From an uncultured Colwellia sp. (GTDB taxonomy: Bacteria; Pseudomonadota; Gammaproteobacteria; Enterobacterales; Alteromonadaceae): DNA of 64,000 nt. A model generated the notes under the pieces. That model was not told the DNA's origin and ran no database searches. It was given only the letters and a program-made list of their open reading frames with translations. Numbering within the stretch: the first letter of the stretch is position 1; each line of letters opens with the position of its first letter. Positions 1-64,000 of the stretch are shown here, one piece after another. The stretch lies in NCBI GenBank assembly GCA_913062815.1, contig CAJXWZ010000024.1, positions 1 through 64,000 on the forward strand. The letters run 5' to 3'. Both the position numbers and the translations under genes were made by a program.

Positions 1-203
1 GTCGTGACCGGCTTTTGACCTGAGATTGCAGTAAGATCATTTGTGGCGTGTTCTAGCACTTTCTTATCAGAAATTGCTTCACCAACACCCATATTAAGGG
101 TGATCTTTTCAATCCGAGGGACTTGCATGACACTTTTGTAACCAAACTTCTTCTGAAGTTCAGCTGCAACTGTATCTTTGTAAAAATCATGCAGTTTCGC
201 CAT
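1..203 (-). CDS. rplE: 50S ribosomal protein L5 (partial, N-terminal part)
   Basis: The reverse complement from position 203 opens [20 protein letters not shown], the typical L5 start, and runs off the left end of the window, so only about the first 67 residues are present. L5 binds 5S rRNA in the central protuberance of the large subunit. It follows rplX by 12 bases on the same strand, the usual L14-L24-L5 order of the spc operon, so it should be cotranscribed from the promoter upstream of rplN. The partial state is caused by the window boundary, not by a mutation. Confidence 0.97.
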
Positions 204-215
204 CGTTTACTCCAA

Positions 216-530
216 TTAAATTAATTCGTTATCAGACTTGAAGAAACGAACTTTTTTGTCGTCTTCAACTCTAAAACCAACGCGATCAGCCTTACCCGAT
301 TTAGGGTTAAGGATAGCTACGTTAGACACTTGTAAAGGTGCTTCTTTCTCAACAATGCCACCAGGCTGCTGTAACTGAGGTACAGGCTTAGTGTGTTTCT
401 TGATTAAGTTAACGCCTTCTACGTATACTTTGCCGCTTTCAACAAGAACTTTGGTAACTTTACCAGTTTTGCCCTTGTCTTTGCCTGCAAGTACGATTAC
501 TTCATCATCACGACGAATCTTAGATGCCAT
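216..530 (-). CDS. rplX: 50S ribosomal protein L24
   Basis: Encodes 104 residues, the same length as E. coli L24, with the N-terminal KOW segment ([18 protein letters not shown], residues 8-25). L24 is an assembly-initiator protein that binds the 5' end of 23S rRNA. The ATG is preceded by a purine-rich ribosome binding site (AAGGAG, minus strand) just after the rplN stop. It lies 12 bases from both rplN and rplE, so the three are one transcription unit. Nothing unusual is visible. Confidence 0.98.
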
Positions 531-542
531 TATCGTGACTCC

Positions 543-911
543 TTATAGTACTTCAGGTGCTAATGATACGATCTTCATAAATTTCTCATTACGAAGTTCA
601 CGTGTCACTGGCCCGAAAATACGAGTACCAATTGGTTGTAAGCTTGCATTAAGCATTACAGCCGCGTTTTCATCAAAACGGATGGCAGAACCATCTGAAC
701 GACGAACACCTTTCTTAGTGCGCACCACTACCGCAGTGTGAACATCACCTTTTTTTACTTTACCGCGAGGACTTGCTTCCTTTACGGCAACTTTGATGAT
801 ATCACCAATGCGTGCATAGCGACGGTGCGAGCCACCAAGAACCTTTATACATTGAACACGCTTAGCGCCACTGTTATCAGCAACATTCAGCTGTGATTGC
901 ATTTGGATCAT
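543..911 (-). CDS. rplN: 50S ribosomal protein L14
   Basis: Encodes 122 residues starting [19 protein letters not shown], which is the standard L14 start and length. An in-frame GTG five codons upstream (position 926) is rejected because its GTGGAG forms the Shine-Dalgarno sequence for the ATG at 911. L14 sits near the L19/L3 cluster and contributes to subunit bridges. It is the first gene of the spc operon in most bacteria. Here it is also the first gene of the unit, with no rpsQ upstream: the next gene upstream is the divergent dksA. Confidence 0.97.
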
Positions 912-1510
912 TGATTTTTGCTCCACTGTTATCTTTATATTTTACAAATTTAAGCTAAGTAAAACAAAAAGATAAATTAAAATTCAAGGCCAGAAATTTG
1001 ACCCGTCACTGCCTAAAAAGACATCCCAGTCACTTAAGTTTTTAGCCAAAAGCCAAGCACTCAAAGTCAAAGGGCGCGAGATTATAACACCACTATAGAT
1101 AAAGTGGTAGTTTAATTAGCTAAAATATAACCAGCTCAGAAAAGGCAAAATATCTTCAAGTAAAAGAGCATAATTCAAGCGCTATAATTTTGTTTTGCAC
1201 AATTTAATTATTGACGAATACCCTCAAAACTTGATAAAAAAGCATGCTCATTAAAAAAAGCCTATTTATTTGGCTGAGTATAAAATGTCTAAGCTATCAA
1301 TAACACGTTGATAAAAAAGAGTTATATTTTTATTTTTCATTTTATTAGTTGAAAACATTGATTTTTATCAAGTGTGATACAATATAGTCCTGATATTTTA
1401 GGTCTATATTAAATTTGTCACATAGTTAATATTGGCAATTACAACCAAGGCAAAATAGTTAATTGGTTTTACCAAACAACCTTGGTCTTTGTAGTATTAG
1501 GAGATTCAGC
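912..1510. other. divergent intergenic region between rplN and dksA
   Basis: About 600 bases without a convincing gene. It holds the rplN leader of roughly 150 bases and the rplN promoter with its GC-rich discriminator on the minus strand. It also holds a very AT-rich stretch leading to dksA on the plus strand. A dksA promoter probably lies around 1350-1395 (GATACAATATAG is a possible -10 area), but the match is too weak to place. No rpsQ remnant was recognised. Confidence 0.6.
1072..1086 (-). promoter_or_regulatory. probable spc promoter: -10 TATAAT plus GC-rich discriminator
   Basis: Read on the minus strand this is TATAATCTCGCGCCC: a perfect -10 hexamer (1081-1086) followed directly by a GC-rich stretch (1072-1080). 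A GC-rich discriminator is the mark of stable-RNA and ribosomal-protein promoters that are inhibited by ppGpp and DksA. The -35 region is weak. It would drive rplN-rplX-rplE. That dksA is the divergent neighbour is notable because DksA is the cofactor that acts on such promoters. Confidence 0.7.
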
Positions 1511-1957
1511 ATGCCAACAAGTAAAAACAAAGCATTAGGTATTTTAGCATTAGCAGGCGTTGAGCCTTATCAAGAAAAAGCTAGCGAAGAATACATGGGT
1601 GAGCCCCAACAAGAACATTTTAAAAAGATTTTAGATGCTTGGCGTGTTCAGCTTCGTGAGGAAGTTGATCGTACAGTTACGCACATGCAAGACGAAGCAG
1701 CAAATTTTCCAGATCCTGTCGACAGAGCAGCGCAAGAAGAAGAATTTAGCCTTGAATTGCGTACAAGAGATCGTGAGCGAAAACTCATTAAGAAAATCGA
1801 AAAAACACTACAATTAATTGAAGAAGATGAATTCGGATATTGTAAATCTTGTGGTATTGAAATTGGCATTCGTCGTCTAGAAGCAAGACCTACTGCAGAT
1901 CTTTGTATTGAATGTAAAACTTTAGCTGAGATTAAAGAGCGCCAAATGGCTGGCTAG
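1511..1957 (+). CDS. dksA: RNA polymerase-binding transcription factor DksA
   Basis: Encodes 148 residues (E. coli 151). The start at 1511 is chosen because TAGGAG lies 8-13 bases upstream and the protein then begins [20 protein letters not shown] as in other DksA proteins. A longer in-frame start at 1463 would add a non-homologous tail. The coiled-coil tip carries the two acidic residues D68 and D71 (PDPVDRA) that reach the RNA polymerase secondary channel. The C-terminal zinc ribbon has CKSC and CIEC. It potentiates ppGpp in the stringent response. The downstream gene gluQ starts four bases after its stop, as in E. coli. Confidence 0.98.
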
Positions 1958-1961
1958 GCCA

Positions 1962-2924
1962 TTGATAAGTTTAACTTCTCAGAAAAATTTATCGCCAATC
2001 AAGCGACCCGAGTCAAACCCTGTTTTGCCATATCGCGGTCGCTTTGCTCCATCTCCTTCTGGTTTACTCCATTTTGGCTCCTTAATTTCCGCGTTGGCTA
2101 GTTTCTTAGATACTAAAGCGCATATAGATGCGAACAATAATCAAGGTACATGGTTAATTCGTATTGAAGATATCGATCCTCCCCGAGAACAACCAGGCGC
2201 TAGCGCTGCTATTTTAACTTCCCTTGAAGCTTTCGGCTTACATTGGGATGAAGAAGTATTGTACCAAAGTCAGCAAACAGAGCTTTATCGACATTTGCTA
2301 GATGATTTGCAACAAAACAATTTAAGCTATTACTGCCAATGCTCGCGTGCGGATGTAAAAGCTTTGGGGGGTATTTATCAGGGACATTGTCGTTCTTTAG
2401 ATAAGCCTCAATCTAATAGCGCCATTCGATTAATTAACCGTTTTGGTCATTATCAATTTAATGACTTAATTCAAAACGAAACCCTAAATAAAACTCAATG
2501 TGATAAAGCCTTAGCTGAAGAAGACTTTATCATTCATCGTAAAGACGGTTTATTTGCTTATCAACTCGCTGTTGTCCATGACGATATTTTTCAAGGTATA
2601 ACCCATGTAATTCGCGGCTGCGATTTACTTGAACCAACAGCACGACAATTATCTTTGTTCTCATCACTCAATAAATCTCCGCCGATATATGGGCATGTTC
2701 CCTTAGCAGTGACAAGTAATGGCTATAAGCTTAGTAAACAAAATAAAGCACCGGCTATTGATAATGACCAGCCACAGCCGGCATTAATTGCAGCATTAGA
2801 ATTTTTAGGACAACAACCTCCTCCAGCTTTGCTGCAAGAAAATGTCATTGATATTATCAAATGGGCAACTGACAATTGGTTAAGAGGCAATGTACCCAAA
2901 CTTAAAGAAATTAACATCGAGTAA
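1962..2924 (+). CDS. gluQ: glutamyl-Q tRNA(Asp) synthetase
   Basis: A 320-residue paralogue of the glutamyl-tRNA synthetase catalytic core that charges glutamate onto queuosine in the anticodon of tRNA-Asp. Visible signatures are RFAPSPSG, the HIGH-like HFGS (37-40), the zinc ligands C125, C127, Y139 and C143, and the KMSKS-like KLSKQ. No anticodon-binding domain follows, as expected. There is no ATG before the first motif. The start is placed at TTG 1962, but TTG 2016 is possible and neither has a good ribosome binding site, so the N-terminus is uncertain. It is translationally close to dksA. Confidence 0.95.
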   Translation: MISLTSQKNLSPIKRPESNPVLPYRGRFAPSPSGLLHFGSLISALASFLDTKAHIDANNNQGTWLIRIEDIDPPREQPGASAAILTSLEAFGLHWDEEVLYQSQQTELYRHLLDDLQQNNLSYYCQCSRADVKALGGIYQGHCRSLDKPQSNSAIRLINRFGHYQFNDLIQNETLNKTQCDKALAEEDFIIHRKDGLFAYQLAVVHDDIFQGITHVIRGCDLLEPTARQLSLFSSLNKSPPIYGHVPLAVTSNGYKLSKQNKAPAIDNDQPQPALIAALEFLGQQPPPALLQENVIDIIKWATDNWLRGNVPKLKEINIE

Positions 2925-2954
2925 CTTTTTGAATTAACTATCACGGAGGAAGCT

Positions 2955-3416
2955 ATGCAACTTGCACAGATGAACATTGCCAAAGCAAAATACTCATTAG
3001 AGTCACCTGAATTAAAAGAATTTGTCGATAATTTAGATCCCGTAAACCAAACGGCAGAAAAAAGCCCTGGTTTTATTTGGCGTTTACAAGATGATAGTGG
3101 TGATGCCACTAACATTCAGGCCTTTTCTGATCCAAATATTATCGTCAACATGTCAACTTGGTCTTCTATCGATGCGCTTAAAAACTTCATGTTTAGAACG
3201 CACCACCGCGACTTTCTTCGTCGTAAATCACAGTGGTTTGAAAGTTTACCGCAAGATAGTTATGTTTTATGGTGGGTCGAGGATAACTGCACTCCAACTA
3301 TTGAAGAAGGTATCGAGAGATTAAATTACCTTCGTGACAATGCAGACTCACCTTATGCATTTAGTTTTAAAAGCAATTTCAGCGCTGCTGAAGCTAACAA
3401 TTATCATCTAATATAA
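2955..3416 (+). CDS. DUF3291 family protein (monooxygenase-like fold)
   Basis: 153 residues starting at ATG 2955 after a strong GGAGGA ribosome binding site. The central part (FIWRLQDDSG, NMSTWSSIDALKNFMF, HHRDFLRRKSQWF) matches the DUF3291 pattern, a small ferredoxin-like fold related to antibiotic-biosynthesis monooxygenases. No substrate is known. It lies 30 bases after gluQ and 12 before a flavin-reductase-like gene, with an SDR next. The trio looks like one operon of small redox proteins inserted between gluQ and pcnB. Function is inferred only from family membership. Confidence 0.8.
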   Translation: MQLAQMNIAKAKYSLESPELKEFVDNLDPVNQTAEKSPGFIWRLQDDSGDATNIQAFSDPNIIVNMSTWSSIDALKNFMFRTHHRDFLRRKSQWFESLPQDSYVLWWVEDNCTPTIEEGIERLNYLRDNADSPYAFSFKSNFSAAEANNYHLI

Positions 3417-3428
3417 TAGCTTACCAAT

Positions 3429-4055
3429 ATGAATTTAAACTTTTCTGACTATTCTACCAATCAACGTTATCATTTGATGACACAAACTATCATTCCACGC
3501 CCTATCGCTTGGGCGTTAACTGAATCTAATAGTGGTAATTTAAATTTAGCTCCTTTTTCCTACTTTACGGCAGTATCGAGTACTCCCCCAATATTAATGC
3601 TTTCAGTTGGTAAAAAGCCAAATGGTGATGACAAGGATACTTTGGTTAATGCTCAGCGTTCAAAAAAAATGGTGATTCATATTGCCTCAGAACAACACGC
3701 AACTCTAGTAACCAAAACGGCCGCGACACTACCACATGGAGAGTCAGAATTAACACATGCTGGTATTGAAACAACTCAATTTAAGAGATTTGCTTTGCCA
3801 AGGTTAACGCATTGCGATATTGCCTATGGGTGCGAACTTTATGAAATTAAGGAACTAGGCGATGCCCCCCAGAGTTTACTATTTGTTGAAATAAAGCAGG
3901 TATACATCAATGATAAAGTGGTTGATATAACGCTAGATAGTAACGGGACAGAAAGAATTAAAGTGCTGGCGGACAAAGTTAACCCTCTAGCGCGGCTCGG
4001 CGGTGGTGAATACGCTGCCATTACTAAGCCTTTCACTTTGACCAGACCAAAATAA
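3429..4055 (+). CDS. flavin reductase-like FMN-binding protein
   Basis: 208 residues of the flavin-reductase-like split-barrel family. The N-terminal signature IIPRPIAWALTE (residues 20-31) followed by NLNLAPFSYFTAVSS is the FMN-binding motif shared by DIM6/NTAB-type proteins. Members bind FMN and many reduce flavins with NAD(P)H, but this one's substrate cannot be read from sequence. It starts 12 bases after the DUF3291 gene, and an SDR follows after 28 bases, so a shared redox function is plausible. Confidence 0.85.
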   Translation: MNLNFSDYSTNQRYHLMTQTIIPRPIAWALTESNSGNLNLAPFSYFTAVSSTPPILMLSVGKKPNGDDKDTLVNAQRSKKMVIHIASEQHATLVTKTAATLPHGESELTHAGIETTQFKRFALPRLTHCDIAYGCELYEIKELGDAPQSLLFVEIKQVYINDKVVDITLDSNGTERIKVLADKVNPLARLGGGEYAAITKPFTLTRPK

Positions 4056-4083
4056 AAATACCTTTGCTAATTGAGGAAACATT

Positions 4084-4764
4084 ATGGCTAGAACAATTGT
4101 AATAACAGGCGCTAATCGTGGCATTGGTTTAGCAATGTCTAGAATTTGTAAACAAAATGGCGATATAGTTTTTGCTTTATGTCGACAAAGCTCACCGCAA
4201 CTTGATGCGCTTGAAGTAAACATTATCGATAAAGTCGATATTACAACTGAAAACGGTATCGAAAGAGCCAAGACTGCACTTGCCCACACCCACATTGATC
4301 TGCTCATTAATAATGCCGGCATTTTGCGCAATGAAAGCTTGCAAGATTTTAACCAAACAACTATCACAGAACAATTTGCCGTTAATGCCTTAGCACCACT
4401 TGCTCTGTCTCAAGCATTATTAACTAACTTTAATAGCGGTAGTAAAATTGCCTTCATTACCTCGCGCATGGGATCTATTGCTGATAATAGCTCAGGTGGT
4501 CGCTATGGCTATAGAATGTCAAAGGCTGCGCTGAATATAGGCGCAATGTCTTTAGCCAAAGACCTAGCTCCGCAGAAAATTGCCGTTGGTATTTACCATC
4601 CAGGTTATGTGCAAACTGATATGGTCAACACCGCAGGTGGTACTAGTAATGGAGATATTAGCGCAGCTATTTCGGCGCAACGATTACTTCAGTTAATGAA
4701 AGAATTAACGCTCACTGATTCTGGTGTATTTAGACACTCAAACGGGGAAGTGTTACCTTGGTAA
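4084..4764 (+). CDS. short-chain dehydrogenase/reductase
   Basis: 226 residues with a classical SDR layout: cofactor loop TGANRGIG (7-14), NNAG around residue 75, a serine in the FITSRMGS strand and the catalytic YGYRMSK tyrosine-lysine pair. GAGGAAAC upstream of ATG 4084 serves as ribosome binding site. It is the last gene of the gluQ-DUF3291-flavin reductase-SDR run. The missing acidic residue pattern after the second strand does not settle NAD versus NADP preference. Substrate unknown. Confidence 0.9.
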   Translation: MARTIVITGANRGIGLAMSRICKQNGDIVFALCRQSSPQLDALEVNIIDKVDITTENGIERAKTALAHTHIDLLINNAGILRNESLQDFNQTTITEQFAVNALAPLALSQALLTNFNSGSKIAFITSRMGSIADNSSGGRYGYRMSKAALNIGAMSLAKDLAPQKIAVGIYHPGYVQTDMVNTAGGTSNGDISAAISAQRLLQLMKELTLTDSGVFRHSNGEVLPW

Positions 4765-4895
4765 AGTCAGCTGAGCATTCTAGTTGAGTAAATCACTCCA
4801 TAGTAAATATCGCTGCTTTTTCATTCTCTTTAAAACTTATTTACTGTATCATTACTTGATTATTTCCTATTATTTCCTTCATCAAAAAGGTTTGC

Positions 4896-6305
4896 ATCAT
4901 CAAACGCGTTATTAATTTATGTAAAAAAGTTTTTTCTAAAAACTCGAGTCAAAAAAGTAAAGTTAGCCAACATGTAGCTACACTGGATAAACCGATAGTA
5001 CTTTCACGTGATCAACACCCAGTTTCTCGCCAGTTTCTTAGCCCAAGTGCCCTAAAAGTACTTTACCGTTTAAATAAAGGTGGTTATGACGCCTACCTTG
5101 TTGGTGGTGGCGTACGTGATATTTTACTCGGACTAACACCTAAAGACTTTGACATAGCAACTAATGCTACGCCTGAACAAATAAAAGCTTTATTTCGTAA
5201 TTGTCGTTTAATTGGTCGCCGATTCAGGTTAGCTCATATCGTATTTGGCCGTGAGATTATTGAAGTGGCAACATTTCGTGGTCATCATGATGAAAAAGAT
5301 CAACAAGATAAAAAGACCTCAAAACAATCCGAACATGGCATGTTATTACGAGACAATATTTATGGCAGCATAGAGGAAGATGCGCAGCGTCGCGATTTCA
5401 CTATTAATGCGCTTTACTACTCGACCAAAGATTTCAAAGTCTTTGATTTTGCTAATGGTGTGAAAGATGTTGCAGACAGGGTTATTCGTTTGATTGGTGA
5501 TCCTGAAGTCCGCTATCGAGAAGACCCTGTGCGTATGCTTCGTGCTATTCGCTTTGCGACTAAACTTGATATGCAAATGGCGCAAGAAACGCGTGCTCCT
5601 ATAATTGAATTAGCTCCATTAATGGCTAACATCCCAGCGGCTCGAATGTTTGAAGAATTTTTGAAAATGTTCATCTCTGGTAAGGCTGTAGCAAACTTTG
5701 AGCAATTGCGTGACTACCATCTATTTAAGTTCTTCTTTCCTGTTGTCGATCAGGCCTTAGATAATAATGATGAACAACTTATGCGTTTTATTTTACTTGC
5801 GATGGCAAATACAGATAAACGTATCAATAATGAACAACGAGTGACACCCGCCTTTTTATTTGCAGCGATGCTTTGGTATCCATTGCAAAACTATATTAAG
5901 CAAGTTAATGCCAATAATTCATTGCCACCGCAAGATGCTTTTTTTGCAGGTCTAAATGAAATAATGCCCGAACAGCAACGCAGTATTTCTATACCTAAGC
6001 GCTTTCAAAGCGTGATGAAAGATATCTGGATACTGCAAGACAAATTAATACGCCGTGAAGGAAAGAAAGCATTTAAGACCTTTGAGCACCCTAAGTTCCG
6101 CGCCGGTTATGATTTTTTATTACTTCGCAGTGAGATAGAAACAGATAATACTCATCTGGCAGAATTAGCAACGTGGTGGACCGACTTTCAAAATGTTTCA
6201 AATGAAGCACAGTTACAAATGGTCAAAGCAATTAAAGGTGGTCAAAGTAAACGTCGCAGCCCTAGGAAACGTCAAAAACCAACGGCTAAAACTACTGCTG
6301 AATAG
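4896..6305 (+). CDS. pcnB: poly(A) polymerase I, with ATC start codon
   Basis: Adds 3' poly(A) tails that promote RNA decay. The reading frame is open from a TGA at 4857 and contains no ATG, GTG or TTG until a GTG at 5265, which would delete the catalytic centre. The ATC at 4896 gives a 469-residue protein whose first residues (IKRVINLCKKVFS) align with the start of E. coli PcnB. The E. coli gene itself uses AUU. AAAAAGG lies five bases upstream. Motifs include LVGGGVRDILLG, the catalytic acidic pair in KDFDIATNA, and LIGRRFRLAH. The tail is highly basic. folK follows after 8 bases, as in E. coli. Confidence 0.93.
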   Translation: MIKRVINLCKKVFSKNSSQKSKVSQHVATLDKPIVLSRDQHPVSRQFLSPSALKVLYRLNKGGYDAYLVGGGVRDILLGLTPKDFDIATNATPEQIKALFRNCRLIGRRFRLAHIVFGREIIEVATFRGHHDEKDQQDKKTSKQSEHGMLLRDNIYGSIEEDAQRRDFTINALYYSTKDFKVFDFANGVKDVADRVIRLIGDPEVRYREDPVRMLRAIRFATKLDMQMAQETRAPIIELAPLMANIPAARMFEEFLKMFISGKAVANFEQLRDYHLFKFFFPVVDQALDNNDEQLMRFILLAMANTDKRINNEQRVTPAFLFAAMLWYPLQNYIKQVNANNSLPPQDAFFAGLNEIMPEQQRSISIPKRFQSVMKDIWILQDKLIRREGKKAFKTFEHPKFRAGYDFLLLRSEIETDNTHLAELATWWTDFQNVSNEAQLQMVKAIKGGQSKRRSPRKRQKPTAKTTAE

Positions 6306-6313
6306 TAACTGCA

Positions 6314-6808
6314 ATGATAATACAAACTTTCACAGCGTATATAGGCATAGGAAGCAATCTATCTGAGCCTGTTGAGCAAGTTAAAAGTGCCATAACCGAA
6401 TTACAACATATTGCGCATAGTAACGTAACTTCAATTTCTTCACTGTACCTAAGCAAACCGATGGGTCCTCAAGATCAAGACGATTATATAAATGCTGTAT
6501 TGGCATTAGAAACTTCCTTAACGCCCCTAGAATTATTAAATGCACTTCAGTTGATTGAAAATAATGCAGGCAGAGTCCGTAAAGAAAATCGTTGGGGGGC
6601 ACGTATCTTAGACCTCGATATTATTCTCTATGGCAATGAAGTTATCAACAACGAACGCCTTATAGTCCCCCATTATGGCATGAAGGATAGAGAGTTTGTC
6701 TTGTTGCCTTTAGCTGAAATTGCTCCCAATCTTTCTTTACCTAATGGCCAAAGTGTAAAACTTTTGAGCCAAAACATTACCATTAATTCCATGATAAAAC
6801 TAAGCTAA
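6314..6808 (+). CDS. folK: 2-amino-4-hydroxy-6-hydroxymethyldihydropteridine pyrophosphokinase
   Basis: 164 residues of HPPK, which transfers pyrophosphate from ATP to 6-hydroxymethyl-dihydropterin in folate synthesis. Visible signatures are YIGIGSNL (9-16), the GPQDQDDYINAV loop, RVRKENRWGARILDLDIILYG with the two metal-binding aspartates, and VPHYGMKDREFVLLPL. The ATG at 6314 lies 8 bases after pcnB, so translation is probably coupled. pcnB-folK-panB-panC is the gammaproteobacterial order. Confidence 0.98.
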   Translation: MIIQTFTAYIGIGSNLSEPVEQVKSAITELQHIAHSNVTSISSLYLSKPMGPQDQDDYINAVLALETSLTPLELLNALQLIENNAGRVRKENRWGARILDLDIILYGNEVINNERLIVPHYGMKDREFVLLPLAEIAPNLSLPNGQSVKLLSQNITINSMIKLS

Positions 6809-6858
6809 GCACAACAGTATATTGCAGTTAAAAAAAAATTGTGCGAAAGTAGCGCAAC

Positions 6859-6872
6859 TGAGTAATTACTCA
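6859..6872. promoter_or_regulatory. perfect 14-bp palindrome upstream of panB
   Basis: TGAGTAATTACTCA is self-complementary over 14 bases and ends 38 bases before the panB ATG, where a repressor could block transcription. A second imperfect dyad (TTGTGC/GCGCAA) lies directly before it. No regulator is encoded nearby, so a regulatory role is inferred from position and symmetry only. Confidence 0.4.
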
Positions 6873-6910
6873 ACTAAACCATTTAATTCAACAAATGTCT
6901 TGAGAACTGT

Positions 6911-7705
6911 ATGGCTAAAATAACGACATCAACCTTGTTAAAGATGAAACAGCAAGGGGAAAAAATATCTACCATTACTGCTTATGATGCAAGTTTTGCA
7001 AAGCTTTTTGACCAAGCGGGCATTCATGCTATTTTGATTGGCGATTCATTAGGCATGGTTCTGCAAGGCCAAGATGACACCTTACCCGTCTCAATTGATC
7101 ATATGGCTTATCACACTCAATGTGTAAAACGAGGCGTTGAAAACACACTTATCATTGGCGACATGCCCTTTATGAGTTATGCCACTACTGAGCAAGCACT
7201 AACTAATGCCGCTAAATTAATGCAAGCCGGTGCTAGCATGGTAAAAATGGAAGGCGGTGCTTGGCTGGCTGATACGATTAAAGCACTGGTTGAACGCGGT
7301 ATCCCTGTTTGTGCCCATTTAGGATTAACACCGCAATCTGTCAATGTTTTCGGTGGTTTTAAAGTACAAGGTCGTAGTGATGAACAGGCTGAGCAAATGA
7401 TTAAGGACGCACAGGCATTAGAAGTTGCTGGCGCCCAATTACTGGTATTAGAATGCATTCCTGCACCGTTAGGTAAAGCTATCTCTGAAGCCATCTCAAT
7501 CCCTACTATTGGTATTGGCGCAGGTAAAGATACCGATGGACAAATTCTTGTTATGCACGATGCATTAGGTATTTCATGTAGCTATATGCCTAAATTCTCA
7601 CGAAATTTCATTAAAGAAACTGGCGATATTAAAAAAGCTATAGAGCTTTATATCAGTGAAGTGTCAAAAGGCAACTTCCCTGGTGAAGATCATATTTTTA
7701 AATAG
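6911..7705 (+). CDS. panB: 3-methyl-2-oxobutanoate hydroxymethyltransferase
   Basis: 264 residues, same length as E. coli PanB. It makes ketopantoate from alpha-ketoisovalerate using methylene-tetrahydrofolate, the first committed step to pantothenate. TIM-barrel signatures: [28 protein letters not shown] with metal-binding Asp, VKMEGG, and [11 protein letters not shown] with the catalytic Glu. It is followed by panC after 103 bases that contain a hairpin. A perfect palindrome sits upstream. Placement next to folK links two folate-dependent steps. Confidence 0.98.
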
Positions 7706-7755
7706 TCTTTTCTTTATTATTAATATTGGCAAGGGTTGCCTCAACATCTTATGAC

Positions 7756-7784
7756 TTAGGTTGCCACTTGAAGTGGCAGCCTAA
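7756..7784. repeat. 14-bp inverted repeat between panB and panC
   Basis: Arms 7756-7769 (TTAGGTTGCCACTT) and 7771-7784 pair over 14 bases with one G-T wobble and a very tight turn. It is not followed by a T-run in either direction, so it may be an RNA-stability or attenuation hairpin rather than a terminator. Confidence 0.5.
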
Positions 7785-7808
7785 AAGAAAAAACTAGGCT
7801 AGAGCACC

Positions 7809-8663
7809 ATGAACACAGTTGAAAACATCAAAGACTTACGTGAACAAGTAAAATCCTGGCGCATGCAAGGCTTGTCTATAGCTTTTGTACCAACCATGGG
7901 AAATTTGCATGCCGGTCATTTAGCTTTAGTTGAAGCGGCGCACCGTTATGCTGACAAAGTGATCGTTAGTATTTTTGTTAATCCAATGCAATTTGGCTTA
8001 AGTGAAGATATTGATAACTACCCTAGAACGTTAGCGCAAGACAAAGCTAGTCTAACTGAAGTTGATACCGATTTATTATTTACGCCGACTGCAGATATTA
8101 TCTATCCTAAAGGGTTTGGCGAAAATAGCTATGTAGAAGTACCCAATATTTCTGATTTATATTGTGGTGCCAGTCGACCCGGACATTTTCGTGGTGTTGC
8201 AACGGTTGTTTGTAAACTATTCAATCTTGTACAGCCCGACGTAGCTTGCTTTGGCTCTAAAGATTATCAGCAGTTACAAGTCATTAAAACTATGGTTGAA
8301 GACTTGTCGATGCCGGTCGAGATTGTGCCAGTCGAAATTATTCGAGAAAGCTCAGGTCTTGCCATGAGCTCACGTAATGGTTATTTAACCGCTAATGAAT
8401 TAGCTATCGCTCCAGCATTATATAAAAGCTTACAGTGGCTCAGTACCGAATTATGTGCAAGTCATCAACCTCGTGATTACGCTGCCTTAGTTATGCAAAC
8501 CTCCGAAAAGATTGAAAAAGCAGGGCTGAAAACCGATTATATTAACCTTTGTCATGCAACTACATTAGCCCCTGCCGAGCCAGGGGATAAAGAAATAGTT
8601 ATTCTAGCCGCTGCTTATTTAGGTAAGGCTAGATTGATTGATAATCTGCCAGTAAGTTTATAA
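7809..8663 (+). CDS. panC: pantothenate synthetase
   Basis: 284 residues (E. coli 283). It condenses pantoate with beta-alanine using ATP. Signatures: [16 protein letters not shown] (HIGH-type nucleotide motif, 27-42), [27 protein letters not shown] and the KMSKS-like MSSRNGYL. It is the last plus-strand gene of the pcnB-folK-panBC group. A convergent panP supplies the beta-alanine co-substrate. The shared bidirectional hairpin terminates both genes. Confidence 0.98.
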
Positions 8664-8667
8664 ATAG

Positions 8668-10308
8668 CTAATTAGCTGCTTTTACCGCAATTAGCAATTG
8701 CGGTAAAAAGTTTTCACTTTCTTGAGCTAATAGACACTGTTCGGCCAAAATGTCTTGTAAATTTTCATTGCTAGTTAATGGGTTAGCTAACACCACTCTA
8801 AAAACAATAACCTTTACATTATTATAACGTCCTACTTTTATACGAGTGCGCGAGACAAAAGAACGACCATCTTCACGTTGGCGCTTCTGAATAAACTTAG
8901 TCAATTTACCTAACAAGTCATTTATCTGCGTTTGGGTATTCTCGTCACTATGTTCTAGTAGGGTTTGTACTGACTTAGGCACATAGCGGTAAGTTAATAA
9001 ACACAGTTCAGGATGAGTAATTAATTCAAAATCTTCATGCTCACTAATTAATTTTGCAAAATACTCGGCTTTCTCTATCGCCTGATTAATCAACATCTCA
9101 TAGCCGGGACGGCTAATAATATGCAAGCTAGCATATACTAACATTGCCATACCTGGACGAGAGCCTTCTAGCGTATGACTGCCTAAATCTTTAGAGCCTT
9201 GACGTAAAATATACTCTGCATGGTGTTCAATATCAGCCACTGAAGAGGGATCTTTAAACAAAACCACGCCAGCGCCCATCGGTACATACATTTGTTTATG
9301 TGCATCAATGGTTACTGAGTCGGCACGTTCAATGCCAGCTAAAATACTCCGGTGTTTATTTGACAGTAAAGTGGCGCCCCCCCAAGCTGCATCGACATGA
9401 AAATAACATTGAAATTGCTCAGCAATATCTGCCATTTTATCTAGAGGGTCAACATTACCTGTTTCCGTTGTACCTGCCACACCAACAATAGCCAGTACCT
9501 TAATATTTTGAATACTTAGTTGTTGGCATTTAGCTGCTAATTTTTGACAGTCAATTTTATTATTTTCATCGGTTTCAATCGCGATAACGCTGTCTTGGCC
9601 AATGCCCAAAATGTCAGCAGATTTTTTTAACGAATAGTGGCCCCGTTCTGAAACTAATATAGCTAATCCTTGGTAACCATAATGCTGCAATGCAGCAAAT
9701 AAACCCCTGCGGCTAATACCTTTAAAATTACCATCTGCTTTGAGTAGTTTGTTTCTAGCAACCCAAAGCGCGGTAATATTTGCCACCGTACCACCAGAAC
9801 AAAAAGCGCCGAGGGAATGTTGCGCAGAATGCATCCAAGTTTGGTAAAACGCTTCATTTTCTTGATACACCAAGTTATGCATCATACCTAAAACTTGGCG
9901 CTCGAGTGGCGTGAAAGCTTTGGAGGTTTCAACTTTAACTAAGTTTTGGTTTAACCCTACCATTAGCTTTGATAAAGGCAAAATAAACGAAGGTAATGCA
10001 GAGGTCATGTGACCAATAAAACTTGGGCTTGCAGTATGGACTGATTGTGCGACCAATTTATCTAATAAATGACGCATATGATCCGAAACAAACTCTGGTT
10101 GCTCCGGAATACTTGGACAAATGAAATCTTGTTCGATATCAGTTAAGGCATTTTTACTGGCAACAATATGGTTATTCAAGAAACCAGCAAGATTTTGAGA
10201 CATCTCTTGCTCAATACGCCCTAATGTTGAATCAGGCGCCTCGGCAATAGTAAATATCTGATGTAATGATGTTTGTGTTGCTTGAGCAGTGCGCTTAGCG
10301 GAAGCCAT
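8668..10308 (-). CDS. panP: pyridoxal-dependent aspartate 1-decarboxylase PanP
   Basis: 546-residue group II PLP decarboxylase related to glutamate decarboxylase. Visible: substrate/cofactor region FCSGGTVANITALWVARN, cofactor aspartate in FHVDAAWGG, and PLP-lysine in VTIDAHKQMYVPMG. PanP proteins make beta-alanine from aspartate in gammaproteobacteria that lack the pyruvoyl enzyme PanD, and they cluster with panBC, as here. No panD occurs in the window, in contrast to E. coli where panD adjoins panC. It is convergent with panC and separated from it by four bases. Confidence 0.93.
   Translation of the reverse strand: MASAKRTAQATQTSLHQIFTIAEAPDSTLGRIEQEMSQNLAGFLNNHIVASKNALTDIEQDFICPSIPEQPEFVSDHMRHLLDKLVAQSVHTASPSFIGHMTSALPSFILPLSKLMVGLNQNLVKVETSKAFTPLERQVLGMMHNLVYQENEAFYQTWMHSAQHSLGAFCSGGTVANITALWVARNKLLKADGNFKGISRRGLFAALQHYGYQGLAILVSERGHYSLKKSADILGIGQDSVIAIETDENNKIDCQKLAAKCQQLSIQNIKVLAIVGVAGTTETGNVDPLDKMADIAEQFQCYFHVDAAWGGATLLSNKHRSILAGIERADSVTIDAHKQMYVPMGAGVVLFKDPSSVADIEHHAEYILRQGSKDLGSHTLEGSRPGMAMLVYASLHIISRPGYEMLINQAIEKAEYFAKLISEHEDFELITHPELCLLTYRYVPKSVQTLLEHSDENTQTQINDLLGKLTKFIQKRQREDGRSFVSRTRIKVGRYNNVKVIVFRVVLANPLTSNENLQDILAEQCLLAQESENFLPQLLIAVKAAN
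8680..8708. terminator. bidirectional hairpin terminator of panC and panP
   Basis: Perfect 13-bp arms TTTTACCGCAATT (8680-8692) and its complement (8696-8708) with an AGC loop, flanked by A-run on the right and T-rich DNA on the left. It lies inside the last codons of panP, so it could stop both convergent transcripts. Confidence 0.8.
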
Positions 10309-10403
10309 ACTTATTTTCTAACCTTAACTTTGTTCTAAGGCCGAACTTTAATAAAAAATAGAGCAAATGTCTTCTATTTTCGTTGATAGTGACTATATGA
10401 AAT

Positions 10404-10499
10404 CTAACTAACAAATGAACTTGCGTAAATTAATCCTGCCTGTAAACACATAATCAAAGTAACTACTTTTACTAACATTTTATTTTTCACTGCTTTCAT
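10404..10499 (-). CDS. small hydrophobic peptide, 31 residues
   Basis: A minus-strand ORF from ATG 10499 to TAG 10404, reading MKAVKNKMLVKVVTLIMCLQ then AGLIYASSFVS. The ATG has TTAGGA seven bases upstream, and a TTGAAT-16-TTAAAT promoter-like pair lies 16-43 bases upstream. A basic N-terminus, hydrophobic core and AxA-like end (IYAS) make it look like a signal or membrane peptide. It reads toward panP and ends 95 bases before it. No homologue is recognised. It could be a small membrane protein, a leader peptide, or chance. Confidence 0.4.
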   Translation of the reverse strand: MKAVKNKMLVKVVTLIMCLQAGLIYASSFVS

Positions 10500-10514
10500 G
10501 TTTGATTCCTAACT

Positions 10515-10542
10515 ATTTAACAATTTGTAACTTAATATTCAA
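10515..10542 (-). promoter_or_regulatory. sigma70-like promoter for the small ORF and possibly panP
   Basis: Minus-strand TTGAAT (10537-10542) and TTAAAT (10515-10520) are separated by 16 bases and lie just before the ribosome binding site of the 31-codon ORF. No terminator is evident between that ORF and panP, so panP may share this promoter. Confidence 0.35.
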
Positions 10543-10752
10543 CTGCCATACCAACACGTTAAACTCTTGATTTATAGGTTATTATTATTACTATCCTTTT
10601 TTAATATTAATGATTTTGGTTGATTTAACCATAATATAGTTATTTGCATCTAAATTTGGTAATTAAAAATGCCTTTACAATACGATGAGGTCAATGAGCT
10701 TGTACAAAGTGCTTGATCTGTATATTATTCACACCTTTCACTAATACTGTTG

Positions 10753-11292
10753 ATGGCTATGTTTTGTAAAAAATTTTTTTTCATCTCTTGGATAACTTCT
10801 CTCACGATTATAACTTTCCCTGTTCTAGCCCAAAAATCATATGTAGGGTTAGGCTATGTGCATAGCAAATTAGATATTGCGAACGAAATCACTAACCCAT
10901 CGATGGCAGCATTAAGAGTAGGAACTAATTTAACCAAAAATATCGCAATTGAAGGTCAATATTTAACTTCAGTAGCATCTGATAATATTAATGCTACCGA
11001 TCTAGAATTGAATCAAAGTTTTGGTGCGTATCTAGTACTTCAATCTGAAACTAAAAACGGATTCAAGTTAGATTTAGCACTCGGTTATGCGCAAACAAGC
11101 CTCACTGCAATAAATACTGAAACAAACTATTTCAATAAGGATGAGTTTAGTGGTTTATCTTGGGGTGTTAATTTATATCAATCAATATCATATCTAGATC
11201 AAGCTCAGTTGAGACTTAGTTACCAATCTTTATATAAAGATAATCATATTGAAATTTCTGGTATTGAACTTGGTTTTATTTATTCTTTTTAA
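10753..11292 (+). CDS. secreted outer-membrane beta-barrel protein
   Basis: 179 residues from ATG 10753 (ATG 10759 and TTG 10750 are alternatives, and none has a clear ribosome binding site). A basic-hydrophobic signal peptide ends near VLAQKS, followed by alternating hydrophobic strands such as SYVGLGYVHSKLD, GAYLVLQS, FKLDLALGYAQTSL and a terminal aromatic (LGFIYSF, ending in F) typical of Bam-targeted barrels. It resembles small 8-strand OmpA/OprF-like or opacity-type porins. It ends 13 bases before the lipoprotein gene, so the pair is probably one unit. Specific role unknown. Confidence 0.75.
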   Translation: MAMFCKKFFFISWITSLTIITFPVLAQKSYVGLGYVHSKLDIANEITNPSMAALRVGTNLTKNIAIEGQYLTSVASDNINATDLELNQSFGAYLVLQSETKNGFKLDLALGYAQTSLTAINTETNYFNKDEFSGLSWGVNLYQSISYLDQAQLRLSYQSLYKDNHIEISGIELGFIYSF

Positions 11293-11305
11293 TCTGGGCT
11301 GTTAT

Positions 11306-12568
11306 ATGAACCTTAAATCACCTTCCGCTATTTTTTCATTGATATTACTTCTGTCGGGATGTAATTCAAGTGGTGACTCTGAAAGCTTAGCCACCGCTAT
11401 TACAATAGAAAGTCAAACAGCACAAGGCACACTGTTAAAAGATATTGCCATTACCGGTGGCAATATTCGGATTAAAGCTGGTGATGTACATCAGTTAAAA
11501 GCTACTGGCACTGATGAAAATAATGATATTAGAGATATTTCTAACGAATTAATATGGAGTTCAAGTAATGTAAACGTGGCAACAGTTAATAACCAAGGGT
11601 TAGTAACTGCGGTTGCCAATTCAACAGATAACCAAGGAATTGTAATTATTAGGGCTACGAGTATTAACCAATTATACACTGAAACAGAAGTTTCAATAAA
11701 TGATACTCCGGTTAGTGGCATTAGCCTTAAACAGTCGTTACCTGTTACAGGTTCCATTAACACTTGCATAGATGCAACAATTAGCGCTGATATACTTTAT
11801 GAAGATGGTTATCAAGCTAGCAATTCAATTCAAGAGCTAAGTTTTTCTTTAAATGAGAATTCAAACGCTTCAATTAGCTCAAGTGGTATCTTATTTACCT
11901 ATGGTGATATCGTTGAGGATATAACTATTACAGCTAATATTGGCGATTTATCAGATAGCTTAATAGTAACTTCTGACCCTAGTAACCTTAGGCTAATCGA
12001 TATTTTCATTGATAATGAAAGCACATCGATAATCAGTATGAATGTTGGTGATAGATTACTTGTAAATGCTAAAGCACAACTCTTTTCAACGCCTGATGAT
12101 TTCCATGATATTAAAGGAAGTGTGAAATGGCAGCAAGAACACCATGAATTTTCAGGGCTTACGACAACTGGAGAAAATAAAGGTAGCATTTTAGCTTTAA
12201 AACCCGGCTTTACCCAATTAGATGCCATTTGTGGTGCTAAAAAAGACGTAGCATTACTCAAAGTGGCAGGGACTGCAGAATTAGAAAAAATACAAATAAA
12301 TGATGGGTTAGATATAATATCTCTTAAAGTTGGCCAATCAACAAGTCTGACTCTTTCTGCAATGTTTTCTGGCACCTCAAATTTAAATGTTTCCGAATTC
12401 GCCCAATGGAGTATAAACGCTAGTCCCCTTTTGAAAACAGAGTTAAAAGCACATGGCACAGAAGAAGCATATCTAGAACTAACAAGCGTCTCTAATACGA
12501 CCGGTGTAGCAACAATTTCAGCAGCCTATGATAATAACATAGTGTTTTTAACTGTAAATATTGAATAA
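11306..12568 (+). CDS. lipoprotein with bacterial Ig-like (BIG2-type) domains
   Basis: 420 residues from ATG 11306; a longer frame start at 11249 would overlap the upstream gene. The signal sequence ends in the lipobox LLLSGC (Cys at about residue 19). The following part reads like a BIG2 domain: IKAGDVHQLKATGTDENN, LIWSSSNVNVATVNNQGLVTA (WSSSN-xVATV-xxxGLVTA motif), then VIIRATS. At least two further diverged repeats follow (MNVGDRLLVNAKAQL, LKVGQSTSLTLSAMF). Such proteins are surface adhesins or structural partners. Its closeness to the beta-barrel gene suggests they act together. Confidence 0.75.
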   Translation: MNLKSPSAIFSLILLLSGCNSSGDSESLATAITIESQTAQGTLLKDIAITGGNIRIKAGDVHQLKATGTDENNDIRDISNELIWSSSNVNVATVNNQGLVTAVANSTDNQGIVIIRATSINQLYTETEVSINDTPVSGISLKQSLPVTGSINTCIDATISADILYEDGYQASNSIQELSFSLNENSNASISSSGILFTYGDIVEDITITANIGDLSDSLIVTSDPSNLRLIDIFIDNESTSIISMNVGDRLLVNAKAQLFSTPDDFHDIKGSVKWQQEHHEFSGLTTTGENKGSILALKPGFTQLDAICGAKKDVALLKVAGTAELEKIQINDGLDIISLKVGQSTSLTLSAMFSGTSNLNVSEFAQWSINASPLLKTELKAHGTEEAYLELTSVSNTTGVATISAAYDNNIVFLTVNIE

Positions 12569-12576
12569 ATAATGTT

Positions 12577-13293
12577 CTATATTGTTTGGCAGCTTTGCCT
12601 TAGAATAAGTTGCCAACAAACTTGCCCACTCACTTGATACTTTGCTTCAAAGGGCGTTAAAGGGCTTGTTGTCTTTCTTACTTTCTCGATACATCCCACT
12701 AAATTCACTTGTTTTGCTGCTTGTTGAAATTCTTGTAAATATAAACGCCAATTACTGCGTAAAATAAGTGACTTGCCAATGCTGGTCATTTGTGGAAATA
12801 CCGCACTACCATGCCAACGGCGCTGTAAATGTTTAGATTTTGGCCAAGGGTTTGGATACAAAATATAGTGCTTGCTTACCGGCCAATTTGCCGCTTTAAC
12901 TAGGCGGTAAAAATCATTAAGGTCTGCTCGTACCAAATGATAGTTATCCGCTTGGTAGCCATCTTGTGATGAAAAGCCTTCTATATTTTTAGTTATGCGA
13001 TGATCCGATTTATCCACACCTATCACCAATGCTTGTGGATTTTGTGCCGCCAAAATACGTGTGCTTTGCCCAACACCGCAACATGCATCTAAAATAATGT
13101 CACCGTCAGGCTTTGCAGCAAGAAATTTACGCACTAAAGTATCCATCTCTTTAAAAGCAAGTTCAGTATGCGCTTGATAGGGCTTTTGAAAAGCATGGCT
13201 TAAATGCTTTATCACCACTTCATCAAGTTTTTCATGTATACCGTCTTGATTGGTGATGATGACTTTTGAGTCACCCGTTATATCAGCAGTCAT
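12577..13293 (-). CDS. TrmB-like SAM-dependent methyltransferase
   Basis: 238 residues with a SAM-binding strand ILDACCGVGQSTRILA, a second acidic strand VIGVDKSDHR, and the TrmB-specific blocks YPNPWPKSKHLQRRWHG and TPFEAKYQ. These correspond to the DPWPKxRHxKRR and TxFE motifs of tRNA m7G46 methyltransferase. The first Asp is Asn here and the GSG(E)G motif is replaced by a CCGVG core, so this is probably a paralogue with a different substrate rather than TrmB itself. It lies downstream of the yadGH-type ABC genes on the same strand, 15 bases apart. Confidence 0.8.
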   Translation of the reverse strand: MTADITGDSKVIITNQDGIHEKLDEVVIKHLSHAFQKPYQAHTELAFKEMDTLVRKFLAAKPDGDIILDACCGVGQSTRILAAQNPQALVIGVDKSDHRITKNIEGFSSQDGYQADNYHLVRADLNDFYRLVKAANWPVSKHYILYPNPWPKSKHLQRRWHGSAVFPQMTSIGKSLILRSNWRLYLQEFQQAAKQVNLVGCIEKVRKTTSPLTPFEAKYQVSGQVCWQLILRQSCQTI

Positions 13294-13308
13294 TATATTC
13301 TCTCTTAA

Positions 13309-14073
13309 TTAACTTCGTAAGCCTATACCTTTACTAATTAACGTCATAGCAATAGTAAATAAAATAATAATGAAAAAGCCAATAACAACAAAAGCGGTAG
13401 TTATGCTGACATCAGAGATCCCCAAGAAACCATATCGAAATGCATTGACCATATAAACGATGGGGTTTACTTGAGAAACACCTTGCCAAAAGTCAGGCAA
13501 CAGGCTAATTGAATAAAACACTCCACCTAAATAAGTTAAAGGAGTTAGCACAAAAGTCGGAATAATCGAGATATCATCAAAACTACCCGCAAAAATAGCA
13601 TTAATTAATCCGCCTAAAGCAAAGGTTGCTGAAGTAAGTGACACTGTCGCAATAATGACCCATATATTATGGATTTGAATATCAACAAATAGTAATGATA
13701 CGAGTGTTACAATTAAGCCCACCAAAATACCACGGGCCATGCCACCGCCCACATAGCCAGCAACAATAACCCAATTAGGCACAGGCGCAACCAGCATCTC
13801 TTCAACATTTCGTTGCCATTTAGCACTAAAAAATGATGACGCCACATTGGAATAAGAGTTAGTAATAACACTCATCATAATTAAGCCCGGCACTATAAAT
13901 GACATGTAATCAAAGCCACCCATTTCACCAATTCGAGAGCCAATGAGTGAACCAAAAATAACAAAATACAAACTAATGGTGATCGCTGGCGGCACAAGTG
14001 TTTGCACCCAAATACGCATAAAGCGTTGAATTTCTTTATTTAAAATACTTTTTAACGCGATAGAATAATTCAC
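13309..14073 (-). CDS. yadH: ABC-2 type transporter permease, YadH-like
   Basis: 254 residues with about six hydrophobic segments, the ABC-2 permease layout, and the conserved stretch SFIVPGLIMMSVITNSYSNV. It closely resembles E. coli YadH, whose partner YadG is encoded directly upstream here (4-base gap). Substrate is not known; related systems export lipids, polysaccharides or drugs. In E. coli yadGH also lie near panBCD, so the neighbourhood is partly conserved. Confidence 0.88.
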   Translation of the reverse strand: MNYSIALKSILNKEIQRFMRIWVQTLVPPAITISLYFVIFGSLIGSRIGEMGGFDYMSFIVPGLIMMSVITNSYSNVASSFFSAKWQRNVEEMLVAPVPNWVIVAGYVGGGMARGILVGLIVTLVSLLFVDIQIHNIWVIIATVSLTSATFALGGLINAIFAGSFDDISIIPTFVLTPLTYLGGVFYSISLLPDFWQGVSQVNPIVYMVNAFRYGFLGISDVSITTAFVVIGFFIIILFTIAMTLISKGIGLRS

Positions 14074-14077
14074 AATA

Positions 14078-15022
14078 TTAGCCCTCTACTATCGTTGATT
14101 TTTTATTCGGCTCTTTTTTCGATATTAGATTCACAAACAGCGCTTCTAATCGATTGCTTTTATTGCGCATACTTAAGACATCAACACCTTGTTTTGTTAA
14201 TTGTTCAAACACTTGATTTAGACTTTGTTTTTTACTCAAGTCTACTTCTAATGTGTGATCGTCAATCATTCTATGTTCAATGTTATTTAGGCTAATCTCT
14301 TTATCTTGTCGCACTAAATCTAACACAAAGGTTTCAATATCTAATTGCGCTAACAAAGACTTCATACTTGTATTTTCAACAATTTCGCCACCGTCGATAA
14401 TAGCAATATTACGACACAGCATTTCCGCTTCTTCTAAATAATGTGTGGTAAGGATAATAGTGATACCTTCCTTGTTCAGTTCGCGAAGAAATTCCCACAT
14501 GCTGCGCCGAACTTCAATATCAACCCCTGCTGTTGGCTCATCTAATATTAACATTTTTGGCTCATGCATTAACGCTCGGGCAATCATCAACCGACGCTTC
14601 ATACCGCCTGATAAAGTGCGCGCGGCAACATCTCGCTTATCCCATAGTTCAAGTTGTTTAAGGTACTTTTCCGCACGTTCAATCGCTACTTTTCGACTAA
14701 CGCCATAATAACCAGCTTGATTAATCAATATGTTCATTAAAGGTTCAAACTGATTAAAGTTAAACTCTTGCGGAACTAAGCCAATAAAAGACTTGGCTTT
14801 TTCCAAATCGGTATCAATATCATAGCCATGAACTTTTACTTGTCCCTGTGTTTTATTTACCAAAGAAGTAATTACACCAATAGAAGTGGACTTACCTGCA
14901 CCATTTGGGCCTAGCAAAGCAAAAAAATCACCTTGTTTAACGGTTAAATTAATTCCTTTAAGTGCCTGAAAGCCACCCTTATAAGTTTTTGCTAAATTAG
15001 AAATTTCTAGTGCATAGGTCAT
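14078..15022 (-). CDS. yadG: ABC transporter ATP-binding protein, YadG-like
   Basis: 314 residues: Walker A GPNGAGKST (39-47), Q-loop VPQEFNF, signature LSGGMKRRL, Walker B MLILDEPTAGVD and switch His in TTHYLEEAE. It energises the YadH permease encoded 4 bases downstream. The ATG at 15022 is preceded by AAGGTAAGCTC as a weak ribosome binding site. The C-terminal 80 residues form the extra regulatory tail usual in this drug/lipid-export type. Substrate unknown. Confidence 0.92.
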   Translation of the reverse strand: MTYALEISNLAKTYKGGFQALKGINLTVKQGDFFALLGPNGAGKSTSIGVITSLVNKTQGQVKVHGYDIDTDLEKAKSFIGLVPQEFNFNQFEPLMNILINQAGYYGVSRKVAIERAEKYLKQLELWDKRDVAARTLSGGMKRRLMIARALMHEPKMLILDEPTAGVDIEVRRSMWEFLRELNKEGITIILTTHYLEEAEMLCRNIAIIDGGEIVENTSMKSLLAQLDIETFVLDLVRQDKEISLNNIEHRMIDDHTLEVDLSKKQSLNQVFEQLTKQGVDVLSMRNKSNRLEALFVNLISKKEPNKKSTIVEG

Positions 15023-15184
15023 GAGCTTACCTTTAAAATTTTACGAAGAAAACACTTCCCTCTCGGGCAAATTAATATGGTGTTATTAATTAAAATTTCA
15101 ACTGTCATAAACCATGAATAAACAGATTAAATTTATAATTAACGTCAAAGCTTGATTCACATGAAGAATGACTATGACTGAATA

Positions 15185-15193
15185 TGCTATAAT
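15185..15193 (+). promoter_or_regulatory. extended -10 promoter of the acyltransferase gene
   Basis: TGCTATAAT is a perfect extended -10 element, 42 bases before the ATG at 15236. The -35 region is weak, which the TGN extension can compensate for. Confidence 0.5.
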
Positions 15194-15235
15194 TAGCTCC
15201 ACATTTTTCCGTATAATCTCTTTTCGATATAACTC

Positions 15236-16108
15236 ATGACTAAAAAGCCACTCTCTATCCGCGAAACAACTATCTTTGACGGAGTTTTTACTAAGTATTT
15301 TTTAAAATATTTATTTACCCTCTGGTTTAAATTGGCTAATTGGTCTGTGTGTAGATTTCCTCCTGAAGGTGCCGGTGTTGCCATCGCAGCTCCTCACACG
15401 TCAAATTGGGATTTTATCTACGCACTTGGTGCGGCAATTTTGCAAGATGTAAAAATATATTTTTCAATTAAAGACAGCTTATGCAAAGTTCCTGTTCTAG
15501 GGTCTTTATTAATGTGGCTAGGTGCTATGCCGATTGACCGCTCTCCTAATGGTCAAGGGCAAGTCGAACAGATTAAAGCTTTTATCGACTCCCAAAAAAA
15601 TAAACGAGTGTTTTTTTTATTTACCCCGGAAGGAACACGAGGCGCAGTAAGTAAATGGAAAACTGGTTTTTATCATGTTGCCCAAGATTGTCAACTGCCT
15701 ATTTTTCTCGCCAAAGTTGATTATCTTAGTAAAGAATCAGGCGTGTTTCATACTTTTATATTAACAGGCGATAAGGAGGAAGATATTCAAGCAATACAAT
15801 CATCATATAAAAGTATTCAGGGAAAATATCCTGAAGATCAATACCCTGCCTATATCGGACAACTTCCTTCTATATCAGAAGCTGAGGCTGCCATAATCAA
15901 AGCTGTTTATTCACTGAAAGGCGTTGCCACAAAAGTGGAGATAACGGCAAAGTCGAAACTGGCTGAGTTATCTAGTAATATGCTGACACTACTAATCGAA
16001 AAAGGTTTACTCGAAACAAATACGTCAAATCCAAGAGATAACATTACTACCTATAAACTTACTTTCGCAGGCAAAGGGTATTGTTTACATTTATCACCAA
16101 ACATCTGA
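15236..16108 (+). CDS. 1-acyl-glycerol-3-phosphate acyltransferase-like protein with winged-helix-like tail
   Basis: 290 residues. The first about 200 contain acyltransferase block I HTSNWD (HX4D), block II MPIDRS and block III FTPEGTRG, typical of PlsC-like enzymes that acylate lysophospholipids at the inner membrane. The last about 80 residues (AVYSLKGVATKVEITAKSK, SNMLTLLIEKGLLE, YKLTFAGKGY) look like a winged helix: two helices, a recognition-type helix and a TxxGK wing. This is not part of PlsC. A signal peptide is absent. The following gene is a MarR regulator. Confidence 0.8.
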   Translation: MTKKPLSIRETTIFDGVFTKYFLKYLFTLWFKLANWSVCRFPPEGAGVAIAAPHTSNWDFIYALGAAILQDVKIYFSIKDSLCKVPVLGSLLMWLGAMPIDRSPNGQGQVEQIKAFIDSQKNKRVFFLFTPEGTRGAVSKWKTGFYHVAQDCQLPIFLAKVDYLSKESGVFHTFILTGDKEEDIQAIQSSYKSIQGKYPEDQYPAYIGQLPSISEAEAAIIKAVYSLKGVATKVEITAKSKLAELSSNMLTLLIEKGLLETNTSNPRDNITTYKLTFAGKGYCLHLSPNI

Positions 16109-16187
16109 AAAACGGTTAGTTATAATTCTAGGAAATTCGATTATTTTTGATTAGACTAGCAATAACACCTGATAAAAGTATCTTGTT

Positions 16188-16682
16188 ATGGAAAAACATG
16201 AAGAGCTGTTAATTGCCTTACGAAAAGTGATTCGTGCCATTGCTTTACACTCAAAACAACTCAATAAAACCTCAGGACTTACCAGCCCACAATTACTTAT
16301 GATGCAAGAAGTTGCAAAGCATAAGGGCATTACCGCAAGCCAAATTGCTAAAAATATTACTTTAAGTGCCGCTACCGTAACTAATATTCTAGACAGGCTA
16401 GAAAATAAAAGTCTGATCAATCGTGTTCGTAATACTCAAGATAAGCGTCGAGTCAGCTTATTTTTAACCAATAAGGGTAAAGAATTACTCCTAGTTGCAC
16501 CTCAGCCATTACAAGAACATTTTATTCAAAACTTTTGTGATTTAGCCCAATGGGAGCAATCGCAACTTATTTCTTCAATGGAGCGTATTGCCACAATGAT
16601 GGACGCCAATGAGATTGATGCTGCGCCATTACTAGAGTTAGACCCAGTGAGCGCAACAACCACGTATTCTACGAACGATTAG
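16188..16682 (+). CDS. MarR-family transcriptional regulator
   Basis: 164 residues with the MarR fold: dimerisation helix EELLIALRKVIRAIALHSKQL, winged helix KGITASQIAKNITLSAATVTNILDRLENKSL and the wing RVRNTQDKRRVSLFLTNKGK with the conserved D-R-R motif. It is convergent with betT, and its stop codon lies inside a TTAGAGCTCTAA palindrome. Two more copies of this pattern flank the betT/TonB-receptor promoters, so it is the natural candidate to bind them. The effector could be choline or a related compound, by analogy with betI-type control, but this is inference. Confidence 0.9.
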   Translation: MEKHEELLIALRKVIRAIALHSKQLNKTSGLTSPQLLMMQEVAKHKGITASQIAKNITLSAATVTNILDRLENKSLINRVRNTQDKRRVSLFLTNKGKELLLVAPQPLQEHFIQNFCDLAQWEQSQLISSMERIATMMDANEIDAAPLLELDPVSATTTYSTND

Positions 16683-16690
16683 AGCTCTAA
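16679..16690. promoter_or_regulatory. palindrome TTAGAGCTCTAA between marR and betT ends
   Basis: Perfect 12-bp palindrome overlapping the MarR stop codon and abutting the betT stop. It has the same TTAGA-NN-TCTAA pattern as two sites upstream of betT. As it sits between convergent gene ends it may be part of a regulator-binding set or chance. Confidence 0.4.
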
Positions 16691-18655
16691 CTATCTTAGT
16701 AAATGCAAAAAATGAAGATGTTTGTGGTATTGGTCAATTATATCATTGATTACTGCTGTTTTAGACCAACCCATAATGTCATAATCCTGCCCACCCTCGA
16801 CTAAGTGTACTTCTGCACGATAATAACTTTGCTCATTATCTGTTTCGTTTTCGATATCATCAGTGACAAATTCAGGTTGCACATGTCTACTGGCAATAAC
16901 GCCGTAAACAAAGTCATGCTCCTCGCCATGTTTCACCGTTAACGTAATTCCTTGGAACGTTTTTTCCATACTAGCGCACAGTTGATTATGACTAAACTCA
17001 GTCACTACCGATTCAAAGGCTGGCGTTGCAATGGTACTAATAAATTTATTTACATTCGTTTTATTAGGCACATCAATAATATTTTTTAGACGTGCTTGCC
17101 AACTGTCATGACTTTCATGACCAGTATTAGGCATGGCATTTATTTGCAAGCTATCCTGCTTGACTGCCTCAACTCTCAGGGCTTTAATTAACCCTATAAT
17201 AGCTAAAATCAGTACAAACGAAAATGGCAAAGCGCTAGCAATAGTCATTGTTTGTAAGGCATTGAGACCACCCGCTAATGACAAAATTGCGGCCACCACG
17301 CCAATACTTAGCGCCCAATAAACACGCTGCCATAGCGGCGTGTTGTTTTCTCCATGAGAACAAAGCATATCAACAACCATAGCGCCAGAGTCACATGAGG
17401 TAACAAAGAATATCACTATCATCAAAACACTGAGCATTGATAAGACACTGGCAAATGGGAAGTGTTCAAGAAACACAAACAATGCTACTGAGGCATCTTT
17501 ATTCACCATATCACCTATGGAAGTGAACCCTTGATTGAATACCAGTTCTATCGCACTGTTACCAAAAACGGTCATCCACAAGAGGGTGAACATAGTTGGA
17601 ATGAGCATCACACCCAAAATAAATTCTCTAATTGTACGCCCACGAGAAATTCGTGCTATAAACAAACCGACAAAAGGTGCCCAAGCTAGCCACCACCCCC
17701 AATAAAATATCGTCCAACCGCCAAGCCATTCATTTTTCTTATAGGCAAAGAGGTTAAAGGTGTGGTGAACAATATCAGCAAGGTAATCACCGATATTTTG
17801 TAAATAAGCTTGTAAGAGAAATACAGTTGGTCCCAAAATAAAGACTAAAATTAATAAGGCAACCGCTAAGATCATATTGGTTTCAGATAGGCGCTTTATC
17901 CCTTTTTCTAAACCCGTCGCTACTGAAATAACTGCGAACAATGTGATTGCCGCCATAATAATAACTTGATTAGTCATATTTACTTCAAAACCAAACAAAT
18001 AATCTAAGCCAGCATTAACTTGAGAAGCACCAAGCCCTAATGAAGTCGCAACCCCAAAAACAGTACTAACAACAGCAAACACATCAACCAAGTGCCCTGG
18101 CCAACCAAAAATTCTTTCGCCTATTAAAGGGTAAAGTGCAGATCGTAAGGTCAGCGGTAAGTTTTGTCGGTAACTAAAATATGCCAATACTAAGGCAACG
18201 ATGGCATAAATTGACCATGCGTGAAATCCCCAATGAAAAAAGGTCATTTTCATTGCTTCTCTAACGGCTTCAACCGTTCCTGCTTCTGCTGTGGGTGGTG
18301 ATAGGTAATGCATTAAAGGCTCAGCAACGCCAAAAAACATTAAACCTATGCCCATACCCGCTGCAAAAAGCATAGAAAGCCACGTAGTTAAACTGTAATC
18401 AGGCAGTGAATGGTCTGGGCCTAAACGAATATCACCGTACCTAGATAGGCCGAGAAAGATTACAAAAGACAATATAAAAGCAACGGTCAACACATAGAAC
18501 CAACTGCCATTATCAACAATAGCAGTCTGCGTTAAAGTAAAGAATGCATCAGCTTGCTTTGGCAATAATGCGGTATATGCAAGTAAAGTGATTATAATTG
18601 CCGATGAAGAGATAAATACCCATTTATTGAGCGAGCTTTTTTCGGAACCTGTCAA
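16691..18655 (-). CDS. betT: BCCT-family choline/betaine transporter, BetT-like
   Basis: 654 residues, near E. coli BetT (677). Twelve hydrophobic segments carry the BCCT core, with conserved FHWGFHAWSIYAI, the aromatic substrate region FYWGWWLAWAPFVGLF and a glycine-rich segment AAGMGIGLMFFGVAEPL. A cytosolic C-terminal domain of about 140 residues (MEKTFQGITLTVKHGEEHDFVYGV) matches the osmosensing tail of BetT. Substrate is probably choline or glycine betaine for osmoprotection. The start is TTG at 18655, with GGGG six bases upstream. A palindrome sits 31 bases ahead of it. Confidence 0.92.
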   Translation of the reverse strand: MTGSEKSSLNKWVFISSSAIIITLLAYTALLPKQADAFFTLTQTAIVDNGSWFYVLTVAFILSFVIFLGLSRYGDIRLGPDHSLPDYSLTTWLSMLFAAGMGIGLMFFGVAEPLMHYLSPPTAEAGTVEAVREAMKMTFFHWGFHAWSIYAIVALVLAYFSYRQNLPLTLRSALYPLIGERIFGWPGHLVDVFAVVSTVFGVATSLGLGASQVNAGLDYLFGFEVNMTNQVIIMAAITLFAVISVATGLEKGIKRLSETNMILAVALLILVFILGPTVFLLQAYLQNIGDYLADIVHHTFNLFAYKKNEWLGGWTIFYWGWWLAWAPFVGLFIARISRGRTIREFILGVMLIPTMFTLLWMTVFGNSAIELVFNQGFTSIGDMVNKDASVALFVFLEHFPFASVLSMLSVLMIVIFFVTSCDSGAMVVDMLCSHGENNTPLWQRVYWALSIGVVAAILSLAGGLNALQTMTIASALPFSFVLILAIIGLIKALRVEAVKQDSLQINAMPNTGHESHDSWQARLKNIIDVPNKTNVNKFISTIATPAFESVVTEFSHNQLCASMEKTFQGITLTVKHGEEHDFVYGVIASRHVQPEFVTDDIENETDNEQSYYRAEVHLVEGGQDYDIMGWSKTAVINDIIDQYHKHLHFLHLLR

Positions 18656-18685
18656 GTGAATCCCCTCTATTTTGTCTGGGTATAC

Positions 18686-18697
18686 TTAGAAATCTAA
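18686..18697. promoter_or_regulatory. palindrome TTAGAAATCTAA upstream of betT
   Basis: TTAGA-AA-TCTAA inverted repeat, 31 bases before the betT start codon. The same half-sites appear at 18815-18826 and 16679-16690. It is a plausible operator for the nearby MarR protein. Confidence 0.5.
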
Positions 18698-18813
18698 CCA
18701 ATGATTGTAAATTAAAATGTTATTTTTAACTACAACTGATGTTCACAATCATTATTTCCTTGTTTTTTTTGAAAAAAACACTCATTACTGCTATCTTTTA
18801 TAACCATAAAATA

Positions 18814-18827
18814 GTTAGAGTTCTAAC
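18814..18827. promoter_or_regulatory. palindrome GTTAGAGTTCTAAC upstream of the TonB receptor
   Basis: Six-base arms GTTAGA and TCTAAC with a 2-base spacer, 48 bases upstream of the TonB-dependent receptor start and also in the betT upstream region. It shares half-sites with the other two copies. Confidence 0.5.
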
Positions 18828-18874
18828 AAATAAAACTCTATCTTCAAATAAATATAAAACCTAGGGATCACAAC

Positions 18875-21529
18875 ATGAAACTCACTAAGTTACATTGTGC
18901 TGTTTTAACTGCCTTGGCAGCATCAACTTCAGTTATGGCTGAAGAAACGCCCAAGAAAGAACACGCCAAAATTGAAGTTATTGAAGTAACTGCCACTAAA
19001 CGAACTGAGTCCATTCAAGAAGTTCCTGTAACCGTCACCGCATTAACTGGTGATAGTTTAGAGAAGTTGGGTGTCGCCAATTTTGATCAATATGTTGAAT
19101 TTTTACCTAATGTCGTTTTTCAGGGTACAGGTCCTGGGCAAAATGAAATTTACATTCGCGGTGCCGCTACCACACAAACCAGCATTGCGGTTTCTTCTGT
19201 TCAAGCCCTGCAACCTTCAGTTGCTTTCTACTTGGATGAGCAACCAGTGTCAATGCAAGGACGTAACCTAGATATTTATGCCACTGATGTTGAGCGTATT
19301 GAAGTGTTACCCGGGCCACAAGGTACTTTATTTGGTGCTAGCTCGCAATCTGGTACCGTAAGGTTAATTACCAATAAGCCTAACCATGACGGATTTTCTG
19401 CAGGTCTAGATACCAGTACTAGCTCCACTTCCGGTGGTGACATGAGTAATTCCGTTGAAGCTTACTTTAATATGTCGTTATCTGACTCAATTGCGGTACG
19501 TGTAGCTGCTTATAATGATCATCAAGGTGGTTGGATAGACAACATTTTAAATGTGCCTGGAGAAGGTGGCTATAACGGCAGTGCTGTTGTAATAAGCCGC
19601 ATTTCTGGTGGCGCATTAACTGCTCCTGAAAATGTACCTGTGACTCCACCTAGCAATGATGCATTAGTTGAAGATAACTTCAACACAGCAAACTATGCAG
19701 GTGCTCGTTTTGGTCTTTCTTATTTGATTAATGATGAGTGGGAGTTATTGGTTCAACATACCCAACAGTCATTAGATACCGAGGGAGTATTTGCTTATGA
19801 CCCTAACCTTGAAGGTGAATCATCAGTCAATCGATTTATACCCGAAGATAATGACGATGATTTTGGTTTAACTACTTGGACGCTTGAAGGTCGACTTGAG
19901 CAGTTAGAAGTCGTTTATACTGGTGGTTATCTTGATAGAGACATTAATTCAACAATTGACTATACCGGTTATACCAATGGTGGCTCATTCGCTGCGTATT
20001 ATGCTTGTAACTATGCAGGGGCACCAGAAACGCAAGAATGTGTAGATCCAACAAAATTTTATAAAGAACAAACTAGTACTTCACGTATCACTCATGAATT
20101 TCGAATTAATACCTCAGCGGAAGAGCGCTGGCGCGTCACGGCTGGTGTTTTTTATGATTCACAAGAATTGTCAACGGTGGGTGAATTCCAAATTGGCAAT
20201 ACAGACCTACCCTACTTTACTAATTTAAAAAGAACACTGGTGGGCACTGAAGGCATAAACAGCGACGGCGGACCTTTTTCTTCAGAAATAAGTTTTGTTA
20301 ATGATATCACCCACACTATTGACCAAATAGCTGTATTTGGTCAATTTGAATTTGATATCACTGATACCTTAACGGCAAGTTTTGGCGCTCGTTGGTATCA
20401 AATTGATGATATCTTTAAAGGTTCAACCACTACCGTTGATGTTAGCGGACGATTACGTGCCTTTGGTGATGGTAGTGATGCTGCATTAACTGAGTTTTTT
20501 GGCGCTGATGAAGCAGCAGCTATTCAATCTGCCATTGCCAGTGGTCAGTTAGAAACAGGCCTTTTAGATAGCGATGGTACCTTAACTGTAGATGACACTA
20601 TTATTAAAGCCTCTTTAGATTGGAAAATCTCCAACGATGTCATGGTGTTTGCTTCATATTCAGAAGGCTTTAGACCACCAGTAACTAACCGAGTTGGTGG
20701 TGGCTTAGCGAAAAACCAAGAAGGTGCTTTTGATGGTTTCCGCATTCCTGTTTATTCAACCACAGATAGTTTAGATAACGTTGAGATAGGTATTAAATCA
20801 ACCTTGCTTGATCAAACCTTACGTTTAAATGCCACTGCCTATTATTCAAAAATATCAGATCTGCAAACATCGCGTTTTGATCCCACCAACATCAGTTTCT
20901 TAGTGTTTACCGATAATGTTGGTGATGCAGAAATTAAAGGTATTGATGGTGACTTTACTTGGGTTGCAACCGACAATCTCGTTATCAGTGGTGCCTTTAG
21001 CTTATTAGATACTGAGCTTACTTCAATTAACAGTGAGCTGGCCGGTATTGCTCCTTCGGTTGGTAGCCGACTGCCATACTCTGCTGAGTTTTCTGGAAAC
21101 TTACAAGCTGAATATTTCTACCATATTGCTAAAGACATGACTGGCTATATCAATGGCTCTATTAGCTATACCGGTGAAAGATTAGCAAGCATGACCATGG
21201 ATGCTTATGTACTCGAAGATACCACCAATTTAGTCTATGGTACCGGCTCTGGCTTAAGCATTCAAAAAGAGGCTGATGTATTTTCAGGTGTTAATTATCA
21301 AAATAGCAATGGCCAAACATTCGCTGGTGGACGTTATGTACAAGACAGTTATGTTTTGGCAAATTTGAGTTTTGGCGTAACCAATGACGAATGGAAAGCG
21401 GAGATCTTCATTGACAATTTAACTGATGAAAGCGCAGTGCTTTACGTAGACACACAGCAGTTTACCCCTAAGGTTGTCACTAACAGACCACGCACTATAG
21501 GTTTTAGATTCTCATATGACTTTTACTAA
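18875..21529 (+). CDS. TonB-dependent outer-membrane receptor
   Basis: 884 residues. A signal peptide ends at VMAEE; the TonB box area is IEVIEVTATKR. A plug domain follows (SIQEVPVTVTALTGDSLEKLG, EIYIRGA, ERIEVLPGPQGTLFGASSQSG) and then a 22-strand barrel ending in a terminal aromatic (FRFSYDFY). AGGGAT lies before ATG 18875. The ligand is unknown: the class with a long N-terminal VTATKR motif is used for carbohydrates, siderophores or cobalamin. A strong hairpin terminator follows it. The adjacent gene is a TPR-sulfotransferase, and betT is divergent. Confidence 0.95.
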   Translation: MKLTKLHCAVLTALAASTSVMAEETPKKEHAKIEVIEVTATKRTESIQEVPVTVTALTGDSLEKLGVANFDQYVEFLPNVVFQGTGPGQNEIYIRGAATTQTSIAVSSVQALQPSVAFYLDEQPVSMQGRNLDIYATDVERIEVLPGPQGTLFGASSQSGTVRLITNKPNHDGFSAGLDTSTSSTSGGDMSNSVEAYFNMSLSDSIAVRVAAYNDHQGGWIDNILNVPGEGGYNGSAVVISRISGGALTAPENVPVTPPSNDALVEDNFNTANYAGARFGLSYLINDEWELLVQHTQQSLDTEGVFAYDPNLEGESSVNRFIPEDNDDDFGLTTWTLEGRLEQLEVVYTGGYLDRDINSTIDYTGYTNGGSFAAYYACNYAGAPETQECVDPTKFYKEQTSTSRITHEFRINTSAEERWRVTAGVFYDSQELSTVGEFQIGNTDLPYFTNLKRTLVGTEGINSDGGPFSSEISFVNDITHTIDQIAVFGQFEFDITDTLTASFGARWYQIDDIFKGSTTTVDVSGRLRAFGDGSDAALTEFFGADEAAAIQSAIASGQLETGLLDSDGTLTVDDTIIKASLDWKISNDVMVFASYSEGFRPPVTNRVGGGLAKNQEGAFDGFRIPVYSTTDSLDNVEIGIKSTLLDQTLRLNATAYYSKISDLQTSRFDPTNISFLVFTDNVGDAEIKGIDGDFTWVATDNLVISGAFSLLDTELTSINSELAGIAPSVGSRLPYSAEFSGNLQAEYFYHIAKDMTGYINGSISYTGERLASMTMDAYVLEDTTNLVYGTGSGLSIQKEADVFSGVNYQNSNGQTFAGGRYVQDSYVLANLSFGVTNDEWKAEIFIDNLTDESAVLYVDTQQFTPKVVTNRPRTIGFRFSYDFY

Positions 21530-21562
21530 AACTTAATTAGCCCATAAGGCTAAACTATAACG

Positions 21563-21597
21563 AAAAGCCGCTTGAACTTTGTATCAAGCGGCTTTTT
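21563..21597 (+). terminator. Rho-independent terminator after the TonB receptor gene
   Basis: AAAAGCCGCTTGA (21563-21575) pairs with TCAAGCGGCTTTT (21584-21596), an 8-base loop, followed by T-rich DNA. It ends the receptor transcript and separates it from the sulfotransferase gene. Confidence 0.9.
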
Positions 21598-21648
21598 ATT
21601 GATACAGTATTCATTAGTACTTTTCTAGTCAATTTCGGAGCTAAATCG

Positions 21649-23637
21649 TTGGATAAAGCAACTTCCTCTTCAACAGACATGCAATTAAAAGCAATTCAGC
21701 AGTTAATTCAAAGCGCTAAGTTCATTGAAGCAATTAAACAAAGTAAGTTGTTATTAACACAGACAACCGACAAGCAACATCAGATTGAAATATGGTATTT
21801 AATCACAGTTGCACAACGATATGCTCAAGAGTATTCACCAGCACTCAAAAGTATTAAAACGTTACTAGCTCTAGACCAAAGCCATAGCCGAGGTAATCAA
21901 GAGCAAGGTTATATTTATCTTGCCTTGCAGAAAGAAAAACAAGCAACCAAAGCATTTGAATTAGCCGTAAAGCTCAACCCAAGCTTAGTAGCTAGCTGGC
22001 AAGAGTTAATACAAATTTACCATCAAGCAAATTTAGCCGATAAAGTACAATCTGCGGCCAATCAGCTGGCAAAATTAAAAAAACTTCCCCCGGCATTACT
22101 TGCTGTGACGGAATTAATGCACGATGGAAAGTTATTAAAAGCGGAGCAAATTTGTCGCCATTTTTTACAAAACAACAAACGCCATGTTGATGGCATGTGC
22201 CTACTTGCAGAAATAGGCATCGAACTTAAAATTTATGACGACGCAGAGTTTCTCCTCGCCAGTGCCATTGAGTTAGAGCCTAGCCATATTTATGCCCGCT
22301 CTCAATACCTTAATTTACTGATCCGTTTAGGAAAATACAAAGTAGCTGAGCAACAAGTAGAAAAGCTACTCAGCATACAAGAAAATAATCTCAGTTATAA
22401 AATCGCCAAGGCGAATGTACTCACAGGTTTAGGCAAGATAAACCAAGCAATCACATTATTTGAACAAGTCATTGCTGAAGATGACAATATTGCTGGTTTT
22501 CATCTGCAACTAGGTCATGCATTTAAAGCACAAGGCGAAATCGAACAAGCCGTAAGTGCGTATCAAACAGCCTACCAGCTCAACCCAAGTTACGGAGATG
22601 CGTTTTGGAGTTTAGCCAACACCAAAACCTATCGTTTTACTGATGATGAAATATCACATATGCAGCAAGAGCAAACAAACGAAGCCTTAGCCATTGACGA
22701 TAAAGTACAATTCTACTTTGCCACAGGTAAAGCTTTTGAAGATAGAGAGCTTTTCGAGCAAGCTTTTGCTGCTTATCAACAAGGCAATAGCTTAAAGCAG
22801 CAACACAATGGCTATGATATTACTAAAACAGAGCAGCAAGTTGACGAGCAAATTGAGTATTGTACCGCTGAGTTATTTGACATTCGTAGTAAGCTTGGCT
22901 TCGATGCGCCTGATCCTATTTTTATCGTCGGGCTACCCCGAGCCGGCTCCACCTTACTTGAGCAAATACTTGCTTCACATTCCCAGGTGGATGGCACCAT
23001 GGAACTCCATAATATTTTAGGCTTAGCATCACGTTTACGTGGGCGTAATGCTAAAAACGACAGCCAATACCCGAAGAATTTAAGTACGCTTCAGCCTGAA
23101 TATTTTCAACGTTTTGGTCAACAGTTTATCAATGAAACCCGTGTATATCGTGATAAAGCCCCGCTTTTCATTGATAAAATGCCTAACAATTTCCTTCATA
23201 TTGGTCTGATTAAGTTAATCTTACCCAATGCTAAAATCATTGACGCTAGACGAGCTCCTATGGCGTGTTGCTTTAGTGGTTTCAAACAGCTCTTTGCCGA
23301 AGGGCAAGACTTTAGTTATAACCTTGAAGATATTGGTCGCTATTATCAAGCTTATCTTAAATTAATGGCTCACTGGGATAAAGTGTTACCCAACTTTGTC
23401 TTAAGAGTAAAACATGAAGATGTAGTGGATGATTTAGAAAAACAAGTACGTAGAATACTGGCTTTTTGCGGTTTAACTTTTGAACAAAGTTGTCTAGATT
23501 TTCATAAAACTAAGCGCAGTATTAAAACACCGAGTTCAGAACAGGTAAGACAACCCATATACAAAAGTGCCACCGAGCAATGGCGACACTTTGAATCACA
23601 TTTAGCACCATTAAAAAAGGCGCTAAACCTTGGTTAA
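21649..23637 (+). CDS. TPR-repeat sulfotransferase
   Basis: 662 residues. The N-terminal about 390 residues are tandem TPR helices (PALKSIKTLLALDQ, KAFELAVKLNPSLVASWQEL, AVSAYQTAYQLNPSYGDAFW). From about residue 420 comes a sulfotransferase domain with the PAPS-binding loop FIVGLPRAGSTLLEQIL and IIDARRAPMACCFSGFKQ. It would transfer sulfate to an unknown acceptor in the cytosol, since no signal peptide is present. A TTG at 21649 with GGAG eight bases upstream is the preferred start; ATG at residue 11 is the alternative. TonB-receptor/TPR-sulfotransferase neighbours recur in marine gammaproteobacteria. Confidence 0.88.
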   Translation: MDKATSSSTDMQLKAIQQLIQSAKFIEAIKQSKLLLTQTTDKQHQIEIWYLITVAQRYAQEYSPALKSIKTLLALDQSHSRGNQEQGYIYLALQKEKQATKAFELAVKLNPSLVASWQELIQIYHQANLADKVQSAANQLAKLKKLPPALLAVTELMHDGKLLKAEQICRHFLQNNKRHVDGMCLLAEIGIELKIYDDAEFLLASAIELEPSHIYARSQYLNLLIRLGKYKVAEQQVEKLLSIQENNLSYKIAKANVLTGLGKINQAITLFEQVIAEDDNIAGFHLQLGHAFKAQGEIEQAVSAYQTAYQLNPSYGDAFWSLANTKTYRFTDDEISHMQQEQTNEALAIDDKVQFYFATGKAFEDRELFEQAFAAYQQGNSLKQQHNGYDITKTEQQVDEQIEYCTAELFDIRSKLGFDAPDPIFIVGLPRAGSTLLEQILASHSQVDGTMELHNILGLASRLRGRNAKNDSQYPKNLSTLQPEYFQRFGQQFINETRVYRDKAPLFIDKMPNNFLHIGLIKLILPNAKIIDARRAPMACCFSGFKQLFAEGQDFSYNLEDIGRYYQAYLKLMAHWDKVLPNFVLRVKHEDVVDDLEKQVRRILAFCGLTFEQSCLDFHKTKRSIKTPSSEQVRQPIYKSATEQWRHFESHLAPLKKALNLG

Positions 23638-23643
23638 CTATTG

Positions 23644-26454
23644 TTAGTATTTTACAAATACAACACTCGATAATGCTGGCACAGTAAAGCCCTGCTTATC
23701 TGCTTTGCTGCGTTTTACCATCTCGTCAGTACCACTTTGTTGAACAGGGTGAAGTTGGTATTTTTCAGCACCAGTATAGGCAAATGTTTGCGGTTCAGTA
23801 CTAGTATTAAAAATAACCATTAAGCCATCAAGTTTGTCATCAACAGCTTCACCTTGGCTATCATCAAACTTCATCACTAATAAACCTAGCTGCTTATTAT
23901 CAGTATTTAAGAAACTAACCTTGTCATTAATCTCTTTCGCTGTCGTTAAACGAAATAAAGCGGAACTCATGCGTAGCGCTATCATTTCTTCAAAGACTTT
24001 TGCACTGAATTTAATATGACTCGCTTGAACGTGATCACGTCCTTGGTGACCTTGCATCACCTTATTAATTAGAGGCCAATTATCTTGGTCTTTATCTGCC
24101 GGTGGCAAGCCAATATTGTAATAATTACTTTGCTTAGAAAAATCTACTCGGTTAAACCAGTCTCCATAATCATAACTATCTCTAAGGAATGATTTTGAGC
24201 GCATAAACTCACTGCCCATATGTAAAAAGGGAATGCCTTGAGCGAACAGAGTAAAAGATAAGCTTTGCAAATGCATTCTTACTCTGTCATCAGTAGATAC
24301 ATCAAATGGCAAACGATATTGGCTATTGTCCCATAAGGTTTGGTTGTCATGCTTGGAAACATAATTAATCGTATCTGCGGGATCTAATGCATAACCCGTT
24401 GGCTGATCACCATACGGAATATCTTTACCTAATACCTGCTCACCATTACGCTGCTTAAGTTTGAATGTAGATAAATTGCCCGCCAAACCAACCCGCAATT
24501 GATCCATGCGAACATCGTATTCTCGACGCACTTGTTCTTTGTTTTGCTGCTCATTAGGCTGTGTCAGTAAGCCATTACCTAAGCCTTGTGAATCCCGAGT
24601 ATTATTGCCGCCGCCACGTACGGCATCACGTAGCCTGTCTGTGTAGGTGCCAATTTCACTGCCACCTAAATTTAACTGGCTAGCTTGTTCAAAACGGCTA
24701 TTGTTAGCAACCTCGCCAAAATTCCAGCCTTCACCATAAAAATAAGTATCACTGTCTACCGCTCTCACCGCTTCTCTAGCAGCCAGCATAGCCGACTTAC
24801 TTTGATGACCCATTAAATCAAAGCGAAAGCCATCAATTTTATAGTCGCGCGCCCAAATTACCAATGAATCTGACATCAGTTTTGCCATCATGGCTCTTTC
24901 TGTTGCGGTATTGCCACAGGTATAACAGGTAGATTGCTCAACTTCACCTGAGATGATATTTAAGCGGTGGTAATAGCCCGGTACTATTTTATCCAGTACT
25001 GACTTTTCTTTTAAGCCAAATTGATAGGTATGGTTATATACAACATCCATCACCACGCGAAAACCTAAACCATGTAGACTTTGCACCATTTCTCTAAACT
25101 CAATTAAACGCGCTGCCCCTTTAGGGTTTATCGCATAACTTCCTTCAGGTACGGTGTAATGGTATGGATCATAACCCCAATTAAAGTTATCTAACTGCCT
25201 TAGTTCACTTACAATTAATTGAGCTTTATCACTACTAACTTCAAAACTAGCCAATAAAGACTTCATCGTTTGATTTTCATCAAAATCAGCTGAACAAACC
25301 GTTAGACTTTTACTAGCCGTACATACTTTAGCCTTAACTTGGGCAATTGTGTCATTAATATCTACTGATTGATGAGTATTTTCATTTACTGTTGCTAAGT
25401 CATAAGTCGGTAGTAGATGAACATTATTCAGCCCTGCTTTTTTTAGCGTTTTTAAATGGCTAATACCAAACGATGCTTGCTCGCTAAAGGCTTTATATTT
25501 TCCGCGAGCATTTGGGTCAGACAGTGCTTTATCATCTGAGCTGAAATCATGAATATGAGTTTCATAAAAAATATTATCTTCAACATTTTTTATTACAGGT
25601 ACAGTATGACCTTGCCAATTAAGTGGCTGAGTTTCACTGCCATTCAAATCAACAACTTGTGAGTGCTTACTATTTACAGACAAACTTAAAGAGTACGGGT
25701 CTGTGGTAACTAGTGTTTCAATCTGCTTTGATTCAGGGTGATAAACGGTCACTTGATACTGATAAAATGCCCCCTTTAATGACGTTTCGCCTGTCGCTGA
25801 CCACACACCTGTTTTAGTATCTTCAATCATAATGATACTTGAGGCAGTAGCTGGAGATAAGTCTTGGTTAAAAATAAGTAGCTCCACTTGCTGCGCAGTT
25901 GGCGCCCATAATTTAAAGCTCACACCTTGAGGGGTTACCGTGGCACCTAAGTCAGTAATTTCATCCGCATCGTTATCAGCATCAGTGTATAGCGCATCAA
26001 GTAAAGGGCCCGTTTGCACAAAAGATACTTTTTTTGTTTGCGCTTGTTTATCAAGCGCAATCACCAATAGTTGTTGTTTAACCCATGCCTTTGCTTGTGC
26101 AGTGGTTAAATCAACCTTGTAAGCCTGAAAATTGGCGAGGTGTGGATATTTAACCGCTAGATTTTCAGGAAAAGCTACTGCTAATAGTGTCGTCGCATCA
26201 AACTCACCTTTTGCTGAATTCAATAATTGATATAAAACTTTTTCATCAGACTTAGGCAATACGAGTATTTCAGATGTTAACCAGTGAGCTGAGCTATCCG
26301 TTGCTTGTTTAGCCAATGCTTTAGCAATAACAGCATTTTCCTCAGTTGTTTGTGAAGATGCTTGCACTTGTGAAGTGTTATCACTACATCCTGAAAATAA
26401 CAGCGACGCTGTAAGAGTAGCGCAAGATAAAAGTGAGATTGAAGACTTTTTCAT
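23644..26454 (-). CDS. pullulanase-type alpha-1,6-glucosidase, lipoprotein (GH13)
   Basis: About 936 residues. A signal peptide ends in lipobox LLFSGC. An N-terminal domain and a CBM48-like segment (VSFKLWAPTAQQVELLIFNQ, about residue 180) precede the GH13 barrel. Catalytic signatures are DVVYNHT, the nucleophile in DGFRFDLMGH, the acid-base Glu in YFYGEGWNFGE and the transition-state residues in YVSKHDNQTLWD. It debranches pullulan, glycogen or starch alpha-1,6 links. ATG 26454 is chosen over 26463 for its MKKSS signal start, but both are possible. A CG-centred palindrome lies 76 bases upstream. It is a smaller paralogue of the gene ending at 36930. Confidence 0.93.
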   Translation of the reverse strand: MKKSSISLLSCATLTASLLFSGCSDNTSQVQASSQTTEENAVIAKALAKQATDSSAHWLTSEILVLPKSDEKVLYQLLNSAKGEFDATTLLAVAFPENLAVKYPHLANFQAYKVDLTTAQAKAWVKQQLLVIALDKQAQTKKVSFVQTGPLLDALYTDADNDADEITDLGATVTPQGVSFKLWAPTAQQVELLIFNQDLSPATASSIIMIEDTKTGVWSATGETSLKGAFYQYQVTVYHPESKQIETLVTTDPYSLSLSVNSKHSQVVDLNGSETQPLNWQGHTVPVIKNVEDNIFYETHIHDFSSDDKALSDPNARGKYKAFSEQASFGISHLKTLKKAGLNNVHLLPTYDLATVNENTHQSVDINDTIAQVKAKVCTASKSLTVCSADFDENQTMKSLLASFEVSSDKAQLIVSELRQLDNFNWGYDPYHYTVPEGSYAINPKGAARLIEFREMVQSLHGLGFRVVMDVVYNHTYQFGLKEKSVLDKIVPGYYHRLNIISGEVEQSTCYTCGNTATERAMMAKLMSDSLVIWARDYKIDGFRFDLMGHQSKSAMLAAREAVRAVDSDTYFYGEGWNFGEVANNSRFEQASQLNLGGSEIGTYTDRLRDAVRGGGNNTRDSQGLGNGLLTQPNEQQNKEQVRREYDVRMDQLRVGLAGNLSTFKLKQRNGEQVLGKDIPYGDQPTGYALDPADTINYVSKHDNQTLWDNSQYRLPFDVSTDDRVRMHLQSLSFTLFAQGIPFLHMGSEFMRSKSFLRDSYDYGDWFNRVDFSKQSNYYNIGLPPADKDQDNWPLINKVMQGHQGRDHVQASHIKFSAKVFEEMIALRMSSALFRLTTAKEINDKVSFLNTDNKQLGLLVMKFDDSQGEAVDDKLDGLMVIFNTSTEPQTFAYTGAEKYQLHPVQQSGTDEMVKRSKADKQGFTVPALSSVVFVKY

Positions 26455-26529
26455 AGATACCATTCTAATAATTTTTTATTGCTAATAACTTACGCGTTAA
26501 CAGCATATAAAAAAACCCGTTTTACTTTA

Positions 26530-26545
26530 TTGCATACGTATTCAG
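26530..26545. promoter_or_regulatory. LacI-type palindrome upstream of the first pullulanase
   Basis: TTGCATACGTATTCAG, a CG-centred imperfect palindrome, 76 bases before the pullulanase start (minus strand) and 94 before the SDR (plus strand). It matches the sites at 41451 and 47251. Confidence 0.6.
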
Positions 26546-26638
26546 TTGTCAGACATTGTGAACATCGACAAGATTAAACGTATGCTAGTGCTGATCCACC
26601 TTAATTCTACTCCTAACTCCTTTCAATATAATGCATAA

Positions 26639-27382
26639 ATGAGAACGCTAATGACAGACCTATTAAACCAGTTTACTGACAAATATGAGCTAGCAGGTAA
26701 AGTTGCTATCGTCACTGGTGGTGGCAAAAACCTAGGAAAGACCATTACTGAGTTTTTACTCGCCAGTGATATGTCGGTGGCTATTTGTGGACGAGATGAA
26801 GCAGCACTAAAGTCAACCGTAGCAGAACTGTCTAAGACTTTCCCTAACAAAATTATTGCTCAAGTATGTGATGTGAGTAACTCTGCACAAGTTGATAATT
26901 TTGAACGCTTTGTTACCGCAAAGTTAGGAGATGTTCACGTAATAATAAACAATAGCGGCTTCGGTAAAGAAACATTAGTGTGGCAAACAGCAGAGGATGA
27001 CTGGGATGATGTCATGAACACCAATGTTAAAGGTGTGTATCTTATGGCTAAAGCTTTTTTACCTAAGATGATTGAAAATAGAGAAGGCTATATTCTCAAT
27101 ATTGCTTCACAAGCGGCGTTAAATGGTTATAGCAACGCAGGAGTTTACTGTGCATCAAAGTTTGCCATGGTCGGCTTAAGTAAAGCATTACAAGAAGAGG
27201 TTAGAGAGTTTGGTATTCATGTGCATTCTCTAAATCCTGCATTAATTCAATCAAAGAAAAAGCCTGATGATATTATCGATTCAGGTCTCATACAAAATGA
27301 AGATTTAGCTCGGATGGCATTGTATTTATTACAGCAACCTCGACGATTAAAAATAGATAATATTGGTCTATGGGGGTTTTAA
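26639..27382 (+). CDS. short-chain dehydrogenase/reductase
   Basis: 247 residues (243 if ATG 26651 is used, which has GAGA seven bases upstream). It shows the NAD-binding loop TGGGKNLGKTI, NNSG in place of NNAG, the serine in ILNIASQAAL and the YCASK tyrosine-lysine pair of the SDR active site. It resembles 3-oxoacyl-ACP reductase-like enzymes. It is divergent from the pullulanase, and the LacI-type site lies between them. Substrate unknown. The following gene converges from the opposite strand. Confidence 0.85.
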   Translation: MRTLMTDLLNQFTDKYELAGKVAIVTGGGKNLGKTITEFLLASDMSVAICGRDEAALKSTVAELSKTFPNKIIAQVCDVSNSAQVDNFERFVTAKLGDVHVIINNSGFGKETLVWQTAEDDWDDVMNTNVKGVYLMAKAFLPKMIENREGYILNIASQAALNGYSNAGVYCASKFAMVGLSKALQEEVREFGIHVHSLNPALIQSKKKPDDIIDSGLIQNEDLARMALYLLQQPRRLKIDNIGLWGF

Positions 27383-27459
27383 CTATAATCACAAAGATAC
27401 TTACTAATGCTCGAATAGAAGCTAGCAAGAGTCGCTATACATCCAGTTAGTTGACGATC

Positions 27460-27480
27460 TTAAGAAAATACTTTTCTTAA
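27460..27480. terminator. AT-rich hairpin between convergent SDR and PEP-CTERM genes
   Basis: Nine-base arms TTAAGAAAA and TTTTCTTAA with a TAC loop, overlapping the stop codon of the PEP-CTERM gene. Its symmetric A- and T-tracts could act on both strands, but the stem has few GC pairs. Confidence 0.4.
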
Positions 27481-28289
27481 CGACTCACTTTACGAGAAGC
27501 GAAAATTCCTATGAATCCTAATACAAGCAATAGAATACTACTTGGCTCAGGTATCGTTTCTGGGTCTGGTTCTGGCTCAACCGGTGGAAGCCCTCTAGCT
27601 TCATCAGATAAATGCAACTCCATATTGTTGATGCTATCAAGCAATACCGTCACAGCACTTTGCGAATCAAGGTTCCACATTATTTCAATCGACGAGGCCA
27701 TTTCATATTCAAGACACAGAGATGTGTCGCAAATATCATTTTTAATGAGATATTCGCGAGAGGTCGCCCACGTATAACCATCATCTAAACCGTTATTATC
27801 TTCGTCTTGCCACTTTATTTTTGCAATACTAGCATCGTCATTCCTGAGTTCAAAGTACTCACTACCTGTCTGCGTTTGATAGTCCATTTTAACAGAACCA
27901 TGATGTGTACCTTCCAGATAAGCATCAAGATATGTGTCATCAATCGCTGCACAATCTGCTTCGTTACCCGAATCATTATAATCACAGCCGCTCGCCCAAA
28001 TCATACGTCTTGCATATGTAGGTACTTCGAAGAAGACGCTTAATGAATACAATTCATCGTTTTTGTCTATTTCCCAAAATAGCTTATTCTGATTATTAGC
28101 TGCTTTGTCATAGATAGAATGATGACCATTCCACCACAATAAATCTTTTGAACCTCTACTAAGGCCACCAGTATATTCATTGGCTGTTTTTATGCCATCT
28201 ACCACTACTGATGTCGGAAGCGACATTACAGGAAAGCCCACAAATAAACTGGCAGCAAAAAATAATGATTTATTAAAGAAATATTTCAT
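27477..28289 (-). CDS. PEP-CTERM sorting-domain protein
   Basis: 270 residues from ATG 28289. A signal peptide (MKYFFNKSLFFAASLFVG, VMSLP) is followed by a Cys-containing beta-rich domain with SYLVVDG-like start (VVVDGIKTANEYTGG, LFWEIDKNDELYSL) reminiscent of CBM9/DOMON folds. The tail has an acidic P-E-P-rich spacer, then the sorting motif PEPSSILLLVLGFIGIF and a basic end (ASRKVSR). PEP-CTERM proteins are processed by exosortase for surface export with extracellular polysaccharide. No exosortase gene is in the window. The frame extends upstream to 28337, but the signal peptide supports 28289. Confidence 0.85.
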   Translation of the reverse strand: MKYFFNKSLFFAASLFVGFPVMSLPTSVVVDGIKTANEYTGGLSRGSKDLLWWNGHHSIYDKAANNQNKLFWEIDKNDELYSLSVFFEVPTYARRMIWASGCDYNDSGNEADCAAIDDTYLDAYLEGTHHGSVKMDYQTQTGSEYFELRNDDASIAKIKWQDEDNNGLDDGYTWATSREYLIKNDICDTSLCLEYEMASSIEIMWNLDSQSAVTVLLDSINNMELHLSDEARGLPPVEPEPDPETIPEPSSILLLVLGFIGIFASRKVSR

Positions 28290-28619
28290 ATTGTTATTCG
28301 ACTTAATATTATTTGGCATTACCCCAGTCGAAAGCAATATTTACACCATAATTAAAAATACATTTAATTCAATCAGATAAGCATCACAACCATCATGGTA
28401 TTTTTTATACTGTAAAATATTTCGACACATTGTGTTTAATATTTAACTACAATTTACGTTCATCGCCTATTGCACCCTAATCTCAGCAAAGTATGAAAAG
28501 TCTACTTACTGATAAATTCAAACATCAAATTTATATGTACTACTCTACTTGAGTCAGTAAAGCTAAAAAGGCCATTCAACACTATACTCATTGAACACTG
28601 CCTAATTTTAGAGGTTAGC
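28290..28619. other. divergent promoter region, no gene seen
   Basis: 330 AT-rich bases between the divergent PEP-CTERM and binding-protein genes. GAGG at 28609-28612 is the ribosome binding site of the plus-strand gene. No palindrome or RNA gene was recognised. Confidence 0.5.
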
Positions 28620-29408
28620 ATGTTTAGTTTTTCATTACGCCACTTCTTTATATTATTGATATACTTTGCTTTTACATTCAAAGTACAGGCAACAGTAAAA
28701 ATTGCTGTTACCGATTGGCCACCATATTATTCTAAGACGGCTAAAAGTGGTGGACAACAACTCGACTTATTAAATACTGTTTTTGAAAAAATGGGGGAAA
28801 AAATAGAGCCTGTTTGGTTTAGAACTGGCGTTGGTGCTTTAATTAAAGCTCGAGCTAATCAATTAGATGGAGCAGCAGGTTGGGAGTGTAATAAAGAGCG
28901 TGCTGATGATTTCTTTTTCAGTGACCCAATAGGTTATGAACAAACAGTTATTTTCTACCACAAGGATTTTGATTTTGACTGGCACAATATTGAAGATCTG
29001 AATAAAGACATTACTATTGGGGTCACGGCACATTATGCATACGGCAAAGACTTAAAGAAACTAATAGAAATGGACAAGGCAATCGTTGAAATTTCTGGTT
29101 CAGATCGTAATAACCTTGATTTATTATTTCATAGAGAAATTGATTTGCTCTTGTTAGATAGAGAAGTCGGTTTAGCATTAATAAAACAAGCTAAAGAGCC
29201 CTTATTATCCAGTATTAAAGTTCATCACAAGGCCTTTCGCCAAGATAGAGTTGCTATTCGCCTGCTAATTTCACGTAAGTATAAAAATGCCCATTCCTTT
29301 ATCGACAAATTTGATAATGCTTTAAAAGAAATAAGACGTGACAAAGGTCTCACTAATTTAGATCCTGAGCAATATACTAGCTGTCCTAAAAGAAGTATTG
29401 ATGAATAA
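28620..29408 (+). CDS. periplasmic solute-binding protein-like (SBP_bac_3 type), orphan
   Basis: 262 residues. A signal peptide ends at VQA, and the body begins VKIAVTDWPPYYS as in family-3 binding domains, followed by LDLLNTVFEKMGE. The family fits the amino-acid/polar-solute class, but no permease or ATPase gene is nearby. It closely resembles the gene at 36064 (shared FxFxWxxIEDL, TxxYxYGKD/E patterns), so the two are paralogues. A strong GAGG ribosome binding site precedes the ATG. Possibly a sensor or a transport subunit encoded elsewhere. Confidence 0.78.
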   Translation: MFSFSLRHFFILLIYFAFTFKVQATVKIAVTDWPPYYSKTAKSGGQQLDLLNTVFEKMGEKIEPVWFRTGVGALIKARANQLDGAAGWECNKERADDFFFSDPIGYEQTVIFYHKDFDFDWHNIEDLNKDITIGVTAHYAYGKDLKKLIEMDKAIVEISGSDRNNLDLLFHREIDLLLLDREVGLALIKQAKEPLLSSIKVHHKAFRQDRVAIRLLISRKYKNAHSFIDKFDNALKEIRRDKGLTNLDPEQYTSCPKRSIDE

Positions 29409-29557
29409 TAATTCATCCGTTGCGAAAACTTGAATTAAAGCGAAGTGAATTCTTTTGGTGGCGTTGGAAAATGAAGACTTCATTTCTGACTATCCTAGGT
29501 TCACTTTTATCACTAGACGGGTAATAGCATTGAGTCTATAAAGTACTTGAATGTAAA

Positions 29558-29583
29558 TGGAACTCAACATGAGTTGAGCTCCA
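29558..29583. terminator. hairpin between convergent binding-protein and DUF1353 genes
   Basis: Eleven-base arms TGGAACTCAAC and GTTGAGCTCCA with an ATGA loop and one mismatch, seven bases from the DUF1353 stop. The U-tract is weak in both directions. Confidence 0.45.
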
Positions 29584-29589
29584 AAATAC

Positions 29590-30525
29590 CTACCAATTCA
29601 CACTAGGCTTTCCTTCTTGGCAAACTGGGCATTTACGTCGATGAATTTCTGCTGTTTTAGCACCGTAAATTTCGCTACATTGTCCACACGACATTTTGAA
29701 AGTTACATCCTTCTTATCGGTTTCATCAAGATTTCTACTGCCCAGCACTTTTTGGTTGTTGTTATTCACATAACCTATTTGTGTTGTTTTAGTCGTACCA
29801 CTATCAAAGGTTTCACTGCTCATATCCTGCTCAGACATAGTATCAATATCGTCAACGTCATCTTCAGGAGCTTTTTTCAGTGACTCACTATCGGTTTGTG
29901 TTTCGTTATCAATCTTCCATTTGAAAGGCACCCTATCTTCCTTTTTATCTCGCCATTTATTCCAAGCTTGAAAACCGCCAAGCCATAAACCAAATTTTGC
30001 TACTTCATTCAATATTGGAATTTGGTTTACATCGTTACCAATATCTTTAAATAGCTCATCCCAACCTGATTGAGTTAAAATTGTTTTATCCCATACAGGG
30101 GTATTATTTTCATCTAAGACATATATGCCATTGTAGCGATATCCGTAATCATGGATAAGGCCAGGAATAAGCAGTAAACCAACCGGACTTAACAAGGCCC
30201 AAAGTGCTTTAGGTATAGAGGCTCCATCAAATTCAAACCCTGCATGAACAGCATATTGTTTACCTTCATATTCATAAATGAAGGCTTCTTCTACACGCCA
30301 TCGCCTTACCTGAAAAATAAAAACAAGTAGCTTATTGAGCAATAATTGTTGATTTGCTGTTGGGATAGGAATAGGACGCAACACTGGCATCTTATTCATG
30401 TTAATAAAAGTATTAAGAGAAGATAACTCTTTCTTTTTACTTTGTAGAATCACCAAAAGCACAAGATAAACAACGAAAAAGACAGTAACAATCGTGCCAA
30501 ATAAATTTACAAGAAAATCAAACAT
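29590..30525 (-). CDS. DUF1353 protein with membrane anchor and zinc-ribbon tail
   Basis: 311 residues: an N-terminal transmembrane segment (TIVTVFFVVYLVLLVILQ), then a DUF1353 domain with FDGASIPKALWALLSPVG and IHDYGYRYNG. An acidic linker follows (DDVDDIDTMSEQDMSSE), then a zinc ribbon MSCGQC...CPVC. The ribosome binding site AAGGAA is six bases upstream of ATG 30525. DUF1353 is frequent in phage tail regions, but none of the neighbours is phage-like, so it is probably a domesticated or cellular version. Function unknown. Confidence 0.75.
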   Translation of the reverse strand: MFDFLVNLFGTIVTVFFVVYLVLLVILQSKKKELSSLNTFINMNKMPVLRPIPIPTANQQLLLNKLLVFIFQVRRWRVEEAFIYEYEGKQYAVHAGFEFDGASIPKALWALLSPVGLLLIPGLIHDYGYRYNGIYVLDENNTPVWDKTILTQSGWDELFKDIGNDVNQIPILNEVAKFGLWLGGFQAWNKWRDKKEDRVPFKWKIDNETQTDSESLKKAPEDDVDDIDTMSEQDMSSETFDSGTTKTTQIGYVNNNNQKVLGSRNLDETDKKDVTFKMSCGQCSEIYGAKTAEIHRRKCPVCQEGKPSVNW

Positions 30526-31080
30526 TCTAAATTCCTTTTCAAGAAGGAGATATATTCATCAATTATTGTTCAATTTACGCACTGTGTAAATAATTAACTA
30601 CTGATTTAACATGAATTTATAATGACATCACTAGTAAAGCTTGCTTACAAAAGTTTTGCGCTCAAAACTTCCTTTGATTTCTTCTTCGGTATAGTCGATT
30701 TATCCAACATTTCGGTCATTAGCATCAATAGCTATTTGGGCTTTCTAGACGCTCTGAAGAAGTAGTTCTGCCTTTATCCTGACAGACAACTAAGCTTGAA
30801 GCGGACGGTAGCTATAACGATACTGTAGCTTCTACTTAACGCACCTTGAAGCAGATTCGCGAATTACTATTATCGCCTATTACCCCACTGTTTTCACAAA
30901 ACGCTACCCTACAGATACGTCTTGGTTTGTTACGTTATGTTACATATGACTATTTTAAACGGTTGACAGCTTAACTTTTATAAATTTGCTAGTTAGCAAT
31001 GCTTGTGCTAAAACAATGTTTGATCGATTATTTTTTAACCATACAATAATAATAATACCAATAGCATGGGGGAATGAATA
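30526..31080. other. long intergenic region without a recognisable gene
   Basis: About 555 bases with scattered short frames and no start supported by a ribosome binding site. It contains a perfect inverted repeat TTGCTA-GT-TAGCAA at 30986-30999, 82 bases upstream of the next gene, and TTGACA at 30963. It could be the remnant of a lost gene. Confidence 0.4.
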
Positions 31081-31482
31081 ATGAATAAATCACGCCTATT
31101 TAAAACCACACTAATCGTTACAAGTTGTATTTTTTTCTATACTACACCTGTAAGAGCAAATGACTGCACCGTTGCGGTAGCATCAATAAATCAAATCATT
31201 AACAAGGCCAATGTAGCACTCAGCTCAAATAATTTTGACCAAGTCGGTGATATTGCCAACGACTTAAAGAATAATGCTCATTCAATTTTGAAAGCTGCTG
31301 ATAGTTGTGATTGTGATAGTGCTTATTATACGGCTGAAGTGATATTAGAAAATGCCGAAGCTGTTTATCTAGCTGATGATTTGGAAGAGTCTATAGGTTT
31401 CATCAATCTACTTAAAAAAGAAGCAAATTCGGCAATGACGCAGGTGAAAATTTGTGGCTCTTTGGTAACTAAAACACCCTGA
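31081..31482 (+). CDS. secreted hypothetical protein
   Basis: 133 residues with a signal peptide (MNKSRLFKTTLIVTSCIFF, cleaved near VRAND). The rest is mostly alpha-helical, with a paired CDCD motif (SCDCDSAYYTAEV) and two further Cys (DCT at the start and KICGS near the end) that could form two disulfides. AATGAATAATG with GGGGGA gives a fair ribosome binding site. No family is recognised. Alternatives are a small periplasmic chaperone or an adaptor. It stands alone in a region of long spacers. Confidence 0.65.
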   Translation: MNKSRLFKTTLIVTSCIFFYTTPVRANDCTVAVASINQIINKANVALSSNNFDQVGDIANDLKNNAHSILKAADSCDCDSAYYTAEVILENAEAVYLADDLEESIGFINLLKKEANSAMTQVKICGSLVTKTP

Positions 31483-31941
31483 TTATAGGTTTATTCGGAT
31501 TAATAGAACTATATAGCGCACTAAACATTCCATACATTGACGTTCTGCAAGATCTGCTTTTGTATCAAAGTGATCCTTAGAGTCGGTAATATTGACTTAT
31601 TACTTACAGGGCTTTGTGGTAAAAATAAGCATTAGTACCTAACCATTGAACCATGTAAAACAAGTCACCGTTAAGGCTTATTAATGCGCATTTCTAAAGT
31701 GAATCGCTTGCTATGTAAGACTTCTGCTATTAGAGCGGTAGTAGTAAATGCTATATTGATAGCGTTAGGAATTTACCGAAATTAACTCGCTTTAAATATT
31801 GAAAGTTAAGCGGAAAACATCAAAATAATAGGCACAGTATGCGAACAGCAGCAAAGAGCTGTTAGTTATACTCTTCAAATAGTTACGTAAACTCCGCCAC
31901 TTGAGTTCAACCCTGCCGATAAAGTGAAGCTTGAGGCTTCA
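31483..31941. other. long intergenic region, no gene seen
   Basis: About 460 bases between the convergent gene ends. A minus-strand reading (about 31500-31600) gives a short Asp/Lys-rich frame without a start, possibly a gene remnant. A small GAAGC hairpin at 31926-31940 may serve as terminator of the hydrolase operon. Confidence 0.35.
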
Positions 31942-32616
31942 TTACTTATCAGCTTTTATCCATTGCTTTACCGGGTTTAACCACTCGGGTAGTGGCTGAT
32001 AAAACGCACCGTGCTCCTTGCCTGTACTGATGGCTATTTCTTCAAATTTATTAACCTGCTTACTTCTATTGACTAAATGCTGGCACGAGCCAACACCATC
32101 TGATGTTTCATAGATAGAATAAACGTTACCATATACTTGCAAATCGTGATTATTGGTGACAAACCGACCGCAGCCAGCAAGAATGATAATATTCAATTCA
32201 TTGGAAGCTACTTCGTTTGATACTAATGCGGTAATGGCGCCACCTCGAGAAAATCCAACCAAATAAATATGACGGTACGGTACACCATTTTTAACTAACA
32301 ACTTAATGTCATGTGCTAATTTTTTAGCAAATGCTCGTGGGTCAGTGTTCTTCACTCTATGATATGCAATAAGATTATAGTCTTCATCAGACAAAGATTT
32401 CTTAATTAAAGGGAAGTCATACATTCCCCAGCGCGGGCTGATTGGTGTTGGGTTAGTGCCTTCAACAATAAAACCATGAGAATAGAACACATATTTCTCA
32501 CTGGCCTTTATGGTTGTTGGAAATGTTTCATATAGCTCTCCGGCTATAGCATTATTATTTAGAAAAACAATACATAAAAAGCCCAGTGCCATTAATGTTT
32601 TCAGTAATTTAAGCAT
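31942..32616 (-). CDS. secreted alpha/beta hydrolase A
   Basis: 224 residues with a signal peptide (ending at AIAG). Nucleophile elbow LVGFSRGGA (GxSxG), a possible acid residue in the conserved SIYETSDG, and a C-terminal histidine in GKEHGAFYQPLPEW make the Ser-His-Asp set likely. Two Cys (AGCGRF, GSCQ) are shared with the next gene and may form a disulfide. It is a same-length tandem paralogue of the gene at 32699 and lies 82 bases after it. Substrate unknown. It is the last gene of the BlaI/M56-M23 operon. Confidence 0.85.
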   Translation of the reverse strand: MLKLLKTLMALGFLCIVFLNNNAIAGELYETFPTTIKASEKYVFYSHGFIVEGTNPTPISPRWGMYDFPLIKKSLSDEDYNLIAYHRVKNTDPRAFAKKLAHDIKLLVKNGVPYRHIYLVGFSRGGAITALVSNEVASNELNIIILAGCGRFVTNNHDLQVYGNVYSIYETSDGVGSCQHLVNRSKQVNKFEEIAISTGKEHGAFYQPLPEWLNPVKQWIKADK

Positions 32617-32698
32617 GATAATCCCTGCCCTTGTATTTAAAGGGTTATAGTAAAGTGAATATTTTAGTGTTGGTTTACAAAGGCTAACTTGGCAACGC

Positions 32699-33373
32699 TT
32701 ATTCTGAAGCAGATTTTAGCCACTTTTTAACTTGGGTTAACCACTGCGGCAGGGGCTGATAAAAAGCTCCGTGTTCTTTACCCGTACTGATCGAAGTTTC
32801 CTGAAAAGATTTCACTTGTTCATTTCTGTCTTGCAGAAATTGACAAGAGCCAGCAAAATCTGAGGTTTCATAAATTGAATAAATATTGCCAAAAGCTTGA
32901 TACTCATTGTGTTGCTCAATAAAGCCTCCACATACTGCAAGTAAAATGGTATTAATTTTATCCATTCTTAGTTTTGTGGTGGCAAGCAAGGTGATTTCAC
33001 CACCCCGTGAAAATCCTAGCAAGGTTATATTTTCTGGCTTTACACCGGCTTTAATTAATTTTCTCACATCAATTGCAAGTTTTTCGGCAAATTCGTCAGC
33101 AACGGTTTTTTCAGGCCGATGATAAGAGATAAGATTGTAGTCCGGATCTGTCAACGCCTTTCTTACCGCAATAAAATCGTATACTCCCCAACGTTCATCT
33201 ACTGGCATTAGGTTTTCACCCTCAACAATTAAACCATGAGAATAAAAGACATATTTTTCGTCAGCATTAATAATCTCAGGAAAGTCAGTGTACAAAGTAC
33301 CCGCAGGACTAAGTGTAGAAAAAACGCTCATCAAGGTGAAAAAGAGGCCAGATAACTGGTATTTTGTTTTCAT
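32699..33373 (-). CDS. secreted alpha/beta hydrolase B
   Basis: 224 residues, exactly the length of hydrolase A. The start at 33373 is chosen because AAAAGG lies seven bases upstream and a signal peptide (LFFTLMSVFSTLSPAG) follows; a longer frame to 33505 has no support. Shared blocks with A include KYVFYSHGLIVEG, GFSRGGE, SIYETSDFAGSCQFL, and GKEHGAFYQPLPQWL. It starts 28 bases after the M56-M23 peptidase gene, which suggests one transcript. Its probable site of action is the periplasm or outside. Confidence 0.85.
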   Translation of the reverse strand: MKTKYQLSGLFFTLMSVFSTLSPAGTLYTDFPEIINADEKYVFYSHGLIVEGENLMPVDERWGVYDFIAVRKALTDPDYNLISYHRPEKTVADEFAEKLAIDVRKLIKAGVKPENITLLGFSRGGEITLLATTKLRMDKINTILLAVCGGFIEQHNEYQAFGNIYSIYETSDFAGSCQFLQDRNEQVKSFQETSISTGKEHGAFYQPLPQWLTQVKKWLKSASE

Positions 33374-33401
33374 TGCATGCCTTTTATGCCAGATAAATAT
33401 T

Positions 33402-34829
33402 TTAGTTTTTGTGCAAATTAAAATACTGTTTTGGATCAGTATGTTGACCGTCTTTGAGTAGCTCAAAGTGTAGATGAGGGCCGGTTGTACGCCCTGTTTC
33501 ACCAACAGTGCCTAACTTTTGCCCTGCGGTAATATATTGGCCAGCCTCAACCGAGAAACTATCTAAATGGGCGTATAAACTTTGCATTTTCCCTTCGTGT
33601 TCAATCAGCACAACTTTGCCATAATTACGATGTAAAGTGGCGTCATCCGCAATAAGTACCTTGCCAGAAAAACTGGCCACTACTTTAGTGCCTATACTCG
33701 CCGCAAAATCGATAGCTCGGTGCGGCTTATTGCCTCTAAAAGCACTAATATCTTTATAGCCAGATGATATTCGCCCATTTACTACCGGCTTTATACCGAC
33801 CAAGTCCTTAGCATTGATAATCGGCATAGATATAAAAGGCTTTGCGGCTAGAGAGATAAAACTAATAGGTAGTGATAACAAAACTAAAGCCAACCACTGG
33901 CTCAAACCATATTTATGCTCTGACTGCTCTGACATCGCCATTTTGATTCGCTTTTCAAAATCTCGCTTCGAAAATTGCGGACCAGAGAAAGAGGATGTTA
34001 TACCGCTATCAACGGTATTTTTAGTTAATTTTAAGCTCTCAATTAAGGCACTAGCGTAATTCAACCTTTCTTTAGGAAAAGAAGAGATAACCGCTAGATC
34101 ACAATTTAACTCCATTGTTTGAAGAAAACGCTTTTCAAAATAACGAATAAAAGGGTTAAACCAAAATAGGCATGCCAATAGTCTACTGATAATTACCGCT
34201 TTAGGGTCATGCCTTTTTATATGCATTAATTCATGTTCTATCAGTAAAAATCGCTGCTTTTCAGACATGTTAAAAACGCTCTTGGGCAGTAACAAATTAT
34301 TCCTGAAAAAGCCAAAAACCATAGGCGAAACTTCTTGTGCTGTAATCAACACACGAATGTTATAGCGCTCTACCAAACTTTGCTGCTGTGATTGAAATCC
34401 TATTAATTCATTGTTCAAGCTTGCTTGCTGCACAAATTTATTCACTTTGAATACGCTTAAACTAAAACGCAATAATGACAAGCTACAACCAGCAACTATC
34501 ATTGGCAACACCAGCCATGTGAAGATGGGCAGCTCGGTAATATTTTCTGTTGGACGAATGACTGAATGAGAAACCACCAATAGATTTTGTTGCGTGTCAG
34601 CCAAAGCGTTAGTTAATACATCAGGAATAAAGCGACCTACCTGATAGAGTGAATTAGGAATCAAGGGTACTAAAGCAATACAAAGCCAAGCCTGCCAAAA
34701 CCGTGACCAATTCACTAACCTTGGTACTAGTTTAGTAATAATCAGTGAAGCACCATATAGAAAACTACTCCAGCCGATGAAGAACAATAATTGCATTAGG
34801 GTATTGTTAACTAAAAATTGATAGTCCAT
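33402..34829 (-). CDS. M56/M23 membrane metallopeptidase fusion (BlaR1-like N-terminus, LytM C-terminus)
   Basis: 475 residues. The N-terminal part has membrane segments and the M56 zinc motif HELMH (LIEHELMHIKRHDPK, about residue 205), as in the antirepressor protease BlaR1/MecR1. After the last membrane segment (LALVLLSLPISFIS) comes a periplasmic M23 domain with HRAIDFAA and GPHLHFELL, the HxxxD and HxH zinc ligands of LytM endopeptidases. In BlaR1 this place holds a beta-lactam sensor. The gene starts 3 bases after a BlaI-type repressor gene, which supports a signal-protease pair. Confidence 0.9.
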   Translation of the reverse strand: MDYQFLVNNTLMQLLFFIGWSSFLYGASLIITKLVPRLVNWSRFWQAWLCIALVPLIPNSLYQVGRFIPDVLTNALADTQQNLLVVSHSVIRPTENITELPIFTWLVLPMIVAGCSLSLLRFSLSVFKVNKFVQQASLNNELIGFQSQQQSLVERYNIRVLITAQEVSPMVFGFFRNNLLLPKSVFNMSEKQRFLLIEHELMHIKRHDPKAVIISRLLACLFWFNPFIRYFEKRFLQTMELNCDLAVISSFPKERLNYASALIESLKLTKNTVDSGITSSFSGPQFSKRDFEKRIKMAMSEQSEHKYGLSQWLALVLLSLPISFISLAAKPFISMPIINAKDLVGIKPVVNGRISSGYKDISAFRGNKPHRAIDFAASIGTKVVASFSGKVLIADDATLHRNYGKVVLIEHEGKMQSLYAHLDSFSVEAGQYITAGQKLGTVGETGRTTGPHLHFELLKDGQHTDPKQYFNLHKN

Positions 34830-34832
34830 GTT

Positions 34833-35207
34833 TTATTCTTCTTGTTCTTTCTGTAAATCCTTTAGCAGTTTTTCAAGATCAGCAATTTCACTGTCGTTGA
34901 TCAGTTTGCTATCAGTAAACATAGCCACAGGTAATGGTGTATCTAATTCAAATACTCTTTTGGCAAAGTCTTGTGCAAAGGCAGCTAAGGTTTTAACTTT
35001 CTCTATTTGAGCAAAATAGATTTTTTTGTTGCCTTTGAATTCCATTGAAACGAAACCTTTATCTCCCATACGTTCTAACGTTTTGCGGGTAGATGAATAA
35101 CTCCAACCAAGCACACCTTCAACTTCATCGTGAAGCTCTCTTGCTGTTTTAGGATGTTTCTGCCAAAGCAGCTTTAAAATTTCCAATTCAGGTGCTGTCG
35201 GTTGCAT
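34833..35207 (-). CDS. BlaI/MecI-family repressor
   Basis: 124 residues from ATG 35207 (a 14-codon upstream extension in frame is unsupported). Winged helix: ELEILKLLWQKHPKTARELHDEVEG, WSYSSTRKTLERMGDKGFVS, and a wing FKGNKKIYFAQ. The C-terminal helices (LEKLLKDLQKEQEE) dimerise. It would repress its own operon from the paired GACA-NN-TGTC operators just upstream and be cleaved after M56 activation. Cargo downstream is a peptidase and two hydrolases, not a beta-lactamase. Confidence 0.9.
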   Translation of the reverse strand: MQPTAPELEILKLLWQKHPKTARELHDEVEGVLGWSYSSTRKTLERMGDKGFVSMEFKGNKKIYFAQIEKVKTLAAFAQDFAKRVFELDTPLPVAMFTDSKLINDSEIADLEKLLKDLQKEQEE

Positions 35208-35244
35208 TTTTATTAATTCTAAGTAGGTAATGAGCACATAGTGC

Positions 35245-35295
35245 GACAAGTGTCACAATTTAGCAAGCGTTAAATGTGACATTTGTCGCATTATA
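35245..35295 (-). promoter_or_regulatory. paired BlaI-type operators and -10 element
   Basis: Two GACA-NN-TGTC sites (35245-35254 GACAAGTGTC; 35278-35287 GACATTTGTC) are centred 33 bases apart, about three helical turns, inside a larger inverted repeat (TGCGACAAGTGTCACA and its near complement). A minus-strand TATAAT (35290-35295) abuts the second site, so binding would cover the promoter. Similar TACA-NN-TGTA operators are known for BlaI/CopY repressors. Confidence 0.75.
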
Positions 35296-35431
35296 ATAAA
35301 ACTACCCGCGCCAATGACCGAGAATTGCCAAAGTCAGACTGTTTTATAGCCTTGATGAAATAACATTTGTTCCTGATTGAATACCTTTGTACTATGGCAC
35401 TTTATTCTTTTATTTAGTTTAGTTTAGCAAT

Positions 35432-35827
35432 ATGACGTTAACCCCCGAATTAATTAATACCATTGAACAATATGATGAGCAAAAGCGCTTTAAATATTTA
35501 CTTGAAACAGTTATCAAACATGGAGAAATTTGGATTTTAGTTGATGAACATGGCTGCATGATGTTGAATACCGAAGACGAAGATTGCCTACCTGTTTGGC
35601 CTAATAAAGAGTTTGCTCAGGGTTGGATAACAAACGATTGGAAAGATTGTAAAGCACAAGCGATATCACTTAACGAATGGCAAAGCCGCTGGACCACAGG
35701 CTTAGCGGAAGATGAACTTGCTATAGTAGCTTTTCCTAATCGAGCAGAAGAGGGGTTAATCTTATTTCCTGATGAATTTGAATTCGAATTGTCTAAAAAA
35801 ATCAAGAAATCTAGCCAACATAAATAA
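35432..35827 (+). CDS. DUF2750 family protein
   Basis: 131 residues. Conserved pieces typical of DUF2750: YDEQKRFKYLLETVIKHGEIWIL, then LPVWPNKEFAQGWI and FPDEFEFEL. No catalytic motif, signal peptide or membrane segment is visible, so it is a small cytosolic protein of unknown role. It is divergent from blaI, and the shared upstream DNA includes the BlaI operators about 145-187 bases away. It might be affected by them, but the distance argues against direct control. Confidence 0.75.
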   Translation: MTLTPELINTIEQYDEQKRFKYLLETVIKHGEIWILVDEHGCMMLNTEDEDCLPVWPNKEFAQGWITNDWKDCKAQAISLNEWQSRWTTGLAEDELAIVAFPNRAEEGLILFPDEFEFELSKKIKKSSQHK

Positions 35828-35923
35828 AGCGTTAGCTCTACTTAGCCTACTCTAGTGTGTATTCAATAAACCAATATGAGCAGCAAGCGAGCAATGCTTA
35901 ATGTAGAAAACCGCCACATACAA

Positions 35924-35953
35924 TTGACTAATAATTAGTTTTACTACTAATAT
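35924..35953 (+). promoter_or_regulatory. sigma70-like promoter upstream of binding-protein gene
   Basis: TTGACT (35924-35929) and TAATAT (35948-35953) with an 18-base spacer, 110 bases before the ATG at 36064. Confidence 0.45.
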
Positions 35954-36063
35954 ATGACTATACATAACGTTGATATTATTATGAGTTTTGACGGATATTT
36001 CGCTAAAGTCACATAGTATTGCTTATAGATTCATCAATACTCATATACTTTAACAAGGACCCA

Positions 36064-36846
36064 ATGAAAGCTTTACTTTGCACACTACTAGTAACGGTTA
36101 TTTTAACCACCAGCTCGTTTGCAGAATCAATTCGTATCACTAGCGGTGAGTGGGAGCCCTTTCTATCTAATTACACTTATCAATACGGCCTAGACTCTCA
36201 CATAATTACTGAAGCATTTAAGTTAGAAGGTATCACGGTAGAATGGGGGTTTTTCCCTTGGCAACGTGCTTACCAAAATGCCAAAAGTGGCAAAGACTGG
36301 GATGCCTCTTGTTGTTGGTGGCCTGACAAAGAGATAGCCCAAGAGTTTTTGGTTAGTGAAGTCATTACTAAAACCTCTTTCGTTTTTTTTCACTTGAAAA
36401 GCTTTAACTTTCAGTGGGATTCCTTACAAGATTTGGAAGGATTAAAAATTGGCGGTACTCTTACTTATGATTATGGTAAAGAGTTTATGGATGCTCTTGC
36501 TATTAAAGCTTTAGACGTTGATTTTGCTCTAAAAGATGAATTCAATTTCAAAAAACTTTTGGCTGGTCGTATTCAAGTATTTCCGAATGACCCTGCTGTT
36601 GGCAATGCTCAAATAATAAACTCTTTATCCGCAGATGAAGCAGAATTAATAACACACAGTACTAAAAAATTTGGCGGAAATACCCTGCATTTAATACTCA
36701 ATAAAAATAACCCTCGTAATCAATATTTTCTAGATAAATTCACTGCGGGTATGAAAAAGTTAAAAGACAGTGGCCGATACAAACAAATGTTGAAAGACAT
36801 GGATGAGGGAAAATATAGTAAAAAGTCTTCTGCTGAACAACAATAA
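36064..36846 (+). CDS. periplasmic solute-binding protein-like (SBP_bac_3 type), orphan
   Basis: 260 residues. ATG 36064 is chosen for AAGGA five bases upstream and the signal peptide (MKALLCTLLVTVILTTSSFA); a frame start at 36019 lacks both. The mature part starts SIRITSGEWEPFLS, and FFPWQRAYQNAKSG resembles the ligand-binding cleft of polar amino-acid binding proteins. It is a paralogue of the gene at 28620. No membrane partners nearby. A strong bidirectional terminator follows, shared with the convergent pullulanase. Confidence 0.78.
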   Translation: MKALLCTLLVTVILTTSSFAESIRITSGEWEPFLSNYTYQYGLDSHIITEAFKLEGITVEWGFFPWQRAYQNAKSGKDWDASCCWWPDKEIAQEFLVSEVITKTSFVFFHLKSFNFQWDSLQDLEGLKIGGTLTYDYGKEFMDALAIKALDVDFALKDEFNFKKLLAGRIQVFPNDPAVGNAQIINSLSADEAELITHSTKKFGGNTLHLILNKNNPRNQYFLDKFTAGMKKLKDSGRYKQMLKDMDEGKYSKKSSAEQQ

Positions 36847-36864
36847 TCAATAACTTTGTCAATA

Positions 36865-36900
36865 AAAAAGGCTTGCTGATTTTCATCAGCAAGCCTTTTT
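36865..36900. terminator. bidirectional terminator, binding protein / pullulanase
   Basis: AAAAAGGCTTGCTGA (36865-36879) and its exact complement (36886-36900) form a 15-bp stem with a 6-base loop and T-runs on both strands, between convergent genes. Confidence 0.92.
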
Positions 36901-36929
36901 AGTGTTGCTTGTTAGCTATGGTTGTCAGC

Positions 36930-39900
36930 TTATGGCTGACATTGTTGAATAATCAAACTACCAACATTAGCACCTTGTGCCGGGTTAGCTTCATTTAACG
37001 TTAATAAGAAGCTATAGCTACCTGCAGCAAGTGTCGCTTGGTTATTGTCGGTACCTGCATTTTGATAAGCAACTGGGTAAGTAGCACCTAACACTAAATC
37101 TGAACGATTAATTTCGGTACTACCATCAGCTTGTGCCCATAACTGTGTATTCCAGTCACCATCACTCGACGCTAATTTAAACTGCATCGCACCATCAAAG
37201 TCAGCAACCGCTTGGTATACATTATTACCTTTATAATGCATGCGATACGCTTCTTCGGCATTCCAACCTGCATGATCTCCTTTCACATATAACTCACCAT
37301 CACCGGCAATATCAAACGGGATAGCATCTGGTGAATCAATTAAGGCGCTACAATCAACCGTTGGTGAAACACTCGTTATTGTTAACACTGGTGTTGTATC
37401 TGAAGCATCAAGGTTAAAAGTGAAACTACCCTCGGCATCGGCGGTAAATTCCATACTGTCAGCATTATCACTAATGGTTATGGGACTGTCGGCAATACTC
37501 ACATCACTAAAGCCTAAGTCCACGGCAGCAGAGTCAACAGAAGTGATTGTAAATGTTTGCACGCCTGCAGATAAAGTCGCATCTAAACTATAAACACCAT
37601 TACCTTCATAAGTAAACGTATCACTGTCGGTAAAGCCATCATTCCCTTCGTTATTCATTGAACCACGTAGGTAAATAGTATTATTACCGTAAGGCGCAAT
37701 ATCAGGTGCATCACGGGTAACACCTGCTGATAAACCAGCGCCTTGGCTATCTCCTTGCGGCTTAACAAACACAGCGGTTGTTAAAGCGGGGACGGTAAAT
37801 GTACCGTCGCTTGCTCCCACAGTAAAGCTAGCTGCTTGTACCGTGCTATCAACCGATGTTTGCAAAATACTGTGCAGTTCGAATCCAGTAGCGGTAGACA
37901 CCGTATGCGACTGCTCACTATCACTACCATTAATGATAACGACAATGGCATCGTTATTAGCATCAAGGTCAGTCAAGTCAGTACCATCATCAATACTCAT
38001 GACAATCAAACCTTTGGTTTGATTACTACCGGTATTATGAAAACCCACACGGTCATATACGTCTTGTGCACTGGCTAATCTAAATAATTTACTACTGTTA
38101 CGAATGGCTAAAAATTCTTGAAATACATCACCGGCAAAATCAATATGACTCGCTTCAACGGCGGTCTCAGCATTCGCAATAATAGCCAAAACATCATCAA
38201 CAGATTTGCCATCATCAATTTCTAACGGTAAACCTACATTCCAGTTATTGGTATTTTTAGTGAAATCAACCAAGTTATACCAATCACCATTGTTATAACT
38301 ATTCTTGTCCATTGATTTAGAGCGCAGTATGTCACCACCAATTTGTAAGAAAGGAATACCCTGACTCAAGATTGGCATGGTAATGGCGATATTTTGGGCG
38401 CGAACTCTGTTATCAACTGACATATCGGTGGCTAAACCATATTGCAATTTATCCCACAAGGTTGAACCATCATGCTTTGATACATAGTTGATAATGTCTG
38501 CTGGATCTTTAGCATAAGATGATTGTGAGTAATTCTTACCAAGCTTTATTTCACCATTTTGATCTTGCAATTGATAATCTTGCAAGGTACCCGACAAACC
38601 TAAGCGCATAATGTCTTGTTCATTTAAGTTAGCTGCAGCATTGAATAATGAACCACTGCGAATAATATCACGCGGCCTGTCATTGAACGTTCCTACTTGG
38701 CTGTCTGCCATTTCATATTGCGCTGCTTGTTCATAGCCTTGGTTAGAGCGTCCCCAACCTTCACCATAAAAGTACGTATCAGCATCAACGGCTGCTACCG
38801 CTGCACGAGCATTTAAGATTGAGTCTTTTGAGTGGCTACCCATGATATCAAAACGGAAAGCATCAAACTTGTATGCTTGTGCCCACTGTACTAATGAGTC
38901 AATCATTAGCTTGTCCATCATACGATGTTCTGTTTCCGTATCCTGACAACAGGTTTCATTGAAAACATTACCAGTGGTTAAATCACGACGATAATAGTAA
39001 CCCGGTACCACTTTATCAAATACTGAGTTATCCCAAAGTCCAGACGAGTTAGTATGGTTGTAAACCACATCGAGTGACGTTCTTAAGCCCATATCATGAA
39101 GTGCTTTAATCATTGAACGCATTTCTAAAATACGCACTGTACCATCGGCATCACTAGCAAAACTACCATCTGGGGCATTAAAGTGTTTAGGATCATAGCC
39201 AAAGTTATAACCATCTATATCACGAATCGCTTCCGTTAAGAGTTTTGCTTGTTCGGTACTGCTGTCATAGCTTTCAAATACTGACAACAGTGTGGCCGCA
39301 TTATTTTCTACACCACAAACAGGTGCGTTACCATTTATGGCACAAAGCTCTGCTACCGTATTGGTTAAATTTATTTGCTGACTATAGTCTTCTTCTATAC
39401 TGGCAATATCATTTGCAGGAAGAATTTGAAAGTGGGTTAATCCTGCGGTAACTAGTGTTTTTAAATGCGTAACAGGTACCGAGCTTTCTTCAGTAAATGC
39501 TAAGTATTTACCACGATTCGCAGCACTAGTACTTTCATCTCGAACACTGAAATCTCGGATATTACCTTCATAGATAACTGCATCTTCAATATCTGTAATA
39601 GTAGGAACCGTATGTGAATCCCAATTAGCAGGTTTTAAATCAGCATCTGATAAGTTCACAAATTGTGAGTACATGCCGTTAGTTGATAATGAAACTGCAT
39701 AGGGGTCGGTTGACCAAATCGTTTCAAATTGCTTGTTTTGATCATGATAAACAGTGAGTTGATATCGGTAGAACAAGCGATCGTTAGCCATAGGCGTAGT
39801 GAATGACCAAATACCGGTTTCACCATCAAGAGTCATCGCTGTAGTACTTTGTAATACCTTGACATCATTATAAATACTTAACGAAACTTGTTGCGCAGTA

Positions 39901-41384
39901 GGAGCCCAAAGGCTGGCGGTAATATCGGTATCAGTATAAGTTAAACCTAAATCTGCCTCATCTGCATCATTGCTCCCTGAGGTATAAAGGTCATCAAGTA
40001 CGCGTGGCGTTTGTACGTAGGTTGCTGCAAGTACTTCATCGGCACTGTTATAGGCAATGGCTAATAACTTACCGGTAAGCATTTGTTTAGCTTTGCTACT
40101 ATCAGGATTACTTGCTTCAAAGGTATCTAGTGCGCCATATCTTGGCATGCCTAACGCATCGGCACTATTGGTAGCCGGGGTAAACTCAATAAAGTTATCA
40201 CCACTAATGCCGGTTTCGCCATCATAGCCTAAATCGTTAACATCTGAGCTATAAACTCTAACTTTAGTCACACCACTATCAGCTACATTCCAAAACACAG
40301 TGTCAACAGTTGCCCAATGTGCCGCAGTATCATTGATAAGTACCCCTGAAGGGAATAGCGTTGGTACCGTAAATATTTCATTAATATCATCAAGCAACCA
40401 AATCATGCGTTCGCCCGATAAGTCTGCTTGTTGATCATCACCATTAGGCGACTTTTCATCACCCTTGTGCATAATATAATTAGCACAATCGCTGGTAGCG
40501 TAATCAGACTTTAGCGTAACTATCCAATAAGCACCGTAGTTTGGATCATCACCCGATTTTGCTTGTGGTGCTGCCCAGTCAACATCAGCGCCGCCATAGG
40601 CTGTACATTCGTCATTTGCCCATAAGTGCAAGCCCCAACCAGTATAATCACCATCGAGTCTGTTAAAGAAAATAACCAATTCATTGTCACCTGCGGTGAC
40701 TACTGGGTCAGGTAATGTCGTGTTTTGAGCAACACTTACTGCTAACGTCTCAGGAGCGCTAGCTGAAACATCGTCACTTACGACTAAATCAGCACTATAA
40801 TCACCAGTTGCAGGATAAGTTACTGTGGTAGAGGTCGTTGCATTACAATCGGTAATGTCAACATTATCAACACCTTCACCTGGGGCAATCACACAAGATA
40901 AAGTATCATTATCCGCATCGGAAACTGTCCATGAAAAAGTGGCATCGAGTCCAGAAGTTGCTACCGTGAAACTATCAACTGCAGGAGTTGTATTTGATAC
41001 TTCAACCGTCACACTAAGGTCTTGGTTATTACTAGCATTACTTGAGTCAGATACCTGTAAATTAGCAGTAATAGTACCTGAGGCTTCATAAGTCACTGTA
41101 GTAGATGTTGTCGTTAAGCAGTTAGCAATTTCAATGCTTGCTACGCCCCCACCAGGATTTAGCACACATGACAATGCGTCATCATCTGCATCAGCTACAG
41201 CCCACGCATAAGTAACCGTTAATTCGTTATCTTGTGCTGAGAATGTAGTAATTGTTGGGGCGTTATTTGTCGGTGGCGGTGGCGGGGTTGGTCCACCATC
41301 ATCAGAGCCACCGCCTCCACAGGCAACTAAACCTGTAGATAAGGCGGTGCATATAAGTATTTGCTTAAAGCTTGTTGTTAACAT
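36930..41384 (-). CDS. large multidomain pullulanase-type lipoprotein (GH13)
   Basis: 1484 residues; ATG 41384 is preferred to TTG 41387. Lipobox LVAC (Cys 22) plus a glycine/proline linker suggests outer-surface display. Two PKD-like repeats of about 85 residues follow (each with WxVxDADxDxLSCV). Next is a starch-binding CBM41-like module (ELVIFFNRLDGDYTGWGLHLW), a CBM48-like module (SLWAPTAQQVSLSI), and the catalytic barrel: DVVYNHT, DAFRFDIMGS, YFYGEGWGRS, YVSKHDGSTLWD. Two glycan-binding-like modules close the chain (IYLRGSMN, LYVKGDHAGWN). It probably debranches pullulan or starch outside the cell. A LacI-type site is 67 bases upstream. Confidence 0.93.
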   Translation of the reverse strand: MLTTSFKQILICTALSTGLVACGGGGSDDGGPTPPPPPTNNAPTITTFSAQDNELTVTYAWAVADADDDALSCVLNPGGGVASIEIANCLTTTSTTVTYEASGTITANLQVSDSSNASNNQDLSVTVEVSNTTPAVDSFTVATSGLDATFSWTVSDADNDTLSCVIAPGEGVDNVDITDCNATTSTTVTYPATGDYSADLVVSDDVSASAPETLAVSVAQNTTLPDPVVTAGDNELVIFFNRLDGDYTGWGLHLWANDECTAYGGADVDWAAPQAKSGDDPNYGAYWIVTLKSDYATSDCANYIMHKGDEKSPNGDDQQADLSGERMIWLLDDINEIFTVPTLFPSGVLINDTAAHWATVDTVFWNVADSGVTKVRVYSSDVNDLGYDGETGISGDNFIEFTPATNSADALGMPRYGALDTFEASNPDSSKAKQMLTGKLLAIAYNSADEVLAATYVQTPRVLDDLYTSGSNDADEADLGLTYTDTDITASLWAPTAQQVSLSIYNDVKVLQSTTAMTLDGETGIWSFTTPMANDRLFYRYQLTVYHDQNKQFETIWSTDPYAVSLSTNGMYSQFVNLSDADLKPANWDSHTVPTITDIEDAVIYEGNIRDFSVRDESTSAANRGKYLAFTEESSVPVTHLKTLVTAGLTHFQILPANDIASIEEDYSQQINLTNTVAELCAINGNAPVCGVENNAATLLSVFESYDSSTEQAKLLTEAIRDIDGYNFGYDPKHFNAPDGSFASDADGTVRILEMRSMIKALHDMGLRTSLDVVYNHTNSSGLWDNSVFDKVVPGYYYRRDLTTGNVFNETCCQDTETEHRMMDKLMIDSLVQWAQAYKFDAFRFDIMGSHSKDSILNARAAVAAVDADTYFYGEGWGRSNQGYEQAAQYEMADSQVGTFNDRPRDIIRSGSLFNAAANLNEQDIMRLGLSGTLQDYQLQDQNGEIKLGKNYSQSSYAKDPADIINYVSKHDGSTLWDKLQYGLATDMSVDNRVRAQNIAITMPILSQGIPFLQIGGDILRSKSMDKNSYNNGDWYNLVDFTKNTNNWNVGLPLEIDDGKSVDDVLAIIANAETAVEASHIDFAGDVFQEFLAIRNSSKLFRLASAQDVYDRVGFHNTGSNQTKGLIVMSIDDGTDLTDLDANNDAIVVIINGSDSEQSHTVSTATGFELHSILQTSVDSTVQAASFTVGASDGTFTVPALTTAVFVKPQGDSQGAGLSAGVTRDAPDIAPYGNNTIYLRGSMNNEGNDGFTDSDTFTYEGNGVYSLDATLSAGVQTFTITSVDSAAVDLGFSDVSIADSPITISDNADSMEFTADAEGSFTFNLDASDTTPVLTITSVSPTVDCSALIDSPDAIPFDIAGDGELYVKGDHAGWNAEEAYRMHYKGNNVYQAVADFDGAMQFKLASSDGDWNTQLWAQADGSTEINRSDLVLGATYPVAYQNAGTDNNQATLAAGSYSFLLTLNEANPAQGANVGSLIIQQCQP

Positions 41385-41450
41385 CAAAAATCAATCCTAT
41401 TTTTATATTCTGACTTTATGCTAAAGCTTTGCCTATCTATTGAACAGTGA

Positions 41451-41466
41451 CTACATACGTATTCAA
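41451..41466. promoter_or_regulatory. LacI-type palindrome upstream of the second pullulanase
   Basis: CTACATACGTATTCAA (minus strand TTGAATACGTATGTAG), 67 bases before the pullulanase start, at nearly the same distance as the copy upstream of the first pullulanase. Confidence 0.6.
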
Positions 41467-41511
41467 TAGTAAAGTTTGCCAGTTAATGGCTATTTTTTTG
41501 CTCAATAAAAT

Positions 41512-41520
41512 TGCTATAAT
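41512..41520 (+). promoter_or_regulatory. extended -10 promoter of the S9 peptidase gene
   Basis: TGCTATAAT gives a complete extended -10 element, 31 bases before the S9 peptidase ATG at 41552; no good -35 is seen. Confidence 0.5.
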
Positions 41521-41551
41521 TGTCAGGATAAAATAAACAAATCAAGGGAAT

Positions 41552-43528
41552 ATGATTAATAAAATGACTTACCTCTGCTTTTCTACCGCCTGCATAAAAA
41601 AGTACTCTACTTTGTTCTTGGCCTCTTTACTGTTTCTGTTTTCATGGAAATCATTTGCCGAAACAACTTCAATCACGCCATTGCCTATCAGTGCTTACGG
41701 GAGTTTGCCTAACTATAGCAATGTTAAACTTTCACCGTCTGGCAATCGTATTGCTATGATTAAAAACCGTGGTGGAAACTTAGTCTTGATGACCTACGAC
41801 CTTATCAGTGGTGAAAGCCTTGCGGTATTGCAAGCTGATAATGTTGGCGTGGTGTTAAATTGGTATAGATGGGGTAATGACGATGTTTTACTGATCAGTG
41901 CTGCTTATACCTCAAGACAAGGAAGGATAAAATACACTTCAACACGGTTGTACAAATTTGATTTATCAGATGAAAAAGAACTTAAATTATTAATAAAACC
42001 CAAAGGCTCAAGGAAAGAGCGTAATGCACAATTCCAAGATAATATTATAAGTTTAATACCTGCTCAGCCAGATAAAATTTTGATGGCAATTGATTTTAAT
42101 ATAGCTAACAAACCGTCATTATATGAAGTTAATATTCGTACTGATCGAAGAAGCCGAATCAAAAAAGCAAAAACCTATATTGAAAATTGGGTTGCTGACC
42201 AACAAGGTAGAGCAAGAATAAGCTACCAATTAGATGAAACCAAGGTATCTTTTAAACTATACAATTTAAAAGGCAAGATAGAACGCGACTTGTGGTCTTA
42301 TGAAGTTTTTGAAAAAGAAGTAGTGCATGTTCTAGGCTTTGACCTTGACCCCTACATACTATTTATTCGAGCCTTGCATCAAGGCCGCAATGCTATTTTT
42401 AAAGTCAATCTAAAAGACAAAGCACTCACACGCGAGTTAGTTTATGCTGATGATAAGTACGATGTTGATGGCTTTTTAATTTATTCATCTAAAACCGGTG
42501 CTGTGGTCGGTTTGAGCCATAAAGGTGATATTGACAACAAGGTATATTGGGACGATGAATACATCGCCTTTAAAAAAGCTTTGAATGCTGCATTACCTGA
42601 TTCTGACAATACCATCATCAGTATGTCGAAGGATCAAAGTAAATATGTGCTCTATTCGAGTTCTAAAACCAAAGCCGGTGATTATTTAATTGGCGATAGA
42701 AAAAACAACAGCTTAGAATATCTTGCTAGTTTATACCCTGAAATTAATGAATCAAATTACGCCAGCAAGAAACTAGTTCACTATACTGCGCGCGATGGCA
42801 TCAAAATAGAAGGCTATTTAACCAAGCCTATCAATAGCCAAGCACAAGAAAAACTACCTGCTATTATCTTCCCACACGGCGGCCCGATGGCGAGAGACGA
42901 TGCAAGTTTTGATTATTGGTCTGAGCTATTTGCTAATAGAGGCTATGTGGTATTTCAACCAAACTTCCGTGGCTCTTCAGGCTATGGCTATGATTTTGAA
43001 ATGGCCTCTATTGAGGGCTGGGGACAAGCTATGCAAGATGACTTGCAAGATGCAGCCAAGTGGTTAATAGCGCAAAATATTATTGACCCAAATAAAGTTT
43101 GTATCGGTGGCGCTAGCTACGGCGGCTATGCGGCTTTAATGGCGGCAGTTAAACATGGTGAAAGTTTTAGATGCGCCGCCAGCTTTGCTGGTGTTTCAGA
43201 TCTAGAACGTATCGTGAGAGACGCGCGCCGATTTACAAATAAAGAAGTGGTTAGAAAACAATTTGGCACTGACGAAGATAAGCTTGAATCCGCATCTCCA
43301 ATAAATTTTGCCAAGAAAATTAACATTCCCATTTTGCTCATTCATGGCACAGACGATAAAGTTGTGCCAATAAAGCATAGCCGTGAAATGGCCGATGAAT
43401 TAGAAGATTATGATAAAGATGTACGCTATGTTGAGATTGAAGATGCTAACCATCATTTAAGTGTACAAGCACATAGAATGCAAACTCTGGAAGAAATGGT
43501 TAGCTTTTTTGATAAACACCTAAAATAA
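41552..43528 (+). CDS. S9 family prolyl oligopeptidase-like serine peptidase
   Basis: 658 residues: a signal peptide or anchor (TLFLASLLFLFSWKSFAE), an N-terminal beta-propeller region of about 390 residues, and a C-terminal hydrolase domain. Catalytic set: Ser in GGASYGGYAAL, Asp in HGTDDKVVP, His in DANHHLS. GSSGYGYDFEMA and FPHGGPM build the oxyanion region. It would cleave short peptides in the periplasm. AAGGGA precedes ATG 41552. It is convergent with the SGNH pair, 7 bases from the next stop. Confidence 0.92.
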   Translation: MINKMTYLCFSTACIKKYSTLFLASLLFLFSWKSFAETTSITPLPISAYGSLPNYSNVKLSPSGNRIAMIKNRGGNLVLMTYDLISGESLAVLQADNVGVVLNWYRWGNDDVLLISAAYTSRQGRIKYTSTRLYKFDLSDEKELKLLIKPKGSRKERNAQFQDNIISLIPAQPDKILMAIDFNIANKPSLYEVNIRTDRRSRIKKAKTYIENWVADQQGRARISYQLDETKVSFKLYNLKGKIERDLWSYEVFEKEVVHVLGFDLDPYILFIRALHQGRNAIFKVNLKDKALTRELVYADDKYDVDGFLIYSSKTGAVVGLSHKGDIDNKVYWDDEYIAFKKALNAALPDSDNTIISMSKDQSKYVLYSSSKTKAGDYLIGDRKNNSLEYLASLYPEINESNYASKKLVHYTARDGIKIEGYLTKPINSQAQEKLPAIIFPHGGPMARDDASFDYWSELFANRGYVVFQPNFRGSSGYGYDFEMASIEGWGQAMQDDLQDAAKWLIAQNIIDPNKVCIGGASYGGYAALMAAVKHGESFRCAASFAGVSDLERIVRDARRFTNKEVVRKQFGTDEDKLESASPINFAKKINIPILLIHGTDDKVVPIKHSREMADELEDYDKDVRYVEIEDANHHLSVQAHRMQTLEEMVSFFDKHLK

Positions 43529-43535
43529 ATAATGC

Positions 43536-45278
43536 CTACTGCGCCAATTGATGTTTCACCTTAGGTAAAACATCAATTGCGGTAGTGTTTTTTGGGTCCA
43601 ACTTCAATACCGACTCCAACCACGGTAGTGCTTGCTGCAACTTTCCTTGCGATAAATAGGCATGACTTAAGGCGAGTTGATAATTAATCTCTCCTTCATT
43701 AATTTCAATCGCCCTTTTTAAGTACCTAGGCGCTTGGTTAAACTTTTTAGCTTGAATAAGTGCAACGCCCGCTCTATAACTATGCTTTGCATCAAAAGGC
43801 ATCGCATCCGCTAGTAATTTGGCTGACTTTAGATATAACGGCTTATCATGCTTTTTGCCATAGTTTAGGTTTTCTGTTGCTATTGTTAACCACCCTATCT
43901 GACTTTTATATGCCGATAGCCCTAAACGATCACTAGGCGTTTTTGCTACAGGTAACTGTACTTTTTGCGGTGTGTCGGTAAAGGGATAATCAGCCATTAA
44001 CCCAGCAATTTTTGCTTTACCCCAATAAACTTCAGCATCAAATACTGGCATATCTTGCTGGGCTGCTGCAGTAGTGACTAAAGCAGGGAATGCACCAAAA
44101 ACCGCTGACTGTGCCAATGCTTTATAAAAACTATCCGCAATAACAAAATAACCATTAATGGTGGGATGTAGATGCTCTAGCATTAATGATTTACCAATAA
44201 CACCCTGCTCGGCTGCACCTGTTAACGCTTTATTAGCATCGACAAAATGTACGCCATCATTTTTCGACAACAAGCGAATAACATCATTCATTGCACTGGG
44301 CGCTCTAAAACGTAATAAGTCGTAATCTCTGGCTTTTATTAAGGCTTGCTTAGCTTGGTTATGTTTTGCCTGAGCTAACAATTTTTGACCTTGCTGATAG
44401 TAAAGATCAGCACTGTGCTCACTTATTGATGCTTCGCTAGAAAAAGGCGCTTGATCCGCCAAGTTGCTGGCAATAGTACTAATAAATACCGGTATACCTG
44501 CCGCTTGATACTTTGCAATGACCAGAGCAATATTATTTTCAAATTGCGCCAAGCCAGCATGATACAAATCAGAGTCATAGGGGATGTTTTTATGCTTGGC
44601 TACCTTTGACATAAACGTACGTGAACGCTGGGCATTGTCAGGAATTTTCGATTTAGTAAACTGCCAGTAAATATTTTGCAGTAATTGAAAAATCCTGGCA
44701 TTTTTAAGCTTTAAATAAAGTAGTGTTGCTGCAGCAGAATTAGCCGCAGTGTAAGCAGAGCCAACGCCTAATATACCTAGATATTCATTATGGCCAGCAT
44801 AAATTAAAACCGCATCAGGTTGTTGTTCAATAATTTCATCAACAAAATCTAAAACGGTATAACTATTTACCGCGGCTAATGCAGTATTAATAACTTCTAC
44901 CGTTTTCTCTGGAAAGCTCTGCTTTAATCGATAATCAAGCATGCCGGCTATGGAAGCGCCATAGCCAAAAGGGAAACCCGCCGCAGTTGAGCCCCCTTGT
45001 ACAACGATGCGTAAGCCATCTGCAGGTTTATGCTTTAAAAAAAAGTTAGTTTCTATAGTTACCGTAGGTGCAACGGCATCTTCTGGAAAATAGCGTTTAA
45101 CCACATCAGGGCGAGGTAATAAGTATTGAGGGGCAGTAGCATGTTCTTTCGCTGGATAATCCATAAAAAGTGGTATTTCTCTACCATAATCAAACAGGCG
45201 TAGGCCGCCTTCTAATAGCGCAAAAAATGCAAAAGGTATGGCTAAAGTGATCACTAAATAAACTTTATTTTTTGTCAT
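43536..45278 (-). CDS. membrane-anchored SGNH/GDSL hydrolase with TPR tail (paralogue 2)
   Basis: 580 residues: an N-terminal membrane anchor (VYLVITLAIPFAFFALLEGG), then an SGNH esterase domain with block I QGGSTAAGFP (nucleophile Ser), block III YAGHNEYLG, and a late ExxH motif (LEHLHPTINGYF) in place of the usual DxxH. The C-terminal TPR-like repeats (FNQAPRYLKRAIEINEGEINYQLALSHAYL, LQQALPWLESVLKLDPKN) may bind partners. It starts 9 bases after a paralogous gene, and both face the carbamoyltransferase unit. Target probably an ester or carbamoyl/acyl-decorated glycan (inference). Confidence 0.85.
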   Translation of the reverse strand: MTKNKVYLVITLAIPFAFFALLEGGLRLFDYGREIPLFMDYPAKEHATAPQYLLPRPDVVKRYFPEDAVAPTVTIETNFFLKHKPADGLRIVVQGGSTAAGFPFGYGASIAGMLDYRLKQSFPEKTVEVINTALAAVNSYTVLDFVDEIIEQQPDAVLIYAGHNEYLGILGVGSAYTAANSAAATLLYLKLKNARIFQLLQNIYWQFTKSKIPDNAQRSRTFMSKVAKHKNIPYDSDLYHAGLAQFENNIALVIAKYQAAGIPVFISTIASNLADQAPFSSEASISEHSADLYYQQGQKLLAQAKHNQAKQALIKARDYDLLRFRAPSAMNDVIRLLSKNDGVHFVDANKALTGAAEQGVIGKSLMLEHLHPTINGYFVIADSFYKALAQSAVFGAFPALVTTAAAQQDMPVFDAEVYWGKAKIAGLMADYPFTDTPQKVQLPVAKTPSDRLGLSAYKSQIGWLTIATENLNYGKKHDKPLYLKSAKLLADAMPFDAKHSYRAGVALIQAKKFNQAPRYLKRAIEINEGEINYQLALSHAYLSQGKLQQALPWLESVLKLDPKNTTAIDVLPKVKHQLAQ

Positions 45279-45287
45279 GAACGGCTC

Positions 45288-47171
45288 TTAATTTAGTAAG
45301 GAGGCTGACTTAGCTGCAGCTTGCTTAACATTAGCGATATACTGCGCAATACGTTGTTTTTGCCCAGGTGTTGCAGTGACTACGTTATTCGCTTTTCCCA
45401 AAACTAATAAGCTTTTCTGGTAACTTTCTAGTAAAAAATAATCTTGGGCTAATGCCAGTAAATACGACACATTTTCACCTTGCTGATGCACCGCTTTACT
45501 ATGATAATAACTTGCTAATTGCCAATCATTGAGCTGCTGGTATAACTGCCCAGCGATATAGGATGACCTATGATTATCTACCATGGCTGTACTAATCGCT
45601 CCTGCTATTTTCGCCGCTTGTGGGATCTCATTTCGTTGTTGATACTTAACCAATAAATCTTGTTGAATAGACAGCCAATTAGCATTTTCTAAGCGTTTTA
45701 TCAGGGCTTGCTTTTCAAATTTTCTACTAGCAGGCAGCGACACGCTCTCACTCCCTGGGTTCAATTCACTGGTAAAAGGAAAATCATTCATTAATTTACG
45801 CACCACAAAATCACCATAGAGTTTATCAACAACACTAACGGGAATATCTGCTCTGGCTTGGTGCCTAGTTACCTGCTGCTGCGGTGTGCTTACTGCTTCT
45901 TTACTGATAAGGTTATTACTAATAATTAACTCTGCATAAGCTTCAGCTAATAAAAAATAACCTTCAACGGTCGGATGTAAGTGTTCAAGAATAAGTTTAT
46001 TACCAATAATGCCATGAGCAGAATTAGCCTCAAAAAATGCTTGTGTATTGACCAAATCAACATCGTACTCTTTTGCTAAGCTCTCTATAACCCCATTTAA
46101 TTCACTCGGTGCTCTAAAGCGTAACAAGTCATTATCTTTAGCCTGCACAAAGGCTTGTTTAGCCTCTTTATAACGAGCTAACATCGCGAAATTGAGCGCA
46201 AGTTGGTAATAGTTTTCTGCGTTTTCTTCTTTTTTAAGTAAAGACTTTATTCGTACAACTTCGGCTTTTGCGCTAGCTTTAGTTAGACTATTTCTAACTG
46301 CTAGCCAATCTGTTTTTTCTACGCTAGAAAACGGAATTTGACCACTTTCATTGCTGACCAAATTTCCTAACATGACCTTAATACCAGCCTTACGATATTT
46401 AGATAGTATTAGTGACATATTGCCTTTAAATTGTTCAATGCCTTGTTGGTATAAATTGCTGTCTAAAACGATCTCCTTTTCCCTAGCAACTTTCGACATT
46501 AAGGTTTTATTCGCCTTACTGGGTTGCTCCTTTGGGGCAAAAGCAAAGTAGTATGCTTGTTGCAGCAATTGATAAAGCCGCCAACCTTTAAATTTAAGAT
46601 GCATTAAGGTTGCTAAACGGCCACCTTTGGCAGCAAAGGCACTCCCTACGCCCATCACACCTAAATATTCATTGTGCCCTGCATAAATTAATACCAAATC
46701 TGGTTGTTGCTCAATAATTTCTTCAACAAAATCGAGCAAGGTATAACTGTTTACAGCCGCCATTGCGGTATTGATTATTTCAATTTTTTTATTGGGATAA
46801 AGTCGCTTGAAGCGCTGCTCAAGCATACCTTGTAGAGAGCCCCATCGCCCATAAGGAAAACCAGCCGCGGTTGAGCCACCTTGCACAAAAATTCTAAAGG
46901 TATCCTGACTCTTCTCTTTGGTGAAATATACTGTGTCAGGGCTGACATTAGGTGCCAAGCTTTCATTGGCAAAGTAACGATTGATCACCTCAGGATTAGG
47001 TTGTAAAAATGTACTTGGCGCATTATTTATTGAGGGCTTATCAATAAACAATGGGTATTCTCTACCGAACGAACTCATGCGCAATACAAGTTCAAGCAAT
47101 AATAGAATAACAAAGGGAATAGCGATCAAGATGAGATAAAAGCTCAGCTGCTTAGTAGATATTTTTGACAC
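45288..47171 (-). CDS. membrane-anchored SGNH/GDSL hydrolase with TPR tail (paralogue 1)
   Basis: 627 residues with the same layout as the next gene: a membrane anchor (YLILIAIPFVILLLLELVLR), QGGSTAAGFPYG, VYAGHNEYLG-like YAGHNEYLGVMG, and LEHLHPTVEGYFLLA with Glu replacing the usual catalytic Asp. The C-terminal part has TPR-like helices (WQLASYYHSKAVHQQGENVSYLLALAQDYF). The pair arose by duplication. A LacI-type palindrome is 80 bases upstream, and a carbamoyltransferase gene diverges 231 bases away, so they likely share control. Confidence 0.85.
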   Translation of the reverse strand: MSKISTKQLSFYLILIAIPFVILLLLELVLRMSSFGREYPLFIDKPSINNAPSTFLQPNPEVINRYFANESLAPNVSPDTVYFTKEKSQDTFRIFVQGGSTAAGFPYGRWGSLQGMLEQRFKRLYPNKKIEIINTAMAAVNSYTLLDFVEEIIEQQPDLVLIYAGHNEYLGVMGVGSAFAAKGGRLATLMHLKFKGWRLYQLLQQAYYFAFAPKEQPSKANKTLMSKVAREKEIVLDSNLYQQGIEQFKGNMSLILSKYRKAGIKVMLGNLVSNESGQIPFSSVEKTDWLAVRNSLTKASAKAEVVRIKSLLKKEENAENYYQLALNFAMLARYKEAKQAFVQAKDNDLLRFRAPSELNGVIESLAKEYDVDLVNTQAFFEANSAHGIIGNKLILEHLHPTVEGYFLLAEAYAELIISNNLISKEAVSTPQQQVTRHQARADIPVSVVDKLYGDFVVRKLMNDFPFTSELNPGSESVSLPASRKFEKQALIKRLENANWLSIQQDLLVKYQQRNEIPQAAKIAGAISTAMVDNHRSSYIAGQLYQQLNDWQLASYYHSKAVHQQGENVSYLLALAQDYFLLESYQKSLLVLGKANNVVTATPGQKQRIAQYIANVKQAAAKSASLLN

Positions 47172-47250
47172 CGAAATAATTGCTCACTTACCTATTTTAC
47201 CAATGGTAAAACCCTACGCCACAGCCTGTAACTTTGCAAGATAAAGTCCA

Positions 47251-47266
47251 TTGAATACGTTTGCAA
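47251..47266. promoter_or_regulatory. LacI-type palindrome upstream of the SGNH pair
   Basis: TTGAATACGTTTGCAA, an imperfect CG-centred palindrome, 80 bases before SGNH paralogue 1 and 137 before the carbamoyltransferase ATG. It matches the pullulanase sites in core and arms. Confidence 0.55.
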
Positions 47267-47402
47267 CGCATGGCTTTTACCATTTTTTTATGCCTATAAT
47301 CGAAGACAATAATATATAAAAGAGCTCAGGGATAATTCCCCACTATAGTTAACGTATAGATAACACGTAATAGTAGGCTCATAATTAAAATTGAAGTCAG
47401 TT

Positions 47403-49262
47403 ATGACCACCAAAATACTTGGTATCTCAGCTTTTTATCATGATAGTGCCGCAGCAATTGTTGTGGACGGAAAAATAATTGCTGCGGCACAAGAAGAACG
47501 TTTTACTCGAAAGAAGCATGATCCGGAATTTCCCGCCCATGCGATCTTATTTTGTCTCGCACAAGCAAAGTGTGACATTAGCGATTTAGACAGTATTATC
47601 TTTTACGACAAACCCTTATTAAAGTTTGAACGACTGCTCGAAACTTACTTTGCTCACGCGCCCAGAGGCATTCGCTCTTTTATTCGCGCTATGCCCATTT
47701 GGCTTAAAGAAAAGCTCTATCTGAAAAGTGTTTTAAGGCGCGAGTTGAGATTACTTGCCGGCCTAGATAAAAAGGCTAAATTACCCCAATTGCTTTTTAG
47801 CGAACATCATTTATCACACGCAGGCTCCGCCTTTTTTCCAAGCCCTTATAATGATGCCGCTGTGCTTTGTTTAGACGGTGTCGGAGAATGGGCAACATCT
47901 TCAGCCTGGCAAGGCAGAGATGATAAACTTTCCCCTTTATGGGAAATTCAATTCCCTCATTCCTTAGGACTGCTATATTCAGCATTCACCTACTATGCTG
48001 GCTTTAAAGTGAATTCTGGTGAGTATAAGTTAATGGGGTTGGCACCATTTGGTGAGCCTAAATATGTTGATACCATCTTCGAGCATTTAATTGAAGTGAA
48101 AGCAGACGGTAGCTTTGTGCTTGATATGTCTTATTTTGATTTTGCTATTGGTAGCACCATGACCAATACTAAGTTTCATCAACTGTTTGCCGGCAAACCA
48201 CGTGCTGGCGAGTCTGAAATATCACAAAAAGAGATGGATTTAGCCCGTTCGATTCAAGTTGTTACTGAAGAGATTGTACTTAAAATAGTGCAACACCTGT
48301 CAACGTTAACCACCAGCAAAAACTTATGCCTTGCTGGCGGCGTAGCACTTAATTGTGTTGCTAATGGTCGTATTTTACGTGAAGGGGCATTTGAAAACAT
48401 TTGGATTCAACCTGCTGCCGGCGATGCCGGTGGAGCTTTAGGTGCAGCTTTAGTTGCATGGCACCACTACTATGACGGAAAAAAGTCTCAACCAAACGGC
48501 TTAGATGACAGCAAGCAAGAAGATTTAATGCAAGGCGCATATCTTGGCCCGAGTTATACCAACGAGGAAATTAGCCAGATATTACAAGCAAAAAAATTGC
48601 CTTTTACCCAATTAAGCGATGTCGATTTAAATAGTAAAACGGCGGAATTACTCGACCAAGAACATGTGATTGGTTGGTTTCAAGGTAAAATGGAGTTTGG
48701 CCCCAGAGCTTTGGGCAATCGCTCCATTTTGGGTGATGCTCGAAATCAAAAAATGCAATCAGTGATGAATTTAAAAATTAAATATCGCGAGTCTTTTCGT
48801 CCTTTTGCTCCTATTGTTTTAGCAGAAGATGTCAGTGACTATTTTCAACATCAAGGCTCAAGTCCCTATATGCTGATAGTTGCTGACATTAATGACCAGT
48901 TGAAATTACCCGTAACGGAAGGACTGCAAGGCATTGAAAAGTTAAATCAAGCCCGTTCAACGTTACCCGCAATTACCCATGTTGATTACACCGCACGCTT
49001 GCAAACCGTTCATCAAGAAACCAACCCTAAATTACACCAGTTGCTCAACACTTTTAAATCTCGCACGAATAGTAGCGTGCTAATAAACACCTCTTTTAAT
49101 GTACGAGGCGAGCCGCCAGTATGCTCCCCAGAAGATGCCATTAACTGCTTTTTAAATACTGAAATGGATTACTTGGTGATGGAAAACATTATGTTATGTA
49201 AATCAGAGCAAAGTGAAGCGGCTATTGCTCTAGCTAAACAAAATCAATTTGAGTTAGATTAA
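47403..49262 (+). CDS. carbamoyltransferase (NodU/TobZ/SxtI family)
   Basis: 619 residues. ATG 47403 is used, as MTTKILGISAFYHDSAAAIV is the usual start, rather than TTG 47391. Visible: metal/phosphate motif SEHHLSHAGSAFF, CLDGVGEWATSS, and the C-terminal ATP-binding domain with GPRALGNRSILGDAR and RESFRPFAP. The family makes carbamoyl-adenylate from carbamoyl phosphate and passes the carbamoyl group to hydroxyls of sugars or natural products. It starts a tight unit with SxtJ-like and DUF5989 genes. No scaffold-making genes are present, so the acceptor is probably a cell-surface glycan or a compound made elsewhere. Confidence 0.93.
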   Translation: MTTKILGISAFYHDSAAAIVVDGKIIAAAQEERFTRKKHDPEFPAHAILFCLAQAKCDISDLDSIIFYDKPLLKFERLLETYFAHAPRGIRSFIRAMPIWLKEKLYLKSVLRRELRLLAGLDKKAKLPQLLFSEHHLSHAGSAFFPSPYNDAAVLCLDGVGEWATSSAWQGRDDKLSPLWEIQFPHSLGLLYSAFTYYAGFKVNSGEYKLMGLAPFGEPKYVDTIFEHLIEVKADGSFVLDMSYFDFAIGSTMTNTKFHQLFAGKPRAGESEISQKEMDLARSIQVVTEEIVLKIVQHLSTLTTSKNLCLAGGVALNCVANGRILREGAFENIWIQPAAGDAGGALGAALVAWHHYYDGKKSQPNGLDDSKQEDLMQGAYLGPSYTNEEISQILQAKKLPFTQLSDVDLNSKTAELLDQEHVIGWFQGKMEFGPRALGNRSILGDARNQKMQSVMNLKIKYRESFRPFAPIVLAEDVSDYFQHQGSSPYMLIVADINDQLKLPVTEGLQGIEKLNQARSTLPAITHVDYTARLQTVHQETNPKLHQLLNTFKSRTNSSVLINTSFNVRGEPPVCSPEDAINCFLNTEMDYLVMENIMLCKSEQSEAAIALAKQNQFELD

Positions 49263-49264
49263 TT

Positions 49265-49669
49265 ATGCAGCATGCCAAACAAGCAATAACCAATAAAACA
49301 CTGAAAGAATTTGGCCTACTAATGGTGTGGGCTTTCCCTTTATTTATTGGTGTCATCGCACCGTGGATTTTTGATAAAGGTATACAGTGGTGGACACTTA
49401 TTGTCAGTGCTGTATTCCTTGTATTGGCGTTACTTGCACCTAAATTAATCTACTTCCCTTTTCGCGCTTGGATGTTTGTTGCCGGTATTATTGGCTTTAT
49501 TAACACTCGGCTAATTTTAGGCTTAACTTTTTACTTGCTCTTTTTTCCAATAGGAATGATTTTAAGAACATGCAATAAACTACAGTTTAAGAAGCAAAAC
49601 AATGGCTGTTCAAACTACGTAAAGCGAACAGAAAAATTAACTAAAGAACAGTTGGAGAATCCGTTTTAA
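49265..49669 (+). CDS. SxtJ-family membrane protein
   Basis: 134 residues with three to four hydrophobic segments (LLMVWAFPLFIGVIAPWIF, WWTLIVSAVFLVLALLAP, GIIGFINTRLILGL, TFYLLFFPIGMIL) and a charged cytosolic tail. It resembles SxtJ, a protein of unknown function found next to carbamoyltransferases, including the saxitoxin carbamoyltransferase SxtI. It starts 2 bases after the carbamoyltransferase stop and overlaps the next gene by one base, so co-translation is very likely. It may anchor or present the enzyme at the membrane (inference). Confidence 0.85.
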   Translation: MQHAKQAITNKTLKEFGLLMVWAFPLFIGVIAPWIFDKGIQWWTLIVSAVFLVLALLAPKLIYFPFRAWMFVAGIIGFINTRLILGLTFYLLFFPIGMILRTCNKLQFKKQNNGCSNYVKRTEKLTKEQLENPF

Positions 49670-49821
49670 TGATTGAATTTATAACCGACCTATGGGCATT
49701 TTTACGGGTACGTAAAAAGATGTGGTTACTGCCTATTATTATCATATTAAGTTTACTCGGTGGTTTAGTGGTCGCCTCTCAGCAATCTGCCTTAGCAACA
49801 TTTATTTATACTTTATTTTAA
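49669..49821 (+). CDS. DUF5989 small membrane protein (SxtK-like)
   Basis: 50 residues: MIEFITDLWAFLRVRKKMWL then PIIIILSLLGGLVVASQQSA and a FIYTLF end. This WAFLRxRKKxWLLP motif plus one membrane helix defines DUF5989, typically the third gene of carbamoyltransferase-SxtJ-DUF5989 units. Its ATG overlaps the sxtJ stop (TAATG), giving translational coupling. It is too short for most automatic gene callers. Its size and position fit the small sxtK gene of saxitoxin clusters, though I cannot verify the relation here. Confidence 0.85.
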   Translation: MIEFITDLWAFLRVRKKMWLLPIIIILSLLGGLVVASQQSALATFIYTLF

Positions 49822-49831
49822 AATAAAAAGC

Positions 49832-49854
49832 GGGGCATGGATTAACCATGCCCC
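49832..49854 (+). terminator. GC-rich hairpin after the carbamoyltransferase unit
   Basis: GGGGCATGG (49832-49840) pairs perfectly with CCATGCCCC (49846-49854), loop ATTAA, 10 bases after the DUF5989 stop. The T-run is poor on the plus strand and better on the minus strand. Confidence 0.6.
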
Positions 49855-50065
49855 CATTAATGTGTCACTAAATTGCTTTCGTATATTCTTTGACATTTTT
49901 TATGCCCGCATTTGGTTATTTATAATGTTGTTCAAGACAGCATTTCACTTCAAGTCACTCGCTTTATGAAAGCTCATAACACAACCCTAAAGTCACGAAA
50001 ATAGCTTATGCAAAACATCTATGCGACACTCTATTATTCACAGTTGAAACTTTAAAGGAGTGGTT

Positions 50066-50497
50066 ATGGGCGAACCTAAAACTTCACGACGGGCCTTAAT
50101 TAAAAATGTTTTTATTTTTCAGGTGAAATTATCTATCGATGCGATGCGAGACTTATTATTAAGCCCTGTATCCATCGTATGTGCAATTGCTGATCTTATA
50201 AAAGGAAGTTCTTCATCAGAAAGTTACTTTCAAAAGTTGATGGCTTTAGGTCATAAAACAGACGCTTGGTTAAACTTATTTGGTAACCATGATTCAGGCG
50301 CTGTTGATATAACCGACAAACATAACAAAGAAAAAGTTAACATAAATGTTGATCATATATTTTCCCAAGTTGAGTCTTTAATAAAGGATCAACATGACAA
50401 AGGCGGCTTAACTGCTTCCGCTAGATCGACAATTGATAGCTATCTGAACAAATTAGCAGAAATAAAAAATTCAAGTGAAACAACTAGTGCAAAATAA
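50066..50497 (+). CDS. hypothetical protein with one hydrophobic segment
   Basis: 143 residues from ATG 50066, which has a strong AAAGGAG five bases upstream (GTG 50060 is the frame-start alternative but overlaps that site). The first half has a hydrophobic stretch (AMRDLLLSPVSIVCAIADLI) and SYFQKLMALGHKTDAWLNLF; the second half is charged and probably helical. No family is recognised. It is a monocistronic-looking gene between the carbamoyltransferase unit and the alginate locus. Role unknown. Confidence 0.6.
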   Translation: MGEPKTSRRALIKNVFIFQVKLSIDAMRDLLLSPVSIVCAIADLIKGSSSSESYFQKLMALGHKTDAWLNLFGNHDSGAVDITDKHNKEKVNINVDHIFSQVESLIKDQHDKGGLTASARSTIDSYLNKLAEIKNSSETTSAK

Positions 50498-50631
50498 GAG
50501 TTCTGTGGCCAAAAACGCTTAAATTCCCAGATGAATTAGCACATAACTTCTATGGCATTATCATGCTCATCAACTAAATAAAAAAACTAGTCACAGAGAA
50601 AAACGAGAATCAAGTAGAGTGATGTTGCTTA

Positions 50632-51540
50632 TCAATCGTTATGTTGAAACCATAAAGTTTTATCATTTAACACTGCTTTATCATCGAAGTATGGATTATT
50701 AATTTTAATGATATGCCTATTCGACAAGTTGGCTTTTTGAATATCTTTTTCATAGTACTTATTCAAAATTTCTGTCAACTCACCTGTAGCAACTAATTTG
50801 CGTAAACCAGCATTAATTCTTTTCGCTATCAATGGCTCTGTAGGTGAAACATAAACATAAGTCACCATTGGCAAATATAAAGCTAATGTTGGCTCGATAA
50901 TGACATTGTTTAATTGCTCTTTTCGGCTTTCAAACTCATCATAAATTTCGTAAATAGCACGAGGTAAGTAATTAAAGCGATGCTTATTCAACATCAAAAA
51001 TAAGCCTTCAAAATTATGACCCGTGATCATGTTCATTTCTAATTCTTTGAATATTTTAGTAGTAATCCAGCCATGTTGCAGACCTGCTGTTAATTGATTT
51101 AACTCATCAAGCGTTTGCACTCCCTTGTATTTAGTTAAGTCTTGCTTATTGATTAATAGCAAGCGGTAACTTAATAACCCTTGTCTGATAGGTACTTTTA
51201 TCGGAATAGCACTTTTATCCCAAACGTCACTTGCTGGTGCAATAAAGGTGTTAATAAGATTACCTGTTTTTATAGAGGCTAACGCTCTACTGGGTGTCAT
51301 ATCTACATTAACAGCTTCAAAAGTAAATGGCCCAAACTCTGCTTCCGTTATTTCAAGTGAACGTATTATAACTTCATCTTTATGCTGCGCCCTTTTATCA
51401 AATCCTAAAATAGGCTTTAATATCTTGATTGAATCTGTTGCATTAGCGGGAAAAGCACAAACAATTAAGATTATGAAGATTGAAGCTAAAAATAATATAA
51501 ATGGTGGATAATCATGTTCTTTCACTAAGGTATTTTTCAT
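50632..51540 (-). CDS. periplasmic solute-binding protein-like, end of alginate operon
   Basis: 302 residues from ATG 51540; the frame begins 29 bases inside mgsA, and a start at 51561 is the other option. A signal/anchor ([20 protein letters not shown], then ANATD) precedes an extracytoplasmic domain with binding-protein-like helices ([18 protein letters not shown], a family-3 C-terminal pattern). No permease or ATPase adjoins. It overlaps mgsA, so it is probably part of the same transcript. Ligand unknown; a uronate or organic acid would suit the context. Confidence 0.7.
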
Positions 51541-51967
51541 AGTCAGGTACTTTTCTCGCATAACTCAAATGAAACAAGCTCGAGTTAATTAAAAACTCTG
51601 CGCTAGCAAGGTTACAAGCAACAGGAATGTTCCACACAGCAGCAAGGCGCAATAAAGCTTTAACATCAGGGTCATGCGGTTGAGCTTCTAAGGGATCCCA
51701 AATAAATATTAGCATATCTATCTTACTCTCAGTGATTAATGCTCCTATTTGTTGATCCCCTCCCAAAGGCCCACTGATTAATTTGGTTATAGATAACTTC
51801 ACTTTTTCTGCTAATAACTGACCTGTTGTGCCTGTTGCATAGAGCTGATGAGTTGATAAGTGGTTTTGGTAAGTTTGGCACCACGCGACAAGATCTTGTT
51901 TTTTATTATCATGAGCAACTAAGGCAATTGACTTTTTACCACTGGAGTTAATATTTTTATATTTCAT
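51512..51967 (-). CDS. mgsA: methylglyoxal synthase
   Basis: 151 residues (E. coli 152). It converts dihydroxyacetone phosphate to methylglyoxal and phosphate. Catalytic pieces: His in VAHDNKK, Asp in [13 protein letters not shown] and His in [17 protein letters not shown] lies seven bases before ATG 51967. It sits 46 bases after class II fructose-bisphosphate aldolase and overlaps the last gene. A methylglyoxal synthase inside a sugar-acid catabolic operon is unusual and may relieve triose phosphate overload. Confidence 0.95.
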
Positions 51968-52013
51968 AATAATACCTTTCTAAATTGGAACAATAATATG
52001 GCTTTGACTCGCT

Positions 52014-53093
52014 CTACAAAAACCTATTAACACAATTCAAATCAAGGAAGCACTTCTGTAACCTTTCACACATAGCTTCCTCAGCTGTACGTAACCAAAC
52101 CCGAGGATCATAGAACTTTTTATTAGGAAGCTCTTCACCTTTAGGATTACCAATTTGACTGTGTAAGTACTTCCTGTTTTTTTGATAATATTGATGAACA
52201 CCCTGCCAACATGACCACTGGGTATCAGTATCAATATTCATTTTAATTGTGCCATACGAAATAGCTTCTTTAATATCCCCTATATCCGAGCCGGAGCCAC
52301 CATGAAAAACAAAATTTAAAGGGTGGTGCCCTAGTGAGAACTTATTGGCAACATGTGCTTGAGATTTTTTTAATATCATTGGTGTTAAACTGACATGGCC
52401 TGACTTGTAAACACCATGGACGTTACCAAAGGAAGCAGCAATGATGAAATTGTTACTGACCTCGTTTAATTTTTCATACGCGTAGGCAACATCTTCGGGC
52501 TGGGTATACAACTTAGCATTATCTATATTGGTATTATCTATGCCATCTTCTTCACCACCGGTACAACCAAGTTCAATTTCTAAAGTCATCTTCATGGCTG
52601 ACATTTGCTTTAGATAATGAGTCGATATAACGATATTTTCTTCTAAAGTTTCCTCAGACAAGTCAATCATATGGGAACTAAACAATGGCTCCCCAGTTAA
52701 GGCAAAGTGTTTTTCTCCTTCGGTTAATAACCCATCGATCCAGGGAAGCAATTTTTTTGATGCATGATCAGTATGAATAACAACTGGCACATCATAAAAC
52801 TTAGCGACACTTTTAATATATTTAGCCGCAATGACACCTCCTTGGATAGCGGCTTCCATTGTTGATAAATTTACGCCCTTGCCAATAAAAAACGCTGCGC
52901 CAGAATAAGACAATTGAAGAATGATAGGCGAGTTAACCTTTTTTGCTGCCTCTAGAGCCGCATTAACAGAATTAGTACCAACAACATTTACCGCAGGTAG
53001 AGCAAACTGGTTTTCTTTAGCGTAGTTAAAAAGCACGCTTAGCTCATCACCAAAGACAAAGCCATTATTAATTAGTTCTGATATACCCGCCAT
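52014..53093 (-). CDS. fbaA: class II fructose-bisphosphate aldolase
   Basis: 359 residues from ATG 53093, the length of E. coli FbaA; the reading frame extends four codons upstream. Zinc/catalytic region VVIHTDHASKKLLPWIDGLL, LEIELGCTGGEEDG, AASFGNVHGVYK and FVFHGGSGSD are class IIA signatures. It interconverts fructose-1,6-bisphosphate with G3P and DHAP. ATG follows the eda stop by one base, so translation is coupled. It would join G3P made by Eda with DHAP to form hexose in gluconeogenesis. Whether it is the only fba copy in this genome is not visible. Confidence 0.95.
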   Translation of the reverse strand: MAGISELINNGFVFGDELSVLFNYAKENQFALPAVNVVGTNSVNAALEAAKKVNSPIILQLSYSGAAFFIGKGVNLSTMEAAIQGGVIAAKYIKSVAKFYDVPVVIHTDHASKKLLPWIDGLLTEGEKHFALTGEPLFSSHMIDLSEETLEENIVISTHYLKQMSAMKMTLEIELGCTGGEEDGIDNTNIDNAKLYTQPEDVAYAYEKLNEVSNNFIIAASFGNVHGVYKSGHVSLTPMILKKSQAHVANKFSLGHHPLNFVFHGGSGSDIGDIKEAISYGTIKMNIDTDTQWSCWQGVHQYYQKNRKYLHSQIGNPKGEELPNKKFYDPRVWLRTAEEAMCERLQKCFLDLNCVNRFL

Positions 53094-53094
53094 T

Positions 53095-53718
53095 TTAATC
53101 AACACTCTGCGCTGCTTTGCAAGCAGCTGTAACTTTTGACCACTGGCCCATTTTTATCCAATCAGGCTTAGCAACCCAAGTGCCTCCAACGGCAAAAACA
53201 TTGGCTAAATCTAGATATTCTTGCTGGTTACTTTGAGTAATTCCCCCTGTAGGGCAAAAAGTAATATCTCTAAAAACTGCACTCATGGCAGACAAAAAAG
53301 CAACGCCACCAGATAGTGATGCTGGGAATAATTTCAACTGGCAATAGCCAAAGTCACGTGCTAGCAAAATATCAGCAGCATTCGACACACCGGGTAATAC
53401 CGGTACAGGACAATTAGCAAGTTGAGTTAGTAAGCTAGTAGATAGTGTAGGTGTTATAATAAAATCACTTTTAGCATCAAGAGCTTGGTTTAAAATTCCA
53501 GCATCAATAACCGTACCAGCGCCAACTTTCAACGCTGGTAACTCTTTTTTTAATACCTTGATAATATCTATAGAAGCTTCTGTTCTCAGTACAACTTCTA
53601 CTAAATGAATATCTGCAGCAACCATAGCTTTACCAATAGCTAAGCCTTGTTCAATAGTGTCTGCCTGAATTATGGGTAGCAGAGTCTGCTTCCCCATCAG
53701 TGTGGAAAATGTTTCCAT
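53095..53718 (-). CDS. eda: KDPG aldolase (2-keto-3-deoxy-6-phosphogluconate aldolase)
   Basis: 207 residues. Class I aldolase of the Entner-Doudoroff branch: splits KDPG to pyruvate and G3P. Visible: VEVVLRTEASIDIIK with the Glu/Arg pair, KVGAGTVIDAGIL and the Schiff-base lysine region LKLFPASLSGGVAFLSAMSA (YCQLKLFPA). FCPTGGITQSN is also conserved. It lies 34 bases after kdgK and 1 base before fbaA, consistent with one operon that ends the 2-keto-3-deoxygluconate pathway. Confidence 0.96.
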   Translation of the reverse strand: METFSTLMGKQTLLPIIQADTIEQGLAIGKAMVAADIHLVEVVLRTEASIDIIKVLKKELPALKVGAGTVIDAGILNQALDAKSDFIITPTLSTSLLTQLANCPVPVLPGVSNAADILLARDFGYCQLKLFPASLSGGVAFLSAMSAVFRDITFCPTGGITQSNQQEYLDLANVFAVGGTWVAKPDWIKMGQWSKVTAACKAAQSVD

Positions 53719-53752
53719 TTGTTTGCCTTTAAATTAATAAGATAAAAAACAG

Positions 53753-54709
53753 CTAAATAGTTTGTTCTTTAATAAAATGTTGATACGCGCACTGTTCTAC
53801 AATGGCACCATGGTGCTGAATAACAAATCCAGCAGTTTTAGATGCAAGCTCAATTGCCTCACTGAGGGTGAAGCCATTTGATCTTGCACCAAGGTATACA
53901 CCATTAAACGAATCACCCGCTGAAGTAGTATCAACAACATCTTTTACCGGAGTGATAGAGAAATGATAAGCGAGCCTATCTGCATAACAGAAAATTCCTG
54001 CTTCGCCATTTTTAATCACTAACTCTTCAAGTTGATAAGCTTTGCAAAAATCATAAACAGCCTGAGAAGTTGTTAGGCCATATAATTGTTCAAAATCATC
54101 AACGCCAGGTAAAGCAATATCGGCTAATTCAAATGCTTTTTCAAATTGCGCTTTTGCTTGTTCTTGGCTATCCCACATACGGGCACGATAGTTTGGATCA
54201 AATACAATTTTTACCCCTGCAGATTTCAATTCACCAAGCATAGTCCAAAAGTTATTCCTAGCGCTTGGTTCAATAACCGCTAAAGAGATACCTGAAAAGA
54301 AAAACATATCGCCTTTTGATAGCGTATCAGTCGCTGTTTCACCGATATGTTGCATTACTTGACGAGCTGCAGAGTTTTCACGCCAATAGGTAAAGCTACG
54401 CTCACCTTCATCGTCTAGCTGAATAGCATAAAGCCCAGGTATCCTACTATCTGACTGAAAGACTAAGTCAGTACCAATATTTTCATGTTCAAAATATTGG
54501 ATCATGGCTAGGCTAAAATTATCTTTTCCAACCGCTGTCACTAAATTCACTTTCATATCTGCAAAGGTGCGTTTTAAATAAACCGCGGTGTTAAAAACAT
54601 CACCGGCAAATGACTGTTTCATCGTCTTTGATAAAGAGTTTGATGAATTACTTTGCGAAGTCGTCATCAACTCAATCATACATTCGCCGAATAAATAAAT
54701 GTTCTTCAT
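53753..54709 (-). CDS. kdgK: 2-keto-3-deoxygluconate kinase (PfkB family)
   Basis: 318 residues of the ribokinase/PfkB fold: N-terminal FGECMIELMTTSQSN, substrate loop SFAGDVFNTAVYLKR, and the C-terminal ATP/anion-hole motif DTTSAGDSFNGVYLGA with the catalytic Asp. It phosphorylates KDG to KDPG, the substrate of Eda encoded 34 bases later. AAAGG lies eight bases before ATG 54709. It follows the MFS gene by four bases. Other sugars are possible by family, but the operon fixes the likely substrate. Confidence 0.93.
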   Translation of the reverse strand: MKNIYLFGECMIELMTTSQSNSSNSLSKTMKQSFAGDVFNTAVYLKRTFADMKVNLVTAVGKDNFSLAMIQYFEHENIGTDLVFQSDSRIPGLYAIQLDDEGERSFTYWRENSAARQVMQHIGETATDTLSKGDMFFFSGISLAVIEPSARNNFWTMLGELKSAGVKIVFDPNYRARMWDSQEQAKAQFEKAFELADIALPGVDDFEQLYGLTTSQAVYDFCKAYQLEELVIKNGEAGIFCYADRLAYHFSITPVKDVVDTTSAGDSFNGVYLGARSNGFTLSEAIELASKTAGFVIQHHGAIVEQCAYQHFIKEQTI

Positions 54710-54713
54710 CGAG

Positions 54714-56054
54714 CTAACCTTTATCTTGTATTGGTTGAGTACTTTTAACAGTAGCAGTTACTTGCTTTTTTAACGGTTCAATTTTTGGAATAAGAATCCA
54801 AACAGCAGCCATTGCAATAACAGCTAGAGAAGCGCCAATTATAAATGCAGGAGTATAATTACCATCAGCAGTTAAAATTGGAACGAGTGCCGTAAGACCA
54901 ACCGCGCCTAACTTCGCTGCCATTCCTGATAAGCCAGCGAGGGTTCCCACCGCTTTTTTACCATAGAGGTCACTCGGAAGCGTTTGAACATTACCAATAG
55001 CGGTCTGAAAGCCAAATAGTATAATTGCCATGATCATTACCGCAGTAGCAGGTGCTCCAGGATTAGCCATGGCTAATAGCGCTGGCAACATGATAAAACA
55101 ACCTAAGGTAATGGTTAACTTACGTGTTTTGTCGGTATTCCAACCCGCCTTCATCCTATTCTGGGCAAGAAGACCACCAAACCAAGCACCAAACATTGCG
55201 CCAACATATGGCACCCAACCATAAATACCAATAGACTTTACATCCATGCCATACACTTCATTTAGGTAAATAGGAATCCAGAAAACAAACAACCACCAAA
55301 TAGGGTCGATTGCTGCAGAAGCAATAATTACTCCCCAACTTTGCTTGCGCGAAAGTAATTCCTTTGTTGAAGGGTTGTACTCTTCTTCAGATGACGCACA
55401 ATCATCTTCACAACTTCTTTGTCCGGTTAAAATATACGTGCGTTCTTCCTCAGTAAGCCAAGGATGTTCTTTAGGTGGTGCTTTTACTAATACTAGCCAA
55501 GGAATGAGCCATAATAGACCAACCAGCCCGACAATAATAAAGACCATCTGCCAACTAAAATAAACGGTCAAAAAGGCAATAAGTGGAATTGCAATAATAC
55601 CGCCGATTGCAGCACCTGAGTTAAAAATTCCTTGAGCCAGAGCTCTTTCTTTCGTTGGGAACCACTCTGCATTACTCTTAGCTGCACCAGGCCAATTTCC
55701 TGCCTCTGCCACACCTAATATTGCACGGAAAATGCTAAAACTTAGCACACCTTGAGCAAATGCGTGTGCTGCAGTTGCCAGTGACCAAACGCCAATGGAT
55801 AGTACAAAACCTATTCGAGTGCCTAACCAGTCAAAAATTTTGCCAAATATCGCTTGCCCAAAAGCATAAGAGAAAACGAAAACAATAGAGATATTTGCAT
55901 ATATTTGTTTTCGCTCTAGCGCCGACTTATCAGGAAATAAATCTTCAACAATATCAGGCCATAAAACGCTTAGCGCTTGACGATCTATGTAGTTGATAAC
56001 AGTAGCCAATGCAATTAAGGCAATTATCCACCAACGTAAATTTTTCATTTTCAT
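54714..56054 (-). CDS. MFS transporter, hexuronate/alginate-monomer type
   Basis: 446 residues with twelve hydrophobic segments and a large central loop. It belongs to the ACS/hexuronate subgroup (INYIDRQALSVLWPDI, AGNWPGAAKSNAEWFPTKERA, GQAIFGKIFDWLGTRIGF). It probably imports unsaturated uronates or DEH released in the periplasm by the lyases. Its ATG overlaps the kdgF stop codon (TAATG), so it is co-translated with it. kdgK follows after four bases. Confidence 0.9.
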   Translation of the reverse strand: MKMKNLRWWIIALIALATVINYIDRQALSVLWPDIVEDLFPDKSALERKQIYANISIVFVFSYAFGQAIFGKIFDWLGTRIGFVLSIGVWSLATAAHAFAQGVLSFSIFRAILGVAEAGNWPGAAKSNAEWFPTKERALAQGIFNSGAAIGGIIAIPLIAFLTVYFSWQMVFIIVGLVGLLWLIPWLVLVKAPPKEHPWLTEEERTYILTGQRSCEDDCASSEEEYNPSTKELLSRKQSWGVIIASAAIDPIWWLFVFWIPIYLNEVYGMDVKSIGIYGWVPYVGAMFGAWFGGLLAQNRMKAGWNTDKTRKLTITLGCFIMLPALLAMANPGAPATAVMIMAIILFGFQTAIGNVQTLPSDLYGKKAVGTLAGLSGMAAKLGAVGLTALVPILTADGNYTPAFIIGASLAVIAMAAVWILIPKIEPLKKQVTATVKSTQPIQDKG

Positions 56055-56401
56055 TATGAATCATCCTCTAAAAAGTCTTCTCGTGCGGGGCTAAAGGTAT
56101 CAATTAATATTCCGCCAGTGGGGCATGTGGCACCATGATCTGCATGTGGTGGTATATAGCAACTATCCCCTGGCTTTAATATTCTAGTTACACCATCAAT
56201 ATTAAAATGAAATTCACCTTCGAGTACATAAGTCACTTGTGAATGTCTATGTGCATGATTATAGCCAATAGCGCCTTTATCAAACCAAATTTTAACTGCC
56301 ATTAATTCATGATTAAAGCCGAGCATTTGACGCTTTAATCCACCGCCTATATCTTCAACTTCAGTCTCACTGCCAAGTGAAAAGTGGGCACTTTCGTTCA
56401 T
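56054..56401 (-). CDS. kdgF: KdgF-like cupin (unsaturated uronate ring opening)
   Basis: 115 residues, one small cupin domain: HAHRHSQVTYVLEGEFHF with the paired His ligands, Gln, then GDSCYIPPHADHGATC with the third His. KdgF converts 4,5-unsaturated uronate monomers from alginate or pectin into the linear ketone form (DEH), giving the reductase its substrate. It lies 14 bases after PL17 and overlaps the MFS gene. This position next to the exolyase is typical. Confidence 0.92.
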   Translation of the reverse strand: MNESAHFSLGSETEVEDIGGGLKRQMLGFNHELMAVKIWFDKGAIGYNHAHRHSQVTYVLEGEFHFNIDGVTRILKPGDSCYIPPHADHGATCPTGGILIDTFSPAREDFLEDDS

Positions 56402-56415
56402 GATAAATCCTCGCC

Positions 56416-58635
56416 TTACTGCTTCGTAATTATTTTAAATAAATGAAAACGGTCACTGAATAGGTAGTCAGTGCCTTGATATGAAAACTTGGTTTTTGCT
56501 GGTAAATGTTCTTTATGATTAATTGCTAGTAGATACTGTTTTCCAGTTACTAACCTAACCTTTATCAGTTCTAATTCATCTTCAAATTGATAGTTTAAAG
56601 CGGAAATTTTAGAAGTAGCCGCTAAGGTAAATTCTTTTGATGGGTTGTAAACACCATGAGGCTCTATCACGCTAATAAAACGATGTGCTTTGGACATTTT
56701 TTTACGGTAGATAAAAGCTGCTTCATTACGTAAGTTAAAGTTAGGATCATTAGCACCTGTACGAGTAAATAACACCTCAGTTTCACCATCAACTATCGCG
56801 GTATGAGTGTAAAAGCTACCATTGTCATTTAACCATGTTATTTTTGCCAAGCCTGCCTCAGGCCTAGCTTGCGCAGTTAACCACAAATGTTGATAACCAT
56901 TACTATTTCCTAGCGGTGTTAAGCTCTTCGCAAAGGCATTTCGCGCAAAACTACTATCAATTAATTGACCTTGATAGTGCAATGGCAAATCAATTTGATG
57001 AAATTCATCACCTTTCACGCCAAAGATATCAAACGCTAGCGGCTCACCTGAGTCAGGCAATTTAACTAACGCCATAGTACGATGCAAATTCACCTTTTGA
57101 TAAGCTGTATCAATTTGCGCCGATGAAACACTGCCCTGCGCAGTATGTTTGAAGAACAATAACTCTGGGTGATGTTGATTACCAAGTTTAGTGCTTGCAT
57201 CAAAATGACTACGCTCGTCAACAACTACGGTATTATGCGCAATAGTTTGTTTAGCGTAAGTTTTGTTCTCTGGTAAATATCGACCACCATACTTGGCTTC
57301 AACATTGAGAAAACGAGCAGCCCCATAGTCCGAAACTATTTCAGCCCCTTTATCATAAAATTGCCAGTTGAGTTTATCGAAATGACCATGACCTAAACCT
57401 TGTGCCGAGGGTTTAAATACTAACGCTTGTCCTTTGTCAGCCGGCTCGCCATCAGCATGTTGTCGCATAACGACAAAGGCACCTTCTGTACCGTCTGCTC
57501 CATCACCAAAAGCCGTCGAAGTAAATTGGTAAGGCGTTACTCGACCTGCATCTAATGCCTTTGCGACTTTTAGGCCATCACCTGTCAAAATGATTTGTCC
57601 TTGCTGTCTAGCAATGTCTAATAAACGGCTATCTTGAGTCAAACCATAGGCGATAGTTACACCGTTAACCAACTCAATAGTATCAATACCTTTTGATTTG
57701 ATGGCATCGTTAATAGGAAAAAACAAACCGTTGTAACTCAAATCAATTGTGGTAGTAATCGCTTTCAATATGACCCCATCACGGTAGTCAAAAATGTTTC
57801 GTTCCGGTTGGTTGTTATTAATTGCTTTTGCGAACGTAATAAATGGCATCAAGGCATAGCGTTGATAATATGGTCCCTCGTTGTAATAACCTTGCGGTGA
57901 AAACAGCTCATCCAATTGTCGTAAAAAGCCACCTTTACCTGATTTTTCTAAATCATAAAGCGCTTTTTCAACCCATTCAGCTTCATTCATTACATACCCT
58001 GCCATACCTACACCGGCGGCTGCCCATGTACCATGATTATGTATTTTATTGAACGTAGAAGGTTGTCCCTCAGATAAGAAAATTGCTACGGGTCGCAATA
58101 GTTGTTGCTCTATCTTGTTAATATCATCATCTGCTAAGGAGTCATGAACTAGGTCATAGGCTTGAATGGTGTATACCAACCAAACAGCTTCATTGAGGCT
58201 TTGCCAAAATAATTTCCCTGGATTTTGAGAGTTAACTTTACGTTGAGGGTGTAAACCTATAGAAGGGTATAATTCAGCATACTCAAGTAACATATCCCGT
58301 ACATAATCGGCATATTTATTATTTTGGCTAAGCTGATAAATAACGCCGGCGTTATACATCAATTGGTAGTTCTTCTTGTGACGCTCATGAGTGTAACCTC
58401 CGCCACCGTCAGCAGGAGTAGGCACACTCATCGGCAATGCCATTTGAGCATCAACTATTGCTTTGGTTTTAATGAACGTTTTTGCAAATGAGCCATCGCC
58501 TTTTATCGCCGCTTGCATCATAGCCACATCTTGAGCGCTGATCACTAAATTAGGGCTCTGCTTTGCTTGGACGCAATTACTTATTAGCAAGATAATAGTC
58601 GCAATGGCAAAAAGTGATTGATGTAGTGCTTTCAT
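56416..58635 (-). CDS. oligoalginate lyase, PL17 family (exolytic)
   Basis: 739 residues. The start at 58635 is supported by AGGATGG eight bases upstream; a frame start at 58656 overlaps PL6. A signal peptide (FAIATIILLISNCVQA) leads to an (alpha/alpha) toroid with NEGPYYQRYALMPFITFAKA (catalytic Tyr region) and a heparinase II/III-like beta domain with GHGHFDKLNWQFYDKGAE and HNTVVVDERSHF. PL17 enzymes release monouronates from alginate oligomers by beta-elimination. It probably acts in the periplasm just after PL6. Confidence 0.93.
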   Translation of the reverse strand: MKALHQSLFAIATIILLISNCVQAKQSPNLVISAQDVAMMQAAIKGDGSFAKTFIKTKAIVDAQMALPMSVPTPADGGGGYTHERHKKNYQLMYNAGVIYQLSQNNKYADYVRDMLLEYAELYPSIGLHPQRKVNSQNPGKLFWQSLNEAVWLVYTIQAYDLVHDSLADDDINKIEQQLLRPVAIFLSEGQPSTFNKIHNHGTWAAAGVGMAGYVMNEAEWVEKALYDLEKSGKGGFLRQLDELFSPQGYYNEGPYYQRYALMPFITFAKAINNNQPERNIFDYRDGVILKAITTTIDLSYNGLFFPINDAIKSKGIDTIELVNGVTIAYGLTQDSRLLDIARQQGQIILTGDGLKVAKALDAGRVTPYQFTSTAFGDGADGTEGAFVVMRQHADGEPADKGQALVFKPSAQGLGHGHFDKLNWQFYDKGAEIVSDYGAARFLNVEAKYGGRYLPENKTYAKQTIAHNTVVVDERSHFDASTKLGNQHHPELLFFKHTAQGSVSSAQIDTAYQKVNLHRTMALVKLPDSGEPLAFDIFGVKGDEFHQIDLPLHYQGQLIDSSFARNAFAKSLTPLGNSNGYQHLWLTAQARPEAGLAKITWLNDNGSFYTHTAIVDGETEVLFTRTGANDPNFNLRNEAAFIYRKKMSKAHRFISVIEPHGVYNPSKEFTLAATSKISALNYQFEDELELIKVRLVTGKQYLLAINHKEHLPAKTKFSYQGTDYLFSDRFHLFKIITKQ

Positions 58636-58645
58636 ATCAACCATC

Positions 58646-60868
58646 CTATTTAACAATCTTATTACTAAGTGTGGCGGTATGCAGTCCTTTACTCTTTAAC
58701 TCAGCGATACTTGGAGAGATATTTAACTGATTGTTAATTATGCTTGTTTTAGGCTCACCAACGGTATGTTCAACAACAATGGGCGCTGCATTACTTAATT
58801 GATTATCTTCAATATTGCTCACTTGCACACCGTGTAAAAATAGACTGGCATTGCTCTTATTGCGTTTACCCAAGCCAAGATTTTGCACTTGGTTGCCCTT
58901 CATTAACAAATGCGGTCCAAAAGTACTTTCATCACTGCCACCACGATAAAGTTTAACGAGAGCACCTTTGACTCCTTCAAATTGGTTATTCACTAACTCA
59001 ACATACTCAGCGTTATATATACCTAGGTCTTCAATTTCTTTATCTAAACGTAAAATATCACCACTAATATTGTGAAACTGATTATTCTCAAGTCGAATTT
59101 GATTGGCAAAAGCGCCTTTACCTGACTCAAAAACATGGAATGAATGATTAATATCTAAATTTTCAATCCGCGTATTTTCTATCACTAAACGATAGTTTGC
59201 GGTCATGCCCCACTTCTTAGTGCGAATCAAGGTATTACCAGAATAATCAGGGCTATTACTACCATTAATGTCTAAGCCGTCTAAAGTTAAACTTCCACCA
59301 TCAACAATCTCGAAAAATGTGCCACGCTCAAATGTCAAACGCGCTTCTTGCCTATGTTTAGATTTTATAGTGATGGTCTTATTAATATTAATAACCTTGC
59401 GCGCGTTATATCGCCCTGTTTTAAGTACTAACACATCACCATCTTGCGCAGCTTTTACCGCATTAAACAAGGCATCTTCTGTTGCCTCAACTTCGATAAT
59501 CTTACCGCTATTAAAAGCTGTGTCTCCCGCTCTTTTGGGATACCAATTTGGTCCTGTTTGCTCTTTAGTTATTGGCGATAGTTCTTTACTAACACCGAGT
59601 ACTGAGTTGGATGGATAAAGTAAGCCATTTTCGGCACGTACTAAGACTAATTTTTGTTGAGAAATACCTGATTCTAGAGCTGTAACCACCTTGGTATTAG
59701 CAACATTATTAGAAAATTCTACTCCTGAAATGTCATCAAACAAGGTAAATGGTTGTTGATTGTTTTCATTGAAAATTAGATTGTTTTCGACTTTTGAATT
59801 AATCGGTACTGCAGAGCGTTCTGCATCACTACCTGCAGCTATTTGAATATGATCAACATTAATTAAGGTATTATTGGTAATTAAAGCATTATCTACTTGA
59901 TGATAACGATTAATGGGCGAATTAGGCACACCATTCATAACGGTGAGTCCACTACCAAAACGATAGCCGGTTAAGCCTTCCAAATAATTATTGCGAATAA
60001 TTTGGTCCTTATTGATCACTCGAATACCGCCTGTATGATCAACACCATTCCCAAAAAACACATTATTTTCAATAACATTACCATTGCCGTGACGTAGCGT
60101 TAATGTACCGCGGGATTCAAAAAATACGTTATTACGTAGTTGGTTTTTACCTGATTTAACCGAGATAATTTCTACTTCACCATTACATTGGTCGAAGTAG
60201 TTGTTTTCAACAACCGTAAATGAATCGGTTAATGAATGGTGGCTCGTACCAATACGAAGTGTTTCGCCGCCATTTGAACCAAAAATGGGCCGTGGACCAA
60301 AATAGTTATATTCAATGAGATGATGATTTTGTTGGCTATTTTCACTATTTAAGCGAACCGCCAAAGTGACACCTTTATTGCGTTTTCCTGCTAAGTAGTT
60401 ATGGTCAAAACGGTTGTGCTGACCATACAACGCCACCCAATAATCACCTTCACGCTTGTCTGGATTTGAGTAATCCTCAATCACGGTTTCAGTTACGCGT
60501 GAATGATAAGCAAAATGCTTTTTATTGCGACGAAATGCGATCACTTCACTGCTTGGAGTGAAACCATTTTTAAAGACTAAACCTGAAACAACCAAATACT
60601 CTCCGGCTAAACGAAGGTTAGACTGACCAGATAATATCACCTTACCTTTAGTTTCAGCGGTTAACGTAATTGGTTTATCTTTATTGCCTGTACCAGTAAA
60701 CAAAATCTCAAAATCATGCCATATGCCATTGGCTAACTTAACAGTATCTCCTGCCGCAACATTTTTAACGACTTTTTTAAACGCTTTAGGCGAATCAACC
60801 AAATACTCTTTTGCACAAAGCTCAGCTGTTAGGATCAAAGATAAAAGTATGACTGCAAGTATTTTCAT
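58646..60868 (-). CDS. alginate lyase, PL6 family
   Basis: 740 residues with a signal peptide (ILAVILLSLILTAELCAK). The first half is a parallel beta-helix with the PL6 catalytic pair: K238 (EIISVKSGK) and R259 (TLTLRHGNG), exactly 21 residues apart as in chondroitinase B and AlyGC. The length and the second helix-like half (WYPKRAGDTAFNSGK onward) indicate the two-domain type. It cuts alginate polymer by beta-elimination. It starts the tight run PL6-PL17-kdgF; a terminator-like hairpin sits just upstream. Confidence 0.94.
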   Translation of the reverse strand: MKILAVILLSLILTAELCAKEYLVDSPKAFKKVVKNVAAGDTVKLANGIWHDFEILFTGTGNKDKPITLTAETKGKVILSGQSNLRLAGEYLVVSGLVFKNGFTPSSEVIAFRRNKKHFAYHSRVTETVIEDYSNPDKREGDYWVALYGQHNRFDHNYLAGKRNKGVTLAVRLNSENSQQNHHLIEYNYFGPRPIFGSNGGETLRIGTSHHSLTDSFTVVENNYFDQCNGEVEIISVKSGKNQLRNNVFFESRGTLTLRHGNGNVIENNVFFGNGVDHTGGIRVINKDQIIRNNYLEGLTGYRFGSGLTVMNGVPNSPINRYHQVDNALITNNTLINVDHIQIAAGSDAERSAVPINSKVENNLIFNENNQQPFTLFDDISGVEFSNNVANTKVVTALESGISQQKLVLVRAENGLLYPSNSVLGVSKELSPITKEQTGPNWYPKRAGDTAFNSGKIIEVEATEDALFNAVKAAQDGDVLVLKTGRYNARKVININKTITIKSKHRQEARLTFERGTFFEIVDGGSLTLDGLDINGSNSPDYSGNTLIRTKKWGMTANYRLVIENTRIENLDINHSFHVFESGKGAFANQIRLENNQFHNISGDILRLDKEIEDLGIYNAEYVELVNNQFEGVKGALVKLYRGGSDESTFGPHLLMKGNQVQNLGLGKRNKSNASLFLHGVQVSNIEDNQLSNAAPIVVEHTVGEPKTSIINNQLNISPSIAELKSKGLHTATLSNKIVK

Positions 60869-60896
60869 TTGTTTACCATTTGTAATTTCTGTTTTG

Positions 60897-60941
60897 AAAA
60901 AAAAGTTAAGACTTTTACAACTCCATGTAAGAAAAAGTCTT
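60897..60941 (-). terminator. terminator between DEH reductase and PL6
   Basis: Minus strand: AAGACTTTT (60933-60941) pairs with AAAAGTCTT (60908-60916), followed after three bases by eight Ts (60897-60904). It could end the reductase transcript or give a lower dose of the lyase genes downstream. Confidence 0.7.
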
Positions 60942-61007
60942 ATGAGAGAACACCCTAAATGTGAGTCTCTAAACTTTTGTGTTTACCGAGCAAGTATTTT
61001 AGCGACA

Positions 61008-61889
61008 TTACTCTTCTAACTTAAGGAAGTAGTCAAAAATCACTGGCACATCGTTTTGACCAAGACCTGCATCAACAGCAGCCTGCAGGTTAGTAGAGGT
61101 ACCTTGCGCAATAAGAGATTCACTACCCAGATCTTTAACCATTTCGTTGAAATAACCTAAATCTTTGTTTGCATTTGCAATTGAAAAACCTAGTTTTTCT
61201 TCACTATCTACTGCATAGAATTTACAAAATTGCATAAATGGCGAATTAGATGGACCTGCTGACATAATGTCAAACAACTGTTGACCGTCTACGCCTGCTA
61301 ACTTGGCTACAGCAAATGCTTGAGACATGGCAGCAACGGTAGTCATCCCCATAAAGTTATTTATAAGCTTAGTCGTATGACCAGCACCTAAAGCACCCAA
61401 ATGAAATACGTTCTCACCTTGTTCATCGAGAACAGCTTTAACTTTATTGAAAGTATCAATATCACCAGCAGCCATGATGTTTAATAAACCATCTTTCGCA
61501 TGTGCAGGAGTTCGACCTAAAGGAGCATCGATCATTCCAGCGCCTTTTGCCGCCAAATCTGCACCTATTTTGCGAGTAGAGGCCGGGATTGAGGTACCAA
61601 AATCAATTAATACAGAACCTTCCTTGATACCAGATAAGATACCTTCATCACCGTAAACTACCATTTCAACGACTTTCGAAGTGGTAAGGGCAAGCATTAC
61701 GATATCGCTTTTTTCAGCAAGTTCTTTTCCTGACGCAACTTCGCTAGCATTGCCTCGGGCAATAACTTTTGCTACTGCATCTTTATTAAGATCCATTACA
61801 TTGACTTGAAAACCACGTTTTTGAAGGTTTTCAACCATGTTCCCACCCATAAGGCCAAGACCAATAAAACCAATCGTAGGTTTAGACAT
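61008..61889 (-). CDS. beta-hydroxyacid dehydrogenase-type DEH reductase
   Basis: 293 residues. The Rossmann motif GFIGLGLMGGNM (8-19), the substrate loop DAPLGRTPAHAKDG and the catalytic lysine in GHTTKLINNFMG mark the 3-hydroxyisobutyrate/tartronate-semialdehyde reductase family. In alginate loci such proteins reduce DEH to 2-keto-3-deoxygluconate. Alternative: 2-hydroxy-3-oxopropionate reductase. The context of PL6, PL17, KdgF and KdgK supports the first. NADH or NADPH use cannot be told from the visible turn (VMDLNKDA suggests NAD(H) preference). Confidence 0.85.
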   Translation of the reverse strand: MSKPTIGFIGLGLMGGNMVENLQKRGFQVNVMDLNKDAVAKVIARGNASEVASGKELAEKSDIVMLALTTSKVVEMVVYGDEGILSGIKEGSVLIDFGTSIPASTRKIGADLAAKGAGMIDAPLGRTPAHAKDGLLNIMAAGDIDTFNKVKAVLDEQGENVFHLGALGAGHTTKLINNFMGMTTVAAMSQAFAVAKLAGVDGQQLFDIMSAGPSNSPFMQFCKFYAVDSEEKLGFSIANANKDLGYFNEMVKDLGSESLIAQGTSTNLQAAVDAGLGQNDVPVIFDYFLKLEE

Positions 61890-62035
61890 ATTTAACTCCT
61901 AAATAAAATAGTACATGCTTTGATGACATGAATCATCGCTCACCTGTTAAATAAATGAGCTGCATTTTTCTCTTTAATAAATGGATGAAGCCCCATTAAT
62001 ATTCCATTACGATGACTTCATAACTTTTCTTTCTA

Positions 62036-62057
62036 GCGAGTGATTGAAATCACTCGC
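62036..62057 (-). repeat. hairpin downstream of the alginate TonB receptor
   Basis: GCGAGTGATT and AATCACTCGC, 10-bp perfect arms with a 2-base turn, 16 bases after the receptor stop. It lacks a T-run, so it may stabilise the receptor mRNA or be a weak terminator. Confidence 0.5.
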
Positions 62058-62073
62058 AACGATCAATACGGGG

Positions 62074-64000
62074 TTAGAATTTTGCTTTTATACCAAACTC
62101 CCACTTAGTACCTGAACGTGAATAATCTGCAATAGTGGTATCATTACCTCGGGTATACACTTGCGGAGTATTAGTCAGATTGAGACCTTTTAAGAACAAA
62201 CTAACATTTGAATTAATCTTATATTTAGCTGACATATTGAGGTAATTAGCAGCTTGAACATATCGATGTGAACGGTCAGGAAACGGTAAACTATTAGGTT
62301 GAAGGTACTTAGATCTGTGTTTCCACAATAAACGTACTGTGGTGTCATCGCCTTCCCAATAGATAGAAGCAGAGGCTACGTTTTTCGAAAATCCAAATAA
62401 ATTCGCATCAGGAACAATACCCGAGCTCGCAGGCTCTGCGGTGACAAAATCAGATTCAGCGTAATTCCACGCAAATTTAGCACCTAAACCGTTAAACGGC
62501 TCTGGTAATTCAACAAAATGTTTTTGACCTGTAAACTCAACACCTTTGATAACCGATTCATCCTCAGAAGTTTGCTTTACTACATGGGCAACGTCTGGAT
62601 AAAGGGTATCTACTCCATCTAAATTCACAGTAATGTCACGATATTCAGTTTTAACATCGTAACCACCGGTAAATGACTTGTGATAAAAAGCGGCGGTCAA
62701 CGCAGCATCTTCCGATGGGTAATATTCAAAAGACACGTCATAATTCCACGCCGTATATGGTGCCAAGTGGTTACCACTAGCATCTCCACTACGTATCACT
62801 TGTGAAAAGTCGGTATTAGTACCGGGATCACAAACAGTATCGTCTTCATCTTCACAAGTTTCGTAACTAACACCCGCTGACATAGCATTCATTTGAAAAC
62901 GTGACATAGAGCGATACGCTGCCGTTCTAATATAGAACTCGTCTGTAACATGAAAGGTTAAATTTAAGCTAGGCAACCATTCGGTGTATTGTGAATCTAA
63001 AGTAACCGCTTCAATATCTCCTGTTGGATTAATAACGGAGTCCCATGTCACATCACCTTCATTGCTTTCAGTAGAAGTGATGTAAACTTTATCGCCCCAA
63101 CCATCTGAATGCGTTTTAGTTTTCACCATGCGTACACCAACATTACCGTACACAGGAGTACCTGAAATTTCAGTATCTATGTTGGCCATCAAATAGGCTG
63201 CTGTGATAGTTTCAGTGACGTCACGATCAGCACCATCTCGGCCGTCTGCTCTTTCACCTATATCATAAAACCCGGTTCCACTGGCATCAGGAAGCTGCCC
63301 CAATATTTGGCCAATAAAACATTTGTGATCATATGTAGCATAACGGGTAGCATCACCACCTGAGCCAGGCTCTTCAGTAAATTGAATGTTATTTGAGTGG
63401 CCATTCTGGCAATTATTAATAATGCCATTAATTAATCCCGCGTTTGCATCGGGGTTTAACTCATCCCAGCTGTTATCTTCATTGTCACTGGCACCATTTC
63501 TTTGCGAGCCATCGGCAATGACTAAAGAAACGTCATTACTGACGTAATCAACTAAATGCTCTTTTGAATATCTAAAACCTGCTTTGATACTAGATAAGTA
63601 GTCATTATCTAATTGATACTCTCCATCAAAATTAACTGCAAAAATATCGTCATTGCGATGCTCATGTGCACGACGGTATTCAACATATGCGTGGCCATCA
63701 TTAACAAAGTTAATCATATTGCTAGCATCGAATGCTTGTGAAGATACAAAGCCGGCATCATCAGGGCCTAAGCGGTTATCATCTAACCAAGTAAGTGTTG
63801 GTACATTTCGACCACGAAAATCTAGTGCATAGTTATAACGTTCGGTTGAGCGGAATTTAGTACGGTCACGTAAACGATAGCGGTAAGACTCTGAGTAGGA
63901 TAAATCTAAAGCAAGGGTTAATTCATCTGTAGGAGCATATTCAATTTCAAGTCCACCACCGCGATACTCATCAACTTGATTGCGATTTTCACCTTGTAGT
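62074..64000 (-). CDS. TonB-dependent receptor of the alginate locus (partial, N-terminus beyond window)
   Basis: The frame is open from 62074 through the right edge (about 641 residues visible), so the true start lies outside; an internal ATG at 63717 is not the start. The visible part is beta-barrel: alternating strands such as LEIEYAPTDELTLALDLSYSE, SASIYWEGDDTTVRLLWKHRS, YLNMSAKYKINSNVSLFLKG and the C-terminal WEFGIKAKF ending in the required aromatic. It probably carries alginate oligosaccharides across the outer membrane. It is followed by the DEH reductase after 184 bases. Confidence 0.92.
   Translation of the reverse strand, partial: LQGENRNQVDEYRGGGLEIEYAPTDELTLALDLSYSESYRYRLRDRTKFRSTERYNYALDFRGRNVPTLTWLDDNRLGPDDAGFVSSQAFDASNMINFVNDGHAYVEYRRAHEHRNDDIFAVNFDGEYQLDNDYLSSIKAGFRYSKEHLVDYVSNDVSLVIADGSQRNGASDNEDNSWDELNPDANAGLINGIINNCQNGHSNNIQFTEEPGSGGDATRYATYDHKCFIGQILGQLPDASGTGFYDIGERADGRDGADRDVTETITAAYLMANIDTEISGTPVYGNVGVRMVKTKTHSDGWGDKVYITSTESNEGDVTWDSVINPTGDIEAVTLDSQYTEWLPSLNLTFHVTDEFYIRTAAYRSMSRFQMNAMSAGVSYETCEDEDDTVCDPGTNTDFSQVIRSGDASGNHLAPYTAWNYDVSFEYYPSEDAALTAAFYHKSFTGGYDVKTEYRDITVNLDGVDTLYPDVAHVVKQTSEDESVIKGVEFTGQKHFVELPEPFNGLGAKFAWNYAESDFVTAEPASSGIVPDANLFGFSKNVASASIYWEGDDTTVRLLWKHRSKYLQPNSLPFPDRSHRYVQAANYLNMSAKYKINSNVSLFLKGLNLTNTPQVYTRGNDTTIADYSRSGTKWEFGIKAKF

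What the first reader, a model, noticed from the sequence alone, without database searches (positions are those of the whole stretch)
43536..49821. Carbamoyltransferase-SxtJ-DUF5989 unit facing two TPR-SGNH hydrolases
Four protein types that recur in the saxitoxin cluster as sxtI (carbamoyltransferase), sxtJ, sxtK (small unknown) and sxtL (GDSL hydrolase) occur together here without any scaffold genes. The plus-strand trio is tightly coupled (2-base gap, then TAATG overlap); the SGNH pair is divergent and duplicated. This suggests a general membrane-linked carbamoylation/de-esterification system for a surface glycan or lipid, of which the toxin set is a specialised use. The sxt parallel is from memory of that cluster's annotation.
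Basis: partly seen in the sequence, partly recalled or inferred. Interest (0 to 1): 0.85.

Follow-up and report, generated by a model that had tools for sequence, protein, structure and literature searches.

The report
Carbamoyltransferase module with acyl-shuttle microprotein
This five-gene set looks like a machine that makes an activated carbamoyl group inside the cell and passes it, on the tail of a 50-residue membrane protein, to a partner enzyme on the outside; if true, it explains two small proteins of unknown function that recur in many bacteria and in a toxin gene cluster.

Summary
The five genes are as described. The three plus-strand genes (carbamoyltransferase, SxtJ, DUF5989) form a real, widespread module: 125 of 140 loci anchored on DUF5989 or SxtJ carry all three within 3 kb. 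61 of 64 carbamoyltransferases of this subfamily sit beside DUF5989/SxtJ, against 2 of 63 lower-scoring paralogues. SGNH genes are enriched beside the module (21 of 80 nearest genes against at most 2 of 79 farther ones).

DUF5989 ends exactly in FIYTLF. FxYxxF at a C-terminus is the 'acyl shuttle' hexapeptide of DltX and PatA, whose Tyr carries an acyl group to an SGNH transferase (PMC12148441). All 139 DUF5989 ORFs in my loci have that Tyr at -4. Four of 1686 other genes there end in FxYxxF; three are MBOATs. 24 of 61 genomes examined have no MBOAT match.

Best explanation: an MBOAT-free carbamoyl relay, carbamoyltransferase to DUF5989 Tyr to SGNH Ser to an unknown acceptor. Linkage and tail are shown; the chemistry is inferred. 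A surface-glycan acceptor is not supported. New variant of a known kind.

The parts
43536..45278 (-). SGNH hydrolase-fold protein with N-terminal membrane anchor and C-terminal TPR (580 aa); block I GGST (Ser97), block II Gly replaced by Ala136, block III AGHNE, block V EHLHP
45288..47171 (-). Second SGNH protein (627 aa; Ser100), N-terminal anchor (hydrophobic segment 12-30), SGNH core about 90-420, C-terminal helical TPR-like array; AlphaFold model pLDDT 91.3, pTM 0.92
47391..49262 (+). O-carbamoyltransferase, NodU/TobZ superfamily, subfamily tied to DUF5989/SxtJ (TTG start as listed; in-frame ATG at 47403); no TM segment found
49265..49669 (+). SxtJ family membrane protein (134 aa)
49669..49821 (+). 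DUF5989 membrane microprotein (50 aa, one TM segment at about residues 18-36)
49801..49818 (+). C-terminal hexapeptide FIYTLF = FxYxxF acyl-shuttle motif; Tyr47 codon 49807-49809; stop follows at once
   Evidence: sequence, conservation, motif literature PMC12148441
49832..49854 (.). Stem-loop (9 pairs, 7 G-C) just after the trio; terminator-like by consensus on the minus strand only
   Evidence: consensus match, not proof
47172..47390 (.). 219-bp divergent intergenic region between the SGNH pair and the trio

Best explanation
The locus encodes an MBOAT-free carbamoyl relay. (1) The cytosolic carbamoyltransferase makes carbamoyl-adenylate from carbamoyl phosphate and ATP (recalled family chemistry). 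(2) It sits on a membrane platform, SxtJ plus DUF5989. (3) Instead of, or before, acting on a final acceptor, it carbamoylates the invariant Tyr in the C-terminal FxYxxF tail of DUF5989. (4) That Tyr carries the group to the catalytic Ser of the membrane-anchored SGNH protein, which faces outward. (5) The SGNH protein passes it to an alcohol on an extracytoplasmic or exported acceptor, as DltB-DltX-DltD does with D-alanine and PatA-PatB with acetyl. Shown here: the module, the SGNH enrichment, the tail and its invariance, N-terminal hydrophobic segments in nearly all linked SGNH proteins, a natural carbamoyltransferase-SxtJ fusion. Inferred: outward topology and steps 3-5. Acceptor unknown.
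For: Module: 125 of 140 loci have all three genes; 61 of 64 high-scoring PF02543 matches against 2 of 63 lower ones lie within 3 kb of DUF5989/SxtJ. Physical link: one-ORF carbamoyltransferase-SxtJ fusions in two genomes of one genus (host of one named Magnetococcales). Tail: Tyr at -4 in 139 of 139 DUF5989 ORFs, FxYxxF at the end in 130; in the 59 found by the Pfam model alone, 59 and 51. Background: 4 of 1686 other gene-like ORFs end in FxYxxF, three of them MBOATs; among 12,668 short ORFs scanned one non-DUF5989 has that tail. Check by exception: one of the 3 subfamily copies without DUF5989/SxtJ nearby (G081 C13, L208) has 22 bp downstream a 107-aa ORF, scored only over its last ten residues by the DUF5989 profile, ending SPFIYVMF. 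MBOAT not found in 24 of 61 genomes (18 of 43 good ones; 4 of 6 single-contig ones, G159 among them, which lacks DUF5989); by a profile seeded with the three found, MBOATs lie near the module in 3 of 141 loci. SGNH: 21 of 80 near against at most 2 of 79 far (6 of the 20 loci have the window's layout); 14 of the 150 listed PF13472 hits within 6 kb against about 0.46 expected; within 5 kb in 55 of 85 full-flank loci; 97 of 101 have a hydrophobic segment in the first 200 residues, and of 79 with a single one in the first 60 residues 64 are N-in by charge. In the window's lineage block II Gly is Ala/Ser in 21 of 21 scorable copies; it is also replaced in PatB (PMC12148441 section 7).
Against: No biochemistry. 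DUF5989 is not detectably related to DltX (no PF12459 among the Pfam matches of six DUF5989 proteins; the filters drop most matches above about E 0.1). SxtJ has no nearly invariant His like that of MBOATs, so how a cytosolic enzyme reaches a Tyr on the outer face is unexplained. Outside the window's lineage 65 of 79 linked SGNH proteins keep the hydrolase-like block II Gly, and the solved structures nearest to the window's SGNH model are esterases; PatB is not among the 50 shown. 30 of 85 full-flank loci have no SGNH by my profile within 5 kb. G159 has carbamoyltransferase and SxtJ but no DUF5989 match and no tail-bearing short ORF nearby. In L208 the tail protein and the start of the SGNH protein lack a TM segment, so membrane crossing cannot be universal.
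Confidence: 0.5

Rival explanations
1. Membrane-tethered direct carbamoylation. SxtJ and DUF5989 only anchor the cytosolic carbamoyltransferase, which modifies a lipid-linked or membrane-bound precursor itself; the SGNH protein is a separate hydrolase that removes carbamoyl or acyl groups later (the reading of the saxitoxin literature for SxtI/J/K and SxtL).
For: The 12 solved sequences matched by the carbamoyltransferase carry names of enzymes for small-molecule acceptors or an unspecific name. Most linked SGNH proteins outside the window's lineage keep the canonical block II Gly (65 of 79). Papers propose SxtI with SxtJ and SxtK for transfer and SxtL for decarbamoylation; the passages seen report no experiment on it (PMC2679770, PMC2885083).
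Against: Does not explain why a single-TM microprotein keeps FxYxxF at its very end with an invariant Tyr, nor the unrelated tail protein in L208.
Confidence: 0.27
2. The tail is a shuttle, but for an acyl group from an unlinked MBOAT or other acyltransferase; the carbamoyltransferase acts in parallel on the same product.
For: MBOATs with FxYxxF tails lie close to the module in L083, L085 and L153, and SGNH proteins of the same profile lie beside an MBOAT in L210 and within 4 kb of one in L211.
Against: 24 of 61 genomes examined have no MBOAT match, and DUF5989 lies beside this carbamoyltransferase subfamily, rarely near MBOATs. AT3 acyltransferases were not searched.
Confidence: 0.08
3. DUF5989 and SxtJ are assembly or stability factors; the aromatic C-terminus is a membrane-interface anchor or a docking peptide without covalent chemistry.
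For: The tail is hydrophobic and follows a TM segment; a Trp and a Pro in the N-terminal half are as invariant as the Tyr.
Against: The match to a motif of proven covalent function is specific in sequence and position; 4 of 1686 other genes have it and 3 of these are MBOATs; a protein in L208 keeps the tail without a TM segment.
Confidence: 0.13

Closest known systems
Teichoic acid D-alanylation (DltA/B/C/D/X)
   Same: Donor activated in the cytosol; membrane microprotein ending in FxYxxF (DltX FLYFGF; DUF5989 FIYTLF); single-pass SGNH-family partner (PMC12148441, PMC11035591 passages).
   Different: No MBOAT in many carriers, carbamoyltransferase as presumed donor, no carrier protein identified, DUF5989 not matched by the DltX profile.
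MBOAT-SGNH O-acetylation (PatA-PatB; also alginate and cellulose systems)
   Same: C-terminal FxYxxF (NgPatA FIYANF) feeding an SGNH transferase; block II Gly replaced in PatB and in the window-lineage SGNH.
   Different: Presumed donor is carbamoyl phosphate/ATP, not acetyl-CoA; the tail is on a separate microprotein; most SGNH proteins linked to the module elsewhere keep Gly.
O-carbamoyltransferases (TobZ, GdmN, novobiocin carbamoyltransferase, NodU, WapO)
   Same: Two-domain carbamoyltransferase, solved matches from E 1.4e-87 to 1.2e-64; the putative enzyme WapO is credited with the carbamoyl group on LPS core heptose (PMC8005017 passages).
   Different: The window enzyme belongs to a high-scoring subfamily tied to DUF5989/SxtJ. 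Whether WapO or NodU have such partners was not tested.
Saxitoxin sxtI-J-K-L and suomilide sxtJ,K,L-like genes
   Same: Same four protein types by annotation; sxtI 1839, sxtJ 405, sxtK 165, sxtL 1281 bp (PMC2679770); sxtJ,K,L cluster together in the suomilide cluster (PMC10157211).
   Different: Here divergent duplicated SGNH-TPR genes. sxt sequences were not fetched or compared; that sxtK is a DUF5989 is inferred from size and place.

Membership tests
Carbamoyltransferase superfamily (PF02543/PF16861) | Both domains above curated cut-off | tested here: met
   362.5 and 239.9 bits; TobZ, GdmN and novobiocin carbamoyltransferase sequences in the PDB match
Carbamoyltransferase superfamily (PF02543/PF16861) | Carbamoyl transfer activity | not testable with these tools
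   motifs such as HHLSHA (139) and EFGPRALGNRS (435) are present; their catalytic role is recalled
MBOAT-SGNH / Dlt acylation systems | C-terminal FxYxxF with invariant Tyr on a membrane protein | tested here: met
   139 of 139 Tyr at -4, 130 of 139 FxYxxF; 59 and 51 of 59 in the set found without a motif pattern
MBOAT-SGNH / Dlt acylation systems | MBOAT protein in the system | tested here: not met
   no MBOAT match in 24 of 61 genomes; near the module in 3 of 141 loci by a profile seeded with those three; the own genome has one, on another contig
MBOAT-SGNH / Dlt acylation systems | SGNH partner with extracytoplasmic catalytic domain | tested here: inconclusive
   SGNH enriched beside the module; 97 of 101 with a hydrophobic segment in the first 200 residues; of 79 with a single early one, 64 N-in by charge, 5 N-out, 10 ties; export not measured
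MBOAT-SGNH / Dlt acylation systems | Covalent acyl-Tyr intermediate | not testable with these tools
   needs biochemistry
DltX (PF12459) | Profile match | tested here: not met
   no match in the own genome; not among the Pfam matches of six DUF5989 proteins (filters drop most matches above about E 0.1)
O-acyltransferase-type SGNH (PatB-like) | Block II Gly replaced | tested here: inconclusive
   Ala/Ser in 21 of 21 scorable window-lineage copies; Gly kept in 65 of 79 others
Saxitoxin sxtI-L set | SxtJ (PF19588) and DUF5989 (PF19451) beside a carbamoyltransferase and SGNH | tested here: met
   comparison with sxt itself only through published gene sizes and order
Saxitoxin sxtI-L set | Toxin scaffold genes nearby | tested here: inconclusive
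   none among the five flanking proteins tested; the rest of the window was not annotated

The most novel reading that the evidence does not exclude
Bacteria have an MBOAT-independent 'carbamoyl shuttle': an ATP-driven O-carbamoyltransferase loads the C-terminal Tyr of a DUF5989 microprotein, which hands an aryl carbamate to an SGNH transferase. FxYxxF tails would then be interchangeable swinging arms, used by MBOATs (acetyl, D-alanine) and by carbamoyltransferases alike, with membrane and soluble versions (L208). The two unknown proteins of the saxitoxin-type sets would be the platform and the arm of this relay.
Probability: 0.5. Interest if true: 0.92.

Novelty: new variant of a known kind. 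Interest (0 to 1): 0.82.

Why it matters
DUF5989 gives 8000 scored matches (the scoring limit) in a 5.8-billion-protein set, SxtJ at least 669. DUF5989 is named in 0 papers of the library searched, and a 2010 review says that no sxtJ or sxtK homologue had been functionally characterised (PMC2885083 passage). A covalent role for one named residue (Tyr47) turns an open annotation into a one-peptide mass-spectrometry test. It would add carbamate to the groups moved by FxYxxF tails, show that the tail works without an MBOAT, and suggest a new reading of SGNH genes in such clusters as transferases. The chemistry is plausible: aryl carbamates are classic carbamoylators of serine hydrolases (recalled), and an O-carbamoyl-Tyr is one.

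Tried and rejected
Surface-glycan acceptor: tested by near/far gene tallies and ten Pelagibacteraceae neighbours; no enrichment of glycosyltransferases, so not adopted (L159 has one nearby). Structure as arbiter of hydrolase against transferase: the SGNH model is confident, but the 50 VIA rows are mostly SGNH esterases, lipases and thioesterases, plus one TPR domain; PatB, AlgX and DltD are not among the rows shown, which excludes nothing. DltX homology: none found. PDB relatives of DUF5989 and SxtJ: only weak, chance-like matches to membrane proteins such as DsbB. More copies of the L208 tail protein: searched in 48 genomes of its class, found only in its own.

Alignment A6, meant to model the fusion with separate carbamoyltransferase and SxtJ rows, put SxtJ rows across the carbamoyltransferase part (judged from its consensus) and was not used. 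A structure of SxtJ (A7) could not be run: the machine was busy at each attempt.

Biases and dropped rows. 80 of the 141 loci were found with peptide patterns, one of which is the DUF5989 C-terminus, and only the best 80 of 538 confirmed matches were kept; the 59 DUF5989 ORFs found by the Pfam model alone are therefore given apart. The 120 database proteins are only the best-scoring of 8000. The 61 genomes examined were those with a clear SxtJ or DUF5989 match; four with weak or broken matches (G052, G155, G181, G308) were left out. 38 of the 61 belong to one class (compared with the list), and many named loci are Pelagibacteraceae. Lists were capped; PF02543 rows under 60 bits were left out. 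L118 had no anchor and is not among the 140; L075 is labelled 'cb-du-sj' only because it lacks DUF5989. Neighbour genes under 100 aa or cut by locus ends were dropped before the tallies. The expected 0.46 uses a rough mean genome size. G126 keeps its high-scoring carbamoyltransferase on another contig than SxtJ-DUF5989 and was not resolved; G133 is split over contigs.
Full report
What is there. The five ORFs of the finding exist at the stated coordinates and belong to the stated families: two SGNH proteins on the minus strand, then on the plus strand a carbamoyltransferase, an SxtJ protein and a DUF5989 protein. The tight spacing (2 bases, then TAATG) is right. In that genus the module is patchy: 5 of 37 genomes, own included, have SxtJ, and all five have the same divergent layout.

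The trio is a real module. In a survey of 398 genomes of the phylum SxtJ was found in 47 and DUF5989 in 58. I fetched 60 stretches from these and's genomes and 80 named loci from a scan anchored on DUF5989 (Colwellia, Alteromonas, Alishewanella, Ruegeria, Pelagibacteraceae, Magnetospirillum, Nitrospira, Omnitrophota, Desulfobulbus, Syntrophobacteraceae, cyanobacteria, Saprospiraceae, Krumholzibacteriia and others). With the window stretch that makes 141 loci, a few of them the same contig twice. Of the 140 with a DUF5989 or SxtJ anchor, 133 have a carbamoyltransferase and 127 an SxtJ within 3 kb on the same strand, 125 both. Two orders dominate: SxtJ-DUF5989-carbamoyltransferase (93) and carbamoyltransferase-SxtJ-DUF5989 (28; the window's). 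In two loci, L124 and L125, carbamoyltransferase and SxtJ are one 738-aa protein, which ties them physically and puts the SxtJ N-terminus on the side of the carbamoyltransferase (inferred cytosolic).

The carbamoyltransferase is a distinct subfamily. In 61 genomes with SxtJ or DUF5989, PF02543 matches fall into two groups. Of 64 with 285 bits or more, 61 lie within 3 kb of DUF5989 or SxtJ; of 63 with about 65 to 220 bits, 2 do, one of which (G133) is part of a gene split over contigs and the other (G159) part of an SGNH fusion.

SGNH proteins go with it. In 20 representative loci (6 of them with the window's layout), 21 of the 80 nearest genes (two on each side) match PF13472, against at most 2 of 79 genes five or more positions away. 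In the whole-genome search 14 of the 150 listed PF13472 hits lie within 6 kb of the module against about 0.46 expected. By a profile seeded with module-linked SGNH proteins, 55 of 85 loci with full flanks have one within 5 kb (17 of 19 in the window's gene order, 35 of 63 in the commonest order), and 42 of 50 carbamoyltransferase groups at 75% identity have one in some member. Position and strand vary. Of 101 linked SGNH ORFs, 97 have a hydrophobic segment in the first 200 residues; of 79 with a single one in the first 60 residues, 64 are N-in by charge, 5 N-out, 10 tied, so the catalytic domain should face outward (inference).

The key clue. DUF5989 ends, without a spare residue, in FIYTLF. 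The literature has a C-terminal FxYxxF as the 'acyl shuttle' of envelope acylation: in PatA the Tyr is auto-acetylated and hands acetyl to the SGNH protein PatB (NgPatA ends FIYANF), and in the Dlt pathway the microprotein DltX supplies the motif between DltB and DltD (PMC12148441: abstract, passages and sections 6-7; PMC11035591: passages, DltX FLYFGF). In my loci the Tyr stands at -4 in 139 of 139 DUF5989 ORFs and FxYxxF closes 130. Part of that set was found with a pattern covering the tail, so the 59 ORFs found by the Pfam model alone matter more: Tyr in 59 of 59, FxYxxF in 51, the other eight FIYTLY, LIYTLF, LIYTMF or YIYAMF.

How special is the tail? Of 1686 other gene-like ORFs in the same loci four end in FxYxxF; three turned out to be MBOATs and one a glycosyltransferase. 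The scan, blind to function, thus recovers the known users of the motif. Among 12,668 short ORFs scanned (38-130 aa), one non-DUF5989 has the tail. The MBOAT tails (for example RKMNKLFLTVTIVFFWLIVVAASTGSSQEFIYFDF) resemble DUF5989: basic residues, one hydrophobic segment, a short linker, FIYxxF.

A test by exception. Three of the 64 subfamily carbamoyltransferases had no DUF5989 or SxtJ nearby. G133 is a contig split and G126 was not resolved. The third, G081 C13 (L208; this genome also has a normal trio elsewhere), has 22 bp downstream a 107-aa ORF that the DUF5989 profile scores only over its last ten residues, ending TLSPFIYVMF, and an overlapping SGNH gene upstream. Neither this tail protein nor the first 150 residues of the SGNH protein have a TM segment: apparently a soluble version that kept the tail. 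A counter-example is G159 (L075): carbamoyltransferase and SxtJ, but no DUF5989 match and no tail-bearing short ORF; it has instead an SGNH domain fused to a carbamoyltransferase-like domain that lacks the HHLSHA motif.

No MBOAT seems to be required. 24 of the 61 genomes have no PF03062 match, among them 18 of 43 of good quality and 4 of 6 single-contig genomes (one of the four being G159, which lacks DUF5989); by a profile seeded with the three found, an MBOAT lies near the module in 3 of 141 loci. The window's own genome has one, on another contig. The natural donor for the DUF5989 tail is thus the carbamoyltransferase that is nearly always beside it.

Mechanism proposed. The carbamoyltransferase family works through carbamoyl-adenylate (recalled). 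I propose that the acceptor in this subfamily is Tyr47 of DUF5989, that SxtJ forms the membrane platform, and that the O-carbamoyl-Tyr, an aryl carbamate, carbamoylates the SGNH Ser, which passes the group on. Shown: linkage, tail, invariance, fusion, hydrophobic anchors. Inferred: topology and all transfers. Weak points: the route to an outward-facing Tyr, 30 of 85 full-flank loci without a linked SGNH gene, and the block II Gly. In the window's lineage that Gly is Ala or Ser in 21 of 21 scorable copies, and Gly is also replaced in PatB; in the other loci 65 of 79 keep Gly, as hydrolases do.

Acceptor. Unknown. Glycosyltransferases are not enriched beside the module (PF00534 4 of 80 near, 4 of 79 far; PF00535 2 and 4), and the ten neighbours tested in Pelagibacteraceae loci are mostly metabolic, though L159 has a glycosyltransferase nearby. 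LPS heptose carries O-carbamoyl in Pseudomonas (PMC8005017 passages), but that enzyme was not compared.

Relation to what is known. It works like Dlt and PatAB but is not a member as defined: the MBOAT is missing and DltX homology was tested and not found. The sxtI-J-K-L parallel rests on published sizes, order and annotation (PMC2679770, PMC10157211, PMC2684587, PMC2885083: passages only) and on L203, which has the same order; the sxt genes were not fetched. SxtJ and SxtK had been tied to carbamoyl transfer in print as a proposal. In the library searched no paper names DUF5989, and searches joining shuttle, SGNH, carbamoyl or DltX terms (lists capped in 73 and 113) listed none whose title or abstract start describes a carbamoyl shuttle; most subscription papers are not held, and the primary DltX paper and the first sxt paper were not seen.

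Noticed in passing
L208:3868-7083 (G081 C13): SGNH, carbamoyltransferase and a 107-aa tail protein (ends FIYVMF), the SGNH and tail proteins without a TM segment at the N-terminus: apparently a soluble version of the module; tail protein found in 1 of 48 genomes of the class.
   Followed up: partly
L208:9146-11738: MBOAT-like ORF without a shuttle tail, then a 55-aa ORF with one hydrophobic segment ending FLYGRF, then an SGNH gene: looks like a DltB-DltX-DltD order in a Gram-negative genome.
   Followed up: no
L075:10299-13505: One ORF with an SGNH domain and a carbamoyltransferase-like domain without the HHLSHA motif, convergent with a carbamoyltransferase-SxtJ pair.
   Followed up: partly
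L167:12033-14959, L173, L198: SGNH gene overlapped or closely followed by a second, divergent carbamoyltransferase (524 aa in L167) downstream of SxtJ-DUF5989-carbamoyltransferase.
   Followed up: no
L139:8199-10153; L073; L174: DUF5989 with a lower-scoring carbamoyltransferase and no SxtJ (L139), or with an SGNH gene and no carbamoyltransferase in reach (L073, L174; in L174 the DUF5989 lies at a contig end).
   Followed up: partly
L125:8670-9863: SGNH-like protein next to the DUF5989 gene of the fusion locus that lacks the catalytic Ser and His; a second SGNH-profile gene lies on the other side.
   Followed up: no
L071:3905-5743 (G023): One of the two SGNH genes is broken by a stop in this genus member.
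   Followed up: no
SxtJ family (P0127-P0245): All 119 listed SxtJ proteins examined end in Phe (QF or PF), another conserved C-terminus without explanation.
   Followed up: no
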